DNA of 64,000 nucleotides from positions 1,726,260 through 1,790,259 of the forward strand of contig MCGT01000001.1 of NCBI GenBank assembly GCA_002104935.1. Reading direction: 5' to 3'. Source of the DNA: Hesseltinella vesiculosa. Its lineage: Eukaryota; Mucoromycota; Mucoromycetes; Mucorales; Cunninghamellaceae. Made by a program: the position numbers and the translations under genes. The first letter of the stretch is position 1. Each line of letters begins with the position of its first letter. The notes under the pieces are model-generated. The model was given only the letters and a program-made list of their open reading frames with translations. It searched no databases and was not told where the DNA came from. Shown here in pieces: positions 1 to 64,000 of this stretch.

Positions 1-539
1 TCAAAATATCGCAGCAAAATGGGAGGCCGGAATAGCTCGCACAAGATTGTTGTCAGGCAAATCATCATGGGTATTCACTGGAAGGTGGAAAGAGCTGTTG
101 TTTAATAAAAATGAAAATTAAGTGGGCCTGTCCTCCTGAGTTTGGGGAGCTTCATTTAAGAAGGATCGACATTTTTACCAGGATTAATATTTTCCGAGAT
201 TCTTTCGTTATGGAGGGGAGCTTTTTACAGAAACAACGACTTCCTATTATTTCTATTATTTGATGCCTAGGTGAAATATACGCTGGGGGTGGGTTTAGCT
301 CTTGCTTTGAACAAAAACAAAAGCAACACGACGGCCGTTGGATCGACAAGCGCACTGAGGTTAAACAAAGGCTGCCTGGCAAAAGGGCTAGGGACAAAGG
401 AAAGATTGATTCTTGAACAAAAATAAGCTTTCTTTATTTTTAGGTACACTCCAGAGTAGCAAGATTATTCAAATGAGAATGATTTTGGGGGGGTTTATCT
501 ATATATAAAAAAGGTGGGAGTCCATCTCTACTGACAGGC
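1..539. other. Left edge, no gene supported
   Basis: No reading frame here looks like a protein. The right part, next to the stop codon at 540, is probably the 3' untranslated region of the ADP/ATP carrier gene that reads leftwards. Confidence 0.5.
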
Positions 540-1960
540 TTAGTACTTCTTGCCGAAGACAGCAACTTGGAGGTAGTCTAGAAAATCATGAAAAAAACAA
601 TTAGGTCTGGCCAGCAAAAGTTCAATGTCAAAGCTTACCATAACCAGACAACACACCAGCACCAGCGATGGCACGGAGAATGTTAGCACCGGCACCCTTG
701 AACAAAGACTTGGTGCCTTCGTTCTTGACGATTTCACGGAAACAGGCCAAAGAAGAGTCATACTTGACGGCTAGAAAATAAAGAAAAACGAGTCAGCCAT
801 CGTTGATGCCTCTTTCTAAATTTTGAAAAAACTTACCAGCACCGGAAGTCATCATCTGAGTTTAAGATAGCCACAGAAAAAAAAAAAAAGAAGCAGAAAA
901 TCAGAAAAGGAAAGAAATGAGTAAAACTTAGTTAAAAAAAAAGGGGGACAATAAAACCTTACCATACGACGACGGACGGTATCAATGGGGTAAGAAGCGA
1001 GACCAGCACCAGTGGTAACAGCCCAGCCCAACAAGAAGGAAGCCAAGAAGGAGTCCTTGAGGTTATCGGGCATGATGGGCTTGATGGAATCGTACATACC
1101 GAAGTACAGACCACGGTAGACAATGATACCAACACAAGAAATGTTGAAACCACGGTACAGACCGGCAATACCATCGGAAGCCAAGGTCTTACGGTAGACA
1201 TCGACCAGACCGTTGAATTGACGTTCACCGCCACCCTTGGTGGACTTGGCATCGTTAGCAAGACGGGTACGAGCATAATCCAAAGAGTAGACGAAGCTGG
1301 AATGGAGAGAAAAAAAAAAGTCAGGGACCAAAAAAAAAAAAAAAAATCGAAGGCTTGTGTTTTCGCGCTCCGCCACAAACACCCATGTCCGGACCGATTT
1401 TTTTGTCCGGCAAAATAAACAAAAAAAAAAAAAACTTACAACAAAGAACAGGCACCAGCAGCACCACCGGAAGCCAAGTTACCGGCGAACCAGGCCCAGT
1501 AGCCATCCTTCTTCTTGTCCTTGTTGAACATACGCTTGAACTTATCCTTGAAAGCAAAGTTCAAAGCTTGGGTAGGGAAGTAACGGATAACGTTGGCAGT
1601 GTTACCGCGCCACATGGAGGCCAAACCTGTCAAGAGAGGATGTGAGCGGCTGTGTAGAGTAGAATGGGCGGTGTTTACCTTCGTCCTTGACGGTACGGGA
1701 GAAACAGTCAGCAATGCCCTTGTAGGGGTGGGAGAGACGACCTTGCTTGATCATTTCGTCTTGGTTTTGGATCAAGAGCTTGATACGTTCAATAGGGGCA
1801 GCAGCAGTCTTGGAGACAGCGGCGGAGACACCACCCATCAAGAAGTCCTAGATGTGATTGAAAAAACGTGCGTTGAGTAAGTTTTACATCTAGGGAGAGT
1901 TTCAAAGACAGATAGGCTACTTACGATGGCGAACTTGTTTTGTTCAGCGAAGGAGGACAT
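540..1960 (-). CDS. Mitochondrial ADP/ATP carrier (adenine nucleotide translocase)
   Basis: Exchanges cytosolic ADP for matrix ATP across the inner mitochondrial membrane. I can build seven exons: 1925-1960, 1679-1847, 1440-1626, 963-1296, 837-855, 639-770 and 540-577, all with GT-AG introns and matching phases, giving 915 nt and a 304-residue protein, the normal length for the family. The three mitochondrial-carrier repeats are visible, including the PIERIKLL and PIDTVRRR signatures. The diagnostic RRRMMM motif of ADP/ATP carriers is split by an intron: RRRM ends the exon at 963 and MM begins the 19-nt exon at 837-855. The protein starts [12 protein letters not shown] and ends with FGKKY. 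The very short penultimate exons and the A/T-run introns are typical of this window. Function is certain from the family signature; the exact paralogue is not. Confidence 0.96.
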
Positions 1961-3062
1961 TTTTAAATATAAATGTACAGAGGAGTGGGGTTGCTAAAAA
2001 GTTAGAGAAAGAAAAAAGAAGAAGAAAAAAAGGAGTAAACAAGAGCAATTACTTTATAAGCTGTGAATGAAATAGCAAGAAAAAATTTTTCCAGCCATTT
2101 GAGGGGCGATGCAGTTTGATTGGAGGAACACAATGTTTTCTTTTTTTCTTTCCAAGCTGCCAGGGGGGGGTGGACAAGTTTTGATCTCCTTGTTTTTTTT
2201 TTTGAAAAGACGTTGCAAGGCCGGTGACTATTTTTGGTCAAGACGTCCAGCTGGCGATTTCTCCCTTTGATGAAAAAAAACCAAGCAACCAGCTCCCTGA
2301 TATTTTTTTGTCTGTCTTTCGCTCATCCAAGCAAGACAACTAAAAAAAGGCTGTTCCGCTTTACCCAATGGAACCTTTTCCGGGAGGGACCGGGATGATG
2401 ACAAAAATCTCCAAAGTCAAATGTCGCCAGTCTGCATATTTCCCCTTTATTTTTAAGCGTCAATGCCCAGTGCTTTTCCATTTTCTTGTCAGTGACATGC
2501 CAACCACGTGAAGCATTTATTTCTAAACTCACTTGCAATTATCTGGCATACTCTCTGCCTGCCCTTGAGCTAATTTGGTGTCCTAAAAAAAAAAAAAAAA
2601 TAGGGCCCTGGATCATGTGCGTAAAAAAAAAAAAAAACCATGGTAGAGAGGTTGTTGAACGAGTTCTGATTTGGAAACACATTGCCCGTAGTGGACTTGG
2701 ATCATGTGTGCAGAAAAAAAACACCAGGGGAAAAAGCAGCCAGGGCCGGACGAAAATCGTAAAGCAAAAACAGAGTTGAACCAACAACGACTCGAGCTCG
2801 GAATGAGCCAGCTGGGCAGCTCGGCAGCTTGGTCCCCGGCAACCCTCCTTCTACCCTTTCCATTTGGCATGAAAATGCGCAAGGACGATTTTCCTAACCT
2901 TGTAGCTTGCGGCATGTTTCTATCGGCCAGCTTTCTGGCAACGATGGTTTTTTTTTTTATCAACAACGTATTTATTTATCACGCAACAAGTGTATCGAAA
3001 AGAAATTGTATAATGCAATGAGGGTTCTAGATATAAAAAAGAAAGGGCCATCCATTCTTTTT
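1961..3062. other. Intergenic: ADP/ATP carrier promoter side and EF-2 3' side
   Basis: No gene is supported. The left part must contain the carrier promoter and the right part the EF-2 3' untranslated region. Between 2585 and 2720 two stretches beginning GGATCATGTG, each running into a poly(A) tract, form a short imperfect direct repeat. Overlapping reading frames here are low-complexity and have no family resemblance. Confidence 0.5.
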
Positions 3063-6000
3063 TTACAACTTGTCATAGTAGTTTTCGTAGCCGGGAATCT
3101 CTTCCTTGAGACCCTTGCGCTTACGGATGGTCTTGACGATTTCTTGGGTCTTACCAGGTTCCAAGGGAGTACCTTGCATGGCTTGCCAGTGATCGAAGAC
3201 AGCTTGAGGGAAGGCTTGACCAGAGGTGGCGGCACGGAGATCGCTGGAGAAACCGAAGGATTCGTTGACGGGCAAGTAAGCCTTGACGGTCATCATGGGG
3301 GTACCGATCTTTTGTTCTTCAGAGAAGACAACACCACGACGACGGTTAAGAACAGAGTAGATACCACCGATGGCAGATTCGGGACATTGGACTTCGACTT
3401 GGTACATGGGTTCTTGGATACCGGGAGTGGCAGTCAAGACGGAGGCGTACACGACACGACGGAAGGTGGGGATGATTTGACCACCACCACGATGGATAGC
3501 ATCAGCGTGAAGAGTGACATCCAAGATGTTGAAGCGACAACCACGCAAGTTTTCTTCGCACATAGGGCCTTCCTTGGTGGCCCATTGGAAAGCGGCAACA
3601 CAAGAATCCTTGATTTCGTTCAAGTATTGGACAGCCTTGGTGACATCGACAACCAAGTTAGGACCGGTGGCGTCGGGACCGAAACACCAGATCTTACGGG
3701 CTTCAGTGACATCCCAGTTGAATTCGTCGGCCAAGATACGGGCACGGGCCTTGAAATCGTCCTTGGGACCGACCTTGCCTTCTTCGATGGCCTTGGACAG
3801 TTCTTCGTCGATAGGCATGGCCTTCATGTAGACACGGTTGTGCTTGTTGGGAGACTTGGACAAACAGTCGATGGAGGATTCGGCAGTGACGGTTTCACGG
3901 TATTGGACAACAGGGTCACCGGTGCGAATGGGGACTTGAGCGTGGTCTTCTTCCAAATCCTTCAAACAGATTTCCAAGTGCAATTCACCAGCACCGGCAA
4001 CAATGTGTTCACCAGAGTCGGAGGTGAAGGTCAACACACAGGGATCGGACTTGGCCAAACGCTTGAGACCTTCGACGAGCTTGGGCAAATCGTTGGCGTT
4101 CTTGACTTCGACGGCCACTTGCACGACAGGGGAGACAGAGAACTTCATGACCTTCATGTTGTGGGCAACTTCAGAGGTGGTGATGGTACCGGACTTGACC
4201 AAGAATTGATCGACACCAACAAGACCGATGATGTTACCAGCGGGACAGTCATCGATGGCTTCGACACCACGACCCATCATGAGGACGGTACGTTGGATGG
4301 ACTTGACGTGCAAATCGGTCTTGGTACCGGGAACAAAGTTGGGGCCTTGGATACGGACCTTCATACCGGCACGGGCAGTACCAGAGAAGACACGACCGAA
4401 AGCGTAGAAACGACCCTTGTCAGAGGTGGGCACCATCTTGGAGACGTACAACATCAAAGGACCCTTGGGGTCACAGTCACGGATACCGATGGCACATTCG
4501 TCATCAGCGGGACCTTCGTACAAGTTGGGCACACGATAACGTTGGGAGGTTTGGGGAGAGGGCAAGTGGATACAGATCATTTCCAAAAGAGCGTCACCAC
4601 AGGGCAAGAACTTGCGCATGACAACCTTGAGCAATTGCTTGCCTTCCAAGTCCTTTTCGTCGGACTTCAAGTTGATTTCCAACTTTTCGACCAAGGTGTT
4701 GACTTGGTCCTTCTTGAAGTTCATGACAGCATCGAAGATCTTGAAGATAGGGTCCAAGATGAACATGTTGAAAGCACGTTCCAAAGGCTTGCCATCGGCA
4801 CCAGTGCTCTTGGTGGACCACTTCTTGGTCTTGGGGTTGAAGTAGTTTTCGCCCCACAACTTTTGCATCATCTTTTCCTTGTCGACACCGAACTTCTTGG
4901 AGTAGCGGACAGCGAATTGACGCAAGGTGAAACCCCAACCGTGCAAAGCAGAGGCAAAGGCAACGGTACCGTTTTCAGGCTTGACTTGGACATCACCAAG
5001 AGCTTCATCAAAGTAGGTGGCAATGATGACGTTGACGGATTCAATGGTACGAGCAAAGGCCTGGAAAAAAAACAAATCAGCCATCGATGCTGCGAACAAC
5101 AAAAGGGGGAGTGAAAGAACTTACGTTGTACAATTCTTCCTTGCCCAATTGCAATTCCAAAAGAGCACGATCAACCTTGTTGATGACAACAACAGGCTTG
5201 ATACGTTCACCAAGGGCTTGACGCAACACGGTTTCGGTTTGGACACACACACCGTCGATACAGTCAACAACGACCAAAGCACCATCAGTGACACGGAGAG
5301 CAGCAGTGACTTCAGAAGAGAAATCAACGTGCCCGGGGGAATCGATCAAGTTGATCAAGAAATCAGGACCTGCAAAAGAAAAAAAAAATTAGAAATTGAG
5401 TTCGTCATCCACTTCCAAAAAAAAATTTTTTGTTCCCCCCCTCTTTTCTTGCGCCACCGAGGCGCAGGTGGATTGCTTACCATCGGTCTTTTGGTTCTTG
5501 ATTTCCTTGACATCTTCAGGATCGGGAAGTTGGAAATAAAGAGAGATGGCAGTGGACTTGATGGTAATACCACGTTCTTGTTCATCGGCACGGGTATCCA
5601 TGAAACGGGTTTCACCAGCACGACCAGTGGAGATAATACCAGCCTTGGCGACCAAAGAGTCAGACAAAGTAGACTTGCCGTGATCGACGTGAGCAATAAC
5701 GGACATGTTACGGACGTTGGTGACCTTGTCCATCAAGCCACGGATTTCATCGATAGTGAAATTCTATGAAAGTAGCATAAAGAGGTGGGAAGGTTAGGTT
5801 CTTTCCCAATGAATCAGGTAGGCAGGGGGCTTGAGGCCTGTTGCTAGTAACTTACAACTAATCAAATGATGAACAGACAAGAGAGAGAGAAAAAGGGACA
5901 GCACAAGGGGTTCATAGTAATATGGAGAAATAGGATATGAGTGAAACTTGACCCTTTGACAATCATTCCCCCCTTTTTCCTTAGTGGCATCCATCCATCC

Positions 6001-6103
6001 ATTCATCCATCAGGATTAGCATCATCTGTCACATGCCATCTTGCCCAGTGGCAAGAAGACGATCCCTTTGGTAACCAACTGTCTCTAGTGAGTTCTTACC
6101 CAT
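3063..6103 (-). CDS. Translation elongation factor 2 (eEF2), with a predicted 2-nt micro-exon
   Basis: GTP-dependent ribosomal translocase. Large exons at 5481-5763, 5125-5369 and 3063-5060 encode the G domain (AHVDHGKS P-loop, DSPGHVDF and NKVDR motifs), the diphthamide-histidine loop (ADAIHRGGG) and the C terminus ending NYYDKL. The 5481-5763 exon begins at the third conserved residue (NFTIDEIRG), so two codons, Met-Val, must come from upstream in phase 0. I find ATGG at 6100-6103 in a strong start context (AAG before ATGG) directly followed by donor GTAAGA, and a two-base TT at 5856-5857 bracketed by TAG and GTAAGT. Joining ATGG, TT and AAT gives Met-Val-Asn. Total 4+2+283+245+1998 nt = 844 codons including stop, that is 843 residues, matching the usual 842-844. 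The three large exons are certain; the first two tiny exons are inference. Confidence 0.93.
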
Positions 6104-6998
6104 CTTGTACGAGCCAACACTTAAAGAAGAGTGAGAGTGAGAGGAAGAAAAAGAAAAAAAAAACATCACCACTTGAATTGAATTTTACCTTGGTGCTCTG
6201 TCATTTCAAACTCCCATTGGCTGGCAGCGTTCTCGTCATTCATTGTCAGAGGCGGGCTGAGTCGAAAAAAAGGAACAGATTTGAGTAACGCATCGTGGAC
6301 AAAAGCTTCGATCTGATATGTTCAGATGTTAACCAGCAAAGAAATGCGTCGTTAATTCTTTACCTGTTCATGCAAGACCAACCAACACAAAGTTTGACAG
6401 CTCGTGTTGTCAACAACCTTGTTTACACCAAATGGTTGTGCATGGGAAAAAAAAAGAAAGTGGCAACACTCCAATGGCTGGCCGGGTCATGTGGATTCCA
6501 GTTGGTGAGAAACAAGGAGGCATCCATGTAACTATTGACACAACAGACGCATTCGCATCAATGAAAACCACGCTTTATGTTGTACTAAGTGGTTGTTTAG
6601 CCTTCACCTTGTGAATCACTTTGCCCATCCATGAAAAATTTTTTTGACTGGCGATGGGTGACGACATTGTGAAGTATATTGAATGAATGCCACTGTCATA
6701 AAAAGACATGTATAGGAGAAATGAAAAAGTTAAGTGAAAAGCCAAGAAGTGAGGTGCCATTCAGCGTACTTTTCTCTTCTTCTTTACCAAAGTGCTTTTG
6801 GTTTAGCACGACCATAGACCAATGACGTTCATGCAGAAATGAGGGTATCCATACAGTGTCATTGTTGTGCAATGGAGAACGTTAGACAATAAAAATAATG
6901 GTGGCCAATGATTCAAAGAAAGATTCAAAACAGGCAAGAGAGAGTGAAATGGGAAAGAGAAAGGGAAGAGAAAATCGCGTGCGGTTTTTCAAAACACC
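6104..6998. promoter_or_regulatory. Upstream region of EF-2 and 3' flank of the transporter gene
   Basis: About 0.9 kb without a supported gene. It lies upstream of the inferred EF-2 start, so it should hold the promoter and 5' leader of that highly expressed gene. The mirror-side contains the 3' end of the nucleotide-sugar transporter. A CCCATTGGC (CCAAT-type, inverted) lies near 6213-6221. No other structure is clear. Confidence 0.35.
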
Positions 6999-8215
6999 TC
7001 AATTTTTTTTTTTAGTGGGAAGACCGTAGAGAAAGGTAGCTAAAAGGACAATGCTGGCACCGACTAAAAAGGAACCGTTGGGGCTAAAGTCAAAAAAGAG
7101 AGTGCTGAGGAGGCTCGACAGGAGGATGGACACAGACGTGGCAAAGGCTTTGAGGATGTTGTCGGCGTATTTCATGACCAGGGCAACAGCAAAACCCCCA
7201 GAGCCTGGTTGAAGATCACAATCCACGTTGATAGATGGTAGCCATAAAAGAAGCCATGGTGCCACACAAATGACCAGTCATTGAGTAGCAAAGCCAGCAC
7301 AGCAAACAACAAGGTGCACAGCCCAAGCTGCAGATTCCGGATCCACAGGTTTGTCGGGCCGGCTTTTTTGAGGATCTTTTCAAAAGAACAGCCTGCAAAG
7401 CCTGACGACAGGCAGCTGAGAAGGACGGCGATCAGACCAGTCCAGGAGGACGTGGGGGAGGAGCTATCACAACTCGAGGCGGATTCGTCCAGGGGAGACC
7501 ACTGCACAAGCGTGACGCCCATCATGAGCAGCATGAGTGCTAGCCATTGTCGAGGCACAAGCTGCCGTTGAAGCAAATACATCGAGAACATGGCGGTGGA
7601 CAAGATCTTGAGCTGGTAGGTCACCTGGAACGTAGCAGCTTCGAGATGACTTAGGGCAATGTACAGCAGATTGTTCTGGATCGCGTAGAGACTGGCGGGT
7701 ATCAACATGTAAAGGAGATCAGTAGACAATAGATGGTGGCGGAGCTCTTGCTTCCAGAGCACACAAAGGTTTGGCACAGATGCATGTTGCCAAAGAACAT
7801 GCACGCATACCAGCAGCTTGACACACTCCACCATGACCACCGCAGTCGAAGCTACATACAGCTCGGTGGGATCATTGTTAGTGACCCTGGACTGTCGCAT
7901 CACTAGCACAAGAATGCTGTTCTGGATCACAAGCACCAACAATGACAGTTGTTGCAAGGACAAGCCCCACGGCAATGGATCTATAGTTCACAATTGATAA
8001 GATTGCCTTGTTCTATGTGATAAAAGCATAGCTTACATGGAGGATCATTTGGAGGTGGCGTGGCCAGCGGCAAAAGAGGGGCTTGCCTTTTAGGAATCGT
8101 TCTTCTGGAAGAAAAAAGTGACATCCACAGGCATGGCTTGGGTAGTGAAATCAGAAAAAGTCTGAAAAGAAAAAAAAAAAAAAAAACGTTGGCAAAGGGG
8201 GTTGGATCCATTTTA
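6999..8215 (-). CDS. SLC35A-type nucleotide-sugar (UDP-galactose/CMP-sialate-like) transporter, one-base frameshift
   Basis: Predicted Golgi antiporter that exchanges cytosolic nucleotide-sugar for luminal nucleoside monophosphate. The main exon (7980 downward) encodes repeated hydrophobic spans and the family hallmarks: LVLVMRQSR near the start, NNLLYIALSHLEAATFQVTYQLKI, split here into shorter recognisable pieces, and KYADNILKAFATSVSI near the end. The reading frame breaks at the C5 run 7195-7199: the frame carrying FNQA runs out, and the frame carrying FAVALVMKYADN starts; one extra G in that run would restore the canonical order. An upstream exon ends at about 8038 (coding ...NDPP) and splices to about 7979; the first exon and start codon, probably between 8100 and 8215, are not resolved. 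Either a real null allele or a homopolymer sequencing error. Confidence 0.8.
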
Positions 8216-8334
8216 CCGAGTTTCCACCTCCGCTGAACGATCTGCCCAATTGGCTCAGATCGTCGAGTCCATGCTTGACAATGACCTTTACTCAACTGCA
8301 AGAGGGCACACAAAAAGGTCTCTAACTCACGCAA

Positions 8335-9100
8335 GGCACAACAACATGTATTCCAGTAAATTGGCGAGCTAAGAATTCGCTCGCCTCCACATGCTTTGCA
8401 TTTATTTCATTGGCTTACCAACAGGCAGACTGTCAAATTACTATGGGCAGCCTGTTCTTATTGGCTAAAAAGATAATAAGGACATGGGTGATGCGAGAGG
8501 ACAGCTGATTGTTCTCCGCAGGCGTTTAGCATGATTTGCCGAGGCTGCTCGCCAACCTCATTGCTTGGATTTGGCGTGGAGCTTTTTTTTTTTTTTTTTT
8601 TTCAACCATGGGAAGATTTTCAATTTTTTTAACTCTTCTTTCCAAAGTTTTGATGTACTTTTGAAGATGGAATCGCTTGAAGATAAAATGACGAACCAGA
8701 ACAGTAGCCTGTCAAAGAGTGTTTACCCGATGCCTACAGGCAAACAGCGGCTGATTGCTCTGGAGCACCTTGGCTGCACGTTCCGCGAAGGTGACCATGA
8801 TGTGGTGAAAATCGCCACGCCTTCCCCACCACAAAATAGCCAACCTGGTCAAGAGGATCGCATACCCACCTTTATCCACCGACGCCCCGAGCACTTGCAA
8901 TAATAAAAGATGCCTTTCTACAGGACTTCCAGCAGAGAAGAAAAAAATGTCAGTGTCGGAATCGAACCACCAAGTTTTTATATTTCCCCAGCCAATGAAA
9001 TCGTCCACCCAATAAAGGTTGCCGTGCCCCTCAAATTTTTTTTTAAAAGGAGTTTTGGGTTGTTTTCTTTCTTCTTCTTCATCTCTCATCATCTGTTACT
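8335..9100. other. Spacer between transporter and tropomyosin; no supported gene
   Basis: Contains an 18-T run at 8583-8602 and A/T-rich sequence. Two overlapping open frames on opposite strands (about 8667-8903 and 8712-9092) have no recognisable family and no splice support. A tRNA B-box-like sequence (GGTTCGATTCC on the minus strand, about 8959-8969) is followed by a T run, but no cloverleaf can be drawn. The right end must hold the tropomyosin promoter. Confidence 0.4.
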
Positions 9101-9770
9101 ATGGAAAAGTTCAAGGAAGTAAGTAAAGCAACGACGACAGTCATGGCGGAGGGATAGGCTTTGTGAAAGGATGATGAAGAAAAGACAATGAGTTAAAAAG
9201 GTTGGCCTTTTACTGTTTGCTCATTTTTTTTTTTTTTTTTTGCATCGCTTTCTCTCTCTTTGAACCTGTTTGGTAGAAACTCGCCTCTCTTCGCAAAGAA
9301 ATCGACACTGCTCGTGACCGTGCTTCTGTCCTTGAGGAAGAAGTGACCAAGTTGGAATCGCAACATTCCCAAAAGGATGACGACCTTACCAACTTGCAAG
9401 AACGTGCCAAGCTCTTGGAAGAACAATTGGAAACAGCTGAAGTCGACTTGAAGGAAGCTACCGCCAAGTAAGTTTGAAAAAAAAGAGTGCTCTCTACGTG
9501 GCAGGATGAAGAGAAGGCGAGAACGGTGGTGTGGAAGGACTCATTTGATGAAGATGAAAAACAAATTCGTCAACTCATTCGAACCTCGTGGTCCTCTCTA
9601 TTTTTAGCTTCCGTGAAGCCGATTTGCGTGCTGAACAGTTGGGCAAGAAGGCTTTCACTTTGGAGCGTGAAGTCAAGGGTGTTGAAAAGAAGATCAACGA
9701 CATCAATGAAAAATACGACACTGCCAAGGCTGAGCTCAAGGATTTCGAAGAACAACTCGAAGGTGTCTAA
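9101..9770 (+). CDS. Tropomyosin (short fungal form)
   Basis: Actin-cable-stabilising coiled-coil protein. Exons 9101-9118 (MEKFKE), 9277-9467 and 9608-9770 join in phase to 372 nt, giving 123 residues. The sequence is an uninterrupted charged heptad pattern with no Pro, starts like yeast/fission-yeast tropomyosins (MxKxxEK), and its C-terminal half aligns with the Cdc8/Tpm2 end (AELKDFEEQLEGV, compare family ends of the type AELDEVHQALEDL). The length is 38 residues below the usual 161 of Tpm2 and Cdc8. I checked both introns (158 and 140 nt) for a missed in-phase coiled-coil exon and saw none. N-terminal Met-Glu instead of Met-Asp is compatible with N-acetylation. Identity is confident; the short length is the odd feature. 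Confidence 0.9.
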
Positions 9771-9872
9771 TTCTCTTTATTATATCTGTGCCGACTTGGA
9801 TATCCCAAATTCTCCCTTCAACAATTAAAAAAAAAACGATAAAAAAAAAGGACGCGGTGGAAAGAGATTTTT

Positions 9873-11204
9873 TTAATAATCGACCTTGACTGTGAGATCA
9901 GGGCCAGTGCCGGCGGGCACCACCCCAAAGGGGTTGATTTGACGATGTGACATGTAATAATGCTTCTTGATGTGATCCAAGTTGAACGTGGCAGCAACAC
10001 CTGGGATTTGGTAAATATGGCGAGCCCACTTCAAGATATGGGGATAGTCTTTTTCAATGGTCTTGATGTTGCACTTGAAATGGCCGACATACACGGGGTC
10101 AAACCTAAAGACAGGACGAGAAAAAAAACAATGAGCTGTCTGAATCGTCCAGCTTCCCTTCCACACAAGTCTTACCGAACGATGGTGGTCCAAAGACGGA
10201 TGTCAGCCTCGGTCAGTTGATTGGCTACCAGGTACCTGTTTGTGGAAAAATGAGCTTCCACCTTGTCCAGCCAGGTAAAGATATTGTAAACATGGTTTTC
10301 ATCTAATAGGGCGAAAAGGCTGATCAATCTCACGTCTGGGATGTAAAATCGAAAAAATGAAGCTTACATGCTTCCTGGGTAGAGGCAAAGCCAGATTTGT
10401 AGACACCGTTGTTGATGTTATCGTAGATGGGGGTGTTCCAGTCATCGATCTCTTTTTGAAGGGCTTCGGGATAAAAGTTCAGGGCCTTTTTATCCTCGGG
10501 GACGAATTCATTGAAGGCTGTGTTAAGCATACGGATGATCTCGGATGATTCGTTGTTGACAATGGTGTTAAGCTTCTTGTCCCACAGCACAGGCACAGTA
10601 AAGCGGCCGGAATAGTCAGGATTAGCCTTGAAATAGAATTCACGCAAGTATTGGGCATGCAGCTCCTTGGGAGGAGGAATCGCTCCAGGACATTCTTCGG
10701 GGGTCGAGAATTTCCTGCAAAAAAAAAGGGATGAGTCCTTTTTGATTTGCCCAAAGCCATGTCTTACCATCCATTTTCACCGAGCAAAAAGTCCACCACT
10801 GTGATATCAATCACTGATTCCAAGCCTTTGAGAGCTCGTACAACGAGAGTTCGATGGGCCCAAGGACAAGCCAAAGAGACATGTCTTTTTTTTTTTTTAT
10901 GAAAAAAATAAAAACGGGAGTGAGCAGAGAGTGATAATAATAATAATGAAAAGACGCGTGTCAAGACTATGCTTTTTTTTTCACTACATCAAAAACTTAC
11001 AGTACATAACGGCCACTATTAGAAGAGGTCACGGTTAGTTATCTTGGAGGTTATCTAGTGAAAGAATGAAGTCTCTTACGGCTCGGCAGCAAACTTGGCA
11101 TTGCGATCCGGAGACACGACATCGCGGAAGCTTGATACTTGGCGACGGAACTCACCATCTTTAGCAGAGGCCCATTTCAAGATTTTAGGCTGTTCAGTAG
11201 TCAT
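9873..11204 (-). CDS. Glutathionyl-hydroquinone reductase (Xi-class GST, ECM4/YqjG family)
   Basis: Reduces glutathionyl-hydroquinones with release of GSSG. About five exons. N-terminal half has a thioredoxin fold with the Xi-class catalytic motif ACPWAHR (Cys nucleophile, about 10,825-10,870), followed by ITVVDF, the conserved FTVPVLWDKK and NNESSEIIRML segments, and an all-helical C-terminal domain with the typical ITRL/ADIRLW-type stretch (TEADIRLWTTIVRFDPVY) and a closing NPFGVVPAGTGPDL tail. The cytosolic-type start ATG is at 11204 (MTTEQPKILKW). An in-frame ATG at 11267 would add 21 residues, MNTLRFRLRPLSSSYFIFKR then Thr, rich in Arg/Ser with no acidic residue, which looks like a mitochondrial presequence. 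Convergent with tropomyosin, with about 100 bp between stops. Confidence 0.93.
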
Positions 11205-11540
11205 TGTACGTTTAAAGATAAAATAAGATGAAGAAAGAGGTCGCAATCGAAACCGTAAAGTGTTCATGGATAAGAAACAGCGCGGGAAAAAAAAAACTCG
11301 TCTTTTTGTGCGTGTGACGACAGCGGCATTTAGATTTGTCAGAGGTGACATTGTCCGCTCTGATTGGCACACATCGTTTCTTAGGAATCATCCTGCATGA
11401 GTCAGCAAATGTCCCCCATGTTCTACGTTTTGGATGTTTGGAGTTATTTTTTTTTTATTATTTTCTTTCATCAGAGTGCACAGTTTTTTTTTTTTTTTTT
11501 GAAACGTTTTTTTCAGGATTTTTTTTTTTCGTCCATCGTC

Positions 11541-13743
11541 TTAATCGCGTTTCAACATATCGGCATAGCTAAATGAAGGAGGTTGGGAGCCGTTGACCAG
11601 ACTAGGATCCTTGGCCCCACCGAGGACTGGGAAGCCATCCTCTTGGACGATTTCTGTAGGAGGGTTGGTGGGTGCAGTCGTCGAAACGACAGGCGAGGTG
11701 AGATTCAAAGCAGCCTTGTCTTGGGCAGGTTCTTGGGGTGGGGAAAGAGGAGGTGAGGCAGGGGCAGGCGAAGTTGACGAAACAGCAGGCTGGGCTTGCT
11801 GACCTTTCTTCACCACATCAGCGGCGGACAAGCGTTCTATTAACAGGGCAGAAACTGTCATGGGCTCGGTCTTGCCGCCAGGCAAAGGAGGGAAAAATGT
11901 ACCGGACTGGAGATCCACAGGATCTAAGGAATAAAAAGGTGAATCAGCTTTTCTAACGAGAACGCTCATGTGTTTACCTTGGGACTTTGTTTGCTTTTTC
12001 TTGCGTTGAGGAGGTCGTTGCTGCCATTTGCTATTACTGGGAGAGGCTTTGGCAGGAGGTTTTTTGGCGTCAGGGGAGGTGGGCTGGGCTCGCCGACGTT
12101 GGTCATGATGCGGCTTTTCGAGTTTTTGTTTTTGAGTAGGCCATGAAGGAGAGGCAGGTGGATCTGCACTACGCGTGTCTTGGTCTCGGTGGGGTGGTGG
12201 TTGTGGTTTGGAGGACGAAGAGGGTGGAGAGCCGTCGGTCGAGGAGGGGCCATCCTGACGGTTGGGAGATACGTCGTGAGGTTGGTGGTGTTTTGGTGGC
12301 GCAGAAGCACGGTTCTCGGCAGGGGCAGCGGGGGAGTCATGGGGAGGGGAGGCGGTGTTGGCGGAAGCATGGGCATGATGGGGAGACGTGGCTGTGGGAG
12401 TGGTGGGTGAGGACGATGAGGTCAGATGACCGGGTAGGGTGTTGGGGCGGCGATAATACCTTGACGTGGGGTTCGACTGCGATTGCTTCAAAGAAGGATC
12501 TCTATAGCGCTGAAAGGCGGCAGGCTGTTTTTGGGTATGGTACACATATTGGTTATAATTGTTGGTGGTGTAATAATTGTTGCGCTGTCCTTGACGTTGG
12601 TAGTGATACTGGCCACGGCCGTAGCCCATGTAATTTCCATTGCCGCGTTGAGGTGGGTACATTTGTCGTTGCTGGTGATGGGGTTTATGGTACTGCTGTT
12701 GCGGGAATGGTTGCTGGAATGGATGTTGTTGTTGCTGCTGCTGCTGCTGCTGACGTAACACAGCCTTGCGTGCTTGGCTGCCATTTGCAATGAGAAAAAA
12801 AAAGTCAGCGTGATTGTTCTTTTTTATGACTGCCATCGATTACATGTCGCCCACTAATGATTCCGACTTGATACGAGCAGCCACAGGATGATCTTTAAAG
12901 GATTGGCCACGGACCACCGAGTACATTTTCAAAGCATCGTCTTCGGTAGCCACTGTTAGATACCACATGTTGCCGAGTTCTTGTTTCATGGTTTGGACAG
13001 GCGGAGCTTGGATGGCTTGTAAGAACTCCGTTAATTCCTAATAGAAAAAGCTCGGGTGAGTTGCAAAAAAAAAAAAAAAAAAAAAAAAAGAGGTCGGATG
13101 ATACCTGTTCTGTAGCCTCAGGCAGGTCTCTTAAAATGACGGTGGTACGTTGCATGGAGATGTTGGGCTTGACCTTGACTCCGGTTGGGTCGACAATCAC
13201 ATGGGAAGATTGGCGCAAAGTGTCGACGAGGAATTGCGGGCTTGTCGTCATTTCCATGACCCGCTTAAATTTAGCAATGACGGCAATAGGTACATACAAA
13301 TCATCATCCATTTGGGACACTAAAAAAAAAAAGAGGTGTGTAAGGAGAATGGTTCAATATGATTTTTTCATTTTTACCAAGAAAGGCATCCTTGACCAAA
13401 TTTTGCCTGGAGAAGTAATATTCCAATTGGCGCTGGAGTTTGATTTGTGAATAGTTTCCTACCACACGTAAAATAGCGTTGAGTGAATGCAATGATTATG
13501 ACATAAAAGTGAAAAAAAAAAAAAAAAAAAAGAATGACGAAAGAGCGGATGATTACCTTGGCTGTGGGTGGCTGCGGTAGGAGCTTGCGAGAAAGGAGAG
13601 GTGGAATATTGAGATGAATCGGGAGGCAAGGTCGAGTCTAGAGAGTGAGCGATGGCGGCGGGTGGATCTAAAGGGGTACCTGACAATGATAAATGAGGTG
13701 AAGCGGTATGTTCAACTTGAGGTAAAGGATTCACAGTCGTCAT
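11541..13743 (-). CDS. La-related protein of LARP4 type
   Basis: Predicted cytoplasmic poly(A)/mRNA-binding translation or stability factor. Exons near 13743-13560, 13475-13380, 13320-13100, 13035-12840 and 12780-11541. Residues roughly 65-140 are a La motif (LQRQLEYYFSRQNLVKDAFL, then DDLYVPIAVIAKFKRV), directly followed by a LARP4-style RRM (RTTVILRDLPEATEQE ... MWYLTVATEDDALKMY ... VAARIKSES). The long C-terminal part is low-complexity: a poly-Gln stretch encoded by a CTG/CAG run at about 12,727-12,752, then Gln/His/Pro/Ser-rich sequence with basic patches, and a short conserved-looking PVDLQSGTFFPPLPGG near 11,870-11,935. The start is the first ATG at 13743. Identity rests on the La motif plus RRM; exon edges are approximate. 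Confidence 0.88.
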
Positions 13744-14903
13744 TGGTGAGATGGTTGTGTTCTTCTAGACGAGAATATAAAGAGAATAAAAAAAAACAAA
13801 TCAAAAGACTGATAAAAAAAAAGGGGGAATAAATAAAAAAAAAAAAGGAATGTTTTAGGATTAAAGAATCGAGACGTAAACCAACAGTTTCGATTCAATA
13901 ACCAAGTAATGAAGAGACAAGGAGCAGATAGCAGTAATAAACAGGTAATTATATAAAAGGTTCTATTACGATGAGAAAAAGATGCTCAAACAACAACAAA
14001 AAAAAAAAAAGAAGACAAAAAAAGGAGAGCCTATTTTTTTTTTTTTTTTGGGCCCAGAGTCTTGCAACCTGCATCGCGCCAACGACAATAAAAACAAAGT
14101 AGACAGTTTTTTTCCACGGGCCAAGCTCGAAGATCACGTGCAACGTCCTTTTTAAAAAGCCTCTTTCCGTTCCTTAACCTACACCTCTGGAAAAATAAGA
14201 CTTTGCCATGTTTATTTTGTTGAAAAATTACCCAACGCGTGCCCAAGCAGTACCCAGCCCAGAAAATCAAAATTGACGACATTCTATTATAACCCTGAAC
14301 TGTGAGAAGCGGTGAGTGTGCTATAGCCTGATAAATTCCAGACAGCGCGAATTGTATGGAACGGCTATTGATGAAGCGCCCTGGACAGGAGGCACGATGG
14401 TCAAATCTTCTAGATTCTACTCGAGGCAATTAAAAGGAGGACAAAAACTCAGTTCATCAGACCTTGAACTTTGTGGATTGTTGCAGTCCAAGGGAGCTGC
14501 GTGCGTGTCATAGCCAGTGAATGACCGATCCGGGTGACGCGCATAACGGTGAACAAGGCACAGGGTCCTCCACCACAATTGCATGCTGGTGTCATTCGCC
14601 GACAGTGCATATTTTGCAATTTTTCTCTTAATCTCCTCCAACGTTGGTCTCCAATATCTCGCTCCAAGTGCATTCGACAGCGATTCAAGAGTTAGGCTTA
14701 GCGATTACAGCATTGCATGGCGTCATATTGAGCATTAATTTAGGCTCTCTCAGCAAGGAAGAAGCAAAACAAAAAGGCGTGCAAAAAAAAAAAAAAAAAG
14801 GCTGGTGGCTCTTTTCCCCCTTTTTAGGAAACTGTCCAATCATTGGCTACCTTTTTTTCTCCACACTTCCCTCTTTCTTTCTCTCTGTTTCCATTTTATT
14901 GAC
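13744..14903. other. Divergent spacer between LARP4-like gene and PP5
   Basis: About 1.16 kb with long A and T runs. The central part (14449-14690) holds a decayed helicase fragment listed separately. The right 80 bp carry an inverted CCAAT pair, TCCAATCATTGG at about 14837-14848, followed by a pyrimidine-rich tract up to the PP5 start; this is likely the PP5 core promoter. Confidence 0.5.
14417..14690 (-). pseudogene. PIF1/Helitron-type helicase remnant
   Basis: One frame of the minus strand contains the motif WTATIHKVQGL, which matches motif VI-region sequence of PIF1-family helicases (A-x-TIHK-x-QGxT), followed by a stop and, in the next frame positions, residues resembling the trailing VxxDL..ASSR segment. 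Only about 80 codons are recognisable, no other helicase motif is present, and stops and shifts break the frame. Probably a relic of a Helitron or PIF1-carrying element. Not an active gene. Confidence 0.45.
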
Positions 14904-17061
14904 ATGACAGCAAGTTCAGACGAAATCAAGATCAAGGCTGACCAATCTAAAGATGCCGCTAATGCGTTATTCAAAGGTAAAATGCCCACAAACAATTGCT
15001 TCATGGCTTCCATGTTCTTTTTTATTTCACAGAAAAAAAATTCAAAGAAGCCATTGAAAAGTACACGGAAGCCATCGAATTGCACCCTGTCTCCACCTAT
15101 TACACCAATCGTGCCTTTTGCCATATTAAATTAGAGGCTTATGGCTATGCTATTACGTAAAGATCTTCTGCTTCTTACCATTGCCAAGCATGCTCATTCT
15201 CCCCTACTAATGTTATGTTATTTTTCCTTACAGCGATGCTGAATCCGCTTTGGCTTTAGATCCTACCTTGACAAAGGCAAATTATCGACGTGCGTCTGCC
15301 AACATGGCCCTGGGTAAATTCAAGGAAGCCCTGAAAGATCTCAAAGTGGTGCGTTGCTGGCCATCTCTGTCATTATCAAGACTTATTCTCACCCCCCCTT
15401 TTTTTTTAGGTGTCCAAACGTGCTCCTGGCGACAAGGATGCAAAGCAAAAGTTGGATGAGTGTGCCAAAATCGTCAAGCGTATTGAATTTGAAAAAGCCA
15501 TCGAGGTATAGCTGCCAAGGACTCAGTGTCGTTTACCTTCTAAATCCCTATTATTTTGATAGGCTGACAATGATCAACCTAGCATTGCCGATACTTTGGA
15601 TCTCGCTGCCATGAGTAGGTGCTTCTCTGCTCGTCAACAATCAGTATCATGACAGCCTAATTTATATTTCATCTATAGCTGTGGAAGATGCTTATGATGG
15701 CCCTCACATCAAGAATGATACCATTGACGAAGAATTTGTAACCAAGATGGTTGATCGATTCAAGGAGCAAAAAAAGATTCACAAAAAATACGCATTCATG
15801 GCAAGTCCAAGGATCAGAGGGGAAAAGCGCACATGGCTGACCTTTGGATTTCTTGTTTTTTTTTTTAGATCATCATGGCTGTACGAAAAATGATGCGTGA
15901 AGCCCCCTCGTTGATTGATGTTCAAGTTCCCAAGGATGGCAAATTGACCGTGTGTGGTGATGTCCATGGTAACCCGCGAGGAAAAAAAAAAAAAAAACGC
16001 GTTCTTAACCCTCTCTGGGTTTTTTTTTCTTGCTGCCTAGGCCAATTCTACGATTTCATCAACATCTTCAATTTCAACGGATTCCCTTCTAGCACACACG
16101 CTTATCTGTTCAACGGTGATTTTGTCGACCGTGGGAGCTTCTCGTTGGAAGTCATTTTGACCTTGTTTGCCTACAAATGCGTCTTCCCCGATCGTTTGTT
16201 CCTGGCCCGTGGCAACCATGAAACGGACAATATGAACAAGGTGTATGGTTTTGAGGGCGAAGTCAAGGCGAAATACAGCGAAGTGATGTTCAAGGTTAGC
16301 CTCTCTCTTTTTCTTCAAAAACGGCCCGACTCACCCTTTCTTCTGTGCTAGCTGTTCTCTGACACCTTCAATGCATTGCCGTTGGCTCATGTGATCGAAA
16401 ACAAGATCTTGGTTGTGCATGGTGGCCTGTTTTCGCGTGATGGCGTCACCTTGGATGATATTCGCAAGATTGACCGTCTGGCTCACCGTCAACCTCCCAA
16501 TGAAGGTAGACACCTCTTCACCGGCAACAAAAAAAAAAGTTGACCTTTCTTGTTTATTTCTCACAGGTCTGATGTGCGAGTTGCTGTGGTCGGACCCTCA
16601 GCCCGAACCTGGCCGAGGAGCAAGCAAACGTGGAGTGGGTGTGCAGTTTGGGCCAGATGTCACCAAAGCCTTTTTGGAGCGCAACAACTTGGACATGCTG
16701 ATCCGAAGCCACGAAGTCAAGGAAGACGGCTATGTCATTGAACATGACGGCAAATGTGTGACAGTGTTCTCAGCCCCCAATTACTGGTAAATACATATCA
16801 CGGTTCCCATCTAAAAAATGAAGTGGGTGTCTCATATATATTTATTTTTTTTCAAATAGTGATTCGGTTGGCAACAAGGGTGCCTTGATTAACATCACAC
16901 CAGATATGAAATTAGACTACAAGACTTTTGAAGCCGTGGTAAGTGGAGCATGTTTCGCTTGGACGTTGTTTTTTTTTCTTGCTGACTCTTTTCAATAGCC
17001 TCACCCTCAAGTGCGACCCATGCAATATGCCAGTCAGTTCAGCGGCCTCTTTGGCATGTAA
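14904..17061 (+). CDS. PPT1: Serine/threonine protein phosphatase 5 (TPR-PP5, Ppt1)
   Basis: Hsp90-associated metal-dependent phosphatase. Eleven or so exons. The N-terminal 110 residues form three TPRs ([19 protein letters not shown], split by an intron; [20 protein letters not shown]). The linker contains the PP5-specific stretch ending KKYAFM. The catalytic core has all metal and phosphate motifs: GDVHG (spliced), GDFVDRG, RGNHE, VVHGG, then HEV and SAPNYCD, the last split by an intron at 16788. The C terminus is [19 protein letters not shown], close to the PP5 consensus. The start at 14904 is the first ATG after the promoter-like tract. One intron (15970-16040) carries a 15-A run, and others carry T runs before the acceptor. 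Confidence 0.96.
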
Positions 17062-17330
17062 AATAGAATCCTCTCCCTTTTTTTTTTTTTCTTGCCTCCT
17101 TCTGATCTCATTCAAGCATCCCCTGCAAGCCCTCAGATCAAGAAAGAAAAAAAATGATTCCTCATCACTCGCATTTTCTTGGTTTAGGGTATCCCAAAAT
17201 ATTAATTAATACACAGTTTCTGTAAAAAGATCGTTCTTGATTATTGGAAGAGCGGGAAAAAAAGGAGACAACGATGAAGGCGTACAAGAAAATAGGATCG
17301 AGGACGGGGTTTGCATGTTGTTTCTTGATT

Positions 17331-18158
17331 TCAAGCGGTCGAGGAAGGGTGACCAGGCAACGAAAGCCAGTGAATAGCGGTATCTCTCAAGGTATCAACA
17401 GGGATCATTTTTGGATAGCGAAAGGACAAGAGGGTGGGACGGTTGGGTTGGTGGTGCCATGGCCTCCTGGCCCACCAAGTCTTGCAACGGGCCAGATAGC
17501 CTGGTGGAGGCGGAGGCGGAGGGTCGGCAAACAGCTGGACCGGACCAAAGTAGCTAGCGGATGCACGTTCGGGCAAGGAGGGAGCTAAGCCGGCACCACT
17601 GTTGCTCTCAAGAGTGATGATCGAGTCCTTGTTACGCTGCTGGCGCGATTGCATAGAGGAGGGCGAGAATGAGGAGGAGGAGGACGGGGTGCAGATGGAT
17701 GAAAACAACACAGAGCTCAATTCGCCACCGCCGTTGGCAAGGCCATTCTGGACCAGCTGCCATTTTTGCTGCCGATAGGTGGTTATCACGTCTGGATGGT
17801 CGCTGTCGTCCTCTTCCACAGACACGTCGTCTGCCGTAGGCTCTTCAAGGACAATAAGATCGCTGGGGAAGCTGGGTTTTTCGAGTAAAATCAGGCTGTC
17901 GACTTGGCGTTGGCGTTCCGTTTGCAGCTGATTTTCCAATTGGATGTTTTCTTGTTGACTTTGTACATATGCCAGCACCCGATTGGCTTTCAGTGGGCCG
18001 TCTTGCTAAATTTTAAGAGAAGGGGTGAGTTCCTGCAGAGCTGGCTCGTTGAACAGTGAAAATCTTGCCTGGTGCAGCCGTAAATTATGAGTGGTCAAAG
18101 GTAAGTGACAATAAGTGGAAGACGTAGAGGCATGATTGAATGAACTAGAAGCAGCCAT
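17331..18158 (-). CDS. Unrecognised coiled-coil and proline-rich protein with a GC-AG intron
   Basis: Two exons: 18069-18158 and 17331-18005. The start MAASSSFNH is clear. Residues about 40-60 form a short Gln/Glu-rich coiled coil (VQSQQENIQLENQLQ), followed by an acidic segment (ADDVSVEEDDSDHPD), a Ser-rich run (SSSSSFSPSSMQSRQQ) and a PPPPPPP run; the C terminus is basic with several Trp. I do not recognise the family. The intron boundary reads CAG then GCAAGA at 18063-18068 and ends TTTAG at 18006; without splicing the frame stops inside the intron and no GT donor fits. It lies tail-side next to PP5 (convergent). Confidence 0.6.
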
Positions 18159-18636
18159 GATCTAGCTCATGACATAAAGAGAGCAAAAAAAAAAAAAAGA
18201 GAAACTGAAAAATGTAGACCGAAAAAAGAAGGTGAAAAATCCTGGGTTCACGCGAAACATTTTGACAAAGAATAAGGAGACGTTTGAACAATAACATTGC
18301 AGCATTTTGTTTGTTTGGTTATTGTGTGCATATGTTGGATTTCTCCCTCTTTTCTTCCATTTTCCTGGATTCCCCTCCTCTATTCAGCGTTGTCCTGCCC
18401 TGGCGCTATTTTAATTGACAAACAGAAATGGAGCCTCCTCACACTTTTTTTACTGAGTTGGGGATTACGACAGCGAATGATATCTTCACCATGCAATGCT
18501 ATTGTTAGCATGACAAAAAAAAAAGTTTCAGTTGCACCAAAGGGCGCAGTTTCTTCTTCTCATGCAGTGTGCACTCTCCCCAGGATTTTTTTTTTTTTGG
18601 GCAGACTATTTATTCATATTTACATGAAGGTGAAGA
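18159..18636. other. Spacer, no gene
   Basis: Upstream region of the 17.3-18.2 kb gene and 3' flank of the STIMATE-family gene. A-rich and T-rich runs only; no coding or RNA feature seen. Confidence 0.4.
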
Positions 18637-19708
18637 TCAACGTGGTGAAGAGGGTGGTGAGATATCGACATGACGCTTGATATCGGGGGGCACAATGGGC
18701 TGTAATGAGGAGGACAGCGAAATGGCATCCTGGTCAAGAGCCTGCGGGTGAAAAAAAGAGGAAGGTGCGAGTGGAGCATTGTCGTCCTCGTTTTCTGGGT
18801 GCCAGGTCAAAGACTCGTCATCATCATCTTCTTCGTAAATGGGTATCAAGACGTCTTCGTCCAAGGCGTCGTCCAAATAAATGGGAGTACGCAGCGAGTT
18901 GTGTTTAACAATGGTATCGATGATCCAGAACTGCATAATGTTCATGACCAAGGGAAAGCTAGTTAACCGAAAATTGGGGTCAGTCATGAAAAAAATGAGT
19001 GGAGCGCAGGCTTACATCAACATGACAAAGACGGCTTGCATTTTTGGATGCCCCATCCAGCTAAGGATCCAAGCACCGACTGTTTCCAACCAAGGACAAA
19101 GGCTGAACAACAACAGCACCACACACTTCATGAGAATCAGGCACACAAGATAAAGCCCCAGTTGCTTGGCCCACCTTCGCAATTGTTTCCGAAAAGGCGG
19201 CGTCCCATACACGCCAGTCTGGAAACCAGAGTGGCCTAGCTGCCTTAAAAGCCGTTGCCCATTCTCTAAAAACAACCAAAGAAGGGCTGTACCCAGTGTA
19301 GTATCGACAAAGATATGGAGCCAATACCTATTTACGGAAACCCAATGAGTTTGCTTGATAAAAAAAAAAGAAACGAGCTGCTTACCATACACAGGCATTG
19401 GTTACCTCTTTTTCTGGTACGGACCGGCCCGATAAGTAAGACAAGAGTAAATTAAGACTGTGAATGACAAATCCACCCACCACTTGTTTGGAAACATCAA
19501 ATCCCCTAGCAAGTTTATAAAAATAAAGGGTGTGAGAATGGGCTGTTTTCGTTTTGTCGTTAGTTTACCAAGTTCGAAAAGGTCGCTGTGGCTGTTCTCG
19601 TTGTCGTTTTAGCAAAAGAGTGGAAAAGGCTATACCGGCCAGGCACAGTTGCACGGCAATGCCAAAAGAATCTAGCAACTGGCACTGCTGTTGATCATCA
19701 GGTGACAT
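18637..19708 (-). CDS. STIMATE/TMEM110-family (vacuolar membrane protein, yeast YPL162C-like) protein
   Basis: Multi-pass membrane protein; the animal homologue tethers ER to plasma membrane for STIM signalling, the yeast homologue is vacuolar. Four or five exons. The start at 19708 (MSPDDQQQCQLLD) leads into a first hydrophobic helix (SFGIAVQLCLAGIAFSTLLL), then GGFVIHSLNLLLSYL, the family signature YWLHIFVDTTLGTALLWLFL, a basic loop, LGLYLVCLILMKCVVLLL, and a last helix near PLVMNIMQFWIIDTIVKHNS. The C-terminal tail is acidic (IYEEDDDDESL) and Ser/Pro-rich. Divergent from the bS18m gene over 172 bp. Confidence 0.82.
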
Positions 19709-19880
19709 TTGCAATGGTGCCAAGGAAAGATAAAAGAAAAAGAGGTGAATGAAATGCCAACGAATCTCAATTCTTGATGGAAAAATGCCGTGCGGGCCGA
19801 CAAAAAGCCACACTGGCTGGCTGCTTTTTTGTTTTTCTTTTTTTCTCCCTTTTGTTTCCCCTCCCCCTTTTACCAAAAGA
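19709..19880. promoter_or_regulatory. Shared divergent promoter, STIMATE-family gene and bS18m
   Basis: Only 172 bp separate the two start codons. The segment holds a T-rich run (about 19,826-19,871) just upstream of the bS18m ATG on the plus strand. No TATA box is obvious. Confidence 0.4.
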
Positions 19881-20627
19881 ATGTTACGAGCCTTTGCTAA
19901 ACAAAGTGTCTGCTCTCGATTGGCACTTCAACAATCCTCTCAACGTACCTTTGTTACCTCCCAACTTGTGCAAAATGAACAGCCCTCGGGCCAAAAGAGT
20001 AAGACACCCCTCGACAGGCATACCTGGCATATCCATGTTTTTGACATGCCATCTTATGACTTGTTTTTTTTTTTTTCTTGTAGACATTCAACAAGCTACT
20101 CTGGCTATTTTGAGCAGCACCGTAGCCAGTATGTCTCTGTTTATTTTGCATCAGAATTCCAATCAACTGACTCTTTTTTATAAAAAAAAAAATAGAGGAC
20201 AAAGCAAAACCCACCCAAGAAGGAGGACAACGATACCAGAAATATCATCGTGCTGGCGATATCTACCATCCTGAAGACTTGAACGATGCCCGATATCAAT
20301 CACAGTTACGTCGTCAGCGCAACACACTCAACAAACCCACCCAAGATCCCTTCAACGTTCTTGGCTTAAACCCCCTCCACGAATACAAAAACTACCGCCT
20401 GTTATCGAACTTTGTCTCGGACATTGGCAAGATCTTGCCCCGTGAAAAGACTGGTAAGCCACCTATTATGTTGAGATGAACCCCTTTCTCATCAACCTAT
20501 TTCATTGTTTGTAGGTTTGACTGCCAAAAACCAACGAAAACTAGCCAAAGCCATCAAACGTGCGCGAGCCATGGGCTTGATGTCCACCACCAGCAAAGAT
20601 CCTCACCGATTCAGCACTCGTTTTTAA
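19881..20627 (+). CDS. Mitochondrial small-subunit ribosomal protein bS18m
   Basis: Ribosomal protein S18 of the mitochondrial 37S subunit. Four or five exons. The N terminus MLRAFAKQSVCSRLALQQSS is basic with no acids, a mitochondrial targeting sequence. The S18 core is clear in the third and fourth coding exons: KNYRLLSNFVSDIGKILPRE and, after an intron at 20453-20515, TGLTAKNQRKLAKAIKRAR then AMGLM, the region that contacts 16S-like rRNA and bS6. Ends STRF. A tiny exon (about 20083-20110, DIQQATLAILSSTVA) joins presequence and core. Confidence 0.9.
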
Positions 20628-21009
20628 TTTAGTACGCATTCTTTTCATCCAGTAAAATAAAAGGTCATTGTAACATAGAAATGAAGAAGCGAAATGGCGC
20701 TGCAACCTCACTGAATCGCCTACAAAAGAGAAATGGCCATGGTTAAAAACGTACAGCTGTCAGAGGGCTGTGGCCGAGCTAGAGTGACGCACAGGCTCAT
20801 GCAAAAAGCTGGACCTCGGCTGAGGTGGTAGGAAGGAATGGTCCTTACTTTAGGCTGGGGGATTATAGGACCCAAAGCATACAGTCATTGACATAGACCC
20901 GGCAGGGCAGATTTTGCCACCTGACCTGGCCAAAAGCCAGATCGCCCCACGGCATTCTTTGCTATTCAAAAATGGTGTAGGCACCCGCTGCCAAAGATAT
21001 GCATGATGC

Positions 21010-21040
<31 letters not shown>

Positions 21041-22206
21041 ATGATACTGAAAAAATCAGGTTGGTTGATGAAGGTTGCCCTGCCAACTCTCCATTCGTTT
21101 CGTTTTGGCCCCTCCGATTTCTCAGCTAAAACAAATGGAAAATCGGCCATTTTCACTAGGGGACCCCCCAGACGATCTGATCAAAAAATCACAGCGCGAA
21201 ATTGCTTTGAACAAATTTACCCAGCATTTTGAAAACCAACACAAAATGGTGAGAAATGACTTGAATTAAAATTGGTGCTCTCCCTGACATCGGAGGGAAC
21301 ATTAAGAAGGCTGGCAATCATACACAAAAAGCGATTCGTAGGCATATGGTTTTACTTTACTCGCGCACTTCAAAATGATCTTGCGGTTCGTCCGGTTGCT
21401 CGATAGAATACCTGGAAATGCCAAAATCATGGTGGAAATCTTGTATAATATCAAAGCATTCAGAAAAAGAAAAGCTCCTTTCCCCTCTTTATTTTGCATC
21501 TTGGTTGGTATGGTGAAATTAGAGCATTTCAGGACGATTTCAAGCGCTGTGTACTGTCATGTTTGTATCCGGGAATTCTCTTAAGTGCCTTGTTTATTTG
21601 GAGGGAACTGTCCATCACACAGATCATGCAAGGACATCTGATCTTCCCGATGCTGAAGACACCGTATGGAGAGCTGCTGTACATGAAGATGGGGTTGTCC
21701 CGCAGGCTTCCGACACTACCCACTCTGGCTGAAGATGGCTCCACCTGTGAGTATCCTTTCAGTGGATTATACCGCCCTCATCGGAAAACAGGCTCAGAAG
21801 TAGAAAGGTGCCTTCTTATTGGCGCTCAGAAGGGGTGCGGGAAACTAAATCACAATCGCCGTTTTCCTTCTTTTCTGTATTTCTTTTCTTCAACTAAAAC
21901 GCGCTCCAACCGTGCTTTTTTCAGCAAGGCTGTTTACGTAAATCTATAAACATAAAGGTCAGTTCCATGTTTTCATATTGTCGTCTCCCCTTGCTCCTTT
22001 AAATGACCTGCCTTTGGGCTTTATAATTCCCCTGTGAAAGTTTTTTTTCCCTTTCCTTCCTATCACCATGACGTTAGTCTCTTTTTTTTTTACTCTTTAC
22101 GTTCTGTTTTGACCTAGTATCTCATATTTGATGTGCATACAGAGATGTCTCACTTGCATTTATTCCGTCTGTAGACAAGCTCACTCTCACAAAAAAGCCC
22201 TGGAAG
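20628..22206. other. 1.6-kb spacer with a dispersed-repeat copy
   Basis: No gene is supported. A 26-A run lies at about 21009-21034, immediately before a dispersed repeat copy (21040-21175, listed separately). The stretch 21290-21950 has several open frames but none with a recognisable family. T runs at 22040-22090 precede the small gene that starts at 22207. Confidence 0.5.
21040..21175 (+). repeat. Dispersed repeat, copy A
   Basis: This block starts ATGATACTGAAAAAATCAGG and ends near CGGCCATTTTCACTAGGGGA. It aligns along its whole length, by eye about three-quarters identical, with the reverse complement of 60110-60250 and, for its first 90 bases, with 53009-53100. It can be read as a short open frame (ILKKSGWLMK ... 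KSAIFTRG) that is similar in copy B (ILKKSCRLMK ... KSAIFVRG), so it may come from a coding part of an unknown element. Confidence 0.65.
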
Positions 22207-22798
22207 ATGGTGCGAACCAAATCGATCCCTCGCAAGCTGCTCCCCAAACGTAAGAAGCTCAAGGACACTTCTCACCTACCAGGACCTGAACTGGCAGCCA
22301 CTGGGAAGCCCCTTGAAAAAGGGATGGCAATGGCTAACGAAAAACCTACCGGCTTCGTCATGAAATACAAATGTCGATCCAAGTGCCCCATATCAACTTG
22401 TCAGCACTTTGCCAAAAAACAACGTGGAAATCTCAGGGAACAGTATCCTAAAGTCACGTTTGGTAGGGAAAGAAAAAAAAAAAGACACACAAAATGTTGG
22501 CCACTCATCTGTCGCTAAGTCACTAAATGGATGTGTTTAAAAAATAGTTCAAACTTACAGAATACTTGGCCAAGGCTGGCATCGTCTCCCCAATGAAGAG
22601 GTCAGGTCTAACTTGCATAAAAGGCGTAGTCAATCAAGACTAATGCGGGTTTTTTTTGTAAACAGCCTTACGATGACGCTTCGGATTGTCGTGACCTCCT
22701 GGCTACAGGTAAATGCTACAGTTTCAGAGTTTGAAGCTTATCTTTCCTTGTTTTTTTTACTCAGGTTTATGGGATGACGTGCTTTATCCGTTAGCCTA
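22207..22798 (+). CDS. Small hypothetical protein, four-exon model
   Basis: Exon 1 (22207-22462) begins MVRTKSIPRKLLPKRKKLKD and ends in phase 1 at a GTAGGG donor; exons at about 22548-22600, 22665-22710 and 22765-22798 can be joined in frame and end YPLA and TAG. The product would be about 127 residues: a very basic N terminus, a Cys-containing middle (YKCRSKCPISTCQHF) and an acidic tail (PYDDASDCRDLL). I do not recognise a family. The first ten residues resemble a histone H3 tail (RTK..RK spacing) but nothing resembling a histone fold follows. Gene status is uncertain; the splice sites of exon 2 are weak. Confidence 0.35.
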
Positions 22799-23133
22799 GC
22801 CTCGTAAGCCCTTGATTCACAGAGCCCCTTCACAATCTACCTTTACTACATATCTGCTATCAATCTTACTGAATCGTATATAACGTAATTACAAACGTAC
22901 GTTACTGTGTGTCCTGCCTCTCCCCTCCCCCTCCACCTCCAATTGACTTTTTAGCTGAATGTACCGGCATTGGACGTCCAAAATATTAAAAAAAATGAAT
23001 GAAAAAAAGTCTGCAGCTTCGGTAGGTCAGAACTCGTAAAGATGACAAAGGAATGGTACAATTTAGTCTGGGTTTGGGCCAGATAGCTTTTGTCTAGGGA
23101 AAGAAAAATTAAATGACAAGCAGTACAGGAGTT
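22799..23133. other. Spacer, no gene
   Basis: Convergent 3' flanks of the small hypothetical gene and of MTHFR; C/T-rich and A-rich tracts only. Confidence 0.4.
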
Positions 23134-25211
23134 CTAGGAGAGCATCAAGTTGAATAGGGCATCTTGACGCTGGTAATCATTATGTACAACATTGACCAGC
23201 CAGCAGGATTCGCGGACTTGGCGCAGCAGTTGGGCAGTTGGGCTGGATGGCTCATACTGCTGTTCCCACTGCATCCACAGCTCAAAAGCTTCCTCTTTCC
23301 AGGCTTCGAAATTGGCACGTTCAATCAAGGTTGGCTGCACGATTTCTTTCCCGGGGAAGACACCCCAAGTAACGGCGTTCTGGGCCTCGGGATCTTGCAC
23401 GTTTGACAAGAATTCACCCTGGTAACAAATGAAAAAAAAAAAAAAAAAAGTGGGTAAACTAGCCTTGCCAGCTTTGGCTGCCCATTATTTTGTCAGGAGG
23501 TTACCTTTTGATTCATAGCATAGTAGGTTACAAAAGGGTCCCGATGGCACTGGGCCAAGAGGGAGGTAAGCTGTTCTTGCGATACAAAAAATTCCAAAAA
23601 GGCCTTCTGATACACATAGCCACCACGAGGTCCCCAGCCAACAGCAGGGTCGTGACTAGGAGCGCCATTGACAGCTGGCTGCGAGCCAACAGTCCAGTAA
23701 CCTCGTCGGTTGATGTCCAGCAGCGTCTGCCGAATCGTGTCCGTTTCGGTGGTCAAGGCTTCGTCGCTCCAAGGCAGCGATGCCACGCGGCCCAGGATGT
23801 ATTGCTCAAAGAGCTGTGTGATGTCGGCTGGGGTGGTGGGGAATCCCCATTTGCGGCTAGCTTCCCAAGTCGATTGTCGTTGCCCAGCCCCAAAGGTCAT
23901 TTCACCAAAGGCTGTAAGGAGGTTGGTAAGATAATGACACAGGTCATTACTGGCATAAAACACAACTTACCGGGCGAGCGTGCGTCACCATAGCGACCGT
24001 TAGGAAATTCGTCCCAGTTTTCAGCATGCTCGAGGTCTTGGACGAGGGGTAAAGGCGTAAGGTGGGATGGCATGGTGGTGGCAGTCATGTCGGGAGCAAG
24101 TCGGCCCAGTTGCTGCAGGATCCGCTTTGTCGAGCGCTCCAGATTCAACGTCGATATGTGGAAATTGTAGATGCCTTGCTTCAGTAGCTGCTGGATCATC
24201 TGTACCGCTAGCTGCACGCCATACTCTTTCACTTTCTGGTCGTCAGCCTGCAGAATTAAAATGGAAAGATGATGAGCTTTTACTTTACGTATGAGCAGAG
24301 AGAAGCGGCTTCGGCAATCTTTTTTTTTTTTTTACCTTGATGGCATCCAGCTCCTGCAAGATGGTGTCAGGCACTTGGGTGTTACATAGATTGATCATGC
24401 GGCGAAAGTTTTGGTAGGTGGGGATGGGCATCATGCCGGGGACAATGGGTACAGTGATGCCAAGGGCGCGACAGGAGGCCTGCCAGGCTAAGAACACGTC
24501 GACGTTGTAAAAGAGCTGAGTCATAATAAAATCGGCGCCAGCATCGATCTTGGCTTTAAGATGATGCAAATCATCGTCAGGTGACGTGCTGTCCAGATGG
24601 CCCTCGGGATACCCAGCCACACCAATACAAAAATAGTCGCCATATTGCTGCCGAATGTAGCGCACCAGATCGATCGCATGGTGGAACCCGTTCTCCGCAG
24701 GCGTCCAATATTCATGACCGCGAGGGGCGTCGCCTCGCAAGGCCAAGATATTTTGAATCCCTGCTTCCTTGGCGCTCTACAGAAGAGTGAGTCGTCTGGG
24801 CTACGCGTTTTGTTAACAAGCAATGGCTTACCTTGAGCACCTCGTCGATGTGGGTAATATCCATGTTGGTGCATGTCAAATGCAGCAATGTTTCAACGCC
24901 ATGGACGACTTGAGCGGTGGAACAAATCGACATTGTGCGTTCTTCCGTGGACATGCCTGCGCCCCATGTGCACGACATGAATGTTGGCTCCCATTGGGCC
25001 ATACGGCCAAGACGATCGAACAGATTAACCACGCCCTAGAGGTGGGATAAATAATAAATGAATGAATGGAAGAAGTGACAAGTCGTGCGATTCTATTTTC
25101 ATTATTCGCCTTGCTATGATTTACCTGTTCGGTTTTTGGAGGAAAGAATTCAAACGAAAAAGAAATCTGTCGGGCCTGCTCGGCTAGTTGTAATTTGTCA
25201 ACAATCTTCAT
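23134..25211 (-). CDS. Methylenetetrahydrofolate reductase
   Basis: Flavoenzyme that reduces 5,10-methylene-THF to 5-methyl-THF for methionine synthesis. Six or so exons, protein roughly 600 residues, the eukaryotic two-domain size. The N-terminal TIM barrel shows the catalytic SFEFFPPKTE, then FMSCTWGAG, HLTCTNMD, NILALRGDAPRG, CIGVAGYPEGH, AGADFIMTQLFYNVD and PIVPGMMPI. A linker with FPNGRYGDARSPAFGE (spliced) leads into the C-terminal regulatory, S-adenosylmethionine-responsive domain (ending VVHNDYQRQDALFNLMLS). The start ATG at 25211 precedes MKIVDKL. Its promoter side has an inverted CCAAT (ATTGGCC, about 25,332). It could be either of the two yeast paralogue types (Met12/Met13); I cannot say which. 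Confidence 0.95.
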
Positions 25212-25540
25212 CACTGGAGGAATGGAAAGGGAGGAACGAAAAATAAGAGGGTAGAATAAGGTTTTTTTTTTTTTTTTTTTTTTTGGCTATTGAACAAAAG
25301 CACATCATTGATTCATCGCTGCTCACTGATTGGCCAAGAGTCATGCGCGGCGATTTTGCATGGCAACGCATCTCTTTTTTCTCCACGACAATTCAATCAT
25401 GAAAGACGGATGGGGTGAGATTCGTAACACTACTGCGAAATTGGTTTACTTCAAGGTATAAAGGCAAATAAAAAGAGGTCGTATGTACAATGGGAGACAA
25501 CATAGAAAAAGAATACAGGTATGCGGGGTGATTTTTTTTT

Positions 25541-26951
25541 TTAGGTGGAAGCAACGGAATCTTTGGTCAGGTCGCAATGGTTATGTGCCGAGGCAAATGG
25601 ACGAGGACGGCGGAGGACAGCGACCCGGGGATTCATGGTGGTGCGCTTGTTGTTGGTGAAGACTTTTCGAGGGTTTTTGAGGTCGAGAAGCAACATGCCC
25701 TGGGGCGACATGGGCTGAGGAGGAGGATCGTCCTGAGACCAGAGGTTATACTTGTTGGTGGTGGTGTCTTTCGGGCTGGGATTGGATGACCGCCTCAGTT
25801 TGGCGCGCAGGGCTTCCATGACTTTATGATGATCCAAAGGTGTGTCCTTGAGTGACTCGGTCGAGGCAGTGGCGGGCGAGGACAAGTTGAGTAAGGAGCC
25901 TTTGGAAGGATGGGGTGGCAAAGGTGGGGGTGGTTGTGATGGAGGGACAGCAAGGAGCGCTGGAGAGGCTGATGTGGATTCCATGGTGCTCGACTTATTT
26001 TTTTTCTTGCCGGCCATGACGACTGGTCGACGTTGAGAGCGTGTGCGGGACAAGGTGCGTTTGCAAGCGCTTTTGAAAGTGGTGGGCTGATCTTCCTTTT
26101 GGGGGGACGACGGCTCACTGACGGGAGAAGTGGTGGTGACGGTGGGTGTGCTGGCGGTATCTTCAAGTGGTAATGAGGTCATGGATGAGCTGATTTGACG
26201 GACATCGATGGATTCAGGTGACGAGGTGGTAGAGAGGGGGATATCCAAGTGGGGTGGCAAAGGCGAAACCGAACGATAGAAAGTCGCAGTAGGGGAGGGA
26301 GGCGTGTGATCAAAGGGACCAATGGAAGTGGCCATGGGGGAATATCCTGGATTGGGTGTCATGCCATTGGGAATAGGTAACCAATCGACAGCGTCTGTGG
26401 AGGACACGGCCAATGAACCTTGCCAAAAATAAAATAAAAACGACAGGTGAGCTTTTCTCCACCCCCAAAGTTTCGTTTTGTCTCTCCGTTTTTTTTTTTT
26501 TTTTACCCATGGAGCCACTGAGAAATTCATTGGCAAAATAGGACGGATCACTAATTCGGCGGGGTGAAGCCCACCCCAGTTCCAAATACTTGTTACGTAG
26601 CTTGGCCTCTTCCGTTCGTCGGATTTCTTCAGCTGCACGTCTCTGAATATTTATCATATGATAAAGTGTGAGCGTCTCCCTTTTTTTTTTCCCAACAAAT
26701 GGTTTTCTCTTTTGAAAAGGGGATGCCCTCTTTACCTTGTCTTCTTCGGCCTTTGCAATCAAGATATGCTTAAGCAGTTCAGAGTCGTGTTGATAAGTAT
26801 CCAAGATATCCTTGACCGAAAGATCGCCAAGGGTGATGGGGTCAAAGAGAGAAGCAGTGGGAGTTGGTGCGCCAGGGAAAAAGTCATGCAAGGATACTGT
26901 GCTTGAGTTGTTGGACCAAAGGCCGTCTAAATCACTGTCCTGTGGTAGCAT
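25541..26951 (-). CDS. Unrecognised Ser/Pro-rich protein with conserved-looking helical segment
   Basis: Three exons: about 26951-26737, 26648-26507 and 26419-25541. N terminus MLPQDSDLDGLW. Residues about 45-120 look helical and ordered: LSVKDILDTYQHDSELLKHI, then AEEDK spliced to a basic RRAAEEIRRTEEAKLRNKYL. The rest is disordered: many Ser/Thr-Pro pairs, a basic patch (RTLSRTRSQRRP), a poly-Pro run and a C-terminal PRVAVLRRPRP. The architecture (short helical region plus phosphorylation-rich tail) suggests a regulatory protein, but I cannot name a family. Divergent from the MCMBP gene over 243 bp. Confidence 0.65.
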
Positions 26952-27194
26952 CAACTTGTGAGTGGTATAGCAAATGAGAAAAAGAAATAAATCGAGAAAA
27001 GGGGTGAAGAGTGGAGAATTTTTGGCTTTTTTTTTTTTTCTTTTGTTTTTTGGCTTGGTGCCACCTGCAAGTTTTTTTCAATATCCGACTACTCTGTGTC
27101 ACCACGTTCTTTTTTTGGGGCCTGAATTTTGTTTTTCCCTTCTTTTCCTTTATTGTTATTTTCGTTCCCTTGATAGCTTTTGACTCCCCCCAAT
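26952..27194. promoter_or_regulatory. Shared divergent promoter, 25.5-27 kb gene and MCMBP
   Basis: 243 bp between start codons, containing a T-run (27028-27041) and further pyrimidine-rich sequence on the MCMBP side. Poly(dA:dT) tracts like this disfavour nucleosomes. No defined factor site recognised. Confidence 0.35.
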
Positions 27195-29351
27195 ATGGAC
27201 GACACTTCTCGCGATTTGATTGATCAGCCTTTGAAAGTCATTGATCAGCTCTTTGGTAAAGACTTTATCGATTTTTATTGCAGATCTGACGATCTTGAAC
27301 TTTAATTTTGTTCTTCCAGACGAACACTTGGCAAATGGCAAAGGCCCTCTCACGTTCGATCCCGCTTCTCACTTTGATGCCTTGTTTGAAACCCCTCAAC
27401 TCGTAAGTAAACACTCGTGCCCCAATGTATTTGTCCCGATCACATCCTCATTCATGATTTTTAGGTGCCTAACTTAAGCGAGGTAGCTGTCGGCTCACTT
27501 GCACCCCAAACGTTAGTGCGGTTTCGCTGCATGGTGCAAGACACAGGCCTTGGTCAAGAAATGTTTGTTAGTGTGTATCAAAAAAAGGACAATGGCAAGC
27601 TTTCGTGCTACCGATATACAGATGAGCCCGTGGCCATGATGGTAAGAATAGGAATAAAGAAGTGCTCTTTGTCTGACAGATTTTTTTTTATCTTTTGATG
27701 GGGTTATTCTTAGGACCAAGAAGATCACCATTTATCGCCTGATTCTTTGTGTGAGCGCTCCCTGATTTATTGTGTTTCCCCACCTGGGCAAACGTCATGG
27801 CAAACGGACCCTTCAGGTAACACCCAAGGAAAAAAAATATGCGAAGCTTAACTCTATTCATCCCCCCCCAAAAAAAAAGATATCATTGCTGGATTGGATC
27901 AGCTGTCATTGGAAAACCAAGGCAAGCACAAGTATCCTTTGCCTGACATGCCTCACAAGGCTGCTGTTGTCAAGTTTTATCAACCACTAGAGGATGTCAA
28001 GGTGGGGCAGCTGGTCGATCTGCTAGCTGTCGTGTCTTCCGAACAACAAGAAGAAGATCCTATGTTCAGCTTCTCATCGCCCTTGACGGACTTGAACAAA
28101 GTGCTGGTGCTGCACGCCATTACCTTCCGCCCCGTCACCAATGCCTCTCCTTTCACCCAAGCCCAATTGAATGATTTGCACTTTCAAGTCAAGGACATTC
28201 GTACTCCATTGATCCAACACATTGCCTCGTATATGGCTGGTGATCTCTTGGTGGCTGAGTTGATCCTTCTGCAATTACTGTCACGAGTGTAAGGAAATCA
28301 ACAAAAAAAAGAAAATATGGGGTGGGGGGTGGGGAAAGAAGACTAGCAATGGTCGGGTACCAAAAGTCAAGTCGGTTTTTTTTTTAGATCCACGCAATTA
28401 CATGATTTAAAAATTGGTCAATTCGCATTAAATATTACCAATATGCCCGGTGACACACCGCCTGCAACAACCCGTTTCCAGTTAACAAATCCCGCCAGCC
28501 AGTCGCTCGCCAGCCTTTTGCAGAGCTTGCTACTACACCAAGTCAACTTGCCCTTGACCCTGGATACTTTGAACAACACCTCGTTTTTCCCTGTCAGCGA
28601 AAACGAAGATCTCCGTGCTGGTGTGCTGCAATTGGTGGCCGGTACCCATTTGCTTGTGGACGAAACCTGTCTGTCCGAAGGCAAGCTCGGTGATCGCGGT
28701 GTCCGCAACATGCAAACTCTCATCAAGGTCATCCAACATCAATCACTTCCCTATGCTTTTCCATATAGCCAGTATGATTTTGACACGGACCTGTCCTTCA
28801 TCACCCTGTCCCAGGGCAAATCATTGTTACCCGTAAGGCCTCCTTTCAACTCTATCCACGAGCGAGTCAAAGAGTAACTGCGAGACTCATTCCTTTTTTT
28901 TTTTTTTTCTTTGGGGGGGGGACATAGCACGATTGCTCGTTGCCATGGCAACCTCAATATGCCTTGGACGACCTCCAACATCACGCGCCACCTTCGGATC
29001 ATCAATTAAATTTGTATCGCATGTACCTCCAGACATGTCGCCATGGTTCTTATGAAATTCCCGAAGCCATGTCTCAGGTAAAAAGTAAGAGCCACGTGAT
29101 AACACTCCTCTCACCACCGTTTTGTCATGTAGTTCATTCAAGAAGAATTTGTAAAAGAAAGAAAACAGGCCTCTGAAACGCAAGCCCGCTTACCTACACA
29201 AGAGGATCTGATGGTTTTGATGAATCTCTGCCGTCTGGTCACTCTCTCTTTTGGAGAAACCGTCCTGACAAAGCAATTGTTTGATCATGCGCTGGCGTTG
29301 AACAAGGCCGTGCATGGCCGTGTTTCGTCATCCACATCTGTGACAAAGTAG
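27195..29351 (+). CDS. Mini-chromosome maintenance complex-binding protein (MCMBP/ETG1)
   Basis: Binds MCM3-7 and helps store or unload the replicative helicase. About nine exons with small introns. Start MDDTSRDLIDQPLKVIDQLF. Recognisable family blocks: PQTLVRFRCMVQDTGLGQEM with YTDEP near the N terminus, SLIYCVSPPGQTSW, HKAAVVKFYQ, the central VAELILLQLLSRV, then LVDETCLSEGKLGDRGVRN, QYDFDTDLSFITLSQGKSLL and the C-terminal LYRMYLQTCRH ... QEEFVKERK. Length about 570 residues fits. Fungal occurrence is patchy (present in fission yeast, absent in budding yeast), consistent with an early-diverging lineage. Confidence 0.93.
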
Positions 29352-29990
29352 AAGAAAGCCCATTTGCATCTACCCTCTTTTTCTCTCTCTCTCGATCTAA
29401 AACTCACCTCATCACCTCTTGCCATTCCCTCTTTTTTTTTCCCACCATCGTCAAGCATTAAACTAAATCCATATCACATTAGTCTATTTTGATATTCCAT
29501 GGAGTCATGCCACTTTGTTCTAAAAAAAGCAACAAAAAACAAAAAAAAAATAGGTCATTCGTCATGAGCCAAAAAAAGAACCCTTTACTTTGACTTGAAC
29601 CCTGATCAGGGTGGACGACGCTATTTGCGCCCACTCTCAATAAAAATAAAATCTGAGCCACATCGTCATCCAGGTTTATTCCACCGGATTTGCAACAATT
29701 CAATGATTCTGCTTCCGCCATTACCCAAAATCTTGAACTCGGGTCACACAGTCAATGCAAACTTGAGGCATTGAAACTCCATTCAACATTGGCTGGGGGG
29801 GGGGCGCTGAGTTCAGGGACCAGCAGCCTTGCGCACCTGGACAATAGGGGTGCCTGAGTTAGCGAGCGACAATCTGTTGAATGAGTATAGCGCGATTTAA
29901 TTATTTTAATTGAAAAAATAAACAAAAATAAATAAGAATGAACAGAGAATGAAAGAATGAAGAGACGCATGCTGATGGAAGATGACTAGT
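29352..29990. other. Spacer between MCMBP and Ipi1 genes
   Basis: Convergent 3' flanks. A minus-strand stretch at 29590-29680 has tRNA-promoter-like words (TGGCTCAG and GGGTTCAAGTC) but no foldable tRNA. A G8 run lies at 29797-29804. Nothing else supported. Confidence 0.4.
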
Positions 29991-32900
29991 TTAGACCCAC
30001 TGCTTGACTTCTTGAGAGACAGATTCATCTACAGTTTCAGAGAAAATAGAGCAAGGTGAGGAGAGGCAGCAAGGGTTGTGAGTGATTTAGAGGTATTACG
30101 GGCTTTGCAGCGGGCGATGGCTTCCTTGCCTTTGTCCGTGCCGCTGTTGGTATAGAACATGAATTCCAAGGCTCGCTTCTGTAAATCTGCAGGAAGCGAT
30201 ATAAAGGGGCCGAACAACTCGCCCTTCTTGGTGACGGCGAAAAAAAAGGGTATCATCCTCGTCCCCATTGATATTAACGTCTAAGAGTAAGAGATGCCAT
30301 TATGAGCTGCCTGTACATTAAGGTACCAGAGGGTTGTGCATGCTCTTACCGTCTTGTTAAAGATGTCCTTTTCACCACGTTTAGCAATGTCACAAAGCAA
30401 GCTGAGGACCAGCTAGGGCATCCATAAAAGGCAGTGAGTTTTCTTCCCATGCACATTCTTCCTGTTTTACCTGGGATGCATCCAAGTGTGCTGTTCTCAA
30501 TTCATACAGTCGCCTTGGCAGACCTTCGGCCCATACAGCCATTTGCTCCGCAAACACTGAATCCTTTTTAATCACAAATCGACCGTTGTAGCTAGGCATC
30601 GACTGGATCTGCAAGCATAGATTAAAGTCATCGTTAGCTGACCCATTCTTTTTACAGGCTGCATAACCTACCAAGTACACACGACCGAGAAATGCTAAGG
30701 ATGTGCGAGTCAAAGGTGACTGCGAGTGGCCTTGAGCGTAGAAACCAACAATAGCCTAGAGAAGTTCATGATCGCAGCCCAGAGTAAATTATGAGGGCTA
30801 CATCTCTTGAATCCTTTTTCTTGGTTTACCTTGACCATGTTTTCTTGGTCTTGACCTTCCAAGCAATTTAAAAAGCCCCAGATGGCAGGGAATAGATCCA
30901 TCAAATTGTCGGCCCGGAAATCGGATGTCATCGTCGTCATTGTTTCCTTGTTGTCCACATGAACCTACCATGTCATCCAAAAAAAAAAAAATGAGAATGA
31001 TTGCCCCAGCCTGACTTTTTGTATTTACCTCGTAACCGAGCAAGCCAAGAACATAATCCACAATCTTGTCAGCCCAAGGAGGCAGCGTCTCATCGTCCTG
31101 GCCTTGGTATTTTCTAGCCAGCAGCCACAGCGAGGTCAATTCACAGGTCATGATGTTCATTTCTTGCAGCATGCCATTCACCTACACAGATAAAATAAAA
31201 TCGGGATTGAGCTTTTGTTCTTTTTGGCCACGATTTCCTTTCTACCTTTGCACCAGGATTTCCTACAGCAGACATTCCATAGGGGAAGTAGATACAGGCA
31301 TGCTTCAGCAATTGCTGCAGGTGAGTGTTCAGCCAAGCGTTATCGGTGTTCTCAATCCCGCCATTGCTGACCATTGCGCGCCACAGGATCAATGTCATGC
31401 GCAAGACAGTGTACAACATCTGCAAGGCAGGCGTCACGGTGATGGTGCGTGACGTGTTGAAGACGACTGGGGCAGATTCTAGCCAGTGACCCATCAACAT
31501 ACCTTGGTAAGCATCGATCAATGCCTAGAATAATAATATGAATATATATATAAAAAAGGGGATGAGGTACGCATCAAAGTGGAAGCTTGCCCTCTTCCAA
31601 TTACCTTGACGTCGGCCACTCGGTCTTCCAAGGTGAACATGCTGGTTTGAACTTTTTGCTGCTGAGTTGATTCTTGACCTGTTGATGATTCAAAGAGTCG
31701 CAGACCAGAGAATGTCAATGGCTGGTCGGATAAGTAGGGCACATAACTGTTTGTCATTGCACTAGCTGGTGTATACGTAGCCTATGGAAAAATAGTCGCA
31801 GCAATGCATAGCGGTCAGTGTCTGCTCATCTTTCGTCGCCTCAAAGCGTCTTACACTGGCAGGTGCGTCCCACTCCACTGTCAAGGCCTTGTTGTCGGGA
31901 TTGAATCTACGCTTGAAGGCCTTCTTGTCATGGCGATCCGATAAATAGTCGTACATAAACCAGAATCTACAAAGGAAATCGATTGCTTAACAAGCGTCGC
32001 GGTCGTTGGCCTATTTTTTACTTGTCTTGTTGGTGTTCAAACAGCCCAGCGTCCAGGAACTTGCTGAGACAGGTGAGAATGTCTAGCTTGCCCTTGTGGA
32101 TGTGTAAATGCGTGTTGGCGGCTGCGTTCTTGACGGCTGTGGAACTGTTCATGTTGCCGGTGGCATTGGACGAACCGACCTGCAGTGTATTTGCCTTGAC
32201 GGCCAACAAACTGGCAAAGTTATCGCAAATCTATTCCAATAGGATGAATAAAAGATGCATATTTGGTCTTGGTTGTCGGCTGTCAATGTCTTACCCGTTG
32301 CCAATAATTTGTGCAAACGATCTCGGGAACCAAATCGATCCAGATTTCCAGTAACTTGGTGCCATCCATGCGAATGTCTTCCATGATATGTGTCAAGGCT
32401 GAAGAGGTATAGACAAGCAAAAGAGGGACAAATGGCACGATCTCCACCTAAGTGAATCCGAAGCACACAGGTTAGTTCAACCAGACGTTTTCTGGCCTGT
32501 CGCTCAAACGCTACCTTTTCAATATTAGCAAATGTTTCTTGTAAGAATTTGTGCAGGGCTTTGCGAACGTCTCGATCCTATGGGGGGGGGGAGCAAGTGA
32601 GCAGGGGGTGAGTCCAGAGAAGTCTAATAAGCGAACCCTGAAGTTTAACTTACACTGTCAATAAAAAGTTTGACAATTCCCTTGACAATCTCGCCAAGCG
32701 AGGTCACAATGAGCTCTGGGTGCTTGCCTAAGAGCTCCTGCATACCTGACAAGCCGTCTTTTTAAAAAATAAAGTTAAAGGGTTCTTTAGTCAGTTTCGT
32801 CCAATTGCACACTAGGAATGAACGAACCTTTTTTCACATTGCCACTGTAATGCTTCAATTTGGACAAAAGATCGGTCAAGGTGAGGTTGCGGCTGGTGGT

Positions 32901-33236
32901 GATTTGCTGCGATTTGTCCTCGGTGATGCTTTGATTTGGCAGTGAAATGCCTGGACGCACATAAAAGATCAGTGGTGCTTTTCTCAAGTTGTACGATTAG
33001 CTCTACTTACTCTTGGAGGTAAACGACGTATCGGTATAGTTGTCCGGCAAAGCCTTGCCCTTGCCAACCTTGAGCTTCTTTTTCTAGAGCGTGGCAGGAA
33101 AAAGAATTCAGACTTCTTCGATCAAGATTAGATCCATCACAAAACGAGACGAGATCCTTTGCTCTAATAGGTGTAAAAGACCTCTTACTTTAAAATCTTC
33201 TTGCTTGGCAGCTCGTTTCTTTTTGGCGTTGGGCAT
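29991..33236 (-). CDS. IPI1: Pre-rRNA-processing protein Ipi1 (TEX10 homologue)
   Basis: Subunit of the Rix1 complex (Rix1-Ipi1-Ipi3) needed for ITS2 processing and pre-60S maturation in the nucleus. More than a dozen exons. The N terminus is the classic basic family signature: MPNAKKKRAAKQEDFK, KKLKVGKGKALPDNYTDTSF and SKSISLPNQ, spread over three small exons. After it come HEAT-like repeats: DLLSKLKHYSGNVKKDGLSG, MQELLGKHPELI, RDVRKALHKFLQETF, EDIRMDGTKLLEIWIDL, and the long C-terminal TEX10-like region. The last short exon codes DESVSQEVKQWV. Start is the only ATG before KKKR at 33236. Confidence 0.92.
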
Positions 33237-33501
33237 GATCAATGAACAAGGAGAAAACGAAAAAAAGAAAAGAGCACCCAGCCTAGTTTTTTTTTTTTTT
33301 TTTTTTTTTTTGGCGGACTCTTTTTTCTGTCTCAACTGTTGATGGCACTGATGCAAATCCAGGCACGGTGGCAAGGGTTACTATGTTTCAATTGTTAAAG
33401 CTAGATGAGTTGCAGCATTTTTTTTTATTTACTCTGGACACAAAGGGAGAGAGAAAGTAAGTTCTTCGGCTTTACTGTCGAGGTGATTTCGAGGCGGGGG
33501 A

Positions 33502-36500
33502 TCAGATAAACAGCGTGTCAGGTAAATCCATGGCAAGATTAGCAAAGGCGACATGCCAATTCCAAGTGTCATTATCACCACCAGCCATGCATTTAATCAT
33601 TGTAATTGTGCCATACTTTTTCAGATGGAAGACAAGGTCGAGGCGATCAATGTAGCCTGGCACGCTGCACAACGTAAAAGTATGCAGCTCCTGCATGTCC
33701 GTTGTCACACTGGGAAGTACTGGTGACGTCGGCGTGGAAGATCTGGAAGGTGACGATAGTGCAGGAGGGATTGTTGGTGCCAGGCGAGTATCGAGTCCAA
33801 ATGACTTGACGTGAGAGAATGGTAAGCGTAGGGTATCGGGAGCCTCCAGCGGTAAGCGGTCAGGTGCTTCGAGTGGCTGGGTATCATGATTCAAATGCAT
33901 TTCTTTTTCATTTCCTTTCATATTGGACTGTTCCACAGCCTGTTCCTTAGGTAGAGCCTTAGATTGGACATTGGGTTGGACATTGGTTTGGGTCTTGGGT
34001 TCGGCCTTGGCTTGAGCTTTGGGGTGCACTTTGGCTTGAGCTTTGACTTGAGCTTTGGCTTGAGCTTTGACTTGAGCTTTGGCTTGAGCTTTGGCTTGAG
34101 CTTTGGTTTGAGCTTTGGTTTGAGCTTTCGCTTGCTGTTTGGCTGGCGACTTGGCTTGCGACTTGGCCTCGGTCTTGGCTTTGGTGTCGGCCTGGGTCCT
34201 AGCCTGAGCCTTGGACTGCTCTGGTGCGAGTTGAACGGGTATCTGTAGGGCTTGTTCCAAGAAGGTCATTTTTCCTCGGTTCAACAGATCTGCTGCATCG
34301 GCGCGGATGTCCTCATCAATACCGAGGGCAGCGAGACTGGCGAAGAGAGATTGATCGGCAGAATTGATGATGGCAGCAGCTGTTTCGACAGGCATGCTCT
34401 TGCTTGCTTCTTCGAGGTTACCGAGGAAGGCTTGTTGCGCAATGGCACCGACTTCGTCGGCAAAAAGGCTGCCATAATCAATGTCGTCCCAGACGGCTGG
34501 TATAAAGTCGTCAGGTGGAGCAATGACTTCGATACCGTCGATTTCATTTTGATCAAAATACTCAACAAAGAGCTGCTGAATTTCGCGGATGATTGAGCGC
34601 GCTTCGTCCAAGGGCATATCACAGAACATGTCGGCGGCAAGCACGATCAGCTGGGCGAGCACGGTGGTTACCGATTCATGATTGATCTCGTCTTCAGGCA
34701 GGAGCACGATCATTAGTTCATCAACATCGACAATATCGACATCTGTCACGTCAGCGAGCAAGGCTTCCAAAAAATTGATCACGCAGGTGTTGTCAGACAT
34801 CGAATCGACCAAGTCTTGGTAATCTTCGTCGCTCTCTGGGAACATGTACTTCAGCCCGATACAGAACAGCAGGGCACCCATCTCAGACGTGCGGTTGTCG
34901 TGCTGGTGGGCTGAAAGCATCGCCTCGATACCATTGTTGAAGGGAGACAGGTCGTCCTGTGGCAAAAGTGTAGTTGGGATGGCTGGTGAAGATGTAGAGG
35001 CAATCTTTTCTTGAGCAGGTAGTTTGCTCTGGCTGGGGGTTTTGGGCGGATTGGCGGTGGGCTCGGGGTTGGTCGAAGCGAGCTGTTTTTCCAGGGTGGG
35101 TTCGTTGACTTTGAATGGCGTGATGGTAAACGTGTTGTGAGGGTTAGCGGATGCGGCTGCAGCAGCAGGCTGGACAGTCGTTGTGCCGGTAACAGGTTTG
35201 GGGACAAGAGACGGCCAGGGCACGGGTTGGACCTTACCATACTTCGAGGTGGGTGGCAAAGGCATAGTGAAGTCGAAGGTGTCACTGGTGGGCACTTTTG
35301 AACGGACTGGGGACAGAGCAGCCTTCAATGTCTTGGGTTCGTCCTTGCCGTTGGTGGGTGCTTGACGTGGTGGTGTGGGTGTTGCCAATGATGCTGCAGT
35401 TGGAAGCTGTTTGCTGGTAATTGATGAAGACAGGAATGGTTTTGGTGTGGCTTCCTTTTTAAAGGAGAAGTCGGGTGGGAATCGGAACGGCGAAGGGGCA
35501 TCGGAAAATGGGGACGCTGAAGAGGTGGCTGTTGGACTGGTGGTAGTGGTTGGTTTTGCACTGAACGGAATGTTATATGGAGACGAGGGGCTAGGCAAGC
35601 TTGCCGACGTGCTGGTCAAGGGTTCAGAGAGCTTGTTGGTGTGATTGACATCGGTGCCTACCGTACGGGCAGTCAAGGAGGCCGTTGCCACAGGCAGGGC
35701 TGTGGCTGGCAGTGTTTGCGCTGATTCTGCAGTAGTCCAGTTCGCACCAATGAAGCCAAAACCACGATTTGGTAGTGGCTGTGAAGAAGTAGTCTGCTCT
35801 TCCATGGATGCAGTAAGCTCATGTCGATTTCGGACAGTGTCTGGGTCAAAGCGACGGTTGGCCAAATTGGGCTTCATGCACACTTGCTCAAACGAACTGC
35901 CGTTGACCATCATTCTGTAGCCTCGAGCAAATTCATTTTGGATCAACTTCAAACCAATATTTGTACATGTGTTCCTTATGAAGAGTGAATAAAAAAGGAG
36001 AAGTTGCAGATCAGCCATAAATTTGCTTTGTTTGACTAGACCTCTTGTATCCCCCACTCTCATGGAAATAGCACTACTTACGCTACGTTGCGCGACCGGA
36101 TAAAGGGATCATAGACGACAATTGGGTTGATAAGGCTGTCTTTACGCAATATATGTCGACGTAGGTGCGTAGGGATGGAAATGAGGTCAAAGCGAAAGAT
36201 GGCCATGAATTCAAAGAAGCCAATGAGTAACTTGGCAACGTCACATTTGTTGTGTGAGTGATACAATGTGTTTTCCTTATCCAAAGCGGCACGACGGACG
36301 CCAGTGCGGTACACTGGTTTGATACAGTCATGGTAAAATGTGTTGAAGGTCGACACACGGTCACGGTATAAGAATTTGCGGTTGGAGACTTTTTTACGGA
36401 GATGGCAGCGGGTGGACGTGCATGTTACACGTGTTGGGTTCTGCAAGTTCACTAGTACATTTTCTTGAATCAGGTAGTTCAAGCACAGCATGCTGTAGGT

Positions 36501-37786
36501 GTAACTGCTCAAGGTGCCTTCCGCAGCTGTGAAGTGGAGGGGAAGGTGTGAGAAAAGTGTACTCATGTCATGCCCAAAAAAAAAAAAAAACGCGTTTTTT
36601 TTTATCTTACCGTTATTGATACATCGCTCTTTGGTGAAGTGCTTGATCATGAACAAGAGAGGCTTGACACGTTTATCCATATCGATATAGGCTTTGATGA
36701 GACGGGAATTGGAGATGGCTAGCATGTTGTGTATACTGAGGTCACAACGAAGCCCGGACTTGGGTTCCAAAAATTTGCAGATTGGCACAACTGCAGGAAT
36801 TGGATTGACATCGGTCATGCCTACTTCCGTCAGCATCCGAGTCAAATGGTGTACGTCAAAGATGGTGCCATTTTTGGTCACCATGCCCAAGTATTTATCC
36901 ATGCATTTCTGGTCGTTTGGTAATACAATGGTCAAATCAATATCGGACCCTTTCAGCAGCAACCCGTTCAGAGAAGATCTACAAATCCGGAAGAAAAAAA
37001 GGAGATCACAAGGTCAAAACAATGGGACAGAGGATGACCCTGCCCTCCCAAAAAAAACAGGTATTTACCCAAAAGGTTCAACCCTGTAATGTTGTCCAGG
37101 AAACGCTATGCTGAGAATGCTGTTCAGTTTAGATATCAAATCGAAATGAGCTACCAGCGTTGCGGGATCGGGTTGCAGGGCCTAAAGGGTTTAACAAAGA
37201 TAAAAAAAAAGTCAGAAGCCAAGAGTTTGCATTCGTCTCAATTTACGTTATGTAACCGATTAATTTCTTTTAAAAGTCTTGGGAACCGGGCGGTATTGAA
37301 AATTGGCTCGCCAATGTGCGTGGGCTGCCGGCCATCCAGCAATTGCATCTCGATCATGGAGGGTTCAACGGTGCGCTGGAGATATTCAATGGTATAGCCA
37401 CACAAGGACAGATCTTTGCTGGCCACCATGGTATAGACAAATGTATCGGGGTAACAGCTTTCAAGATCTGGCAAAGCAGGTAGATTGCCAAACTCCTTGT
37501 AGGCTTGAGCGGTCATGACCGAGCAGTTGACAGTGATGCCCTTGGACTTTACGAAGAATTCGGCTTGAGAATTGATAAAACCAAAAAAGGTGCCATAACT
37601 GTTCACGATCAAGTCATGAACACGAGGTGCTACCGTTTGCATGTGTTTTTGTAGGCTCTCGACGGTAATCACTGAGAGATATTTGTTGGTCTCGTAGTTC
37701 GGGCCATGGTTGGTCAAAAGTAGATTGAACTGTTCTACAATGACCATGCAATACAGTAAGCCAAGATTGACCGCAGACGAAGACAT
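33502..37786 (-). CDS. Cid1/TUT-type nucleotidyltransferase with Lys-Ala-Gln repeat and RRM-like C-terminus
   Basis: Predicted non-canonical poly(A)/poly(U) polymerase, roughly 1,300 residues. N-terminal exon 37786-37239 has no family I recognise. The catalytic palm follows in 37135-36080: KGSDIDLTI gives the two metal-binding Asp, and RCDLSIHN the third; the central domain and PAP-associated region are seen as SYTYSMLCLNYLIQ and KLLIGFFEFMAIFRFDLISI. The last exon (about 35972-33502) is a long Ser/Thr/Pro-rich linker, an acidic helical segment (IVDVDELMIVLLPEDEINHE), a repeat of KAQ-type tetrapeptides (about 33,990-34,150) and a final RRM-like fold (TFTLCSVPGYIDRLDLVFHL ... WHVAFANLA). No zinc knuckles seen. 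The start at 37786 is the first Met after an acceptor-like TTAG, so an upstream non-coding exon is possible. Confidence 0.83.
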
Positions 37787-37940
37787 GGGCGCGCCTAATT
37801 TATATAATAAATATAATAATGGTAAAAAAGGGAAAATAAGGATGTCAAACAAAACAAAAAAAAAAAAATGCGTCGCGATGCTCCTCTTACCTTTTTTTTT
37901 TTTTTTTTTTTTTTTCTTTGATTTGTTTATTGCTCCTTCA
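37787..37940. promoter_or_regulatory. Shared divergent promoter, nucleotidyltransferase and MLH1
   Basis: 154 bp between the two start codons. It contains A12 (37857-37868) and T23 (37892-37914) tracts, the latter about 25 bp upstream of the MLH1 ATG. The inter-tract sequence includes GCGTCGCGATGC. A strong candidate nucleosome-depleted bidirectional promoter; no TATA box. Confidence 0.5.
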
Positions 37941-40763
37941 ATGTCTACTCCAAGCATCCGACGGTTAGACACATCCGTAGTCAATCGTATTGCAGCAGGC
38001 GAAGTAAGTTGCGGGGATGTCTTTCCGTAGTTATACTGGACCTTGTGCAGTGATTGATCTTTTTGGCTTAGGTGATACATCGACCAGCGAACGCTCTAAA
38101 AGAACTCTTGGAAAACTGCCTTGACGCAGGAGCCTCCCAGATCCAAATCACAGTCAAAGAAGGTGGCCTCAAGTTTTTACAAATCCAAGACAATGGTCAT
38201 GGCATCAAAGTAAGAGGAAAAAAAGACTGCGATTGTCTTGACGGTTTGCATGAATAGAAAGAGGATCTAGCCATAGTGTGCGAACGATTTACGACCAGCA
38301 AGCTGAAGCAGTTTGATGATCTGTCACGCATTGTTACTTATGGGTTCCGTGGCGAAGCTTTGGCCAGTATCTCCCATGTGGCTCACCTCACCATCACCAC
38401 CAAAACTGCGGACTCGCCCTGTGCCTATCGAGCAGCCTACGTTGATGGCCAGCTCTCTGCGCCTGCTGGTCAGAACTCAGACCCCAAACCTTGCGCTGGA
38501 AACAATGGGACACAAATCACGGTAAGGCCGTTTTTTTATAATGTATATCGCTTGAAAATGACGCTAAATCGTTTATCTTTATTTTTCTATTTTGAATAAG
38601 GTGGAGGACCTCTTTTACAATATGCCCACGCGGAAGAAAGCGCTTAGATCTCCCTCGGACGAGTACAATCGCATTGTGGACGTTGTTAGTCGTTATGCCA
38701 TCCACAACCATGGCGTCAGTTTTTCTTGCAAAAAGGTATACCACCTCCCAAAAGGACTCGACGTCAACTCGCTTGTTTTCTTCCATAGGTCGGTACCATG
38801 ACGGGGGAGGTGCAAACGAATACGAATACCTCCACCCTAGACAATATCCGCCAAATCTATGGTACATCCGTCTCGTCTGAACTCTTGTTTTGTGAAGCTG
38901 AAGCCGAAGCCCTAAACTATTCCATGAAAGCTTATATCTCCAACGCCAATTATAGCATGAAGAGAACGACTCTGCTTTTATTCATCAACAGTAAGCCAGC
39001 GTTCAACAAAAGTCGATCCTTGACACATTTTCTTTTTTTCCCCCGATCGTTTAGACAGATTGGTGGAAAGCGATTCGATCAAGCGCATGGTGGACACGGT
39101 GTACACGTCTTTACTGCCTAAAGGTGGTCATCCATTTGTGTACCTGAGCCTGATGATCAAACCTGAAAATATCGACGTCAACGTCCACCCTACCAAGCAA
39201 AAGGTCCATTTTCTGAATGAAGACCACGTTGTGGAAGCCATTCAGGAGGAATTCCTGAAGATCTTGGAAAATGCCAATGACTCTCGAACCTTTTATACCC
39301 AGGTAAGCACTTATTTGACCCTATTATGAACATCATCTTGGTCATATTCAAGGGCCCTTTTTTTAGACACTTCTTCCTGGTGCGACATCCACCAATACTG
39401 ACCGCCGCTGTAAGTCCCAAGGCGTTAAAAAAAATCAACAACAACGTGATCTCACCATTTTCTCATTTCATAAAAGTATCCCAAAATATCGGCAGCAAAG
39501 CAGCTGTTTACCATCAAGTGCGTACCGACAGTAGAGCAACGACTCTCGACACATTTGTGTTACAGCCTTTATCCACCCCCACCTCTGCAATTATTGACGT
39601 TGATGAAGACACGCCCATGGCCGAATGCAACCAGGACCCAGCTTCTATGGATGTCGACCAGCCCACCCAGCCAATCAATAAGGTTCAAAAGAACAGAAAG
39701 GAACGCGTCCAGGTCACCTTGACCAGTGTCCTTGAATTACGCAAGAAAATCAGAAGGTCGGAGCATCCTGGTAAGCAGTGGATGTAGCAGGAAGAGCTGT
39801 TGATATGAACGTTGGCGCTCACCGGCTCATTTCCGTGATAGGAATGACTGCCCTCCTTGCGGGCCATACATTTGTCGGCTGCATTGACGACAGCATGGCA
39901 TTGATTCAACATGACACGTCACTTTATATGGTCAACTATGCATCGATCAGGTAAGCATGGACACGTAGAATAGAAGCAAGCATTGACACCTTTCTTAGCG
40001 AAGAGCTCTTTTACCAAATCATTCTGTCCGAGTTCAACAACTTTGGCACCATCGACCTTTCCAGTCCTATTCCTATCGGCGACTGTATTGGCCTCGCCAT
40101 TGATGCTGAAGCCGCTCAAGGACTTTTGCCTCCGGTTTTACGTAAAAAAGATCTTGTTATCCAGGTAAATGGATAAAGAAGTATCAAATGAGAAAAAAAA
40201 ATTTAAGCTCACTCTATTTATGCACGGTTTAGAAAATTGTTGACAAGGTCCTGGAATTTAGTGACATGCTGCAAGACTACTTTGCATTAAGCGTATCTTC
40301 GAAAGGGGAGCTTTTGACTTTGCCCATGCTGATCCAAGGCTACCTTCCCACCATGGACAAACTCCCTATGTTCTTCTTACGACTTGGCACAGAAGTGAGA
40401 CGGACATCTACAACCAGGAAGTTGTTATTTACACACACACACCCTCTCTCTCTCTCTCTCTCTATGTTTTTTTTTCTCCTTGGTTAGGTGGACTGGGAGG
40501 ATGAACAGCGCTGCTTAGACGGGCTGGCAAGAGAGCTGGCTGTGCTTTTTGCTGCGGAGCCACCCTTGCCAGGCGATCATGATGCAGGTAGTGATGATTA
40601 CAAGACACAGCATGACAAATATCTTTGGCAGGTCCAACATCTTGTGTTCCCCGCCCTCAAAACAGGTTTTGTCACGCCCAAGAACATTGTGCAAGACGGC
40701 TCGTCCTTTGTCACTCAACTGGCCCGGTCCTCCGATTTGTACAAGATCTTTGAACGCTGCTGA
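37941..40763 (+). CDS. MLH1: DNA mismatch repair protein MLH1
   Basis: MutL-alpha subunit with a GHKL ATPase N-terminal domain. About eleven exons. Start [20 protein letters not shown]; exon 1 joins across 38005-38072 to [20 protein letters not shown]. ATPase motifs: ENCLDAG (motif I), DNGHGI (II), TSKL and YGFRGEAL (III), then GTQIT spliced to VEDLFYN. The dimerisation/linker region contains HPTKQKVHF, and [12 protein letters not shown] begins the linker. The C terminus ends LYKIFERC, the conserved MLH1 terminal FERC that completes the PMS1/PMS2 endonuclease site. A (CT)n run lies in the intron at 40443-40462. Divergent from the nucleotidyltransferase. Confidence 0.97.
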
Positions 40764-41440
40764 TCTGTAATCGCCGTGTCATTCATGAAAAATAAAATCA
40801 TGTCTCTACAGTATTTTATCCGCAAGTGATTTGAAGAAGGAACTGGCCACTCTTGTAGTGCACACCCGAAGGGGAAAAAAAATGGAGACGGAAACTAGGT
40901 CCTCATGGTTAAAATCAGATATCTGAAAGATGTATCTATGCAGTCGCGTCCAGTTGATGAATGGTTGCTACCAGGCTAGGCTACAGAAGATATGCCAAAG
41001 TTTGATCACATCCTAGATTTTACGTGAGTAGATCCATTATTACAGTACGCGTCATTACGGTTAGCGTTGACGCCTTGACTTCCACACATGCAACATGTTG
41101 GAGAGCGCCTGCATTAACCAAGCCAATTGCCGCGAGCGAGCTCTAAACGGGGAAACCCCAGGATGACACGAGATGGTCACCAGAATCACGTTATCCTTTG
41201 GCACACGTGTTCTTCCATCCCGTCATTGCTAAAATTAAATAAAGTTGAAGACGTATAGTTCAGTCACAATGGAAGGATAATGCATCTGACAAACCCGTGC
41301 CTTTGTTTAAAACGATTGTGATTTTTTTTTTCTAAGGGTGGATTTGTGAAAATCATTTATGAATAAAGTGTAGTGGACTAATATAATTAATAACAACATA
41401 AGGAAGGGCAACATAAGGAGGGGAGGGTGGGGGATCAACG
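40764..41440. other. Spacer, no gene
   Basis: Convergent 3' flanks of MLH1 and the DYRK kinase. No coding, RNA or repeat feature recognised. Confidence 0.4.
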
Positions 41441-44388
41441 TCAGGTTTGGCGGGTGATCCAGCCATGCTTGAAGGCTTCGTCAGGTTTGAGTCGATCATC
41501 AGGGTCCCATTGTAAGCAGGCGTCAATGAATTCGACAAATTTTGTGTCAGCATTGTTGAGGATCTTGGCCAACGACCTGGTTCCAGGTTTACGTTTCTTG
41601 CCCTTGCTGTTTGGCATGAGGCGTGGGTTGCAATAGAAATCAAAAAATGTCTTTCTTCGTGGGCTTTTCTCGACCAGGGCTCGACTCGGCAGGCCTTGGA
41701 CCTCCATCATACATGCCAGCTGGTCATGTTCATTTTCTCCAGCAAAAAGAGGATGACCCGTATAGAGCTCAGCAAGAATACAACCCATGCTCCACATATC
41801 AATGGCCATGCTGTAGCCATAGCCAAGGATCACCTCCGGAGCCCGATAAAACCGGCTTTGGATGTACGTGTAAACTAATAGACATATCAAGATCAGTCCA
41901 CTTCCTCCTATGAACACAGCACACTGAACACGCCTTTTCTGTATTCCCCTGGTTTACCACGTTCATTTTCTAAGCAGGAGCTTCCGAAATCAATCACTTT
42001 GATGGTGCTTTTCTTTGGGTGTTTGAGTAAGATGTTCTCGGGTTTCAAGTCACAATGGATAAGTCGATGTTTGTACAATACTACCAAGGCATTCAACAGC
42101 TGGATTGTAAATCTTTGAAAATAAAGAGACTCAGTCTACACTTTCATGTTTTTTTTTTTTTTTGTACCTTCGGATCAGTCCCATGCTGAACCCTTGGAAT
42201 TGATTGGTTTTTAAAAAATCGTACAGGTTGATGCTGAGGCATTCAAAGGTAATACAGAGGTGGTTGCGAAAATAAAAATGGTCGGTCATGCGCACAAGGT
42301 TGTGTTTGTTGTCAGGGTCCTGGATCGAAAAAGAGAAAGACAGTCAGCCTCTGACCGTTTCCGTATTTACAGTCGCTCCTGGCCACAGCTAGAGCTTACC
42401 CAGTTCATCAGGCTTTCCAACGTCTTGACCTCCACAAGGGCTTGGGCATGGAAGCGTTTTTTGTTGCGGATCAGTTTGACGGCTGCGGCGCAGCCCATGC
42501 GATGGTCATAGACCTTAACGACTTGGCCAAACGATCCGTTGCCAAGGACCTCGAGCACTTCGTAACGATACGCCAGGTGGTCCTTGTTCACGATCTGATA
42601 GTCACCACGCTCGTCATCATAGCCATGGTTGATGTCAGACCTGTCCATGGTAGCATGGTGTTTACGGCGCGCATGGTTACCGACAAAGTAGATCTGCGGG
42701 TAGTCCATGATTTCTTGCTGTTCATAGGGCGTAAGGTCTTGGCGGTACAGCTTCAAGGCGGTGGTCGGGCTCATGGCAGGGCGTTTGGTACATTCGATTG
42801 TCGGCGGCTGGGCAGAGCTGTCGGTTGAAACTGGAAGTCGGTTGGCAGGGCTGTGAACGGTGTGCTGGCGTCCGGCTAACTCACTATTGGCTGAGGTGTG
42901 GCGCCGACGGGGATGTGCGCTGGGAAACGGCAACCACGACTCAGTCTCTTGTTGATGTGAGGACGATGTAGGAGCTAGAGGAGGTGTTGGGCGAGGCGGA
43001 GAATGGTCCATGTAGCCACTTGTGTCAACAAGCTCGTCCTCATCGCCTTGAGACCAAGTGGAATAATCATCCACGAGTTCCTGTAGGCGTTCATGTAGGG
43101 ATACACGGCGCTGGATGGGTTGGACGGATGGCGATAGAGATAAAGAGTCACTAGGATCTGCGGTTGCTGTTGTTGTTGTGCTGCTGATGGGCTGTACTGT
43201 AGAGATATCGTCGGTGGTGGAGTTGGTACCTAAACCTTGTGGTAGGAGCATTTCCCCTCGGGCAGAGACAAGATTGGCATGTAATTGACGGGATTGGCGT
43301 TGTTCTCGGTCGCGTTGTTCCCGTAACAGGTCGATGGCCATGAGTGATGGGCGTCGAGGGAGCGGTTCTGGCTGTGGTTTTGGAGGGGATGGAAATGTTG
43401 TATCATTATCCTCGTCGATCGCAATGTCCTCCCGTCGTTGCTTCTCCAAGGGAGGATGCCGATCCATGGCCGAAATGTCGGTTTCGCTGGAGGAGTGACT
43501 GCCAGCAGGGCTGGGTTTCTTGCTGACAGGTAATGGAATTCTAGATTTTGCCTGGTTGACCTAGTTCCCAAGAAAAATGCGAGAATACAAAAAATAATAA
43601 TAATAATAAATAAAATACAGAAAATAAATACGGGCTTGTTAGGTGGGAAGGAAGGTCAGGGTGTTACCGATTTGGACGACGGATCATGGATCAGACAAGG
43701 ATCAAAATCGGCCAATTGAAGATTGGCCTTGCCCGGCAATGAAGGGTGGTAGGAGGCAGATCGCTTTTCCAATTTGGTTGGAGATGCGATGGGGATGACC
43801 ATGTCGGGAGCGATCAAAGTGGAGCTTGTAGTAGGGCGCAGCAAGGAGGTAGGGAATGCAGGGGCAGGTTCACGTAGCGAGGATAAGTGGATAGACGTTG
43901 GTAGTTTGGAGGGCAGGGTTTTTACAGAAATGGAGGCACCCACGCTTCTATGACGCTGGCGAGCAGACGGGCGGACGGATTTCGCTGAATGGGTATCGTC
44001 CAAAAGAGGATCAAAGGCTTCGAGCGTTTGTTTCATGGAATCCAAGTCGTTTTTGGAGAGTGAGTGTTCTGGCATAGGATTGCAAGTGGTGGGTGTGGTT
44101 GGGGAATGAGCTGGGATGGGTATCGAAGAAAGTGACCCATTGTTGGTTAGTGTAGGTGTCACTTGAGAGGATGATCGGTCGTGCCATTGCTTCTTTGCCT
44201 CTCGTTGGAGTTTCTTTTGCGAGGCAGTCAATATCCAAGTGGTATACTCGTCATAGGTAGGTGAATGACGGGTGTCGTTGGCAGCGACGTAGGTTAAAGG
44301 GTCTAACTTTGATATTGACTGGTCAGCAGCTCTGTCAAGATCATCGGGTGAAGGGGTTTTTGATTGAATATGCCTAACATGTTCCATC
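41441..44388 (-). CDS. DYRK-family protein kinase (DYRK2/Pom1-like)
   Basis: Dual-specificity kinase that autophosphorylates the activation-loop tyrosine. Exons 44388-43670, 43560-42410, then smaller exons to 41441. The first ~480 residues are Ser/Pro-rich and disordered. The DYRK-homology box follows as [19 protein letters not shown]. The kinase core has [15 protein letters not shown] (glycine loop), [10 protein letters not shown] (catalytic Lys), [12 protein letters not shown] (the HCD version of HRD typical of DYRKs), IDFGSSC (DFG) and [16 protein letters not shown] (activation-loop YxY). The insert [15 protein letters not shown] and the end [15 protein letters not shown] fit class II DYRKs (DYRK2/4, Pom1, Ppk5). 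Start at 44388 is the first in-frame ATG after the long poly(T)-poly(A) tract. Confidence 0.93.
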
Positions 44389-44415
44389 GTATCCAATCAA
44401 ACTATGTGTGCATTG

Positions 44416-44451
<36 letters not shown>

Positions 44452-44960
44452 GGAGAATGCCTGTCAGACATTGTTTGTTGACAAAAAAAACCGTTCGTTG
44501 ATCCGAGCTTACAATGGCCATAAACCAATAGATCAAGGAAAGGATGACAAGGACAAGAAAGAGAAGCACAAAAAAGCAGTGCAGGAAAGTGTCAATTATA
44601 GTTGGACTACACGTGTAATGGCCAGCACTGGGAAAGGAGTGAAAAAAGAGAATAAAAAAAACGAAAGCGCTGTTCCAAAAGGGAGAGAAGAGGAGCGCGG
44701 ATCACATGACTTTTATTCTTATTTTTTCAAGGCTTGCTCAAATTTGGAGATGATGTTTTTGTTTGCACACTTTCCAGGCAATGAACCTTGTGATTCAGAG
44801 TGAATTCAATGCGATGGGCCATGCTGTCTGTTCATGTGATCCCTCAAGCTGCAGGGTTAAAAAATACGCCTCGGCTTGTTTCACAAGGGTTTACTGGGAA
44901 AAAGAAAACAATCCCGCTCTCTCACTTTTGTCTTTTTTTCTTTCTCATACCTAAAAGAAA
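44389..44960. promoter_or_regulatory. Divergent spacer with T12-A25 palindromic tract
   Basis: 572 bp between the DYRK and WrbA-type start codons. It contains a T12 directly joined to about A25 (44418-44452), able to fold back on itself, and otherwise A-rich sequence. The right end (44920-44945) is pyrimidine-rich before the WrbA start. Confidence 0.4.
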
Positions 44961-45997
44961 ATGACTGCAACCGTGTATATCGTGATTTATTCTCTCTACC
45001 ATCATGTGTATAAATTAGCTGTGGAGGTGCAAAAAGGCTTGGAAGAAGCTGGTGTCAACGTCAAGCTGTTCCAAGGTAAGAAAACGCAATAAAAAAATGA
45101 ACGCGCGCCATAACATTTTTGCAAAAAGTGGAGGAAACATTGTCGGATGAGATTTTAACCAAGATGCATGCTCCTGCAAAGCCTAACATTCCAGTATGTT
45201 TGGGAAAAGAAATAAAAAAAATATCATGGACCAGTTTAACGCGTTCAAATTAGGTCATCACGGTGGACCAACTTGCTGAACCCGATGGTATCATTTTCGG
45301 AATTCCCACCAGGTATTTTTAATTTAAAACACGTATTTTATTTGCTTACGTATGCGTCTCTTTAGATTTGGCACTGGTATGAGAAAGATGAAACATCACA
45401 GTTTGATCCAAACCTCACTTTTTTTTCGCACACAGCACCTGCTCAAATCAAGGCGCTGCTGGATGCCACTGGCAGTAAGTGCAGTTTAGCTTGACTTCTC
45501 GTTCGATTTGTTTATTTCTTTTTTTGGAACAGAACACTGGGCGTCGGGAGCGCTCTCGGGTAAATTCGCAGGCACATTTTTCTGCACTGCTTCACAGCAC
45601 GGTGGCCAAGAAACCACCGCTTTGACAACCGTCACCTACTTTGTGCACCACGGCATGATCTACGTTCCTTTTGGTTTTGCCAATGCAGTAAGTCCGACCC
45701 CCATCTCTACGCCAAAAAAAAAAAAAAGGAGAGAGAGATTCATTTTTTTTTAGCACCTGTTTGACAATTCTGAAGTGATTGGGGGCAGTGCGTACGGTGC
45801 GGGTTCAGTAGCCAATGGAGATGGTTCACGTGATGTGACTGAAAAAGAAAAGGAAATCGCCAGAAACCAAGGCAAAAACTTTGGCACCGTCGTTAAAACC
45901 GTAAGATACAAACAAGGAGAAATATTTTAAACCACTCACTCTCTTCATTTTTTTCTCACCTTTTCTTCACAAGTACGTTGCCGGAAAGTCAGCTTAA
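44961..45997 (+). CDS. WrbA/Pst2-type NAD(P)H:quinone oxidoreductase (flavodoxin fold)
   Basis: FMN protein doing two-electron reduction of quinones. Seven small exons; product about 200 residues. It starts MTATVYIVIYSLYHHVYKLA, the flavodoxin beta1/phosphate-loop; VEVQKGLEEAGVNVKLFQ, split by the first intron; then VEETLSDEIL. The quinone-site exons encode EPDGIIFGIPTR, FGT spliced to APAQIKALLDATG, and the WrbA-specific FCTASQHGGQETTALT with the GGS.YGAG region (GGSAYGAGSVANGDGSR). The last exon codes for YVAGKSA only. Homologous to yeast Pst2/Ycp4/Rfs1, which associate with eisosomes; that localisation is only family knowledge. Confidence 0.95.
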
Positions 45998-46186
45998 TTG
46001 CCCTTTTTATGAATAAATTTTGAAAGTTTGTTGAATGACTCGTCTGAAAGGAAGCGTGGCACAAAAGGGGTCAGTTCAACACTTGTGGCCGGGTCAGTCA
46101 CACCGCCAAAAAAGGAAAAAAAAAAAGAGGCACGCCAAAAAGGCCTCTGCTCTTTCTTTTTTCCCCCTCTTTTTTCTTCTACACTC

Positions 46187-49100
46187 ATGGCGACAGTCTT
46201 GGCAAGGAAGCCGATGCCTTTACTAAAGTCTCCTGTACCGATTGAACAAAAACCTTTGCCTGCCATTACTGAGTCTTGGCAGCTGGATGATGAAGCGAAA
46301 GTTCATCTTTGGAAACTCACACACAACTGGCTTCAGGACGAACACCTACAATCTCGCTGGGCCACCATCCTTTACACAGTGTTCATGCACATTTTGTTTC
46401 ACTGGATGGACGACCCGTCATGCATTCGGCTTCCATCCAACAGCACCGTTCACCGGCCAATCTCAATACAATTGTTTGAAACCGGTCACGCTTCTCAGTC
46501 CGTGTACCTTCCAGCTGTTCACCATGGCGAGGCACTCTATACCCTCTCAGGTCCGTGCATCTGTGCAAAATCCAGAGAAAACAACCGTTTGGTTTTATGC
46601 TCTTTACCATAACTCTTTTTTATTATCGTCGTTTTTCAATGTAGACTTGCCAATCAAGCATGTGCTTGGCGGTACTCTCCGCTTGTACGGTGTTCAGCCT
46701 GAATTCCAAATCAAACTGCTGGATCTTGTGGGCAGTGCCATCTATACCCTATACTCTCTGACGGTCGAATCTAAACTCTTGCGAGACCACCAAATTCCTG
46801 TGTTGACCCATCTGCCGGCCTATGACATCCATCCGACCTGGAAGCAAGGATCACCTTGGCGTCGTCAGCTCCTGGGTTGGATCACCGGCAAACGCGACCC
46901 ACCCCCGGCGCCTCTCCCTGGACCTTCTGGAGCTCCCTTGCTACTGAAACAGCTGAAACAAAGAGCCTTAGGGGATAAACCTCCCTCAACTGTCAATGTC
47001 ACGGCTCCTGCTCTTGTCCACCCCGAAACTGCCTTGCACCCTTTGTTCCATCAGCTGCGTACCCGTCTGGAACATGCATCCATCTCTTCTTCACCCATGT
47101 GCCTCTTCTTTGCACCTTCTATTGTTGTTCTTTTAGACAGCGAGGAAGAAAGGAAGAAAAAAGACAAGCGCATCTCGGCCCCACCAGCCTTGGCATCCTT
47201 ACCTGGGCCCCAGCACTCGTCACCTGACCCAACGCCAACTTTGCGACGGAAGCTCACCCACCTTGTCCGCCGATCCTCCTCGCTCCTGTCCTTGCCCCCT
47301 GACATTCCTAACACCATCAGCAATTACCACCGATCAGAATCTTCCGCCTCGCTACGCCGCATGTCAGCCTACAATCTTTTACGTGCCTCTGCCAGCACCA
47401 TCATCGACACCAGCAAGTTTGGCCTCGATCACCTCTACCTCGACACAAGTTCCATCGATGCCTTCAAACACCATCAGCAAATCACCCTGCACTACACTGT
47501 CCATTTGATCGGCTGCCCTGACCGTCCTTGTCTTGGCCCCTTGCTCTGCAGTCTAAAGTATTTTACTTTTGATGATGACGAGCGAAAAAGCATGGACTCG
47601 TTTGTGGATCTGCCTCTTCAAGCTGTTCTTGTGCAATGGTATGAGCAGCGCTATCAGCCATGCAAGACCCACATTGATCAGCTCAATGCCACCTGCCGAT
47701 TGCTCACCCCACCCCAAAAGACCCCGCAGCTCCAGCACACCGACAGCAGCAGCAGCAACAGCTATAGCAGTGCTTCCACCCAGCATAGTCAATCTGATAC
47801 CAACAAATCCACCTCCCCGCTTGCCTCGTCACCCACCTCTTACTGCCCAGATGTGCATCAACAAGGCTGTCGCCAGCTGTTCCAAGACCACGTGCTCTGC
47901 TTTAGCCACGGTTCTCAGCGCATCCAAGCCAGCTTTACACTCATGCCAGTGAAAGATATGGTACTTCCTCGACACCACAACCCTTCACCTCTGTCATCAA
48001 CCACCAATCTCCTTTGCACATGGGCACAATGTGTCACCTGCGATGCTCGTTCGCCTACCACCTGGGTATCTTGGCCCACCGCACAGTTTTCGTTTGGCAA
48101 GTACCTTGAGCTCTTTTTTTATAGCCAGCGGTTTGCATCGACCCCCGACGTTTGCCAGCACACCCACGGTCATGACGAGAATTCACACTCCCTCACCCGT
48201 TGTTTCGGTGTCCTTCCCAGCGAAGAATACGAGTTGGACGAAGCAATGGAAATCCGCTTTACTCTAGAATCGATCCACGTGTATGCTCTCAAAGGCCCGC
48301 CCTTGCAATCGGTCCTCAGCGCACAGTCTTCGTCTACCGCTACTTCTAGCACCAATTGTTCTGCACGTGTCAGCCTGGCTACCTTGACCCAATGGCGCCA
48401 ACTTGAAGATCAAACTCTGGATGGGTTTTTCCGCCAGCTGCGCAAACATCTGACTATGCTACAAGAGCATGGTCGCCTTGACAAGGACAATCTTCAACAC
48501 TGGCTGGCGACTTTTGACGAAAAGCACACCCATCTTTCGCGCATCTTGGCTCAGCAGCATACATCCCTATCGCTCAATGATTACCGCCGCCAGTTCGCCG
48601 TCGCCACCAATGAACTCACAAATGCCTTGTCCAGCTGGCATCAGGCCCAGACCTGGGCTGCCGAGCAACAAGAATTCCTATGGATGGAAGGTCGACCTGA
48701 TTACACCATAGCCAAGTCCGGTACACACTGCTTCCCTGGTTCCGCTATTATCATCCGTGAATCCGAGCCCACATCTATCATTGCCCATACTCTAAAGTGA
48801 GTATCTTATCTTCTTTGCTGAAAATCGCTCACTCACTCCCCTCTTTTTTACTGGTAGCTGCATGGATTACGAAGACGAGTTGGCAGCTGAACAAGGCGTT
48901 GGGCATGACGAGGACGAGAGTTTGACCCCTCTAAAGAAAGATGCCATGCCACCCCGCCCTCCTGCCAAATCTTATGCCACGTCCACAAATACCAAGAGCA
49001 GCCATCAGGATGACAAGGATCTCCAAGTGGTAGACAAGTACTACTCGACCATTGAACGTAAATTCATTGCACCGTCGCTGGGCACTGCTTCTGAAACCGC

Positions 49101-50742
49101 CTCATTCCGCACCATGGTCATGGAAACTGTGCGCAACAACGTCAGCGATATGCAGCAGTCGCGTCGTCTTACCCGCATGCGACGCAAATGGCATCGCATG
49201 GCCCGCTTTCCCGAAGACGTCGAACCTGCTAAGCCTGATCACCATGATACGTCACTCGAAAGCATCCTATCTGACACCACCAGTGAATTTCAAGAAACGT
49301 TTGTCCAAAATGCCCCCCAAGATACCCCTATGGCTATAAGTCCGCATATCCTACATCGTACGTAGATGAGAGATTCTAAAAAAAAAAAATACCCGCTCCC
49401 TCACGTTTTTTTACGGATTAGGATTTGCACATGACAATATGGAATTCACATGTACTGTGTATTATGCCCATGATTTTGAAAAGGTGCGCCGCCTCTGTGG
49501 TGTTGAGCAATTGATGATTGAATCATTATCTCGGTGCCAATCATGGTCAGCCAGCGGTGGCAAGAGCAAGAGCCAGTTTTATAAAACTCAAGGCAAGTCA
49601 GAAGCGCAGCACAGTGGCAAAGGACGCGGTGTTGATACACCCCCCCTTTTTTTTTTAACTTTATGATACTGTAGATAATCGAATGGTTGTCAAGGAAATG
49701 GTCAATGCCTGGAACATTGCTGAGAAAGATGCCTTTTTACGGTTTGCTCCCAAATATTTCCAATACATCAAGGAAACCGCCCAGGTACAGAGGAAAACAC
49801 ATGATTTCGGCTAGAATCTGGCTCCGTTGACGTTTTTTTATTCCTTGGGTAGGCCCCGAGCATATTGGCCAAGATCTTTGGCTTCTACAGCTTGCAGATA
49901 CGCACATTGGATGACAAGCGTACATTGTTGGACATTGACGTGCTTGTGATGGAGCAATTGTTTTATGGCCAAACTATTGAACGGGTAAGACGCAGTGTTG
50001 AGGAGAAGATGGAAGACGCTGTAATTTAATTGACCTCATTGGTTTATTGTTGCAATTTTTGAACAGACCTTTGATTTCAAGGGTATTCCAGATCGACAAT
50101 TAGATGAAGAGAAGCGGCAAAAGCATGATGCTACGCTTTGGGATGGAGACTGGCGCCAAGGTAAGATTGTGATATCAAAGGAGGAAAACTCAAATAAGCT
50201 AACCTCCTTTACTCTCACTATTCTTTTCCCGCCTTCGTTTAGATTACCGCATGGGTTATGCTGTCAACGGCCAATCAAAGGCATGGATGGAATCTGCCAT
50301 TTTACGTGACACTGAGTTCTTAGCTACTGGCAACATCATGGACTACTCCCTACTCGTTGGCGTAGACCCAACTTCGAAAGAACTTATCATTGGCATTGTT
50401 GGTCAGCCATTAACCATTGGCCTTTAGCCAGAAAGATCCCCAGTTTCTGACCCTCTATTTTTTTCTTTAATTTTTACTTAGACTTCATTGGGGCATACAC
50501 GTGGTACAAGAAAATCGAATCGAAGAGCAAGTCAACCATCCAACGCCGCCGTGAAGTCACTGTCTTGCCCCCTGATCTTTACCGTGCTCGTTTCTGCAAG
50601 CAAGTATTAGATTATTTTATACCGATTCCAGGTATGCTACTCGAGCGTGATCGTGTCTCTCTTCTGACATTTTATTCTCTTGACAGGCAAATTCGACAAG
50701 ATTGCCTTGGAGAGCATACAGCCAAGTCTCTGGCTGAAATGA
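46187..50742 (+). CDS. Fab1/PIKfyve-like phosphatidylinositol-phosphate 5-kinase lacking FYVE and chaperonin domains
   Basis: Predicted PtdIns3P 5-kinase of endo-lysosomal membranes. About ten exons, roughly 1,300 residues (yeast Fab1 is about 2,280). Start MATVLARKPMPLL; no FYVE or DEP domain is visible and no Cpn60/TCP1 block. The middle keeps the second half of the conserved Cys-rich region: HVLCFSHGSQRIQ, CTWAQCVTCDARS and FSFGKYLELFFYSQRF. The C-terminal kinase has CTVYYAHDFEKVRRLCG, SASGGKSKSQFYKT, VVKEM (catalytic Lys), FAPKYFQYI, ILAKIFGFYSL, DVLVMEQLFY, FDFKG, MDYSLLVGVD (catalytic Asp) and VDFIGAYTWYKKIES (metal-binding DxI). It ends YRARFCKQVLDYFIPIPG plus a short last exon to 50742. 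Confidence 0.88.
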
Positions 50743-51165
50743 TCCGTATTTTCGATGAACTGGTCACCTTTGCTCGTAACATTCATTTACCTTAATTCAT
50801 TACATCTTAGATCTTACTGTAAATTAATATTTCTAATATGTGAAAACGGTTGAAGGAGCACTTTATGCTGTCCAGTGTATTCAGAAGAATCATGAACAAA
50901 AAAAAAAAAAAAAAGGCAAAATCATCTTAGTTTTCTATCAATTTAATGAGAGGGTTGCGGTTCCGTGAAGTACGTTAGAGAATCCTCTTATATAGCCGGG
51001 ATCACTTGTTACAGGAGTGAAAAATAAGCTGACGCAGCGGCATTGCATGGTCTGGTTATTTTTTTTAAATATCGTCGATGATAGTTGATTGCCAGTAACA
51101 TGCGTTGTTTTAGCTGCTGTAGTATACAGTATTTTTAGTGATGGTTGGCGCGCAGGATAAAAATT
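50743..51165. other. Spacer, no gene
   Basis: Fab1-like 3' flank, with a 17-A run at 50899-50915. It marks the border between gene-rich sequence and the repeat-rich right end. Confidence 0.4.
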
Positions 51166-51336
51166 TTAGCAGGCAAAATAAATTTGAGTGCACGCAAACT
51201 AGGTCTGATTTGCCCGCAAAGCATTTCCAGTGCACGTGAATCTGGTTCTCCAGCCACGCAAACCAGGCCTCCGACTCCCGCAAACCAGATCTTCTCCACC
51301 CGCAAACCCAGTCTCCCCTCACGCAAACCAGATCTC
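51166..51336 (+). repeat. Degenerate ~20-bp tandem repeat (GCAAACCAG family)
   Basis: About seven imperfect units built on CACGCAAACCAGATCTCC, with variants CCCGCAAACCAG and GCACGCAAACTAGG. The right end abuts an 18-A run and TTAAAAAAAA. A single inverted copy (GATCTGGTTTGCGTGGGG) occurs at 52429-52446, so the array may be one end of a decayed element that spans the transposase relic at 51.8-52.3 kb. Confidence 0.65.
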
Positions 51337-51489
51337 ACAAAAAAAAAAAAAAAAAATTAAAAAAAAGCACCTTCATTTATTTTTCTTGAAAAAAAAAAAA
51401 AGAGGCGCAGGGACTAGAGCTTCTCCTCCTTGCTCAAATAACGATCAAAAAAGGTGAGGGGGTGCCGGATCCATCCTTGGCAATCGCTT

Positions 51490-51796
51490 GGTGTCACGGA
51501 GAGTGCTGCCTTGTCGCGGATTCTTGGGGCCAAAGAGTCTTGATTGCCCAAGGGGTGTCGCATCCAGAGTTTCAACTCGCTCATATAATATAAACAAGCA
51601 TCTCAAAATCAGTCAATCAAACGCCAAGTTGATTGCAAAAACACCCGAGCAGAACAAAATATCAGCTAGTGCAATTGTCTCAGAATGAACAATACATAAA
51701 TAAGATGGACCTTCACACATCAATAAAGAACCATAATTAATTCTCACTTATTTTTATTTTCTCGACATCTCCCTTTTTATTTTCAACACCAAATAT
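51490..51796. repeat. Solo-LTR-like sequence
   Basis: The right part (51708-51796), from CCTTCACACATCAATAAAG to CAACACCAAATATTACA, is closely similar to 55897-55985, the sequence just left of the gypsy gag, where it reads CAACACCAAATATCTCA; both end in CA and are followed by unrelated sequence. A TG start near 51491 and an internal ACCCGAGCAGAA word also found at 62,725 support an LTR. The strand is taken as that of the gypsy element (plus), but a solo copy cannot prove it. Confidence 0.5.
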
Positions 51797-52300
51797 TACA
51801 AGGGGGATCGGCGCACACCTACCTTGGTTTTGGCCCAATATTCCTCAATCGGGTAGAGGAATAGGTTGTAGGGCGATAGGAACATTGGTTTGAATCCACG
51901 GTTCGTGATGACAGCTTTGACAGTGTCGTTGTTGTGGATGGCGGCATTGTCCATGATAATGTACGGTAACGCCCACGGATGCCATCATTTTCAAGGCACG
52001 CCATATCGTCGTCGATGAAGGCCAAAAAATCTTCCGTCTTTGTGCCGGCTTTTGCCTTCGCCTTCTTGCCCTTCTTGTCAACTGTCGTAGAAACGATTGG
52101 CTTGCGCAGGGTGAGGCTGGCAATGCCAAGCTCGCAAATTGCCCCAAGGATGGTGATGTTGACCTTTGGACGCTGCCCAGCCTAACCCAAAGCGCAGGTG
52201 AAGATTGAAACCAGCTTCGTCCAAGAAAACGCAGCTGGTCGAAAAGTCGAAGTCCTTGAGAGCTCTCCATTCCAAGATCTTGTCATGTCGGAGTTGAATG
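51797..52300 (-). pseudogene. IS630/Tc1-type (DDE_3) transposase relic
   Basis: Reading leftwards, three frames together carry the catalytic signatures: LDEAGFNLHLRFG-type first Asp block (about 52,190-52,230), a middle ILGAICELGIASLTL-like block in the next frame (about 52,090-52,150), and MDNAAIHNND then SPYNLFLYPIEEYWAKTK in a third frame (51,835-51,965), giving the second Asp and the Glu. Two one-base shifts, near 52,165 and 51,968, break the protein, and the N-terminal helix-turn-helix is missing past the A/T palindrome at 52,385. Dead. Confidence 0.75.
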
Positions 52301-52383
52301 GTCCTTGATGGTATTGACCGACATCCCTTTTCTCAACGGGTTCAAATTGTTCAAAAAATATCAAACTTGGGAGCTGACGACAT

Positions 52384-52409
52384 CTTTTTTTTTTTTTAAA
52401 AAAAAAAAG
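52384..52409. repeat. T15-A12 palindromic tract
   Basis: A T run directly followed by an A run, the same arrangement as at 44418-44452 and inside the 138-bp repeats. It interrupts the 5' side of the IS630-type relic. Confidence 0.7.
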
Positions 52410-52604
52410 CGACTTTGCGTGTACTTGAGATCTGGTTTGCGTGGGGTGGAGATCAGGAGGTTCTGGTATCAAGCTGAGGGAAATTCAAAGTGCGGAGTCT
52501 GGTCCTACTGTAGAATTGGTCAAGTGCGCTTTTTAACCCCGCACCTAGTTAGTTGACGTGCTCCTTTTTTTCTAGCACTCCACCCTATAATCCAACACGC
52601 CTGA

Positions 52605-52660
52605 CATTATGCCCATCACTATCACCTATCATCTACTATTGCCATGCAAAAGTTGACGTC
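52605..52660 (-). repeat. Inverted diverged copy of the 138-bp tandem repeat
   Basis: The reverse complement reads TTTTGCATGGCAATAGTAGA then TGATAGGTGATAGTGATGGGC, matching the TTTGGCATGGTGATAGTAGG core of the units at 53,170-53,555. Confidence 0.55.
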
Positions 52661-53008
52661 CATCAGACGAGCCAATCGCTGGCTAACATTACTGCACTTT
52701 CTCCCCTTCTGTCAGACTTTGGCTGGGGAGATTTGTCTTTAAGCAAGTGTAGCTCACAAGAAAGTTACAGTAGAGGTCTGATACCTTGACCATGAACAGT
52801 GCATATCATATACAAGTGCCTTGCAAAATCCGGTGACTATCGGTGGAGAATTTATTTTTGGCACACACATAGGCTCCCTATGTTTTCGTTCAAAAATGGC
52901 CAGGGGACCCTCAGGGATTTTGAAAAATCTAAAAACCATCATAGATCGGCTTTGAACTGATAGATCCAACTCATTTTTTGTGTGAATATCGACAATGGCA
53001 TACACGAA

Positions 53009-53100
53009 TGATGCTGAAAAAATCACATCGATTATGCTAGATTGCCCAGCCAAAATTTGAAGAATCATGAATTCCAATCTCCGCTCCCTCAGCTAAAATA
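53009..53100 (+). repeat. Dispersed repeat, copy C (partial)
   Basis: Begins ATGATGCTGAAAAAATCACA and matches the first 90 or so bases of copy A (21040) and of copy B (reverse complement of 60110-60250). Its right end runs into the 138-bp tandem array. Confidence 0.55.
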
Positions 53101-53169
53101 CCATCAAAAACGACTCAAGCCAGAAAAAAAGCGCTCCACAGCCAAAAATCGAGGTGCTGAAGTCAAGCC

Positions 53170-53555
53170 AAATCGACCTCCTCCGATCGCCTTCTAATTT
53201 GGCATGGTGGTAGTAGGTGATAAGTGATGCCCATGGTAAAAACCTTAGCCTTGATGGATCACTCATTGACCAGCTAGAGCCGTTTCCTTTTTTTTTTTTC
53301 GAGAAAAAAAAAGTTTCTCCGATCAGCTTCACATTTGGCATGGTGATAGTAGGTGACAAGTGATGATGATGGCTAAAATTTAAGCCTTGATGGATCACTC
53401 ATTGACGAGCTAGAGCTGTTTACTTCTTTTTTTTTTTTCTCGAAAAAAAAGAGTTTCTCCGATCAGCTTCTCATTTGGCATGGTGATTGTAGGTGATAAG
53501 TGATGATGATGGCTAAAATTTAAGCCTTGATGGATCACTGGATGGTGATCTAGTG
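53170..53555 (+). repeat. Three tandem ~138-bp units with an internal poly(T)-CGAG-poly(A) hairpin
   Basis: The word TTTGGCATGGTG recurs at about 53,198, 53,334 and 53,474, spacing 136 and 140 bp. Each unit reads CTCCGATC..CTTC, the GGCATGG core, GTGATGATGATGGCTAAAAT, then TTAAGCCTTGATGGATCACT and CATTGACGAGCTAGAGC. Between units 1-2 and 2-3 lies a T-run, a short TCGAG or CTCGA, and an A-run, a perfect fold-back. The last unit is truncated after GGATCACT. Confidence 0.8.
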
Positions 53556-54277
53556 AGTAGGACAACCAGGCGGAATGGCTTCCCTAGGAATCGAACGCAT
53601 ATATGCGGGCTTTCAAAAAAATTGGCTGGTCAATATGAAAAAAAAAATCAGCAAAAAAAAAAAAAGACATTAACGAGTTGAAAAAAGAGGGTCATACGGG
53701 GGAAACCAACAATGCCATATAAGAATAGTTACTTGATTTAGTAACAAAATAATTGTGAATGATACAGTACATATTTTTCTTTATATGGGGCGTGGATTTT
53801 TTGAAAAATATATCGCTCACAATTCACCACTGAAAAAAAACGCAGAGAAATCATACCAGTACCAGGGTCAGAGAAAATTAGAAAAACCTTACCCAGGCCA
53901 GAGTTTTCTAGCTTTTCATCAGATTTTTCTTACCAAAGTCTTACTCTGGTCAGATCGCCCTACCCAACAAAGATAAATCCGACCAGGGTGGGGCGTAAAA
54001 GTTGGAAAATTCTAAGCAGAGCAGGAAATGTCATATTAAAATATTTGAAAGCCAGCTAATCAGATTTTTCCTTGCTACGTAAGAAGAAGAATGAAATGTC
54101 TTCGTTTTTGGTCTGATTTTCCCACGTCAACTTGGAGTCTCGCAAAGGAAGTTCCGACTGAGATTTAAATGTGCCTGCCACTCTTTTTTTTTAACAAGTG
54201 CTATGCTGTTCTTTTTTATTTCTTTTCTTTATGTACGAACATGTTTCACTGTTGCCGGATACTATTCATGTTGTTAC
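53556..54277. other. Repeat-rich spacer, no gene
   Basis: A tRNA B-box-like ATCGAACGC with the ATATATGCG word lies at about 53,589-53,608, similar to the tRNA-like stretch at 63.8 kb. Otherwise A/T-rich sequence without recognisable coding capacity. Confidence 0.35.
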
Positions 54278-55890
54278 CGTGCCCCAAAAAATTGTTACAA
54301 TGTTCGGAGTGTTTGTCTTTGCACCAACCTCTCTCGTTATCAACAGCACCATAATCACTGTCTTTTATATATTTGATAGTGTTGTTAAATAGCTTTCTAT
54401 ACATATAAAAATATCTTCACTCAGTTGGATAGATCTCGAGTAATGCTGGTTTGAAAAAAAACAGACATTGTAACAATTTTTTGGCTGAGCTAAAGCCCAA
54501 CTGTTTTTTTTATTCAATACTTGGTGACATCACCTTTGGCATCAAGAACCGCTTGTAGACGGCGGGGTATGCTGTGAACAACCTTTTTGCAAAGGTCAGA
54601 AACTTCAGGGAGCTCCCACACGTCTTGAAGTCGGTCCCAAAGGTCATGCGTACCGGTGGGGGGCTCGTCGTAGGCAGCAAGCAGTTGTTTGACCTTTGCC
54701 CACACGTTTTCAATAGGATTGAGGTCAGGGGAGTTGGTGGGCCAGTCAAGGACCTTGACACCTTTCTTCTTGTACCATTCTTGTGAGGCCTTGGCGGTGT
54801 GCTTGGGGTCAGAGTCCTGCAACAAGAAGGTCCGCTTGATATCCATGTCGTACCACTTCAAGGTTTTGAGGTAGTCGTCCTCCATGATGGTCAGGAAGAG
54901 GTCGGTGTCCATGTTCCCCTCAATCCTGGCAAGGAACCTAACGCCATGACCAGTTATGGCGTCCCACACCATGACACTGCCGCCACCAAACTTCTTTTTC
55001 GGATCTTGCCATGTTCACGCGTAGGCTGACCAGCCTGCTTCCAGAACCATTGCTTCCCATCAGAGCCAAGGAGGCTGATCTTGGACTCGTCAGTGAAGAC
55101 AACGTTCTCCCAGTCGGCTTCAGTCCACTCCAGATACTTCTTCGCAAACTCAATGCGCTTGCGTTTGACCAATGGCGAGATTGCGGGGGTGATCTCCTTG
55201 CGTTTGGAGATCATGCCATTGTTGCGCATTAAGTTGCGAATGGTCTGTGGATGGACCTTGACGTCGTAGTTGGCGTAGACTACCTTGGAAGCAGCTGTGG
55301 CAGTGGTGTACTTGCCAGTTTCGACCTCACGGAACAAAAACCGAGCAGTACCATCACTGATCTTGCTTGGGCGGCCAGCCTTCTTGGTCAATGCAATGCC
55401 TAATTGCGAGGCAATGCGACTGATGGTGGCAGTTGGCACGCCTGTACAAGCAGCCATAGCGCGTACAGACAGGTTGTTGTCGTTGCTTCGTAATAAAGAC
55501 TCGATATCCTTCGTTTTTTGAATGCTGATTGATTGCATAAAGTCTAATGTAATGGAGCATTAGTTACGAACAAGACAGACATTAGATTAACATGCATTGA
55601 CCTTTTTACCTTTCAGTAGACTAATATAAAGTGGTAGGAAAAAAAAAGGGGAGAAAAAAAAAAAAAAAAAAAAACGACATTTTTTTGCAGGCCACAGCAC
55701 AACCCAAAAAATTGTTACAATGACTGCTTTTTTTTGATGTAGCATAACTCGACACGTACACATGATAACGAAACATATTATATATCATTTGGAAGCTATT
55801 ATATAGGAGCATCATGGATGATATTAGAATGAGATTCATGCAACAAGTAAAAAAAGCTCCGAACATTGTAACAATTTTTTGGGGCACGGG
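54278..55890 (-). mobile_element. Tc1/mariner (DD34E) transposon with paired inverted terminal motifs
   Basis: Outer ends are inverted copies of CCGTGCCCCAAAAAATTGTT followed by ACAATGTTCGGAG, at 54278-54310 and 55856-55889. About 180-200 bp inside each end is a second, oppositely oriented copy of the CATTGTAACAATTTTTTGG core (54467-54486; 55706-55726 as its complement), so each end looks like a small hairpin arm. Left flank reads TTA before CCGTG and the right flank carries GTA after the end, compatible with TA target-site use, but a few bases differ between the flanks. It encloses the transposase gene. The element sits against the 3' part of a gypsy LTR (55897-55985). Confidence 0.82.
54514..55538 (-). 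pseudogene. Tc1/mariner transposase, single-base frameshift
   Basis: Start MQSISIQKTKDIESLLRSN at 55538. Residues 1-110 are the paired-like double helix-turn-helix DNA-binding region (VRAMAACTGVPTATISRIAS, then GRPSKI). The DDE domain has FTDESKISLLGSDGK (first Asp), LLQDSDPKHTAKASQEW (second Asp) and SPDLNPIENVWAKVK (Glu), with exactly 34 residues between second Asp and Glu. The frame breaks near 55,003: the frame coding HGKIRKRS ends at 54,954 while the frame that contains MVWDAITGHG runs on to a stop at 54514. A missing G in an AAGATCC stretch explains it. Otherwise the coding sequence is full length, so decay is recent or the break is a sequencing error. Confidence 0.85.
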
Positions 55891-55896
55891 CACCGT

Positions 55897-55985
55897 AGAC
55901 CTTCACTTCAATAAAAAAAACCATAACTCATTCTCACTTATTTTATTAACCCCATCCTTTTATTTTCAACACCAAATATCTCATT
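55897..55985 (+). repeat. Partial left LTR of the gypsy element
   Basis: Matches the last ~90 bp of the solo-LTR-like copy at 51708-51796 and ends in CA. The 5' part of the LTR is absent; the Tc1/mariner element lies directly to its left. Confidence 0.6.
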
Positions 55986-56005
55986 TTTTTAAGTGAATTA
56001 TCAAT

Positions 56006-57604
56006 ATGGTTAACTCTACTACCGATTCACCTCGATCAACTGTTGCTTCCTTCGAGTCACTCAACCTTGGTGATGATACAATGCAACACCAAACCAGTGA
56101 TTCAACCACAAGTACTATCACTTCCTCCAGCCCTCAAGAAGATAATCAGACCATGGAAGTACACATGCAGGATGCAAATGCAAACGCCAATTTGAGAACA
56201 GAGGGAACAGCCACGCATGCTGGTCAAAATGCGCCCAAACACCTGGAAAAGCAAGTATGCATGAGCTAGTACACCAGATTAATGCGACATTGGAAATTGC
56301 GGAAGTGGAATTGCTAAATGCAATGCAAAATTTCATTGTAACCGGTATCTTTGCTAATACTGTAACCCAAGCAATGAAGAATTGGTTCGACAAGCGGATA
56401 CGCGTCGACAACAAGCACTCCAACGTGTCAAAAGTCTAAAAGAGGCTCACAGTCTACCGGTACCAACAGATAACTTGCGTATTCCACAAGGCCAATCTTG
56501 CAATTTTACCATGAAGAGCTTTGTATCAAAAACCAAGCAGCTTATGACTCTATTGACGAATTCATGTCAATTTTTGAACTAGTATTGCAACAGCATAAAT
56601 TACCCATTGATCAGAATTGGGAACGTTGTTTCATCACCTCCATTAAGCACTCAGCAGTGAAAGTGCAATGGTACAAGGACTTCCTCCAGCACCAAGAATT
56701 CAATTGGACACAAGCCAAGGAAGTGCTAAGAAGACCATTTGATGGTGAACGGATGCACACACGCTATGTATCCGATTTCAATAAAATGAGCTGCAAACCA
56801 ACAGAAGACCCGCTCCAGTTCATCGACCGTTTTGAATCAGCAAGAAGAAAGGCTGGATTGGTGGACTCGGAAGGCTATGGTGAATTACTGTTGGATAAAT
56901 TGGAAATGCACCACGCAGACTTGGTTGCTGCACTTCGACAAGCACAAGCTGCTGCTCCCACTGCAACAAGGGACCCTTGCACAGTAAAATATATATTGGA
57001 ACTGTTAAATACAAAAAAAAAAAAAAAAAAAAAAAAAGGTATCACTCATTTATTGGCACGTCTCACATCATCGGTCCTCTCATCCCATTCATCATCTTAT
57101 ATTGCAATCTCCGTCTCCCCTATAAATTCTCAACTTCTATTACAACCTCTCTTCTTTTCCTAATCTCATTCTCGAGAATAAAAACACTACTTTTTGGTCT
57201 CACTTATTCCAAACCGTGTGTTTTTCATAGGAACGAGCACCAATTTTTTGCCCAAACAACAAACGAGCACTATTCCAAGAAGGTGGCCATGTTAAAGGCA
57301 ACAAAAAGGCTGGCAACAAGAAAAACGGCATGAAGACACTTGAAAGCCATAAAGTCAACAAGCCGTTTTTCAGTAACAAGGGCTTAGCCAGCAGCAAGTG
57401 GCAACCTATTGGAAAAAACACCAGTAACAAGATTCGTCAAGAGTCAACAATGGCATCGGTACAAGACAAACCTTGCTTTTACTGTGGCAACAAATGGTTC
57501 CAGGGTCACCGCTGCGCAGAAGGTGCTGCCATGTTGGCTGCGAAACGTCAAATCAGAATGGCGCATTTGAAAAAAAAACAAGGGCAAAGAGCTGATCCAA
57601 GATA
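56006..57604 (+). pseudogene. Gypsy gag remnant with zinc knuckle
   Basis: The first ATG at 56006 opens MVNSTTDSPRSTVASFESLN. Three frame changes occur before 56,560. The capsid-like part is best read at 56,498-57,010 (SIDEFMSIFELVLQQHKLP, then FNKMSCKPTEDPLQFIDRFE). A run of 25 A at about 57,013-57,037 and about 190 bp of unrelated sequence then intrude before gag resumes near 57,230 and reaches a zinc knuckle CFYCGNKWFQGHRC, the C-x2-C...GHxC form usual in this clade. Non-functional. Confidence 0.7.
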
Positions 57605-57636
57605 AGGACAGCAATGAGGAAGACCTCATCAACCCA

Positions 57637-58122
57637 ATGGACCTTGACCAGTGTAAACCCAAAAAGAAAAATGCCAGAGAATTAGAACATGAGTTTGCAA
57701 ACAAATGCACTGACTCCTTTCTCTTACCGATCACAATAGAAAGCAAGAAACAATGCTTCGCCTTGTTGGATACTGGCGCCAATTTCAGCAGCATCGATGC
57801 TGACTTTGCTGCTCACAATAATTTTAAAAATATAATAAATAATAAAAAATTCAGTGATCAGTATATTTCTCTAATAGCAAATAATACAAGTATAAAAAGG
57901 ATAGGAGCAACCACTCCACTTACCATTCAACATGGAGCCAAAACAATAAAGCACAGCTTGGTAATTTTGGACATCCCTGTAAAAAATAAAAAAGAATATC
58001 AAATCATCATCGGCACGGACATTATGTTCCAGTTAGGAATTACCATTCATGGATTTGCAGTATCGCACACAGAGCACCATCAGATGGAAGCAGATGAACC
58101 AGAGGAAGAGCAAAATGATTAA
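57637..58122 (+). pseudogene. Gypsy aspartic protease region
   Basis: Open frame of 161 codons with the retropepsin active-site motif ALLDTGANFSSID and, about 75 residues later, the flap/ILG-like YQIIIGTDIMFQLG. It ends in an acidic tail before a stop at 58122, so protease is separated from reverse transcriptase by a frame change. Confidence 0.75.
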
Positions 58123-58261
58123 CCAAACAATTGCCCCTTTGGTGGGCCATCGACACAAGCACAGTTCCTAGAAAAAATAAAAAATGATATAGCAAACAAT
58201 CAAGCCATTCCAAATGGTGCATTCTGTACGTTGCCTGATTTTTTTTTTTTTTTCAATCGTG

Positions 58262-59596
58262 CATTTGAGCACACCACCAGGTGAATCATGCTATCGGCGA
58301 CAATATCCTATAGCTGATAAATTGATGCCTGTCGTTGATGTAGCAGTGCAAGAATGGCTAGATGAGGACACCATTGTGCGGGCAAGCGTAGACAATCAAT
58401 GGAATAGCCCTATCACGCTAGCACCTAAAAAAGACAAAGACGGTAAAAAAAAAAACAAAGAAAAGAGCATGCCTTGATCCTAGACATATCAATAAGCTTC
58501 TCCAAGAAGACAGGTGCCCGTTGCCTTTGATCAAAGACATCTTTAACCAAATGAAAGATGCCAAGGTCTTCACCACGTTGGATTTAAAAAGTGCCTTCCA
58601 TCGCTTCATGATTGCAAAGGAAGATCAGCACAAAACCACGTTTACACATAGAGGCATACAATACATGTTCCAAGGTAGCCCATTCGGACTAAAGCCATTA
58701 TCAAGCAAATTCCAAAGAGTAACTGCCTTGATACTGAGTGACAGCCAGAACTTTGCCACATCGTTCATAGATGACATCGTGATATTTTCGCTGAGCATAG
58801 AAGATCACGCTGAGCACGTTCGAACTATAATAAATAAATTAACAGATCCAGAGAAGTGTTACTTTGCACAAATATCAGTGCACTTACTCGGTTTCTGCGT
58901 TTCTGACGGAGGAATATCGCTGGAAAAAAGAAAACTGACAAACGTCCAAGACTGGCCTGAGTTGAAGACAGGGAATGACATTGAAAAATTCCTTGGTGTA
59001 ATCAACTATTTCCGTGATCACATCCCAAAGGTGTCAATGTTAACAGCACCACTGGATCGTCTACGAAAAGCTAAGTCGCTACAAGGTCTATGGACAAAGA
59101 ATGTCAGTGGTCATTCGAAACGTTAAAAAAGGTGAACGCATAAGCGCCTATCTTATGTTTTCCCCAAGGTCAATGAACCATACTACGTTGCCACAGATGT
59201 CTCTAACACAGGCATAGGTGCAGTGTTATTCCAACTTGATGAAAACAATACAATCAGACACATCGGCTTCATGGCTAGATCACTGTCACCGTCAGAAAAA
59301 AACTATTCAACAACACAAAGAGAACTGTTAGCCATCGTGTTTGCTCTTAACAAGTTTCATAAGTTCCTATGGGGAAACCACTTTACCCTTTACATCATAC
59401 CCAAAAAATAGCTAATCCTATGATGATCAACTGGTTAGATACAATCTTACAGTATGACTTCACAGTAGCCTACATTAAAGGCACAAGCAACGTTTTACCT
59501 GACGCGTTATCTCGCTTTTTCGCAGAGCAAAAAGAGCTGGCAGGGGGTGAAGATGGCAAAACGATTGACAATACAGATGCAAAAAAAAAAGTATAA
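58262..59596 (+). pseudogene. Gypsy reverse transcriptase and RNase H region
   Basis: Reverse transcriptase starts in one frame with RRQYPIADKLMPVVDVAVQE and SPITLAPKKDKDGK, shifts at the A run 58444-58455, and continues with LKSAFHRFMIAKEDQHKTTF, GSPFGLKPLSSKFQRV and the catalytic SFIDDIVIFS. A second shift near 59,120 leads to RNase H: VATDVSNTGIGAVLFQLDEN (catalytic Asp), LSPSEKNYSTTQRELLAIV (Glu) and LPDALSRF (last Asp). Broken by shifts near 58,450, 59,120 and 59,405. Confidence 0.82.
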
Positions 59597-59597
59597 A

Positions 59598-60109
59598 AAG
59601 CATGACAACACGATGAATGCAGCAGCAAAAAACAAAAAAACAGTACAACAAAAGAAAAAATTTCCCAAACGACTCACGATGCCAGGCTGCGCAGTTTGAA
59701 TCAGCATGGTTTTTTTTTGAACTGGTTGGTGAGGCTTTTTTTTTCTCTCTCCCCTGTTGATTGTGACGATTCTGTAGAACCCGGCTTCAATACCAATGCA
59801 TGCATGGGTGCTTTTTGCGAAGGTATTGGACCGCAAGGAACTGTGCTAGTTTAAGTTATTTTAAAGCAAATATTGTGGATGTTGAGAGACAAGTACCGGA
59901 AAAAAAAAACAGATAAAAAACGTTTTTTACTGCACTGAATGAACAATAAACGCTACTCAACATGCAATTTACTGTAAGCAGCTTAATGCAAGAGGTAGTT
60001 TCAACGATGAATGAGCAGTGACTCTGAAATGCACAAGGAGGAGGAGAATGCTGTCAAGAGATTGGAAGAAAAAAAAAAGACCAGGCACCGTTTTTTTTTA
60101 CACTTTCGT
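59598..60109. other. Spacer, no gene
   Basis: The word TCAGCATGGTTTTTTTTT at 59,701-59,719 recurs at 63,341-63,359, where it forms a hairpin. No coding feature. Confidence 0.4.
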
Positions 60110-60250
60110 CGGAGACCCCTGACGAAAATGGCCGATTTCTTCATTTTTTTACCAGGTGAATCGGAAGAGATGAAACGAAAGTGATTAAAAGTTGGCTGAA
60201 AGATCTTCATCAATCGACATGATTTTTTCAGGATCATCATCATTCACTGT
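60110..60250 (-). repeat. Dispersed repeat, copy B
   Basis: The reverse complement begins ATGATCCTGAAAAAATCATG, continues TTGATGAAGATC and GCCAACTTT, and ends at CGGCCATTTTCGTCAGGGGT, matching copy A at 21040-21175 along its length. Confidence 0.65.
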
Positions 60251-61129
60251 TTTATACACTTCTACTAAATGTCACATCAATCTAATCACCCAAAAGTGCT
60301 GTGCAGTGTTTGCTTTTTTTTTTTTACGAAACGAAGAGGATTGCCGCATTCAGCTTCCGTGCAGTTGCTTTTTTATTCATGTCTGTCGTCTTTCTTTTTT
60401 CAAAGGCACTTGGGCAGCTTTTCGTTTTTTTTATCCAACGATCAGCGACTTTTATAAAATAAAGGGATCATGTACTGTATGCATGGGTATAATAAAATTG
60501 AAAAGAACGACGAAAAGGAGCAGCAGCAGTGATGTTCCGGTAGTAGATTGATCGCTGCTAAAAAAAAAAAGGAAAACTAGCGATTCACATGGTGCAAGAG
60601 CATTTTACATGTATGGTTAAAGTAAGATTGAAGAGGTTGGTGAGAAGCATCAATATTTGCTAGTCTCATAGATTAGTGTCAAGCAGATGCATCAAAAGAA
60701 CAAAAGAAACGGGGACACGCGATTTCAGACCACAGCTTCTCTCTTTCTTTTTTTTTTTTTTCTACATCCCACATGCAACTTGATGATTTTAAGACATAAA
60801 GTATTGTACACAAATGAGAAGAGACATACTGAAGAGCATGTTGAGGAGCAAGAATATGGCATTGATGTTTTTTAATATGATGGATGCCAAGAAGATCAAA
60901 AAGCCAAGATGAGTTAGAGTGTTTTCTATTCATTTTTAAATCATACATGCAGCTGCAGTTCCGGTAAAGTTTCTTTCAAGAACAAAAATCACTCGCGTAC
61001 ACACTCTGGTATGCTCCACAGCTGTCTTGTCGTTCTGGAACAAAGCAAGCCCTTCGGTCTGGAGATCTGGCCCATTGGAAAAAAAAAAATGTCAGTTACA
61101 CTTTTCCACTTTAGCCCTCTCTTTCAAGA
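60251..61129. other. Spacer, no gene
   Basis: A/T-run-rich sequence. Short open frames on both strands have no recognisable family. It lies downstream of the decayed zinc-finger gene. Confidence 0.4.
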
Positions 61130-62265
61130 CGTGGCGAAGGACATAAAAGTCATGAGCTGGGATGTAGAGAGCACTGTGGGCGTCTTGGGGACCGAAAAGT
61201 AACGCATGCAAGCAAGGCTAACCGCCTGGTGGTGCTGGGCGTTTCTATGCATCATGGCCCTGATCAGTCCCGAGTCCTGCTGGTCAACTTGCTGTACAAT
61301 GCGATCCCACCGTTGGTGAGAAAAAAAACCAGTCGAGATCGTGGGTGACATCGGTGGAGGAGATTTCATTGCAGGCGTCATGGAGAATGGTGCCAAGTTG
61401 ATCCAGAATAGAGGCGTTGTCCATGTCGTTGTTGGCTGACAGGGATGGTGAACGAGATGGTGAAGAAGTTGAAGAGTCATGCACCATCTTGTCCTCAACT
61501 TCGGTTACTGCGCTGCTACCAGCAACACCATAGCAGAGATCAGCGCGACGGTTGAACAAGCGCTGGACAGGGTGCGCATCAGAAAAGGACTTCAGAGCGT
61601 CAGCATGAGACAGCTGGTCAAGTTTGCCTCGATGCATGGCATAGAAATGCTTGCTCATGATCTGTTCAGTTCACAAAAAAAAAGGAGTTGTTGGCAGAGG
61701 CTGCATTTCTTGCCGGCATGTAAGTGAGGCCCACGATTTCGCTGTCACAGGCACGGAATGACTTGTAAAAGGTCTGGATGTCTGCTACGTCCACAATGCC
61801 AGCTTCAAAGGATAGGATAGGGTGTGGTGAACAAGTCGAGCAACGTTGGGTACGCGATGGCGATCTTTCAAGAGAGCTTCCGCAGCCTCTAATGAAAAAA
61901 GAATGGGTAAGATGCGTTTGCATCTTACCTTCTTCAGCAATTTTGTCTTCATTGAGAGTTTCTTCGAATCCTATCACATTGCAGGCCAGGGCATGCTGTC
62001 TGAAGGATCTGTTTGAGGAAGGTGAATAAGACTTGCCACAGCGACATTAAAAGCGCAAATCCCCGTTCAAATAAACAGTTGTGGGATGGTCTATTGACAA
62101 AAAATAAGTTATTTTTTCAGTAAACTGATTCAAAGCTTAGTGAAGCTATCTTACCATCAGATCCAAAGGTCCGATTTTATTATGGGCAGTGAGTACATGC
62201 AAGTCTCTCTCACGTTTTTTTTCAAACGAGGTGCTGCAGTTTTGGCATTGGTAAAAGTTTGGCTA
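61130..62265 (-). pseudogene. Decayed multi-exon gene with C2H2 zinc finger
   Basis: After an acceptor-like TATAG at 62,266 the minus strand codes FYQCQNCSTSFEKKRERDLH then VLTAH, a textbook C-x2-C-x12-H-x4-H finger. The next segment (62,085-61,930) codes CRCGKSYSPSSNRSFRQHA and LAC, a second Cys/His-rich module, preceded by an in-frame TAA; the frame also does not match the previous exon. Downstream parts (61,890-61,670, 61,655-61,125) are protein-like and Ser-rich, with a frame change at the T8 run near 61,323. There is no domain I can name beyond the finger. Most likely a decayed gene, perhaps from a mobile element. Confidence 0.5.
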
Positions 62266-63340
62266 TAAAAGAAGTAATCAAAAAAGGCAAACACAATAAA
62301 TGTAATAAGCTGTTGTTATATTACCATTGTAGCATTAAATCATATGTGAAGAAGAAAGACGAGAAAAAAAAAACTAGCCCGGCCCATTTTTTTTTTTTTT
62401 TTGCTCTTCCCCCCCCTTTTTTTTTTTTCTGCTGCATCCTCTTGATATTAATCTAGCAGATGCCACCCTTACCTTAATAAAGATACAGTATTACTCACCA
62501 ACACTTTCAACATACGTTAACTAATCGTGTAGAATGTGTCGTATCTGGGGTAAAATCGTACCCAGACTCATAAGACACAATGCCGACGAAACCACAAAAT
62601 CAACCTAAACACTTTTCCTACTCCAAGCATAATCTTTTCAACATGTTACCAAACTCTCCTGTACGATTGACGAAACCATGTCAAAAATCAAACAGCTTAC
62701 TAGGTCATGATCCTAGCAAGACTACAACCCGAGCAGAAAACGGTAAGCAGCAGCTGGTTCAGCTGTTTTTGAAGGAAAATATACGAATAGGATCTTCGTA
62801 CCAATAAAAACCATAGCACAATTCTCGCTCATTCTCACACCCATCTCTTTCATTTCTTTACATGAATCCTGTAGAATGCTTTTCCATCTTGAACGTAAAT
62901 CATATTTTCATGAAAATAAACCTACCCTTTTTCATCACCTGCCCTGCTTTTCTAATCTTTTAATGAGATCAATATACTACAATAAATGTTGCAAATATAC
63001 CGTTCTTCAATTCCATTATGCCCAAACTTTCAAGATTTTCTTGATTTGTTGATTGACATTAACTACTCCAAAAAAAAATCAAGTAGATTAAAAGAGTCAA
63101 TGATAAAAAGGAAAAGCATGAAATGCAAATAATAAAGCCAAACACATAATATGAGAAGAAAATTAAAGGAAGAAGTCCAGCTTACGGTAGGTACAGCATG
63201 AGCTTGCAGGTTGCCAGGAAAAAGAGCATGCTGTATTCACGCCAATCGCATCCATCCATCCACTCATCCATCTATCCATACGGTACGCATAATGCTGTAG
63301 ACAACACGCCTCCAATATGGCGCACAGTATTAAACAGGCA
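62266..63340. other. Spacer with LTR-related fragment
   Basis: T-rich runs at 62,388-62,428. An LTR-related fragment is listed separately. A (ATCC)n-type tetranucleotide run lies at 63,248-63,276; a similar one lies at 5,987-6,010. Confidence 0.4.
62725..62860 (+). repeat. Diverged LTR-related fragment
   Basis: ACCCGAGCAGAAAA near 62,729 and CCAATAAAAACCATAGCACA then ATTCTC at 62,801-62,830 parallel, in the same order and spacing, ACCCGAGCAGAACA and TCAATAAAGAACCATAATTA then ATTCTC of the solo-LTR-like copy at 51.5-51.8 kb. Confidence 0.4.
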
Positions 63341-63341
63341 T

Positions 63342-63385
63342 CAGCATGGTTTTTTTTTAAGCTGGAAAAAAAAAAAACCATGCTG
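63342..63385. repeat. Perfect hairpin CAGCATGG-T9 / A12-CCATGCTG
   Basis: Arms CAGCATGGTTTTTTTT and AAAAAAAACCATGCTG flank a short AAGCTGG-containing loop; the right arm is followed by another GGAAAAAAAAAAA. The left arm sequence recurs at 59,702. Confidence 0.75.
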
Positions 63386-63782
63386 GAAAAAAAAAAAGAA
63401 ATTCAAACAACACGCCGCAATGGCCATGCCACGGCGCTTGAAAGGCCATTTTTTTACATCTCCGATGCCGCATTAATTTAATAAGAGCGGCACCCGCATT
63501 TTTATTTTTTTTACTGTAGGGAAGAGTAAGCGGGGCAAGGGTGGGCCAATGGGGGTGAACTGTTTTGCATTGAGGGTAAGACCATCGTAATGGATGGGTA
63601 TGCACTAAAAAAACGAGGCGGATTGAATCACTGGCAAGCCAGGTAGAAGCGTTTTTTTCCATCGGTTGAGCCTGTTTAAGCTGGTGAAGTTAGCAAAAAA
63701 AAAAAAGAGGCTCTATCTAAAAAGGGGAAAATGAAAGTCCGCTACCAGTACATAGCAAAAAAAAGAAAGAAGGGGGTTCGTC

Positions 63783-63853
63783 ACGGGTGAGGTTCGAACT
63801 CTTAATATGCGTATTGAGGTGTCAGTTTAATACCGACAGGCCAGCCGTCCCCT
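63783..63853 (-). other. tRNA-like sequence, probably degenerate
   Basis: The minus strand has an A-box-like TGGCCTGTCGG, a B-box GTTCGAACC and a downstream T-rich run (TTCTTTCTTTTTTTT, about 63,755-63,769) suiting RNA polymerase III. Five of seven acceptor pairs can be drawn (GGGACGG with CCGTGAC), but the D and anticodon stems do not form, so this is unlikely to be a working tRNA gene. Confidence 0.3.
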
Positions 63854-64000
63854 CTGTACACCAGGATTTCAACTCAATGACACTCAGCATTGGCCGCCTC
63901 AGCCAATCACAGCAGGTTATTTCCTTACAAATCGGCGGAGTTGGCTGCCAATCAGGGTGGATGTTTATTTTAGCTTGTCTGAGTCGTATCCAATTGAAGC
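63854..64000. other. Right edge, no gene
   Basis: Contains two CCAAT-type words (AGCCAATCACAG near 63,901 and GCCAATCAGG near 63,949), as found in fungal promoters; a gene may start beyond the window. Confidence 0.3.

Follow-up and report, generated by a model that had tools for sequence, protein, structure and literature searches.

A putative two-nucleotide internal exon at the start of the elongation factor 2 genes of Hesseltinella vesiculosa

The minus strand of the window, a 64-kb stretch of DNA from the fungus Hesseltinella vesiculosa, a member of the family Cunninghamellaceae in the order Mucorales, carries a gene for elongation factor 2 (EF-2), referred to below as g1, whose first two codons appear to be assembled from two very small coding pieces. 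The minus strand was read from position 7800 to 1800 and the gene was assembled by script, giving the following predicted features (window positions).

6100..6103, minus strand: coding part of exon 1, ATGG, the start codon and the first base of the valine codon (context ACAAGATGG; also 4 nt in both paralogues)
5858..6099, minus strand: intron 1, 242 nt, GTAAGA...GATTAG (donor GTAAGA at 6099-6094)
5937..5941, minus strand: candidate distant branch point CTCAT of intron 1, predicted, with the branch A at 5938, at a distance of 80 nt from the 3' splice site
5860..5946, minus strand: AG-free zone of 87 nt upstream of the micro-exon acceptor (88 and 140 nt in the paralogues)
5856..5857, minus strand: micro-exon of 2 nt, TT, completing GTT (Val2), with GATTAG before it and GTAAGT after it (TT and TG in the paralogues)
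5764..5855, minus strand: intron 2, 92 nt, GTAAGT...CATAG (CATAG ends at 5764)
5793..5797, minus strand: intron 2 branch-point candidate CTAAC, ordinary, predicted, with the branch A at 5794, at a distance of 30 nt from the 3' splice site
5481..5763, minus strand: exon 3 of the rebuilt gene, phase 0, from Asn3 (AATTTC, first base 5763)
5370..5480, minus strand: intron 3, 111 nt, ordinary
5125..5369, minus strand: exon 4
5061..5124, minus strand: intron 4, 64 nt, ordinary
3063..5060, minus strand: exon 5, the remainder of EF-2 including the stop codon

Joining the 4-nt and 2-nt pieces to exon 3 (predicted join AAGATGGTTAATTTC) and removing the two further introns yields a product of 843 residues that starts MVNFTI. 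Residues 1-843 align end to end with residues 1-842 of yeast EF-2 (1n0u), as a full-length eukaryotic elongation factor 2, and yeast EF-2 in the PDB likewise starts Met-Val-x-Phe-Ser/Thr. The best protein match, 'elongation factor 2 [Hesseltinella vesiculosa]' of 843 aa, is identical to the spliced prediction letter for letter; the Met-Val of the public H. vesiculosa proteins may have its basis in RNA or in an annotation pipeline. The preliminary description of this DNA had placed ATGG/GTAAGA at 6103-6094, with GATTAG/TT/GTAAGT and a CATAG acceptor downstream of it, and all of these are found there; the rebuilt gene bears out its reading that the large EF-2 exon begins at the third residue, in phase 0, after CATAG. 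Another intron-bearing gene, which we take to encode an ADP/ATP carrier, starts at 1800-1980, likewise on the minus strand and about 1.1 kb downstream of the EF-2 gene.

A search of the same genome with EF-2 residues 3-96 gave five matches, and the two closest besides the window were fetched and read. The paralogue set comprises the full-length genes g1-g3, the EF-2-like L009/L013 and L010 (54% and 38% identity) being left out. The starts of the two further genes, from exon 1 to exon 3, read as follows.

g2 (L011, contig C15): ATGG/GTAGGT, 191 nt, CTATAG/TT/GTAAGT, 132 nt, CTTAG/AATTTT
g3 (L012, contig C12): ATGG/GTAAGT, 163 nt, CATTAG/TG/GTAAGT, 104 nt, TATTAG/AATTTT

The start of 4 nt plus 2 nt is thus present in all three full-length EF-2 genes found in the genome, with TT in g1, TT in g2 and TG in g3, and in each of them the micro-exon is an internal exon of two nucleotides between complete GT-AG introns. 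The products of g2 and g3 (predicted joins ATATGGTTAATTTT and AAGATGGTGAATTTT) are 843 and 845 aa long and both start MVNFTI. The g3 prediction is also identical, in every letter, to a public H. vesiculosa protein, and no separate public H. vesiculosa protein for g2 was present among the matches listed. The earlier proposal that ATGG + TT + AAT yields Met-Val-Asn and an EF-2 of 843 residues is therefore supported by the same codon and the same exon size in both other full-length genes. A second ATGG, inside intron 1 of g2, could be joined to that micro-exon as well.

The three copies have diverged considerably. Protein identity is 94% between g1 and g2 and about 81% between g3 and either of them, while identity at fourfold sites among the copies is 0.52, 0.49 and 0.54 (Jukes-Cantor 0.77, 0.86 and 0.72). 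The pairwise similarity of intron 2 is not above that of shuffled sequences (the score of the real pair is equalled or exceeded by 97, 40 and 80 of 200 shuffles), and intron 1 retains some similarity between g1 and g2 (3/200 shuffles as high) and little in the other pairs (18/200 and 41/200). In g3, the more diverged copy, codon 2 is GTG rather than GTT, a synonymous wobble change that retains Val. The intron-1 donors are GTAAGA, GTAGGT and GTAAGT in g1, g2 and g3, respectively, the intron-2 donor is GTAAGT in all three, and all six acceptors end in TAG. With differences at about half of the fourfold positions and with introns that are near unalignable, the AG-TN-GTAAGT cassette has persisted as the sequence around it changed. 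The assessment of conservation leaves out an automatic three-way alignment, in which the g2 micro-exon was misplaced.

Elsewhere the copies differ in their introns. One intron, after Asn-Leu, is common to g2 (L011 1496-1551, PNL/VVDV) and g3 (L012 4268-4337, ANL/LVDT) and absent from g1, and the g1 intron at 5370-5480 is absent from g2 and g3. Since the former is missing from g1 despite g1 being closer to g2 than g3 is, and the latter is confined to g1, there is intron loss and gain among the EF-2 copies. Upstream of EF-2, a transporter-like gene, presumably for a nucleotide-sugar transporter, lies at both g1 (window about 7020-7800, minus strand) and g2 (L011 about 4280-5300, minus strand), the two sharing 48% identity over 279 aa; g1 and g2 therefore probably lie within a duplicated segment.

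Over the two strands of the 64-kb window the pattern YAG-TN-GTAAGT has a single occurrence, the micro-exon itself. Between the exon-1 donor and the exon-3 acceptor it arises in 3, 0 and 1 of 20,000 dinucleotide shuffles of g1, g2 and g3, and its loose form, YAG-TN-GTRNG, in 109, 153 and 119 of 20,000. We also scanned 600 nt upstream for any model supplying Met-Val as 6, 5+1, 4+2 or 3+3 nt, with GTRNG donors and YAG acceptors. The real sequences give solely 4+2 models through this micro-exon, one in g1, one in g3 and two in g2 that differ solely in the ATGG chosen, and any Met-Val model at all is found in 5, 10 and 9 of 5000 shuffles (g1, g2 and g3). An exon supplying Met alone, ATG/GTRNG, is absent from the 2500, 2408 and 2147 nt upstream of g1, g2 and g3. 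The string AAGATGGGTAAGA is found 5 times in the genome; at the remaining four copies (L001, L003, L004 and L005, about 1100 nt read at each) the EF-2 search had no match, and these were rejected as EF-2 loci.

The preliminary description had found no ATGGTN/GT upstream as far as 6300, which is correct: going upstream from exon 3, the first ATGGTN with GT or GC directly after it lies at a distance of 1052 nt. A distant exon of this kind could in principle supply Met-Val in one piece and splice directly to AATTTC, leaving the TT cassette to chance, and candidates are present in g1 (at those 1052 nt, with a GTGCTA donor) and in g3 (2123 nt upstream, with a GCGCTC donor). Both donors are poor, however, their positions are not common to the copies, g2 has no ATGGTN followed by GT or GC within the 2408 nt examined, and a chance TN cassette would need to arise three times; we regard such a one-piece exon as highly improbable.

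EF-2 starts in relatives were judged from protein records, the DNA comparison of the micro-exon being that of the three paralogues of one genome. A search of viral and of bacterial/archaeal contigs for EF-2 DNA from related fungi gave no relative. The best 120 of 7994 matches comprised 34 rows classed as Mucorales or Umbelopsidales, 53 from other named fungi (among them P0082, which we take to be an aphelid) and 33 that were dropped, namely metagenome rows lacking an organism name, rows with plant or animal names, and Bifiguratus P0050, another row with a start at MDKVTN. The genus placements of the rows, other than Hesseltinella and Umbelopsis, are our assumption. Among these best 120 matches the canonical MV-x-F(S/T) start is present in 11/34 Mucorales and Umbelopsidales rows versus 48/53 others (Fisher p 1.7e-8, the 34 rows not being independent, with two from H. 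vesiculosa and several per genus), and a non-canonical start in 23/34 versus 5/53. The 23 non-canonical rows among the matches listed fall into two sets. In eight of them NFT is preceded by an unusual or absent start (nothing in one row, M in two, and MG, MA, MPFPLQF, MDRSCKE and MVDRLLLIV in one each), and the MG and MA starts may be genuine; the other 15 start at a more internal residue, which in 13 rows is the equivalent of Met13. A second protein search gave no further recognisable Mucorales row among the matches listed.

The 13 rows of 34 that start at Met13 could be taken to mean that translation begins there (MDKVTN...) and that exons 1 and 2 are unneeded. Against this, the 48 canonical rows among the 53 other named fungi, as well as yeast EF-2, keep the Met-Val-x-Phe-Ser/Thr start, MVNFTI is the start of the public H. 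vesiculosa entries for g1 and g3, and the Asn3 boundary of exon 3 and the codons before Met13 are conserved among the three paralogues, where the changes, judged by eye, are mostly synonymous, so that a start at Met13 is hardly credible. The start pattern is instead what would be expected of a micro-exon before Asn3 that cannot be predicted, and any short first exon might have the same effect. The non-canonical starts are thus suggestive of a wider spread of the micro-exon, and we hold the chances that the 2-nt exon is ancestral in Mucorales and Umbelopsidales to be evenly balanced.

The consequences of mis-splicing can be read from each gene. Skipping the micro-exon would give MEFHYR-stop (g1), MEFYD-stop (g2) and MEFYNR-stop (g3), with the stop at codon 6 or 7; retention of intron 2 would bring a stop after 5, 25 and 21 residues, and retention of intron 1 after 24, 34 and 61 residues (g1, g2 and g3). 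The two bases are therefore required for the frame and the conserved Met-Val start in all three genes. This requirement also bears on a reading of the two introns as a stwintron-like nested intron, whose 5' part would interrupt the donor of an external intron and leave zero exon bases. The two introns are indeed almost adjacent and their sequential removal is plausible, and stwintrons are described from several fungi (PMC9024468 and others). Here, however, donor and acceptor are complete in each of the two introns, and the intervening two bases are those needed for the frame and Val2; as neither intron splits a splice element of the other, a stwintron is rejected on its anatomy and has next to no likelihood. 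A recursive ratchet point, i.e. a 0-nt exon, is ruled out by the two bases between AG and GT.

We consider it very likely that the EF-2 gene carries a genuine internal exon of two bases, with ATGG + TT + exon 3 from codon 3 giving Met-Val-Asn. The splice signals, the frame, the protein, the conservation in three copies and the chance level are all visible in the sequence itself.

Two bases are unable to hold an exon-defining complex, and sequential intron definition is therefore to be expected, the flanking introns most likely being excised one after the other. Intron 2, which is short and has a perfect GTAAGT donor and a branch-point candidate at an ordinary distance (CTVAY motifs at 30, 24 and 26 nt from the acceptor in g1, g2 and g3), would leave first; its removal would turn exon 3 into TTAATTTC..., so that intron 1 would then have an ordinary 3' exon. 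We somewhat favour this order over its reverse. A precedent is potato invertase, in which splicing around a 9-nt exon is reported to remove the second intron first (cited in the Discussion of PMC4674806), and the authors of that paper on an Arabidopsis 1-nt exon also argue for sequential intron definition.

Intron 1 has unusually long AG-free zones, of 87, 88 and 140 nt, versus 18-81 nt (median 31) in 11 other EF-2 introns. All three exceed all eleven others, a 1 in 364 rank result (counted by hand and post hoc over 14 introns), with one ordinary EF-2 intron having a zone of 81 nt; in the window background, an AG spacing of at least 80 nt is seen in 1.2% of cases. Long AG-free zones are described as marking distant branch points of human exons (PMC1431707). 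In intron 1 such a zone would let the branch point sit some 70-140 nt upstream, and a distant branch point would hold the U2 machinery off the U1 site two bases past the acceptor. The predicted candidates are CTCAT at 80 nt in g1 and CTCAC at 71 nt in g3, where CTCAT also occurs at 136 nt and at 4 nt (too close to serve), and there is no CTVAY motif in the AG-free zone of g2 intron 1. A role of a distant branch point in the splicing of the micro-exon is a tentative suggestion, to which we give slightly less than an even chance.

Exons shorter still have been described, and the earlier expectation that a two-base exon would be exceptional for a spliceosome has to be tempered, such an exon not being without precedent. 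A constitutive 1-nt exon is reported with RNA evidence for Arabidopsis APC11 (PMC4674806), another for plant VPS55, with conserved GTRAGT donors (PMC8831610), and a third for Fusarium CYP621A, which the abstract claims as the first for a fungal gene (PMC12940212). The APC11 and VPS55 exons resemble that of EF-2 in being ultra-short internal exons with canonical flanking introns, required for the frame, missed by annotation and conserved in homologues; they are of one base, from plants and RNA-proven, unlike the EF-2 exon, which is of two bases and fungal. CYP621A is closer in being fungal, in having been first inferred from protein conservation and splice signals, and in having gene models reported as wrong at the junction. 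It differs in belonging to a rarely expressed, read-supported ascomycete P450, whereas EF-2 is a core translation gene present in three copies in an early-diverging fungus; in both comparisons the EF-2 exon is a prediction from sequence.

Other unusual splicing arrangements share part of the anatomy. At a recursive splice site, ratchet point or RS-exon (PMC6224609), as here, an acceptor adjoins a donor and stepwise removal is expected, but the EF-2 mRNA would retain two bases completing Val2 and the EF-2 introns are short. Stwintrons (PMC9024468 and others) likewise involve two neighbouring fungal introns removed consecutively, differing in the split splice element discussed above. Exons with distant branch points (PMC1431707) share the long AG-free zone before the acceptor; those are human and often alternative exons, whereas the present case is a fungal micro-exon with zones of 87-140 nt and, in g1 and g3, candidate branch points predicted by motif. 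A literature search, partly of top-ranked matches and with most subscription journals outside it, found no paper on 2-nt exons, EF-2 micro-exons or Mucoromycota micro-exons. With 1-nt exons already known, the present analysis would add a 2-nt case, in a core translation gene and in three copies.

Intron 1 of g1 and g2 also shares a 15-mer, GATGGATGGATGCCA, which begins 104 nt after the A of the ATG (window 5985-5999, minus strand, and L011) and for which the 27-Mb genome yielded 4 exact matches. A second string that overlaps it, ATGGATGGATGCCAT, likewise has 4 exact matches, in EF-2 g2, in two apparent ribosomal-gene first introns and in one other place, and 12 more places, g1 included, match it with one mismatch; besides the two EF-2 introns, the loci of the two strings are L015/L019 and L021. 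The two ribosomal genes are presumably those of eL42 and eS6, and ATGGATGGATGCCAT lies 115 nt after the ATG of the eL42-like gene and 81 nt after a candidate ATGAAG/GT start of the eS6-like gene. The strings could be a control element in the first introns of translation genes. The eL42-like gene also has a Met-Val-Asn start, with a single intron directly after the ATG, unlike the 4+2 start of EF-2.

If a core translation gene has a two-base exon right at its start codon, and has it in each of the three full-length EF-2 copies found, then splicing around an exon of almost no length would need to be an efficient routine process. The three genes provide natural constructs, simple to assay, with which to ask which intron leaves first and whether a distant branch point enables such an exon. 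The exon may also account for the frequent misannotation of EF-2 starts in a large fungal group, and would be a caution for N-terminal annotation generally. A more far-reaching proposal, which we think unlikely, is that the exon is ancestral to Mucorales and Umbelopsidales, is present in most of their EF-2 genes, has a fixed splice order that a distant intron-1 branch point allows, and has been selected as a gate. If true, a skipped exon or the keeping of either intron would lead to an early stop, and the quality or the capacity of splicing would directly set the amount of EF-2 and hence translation.
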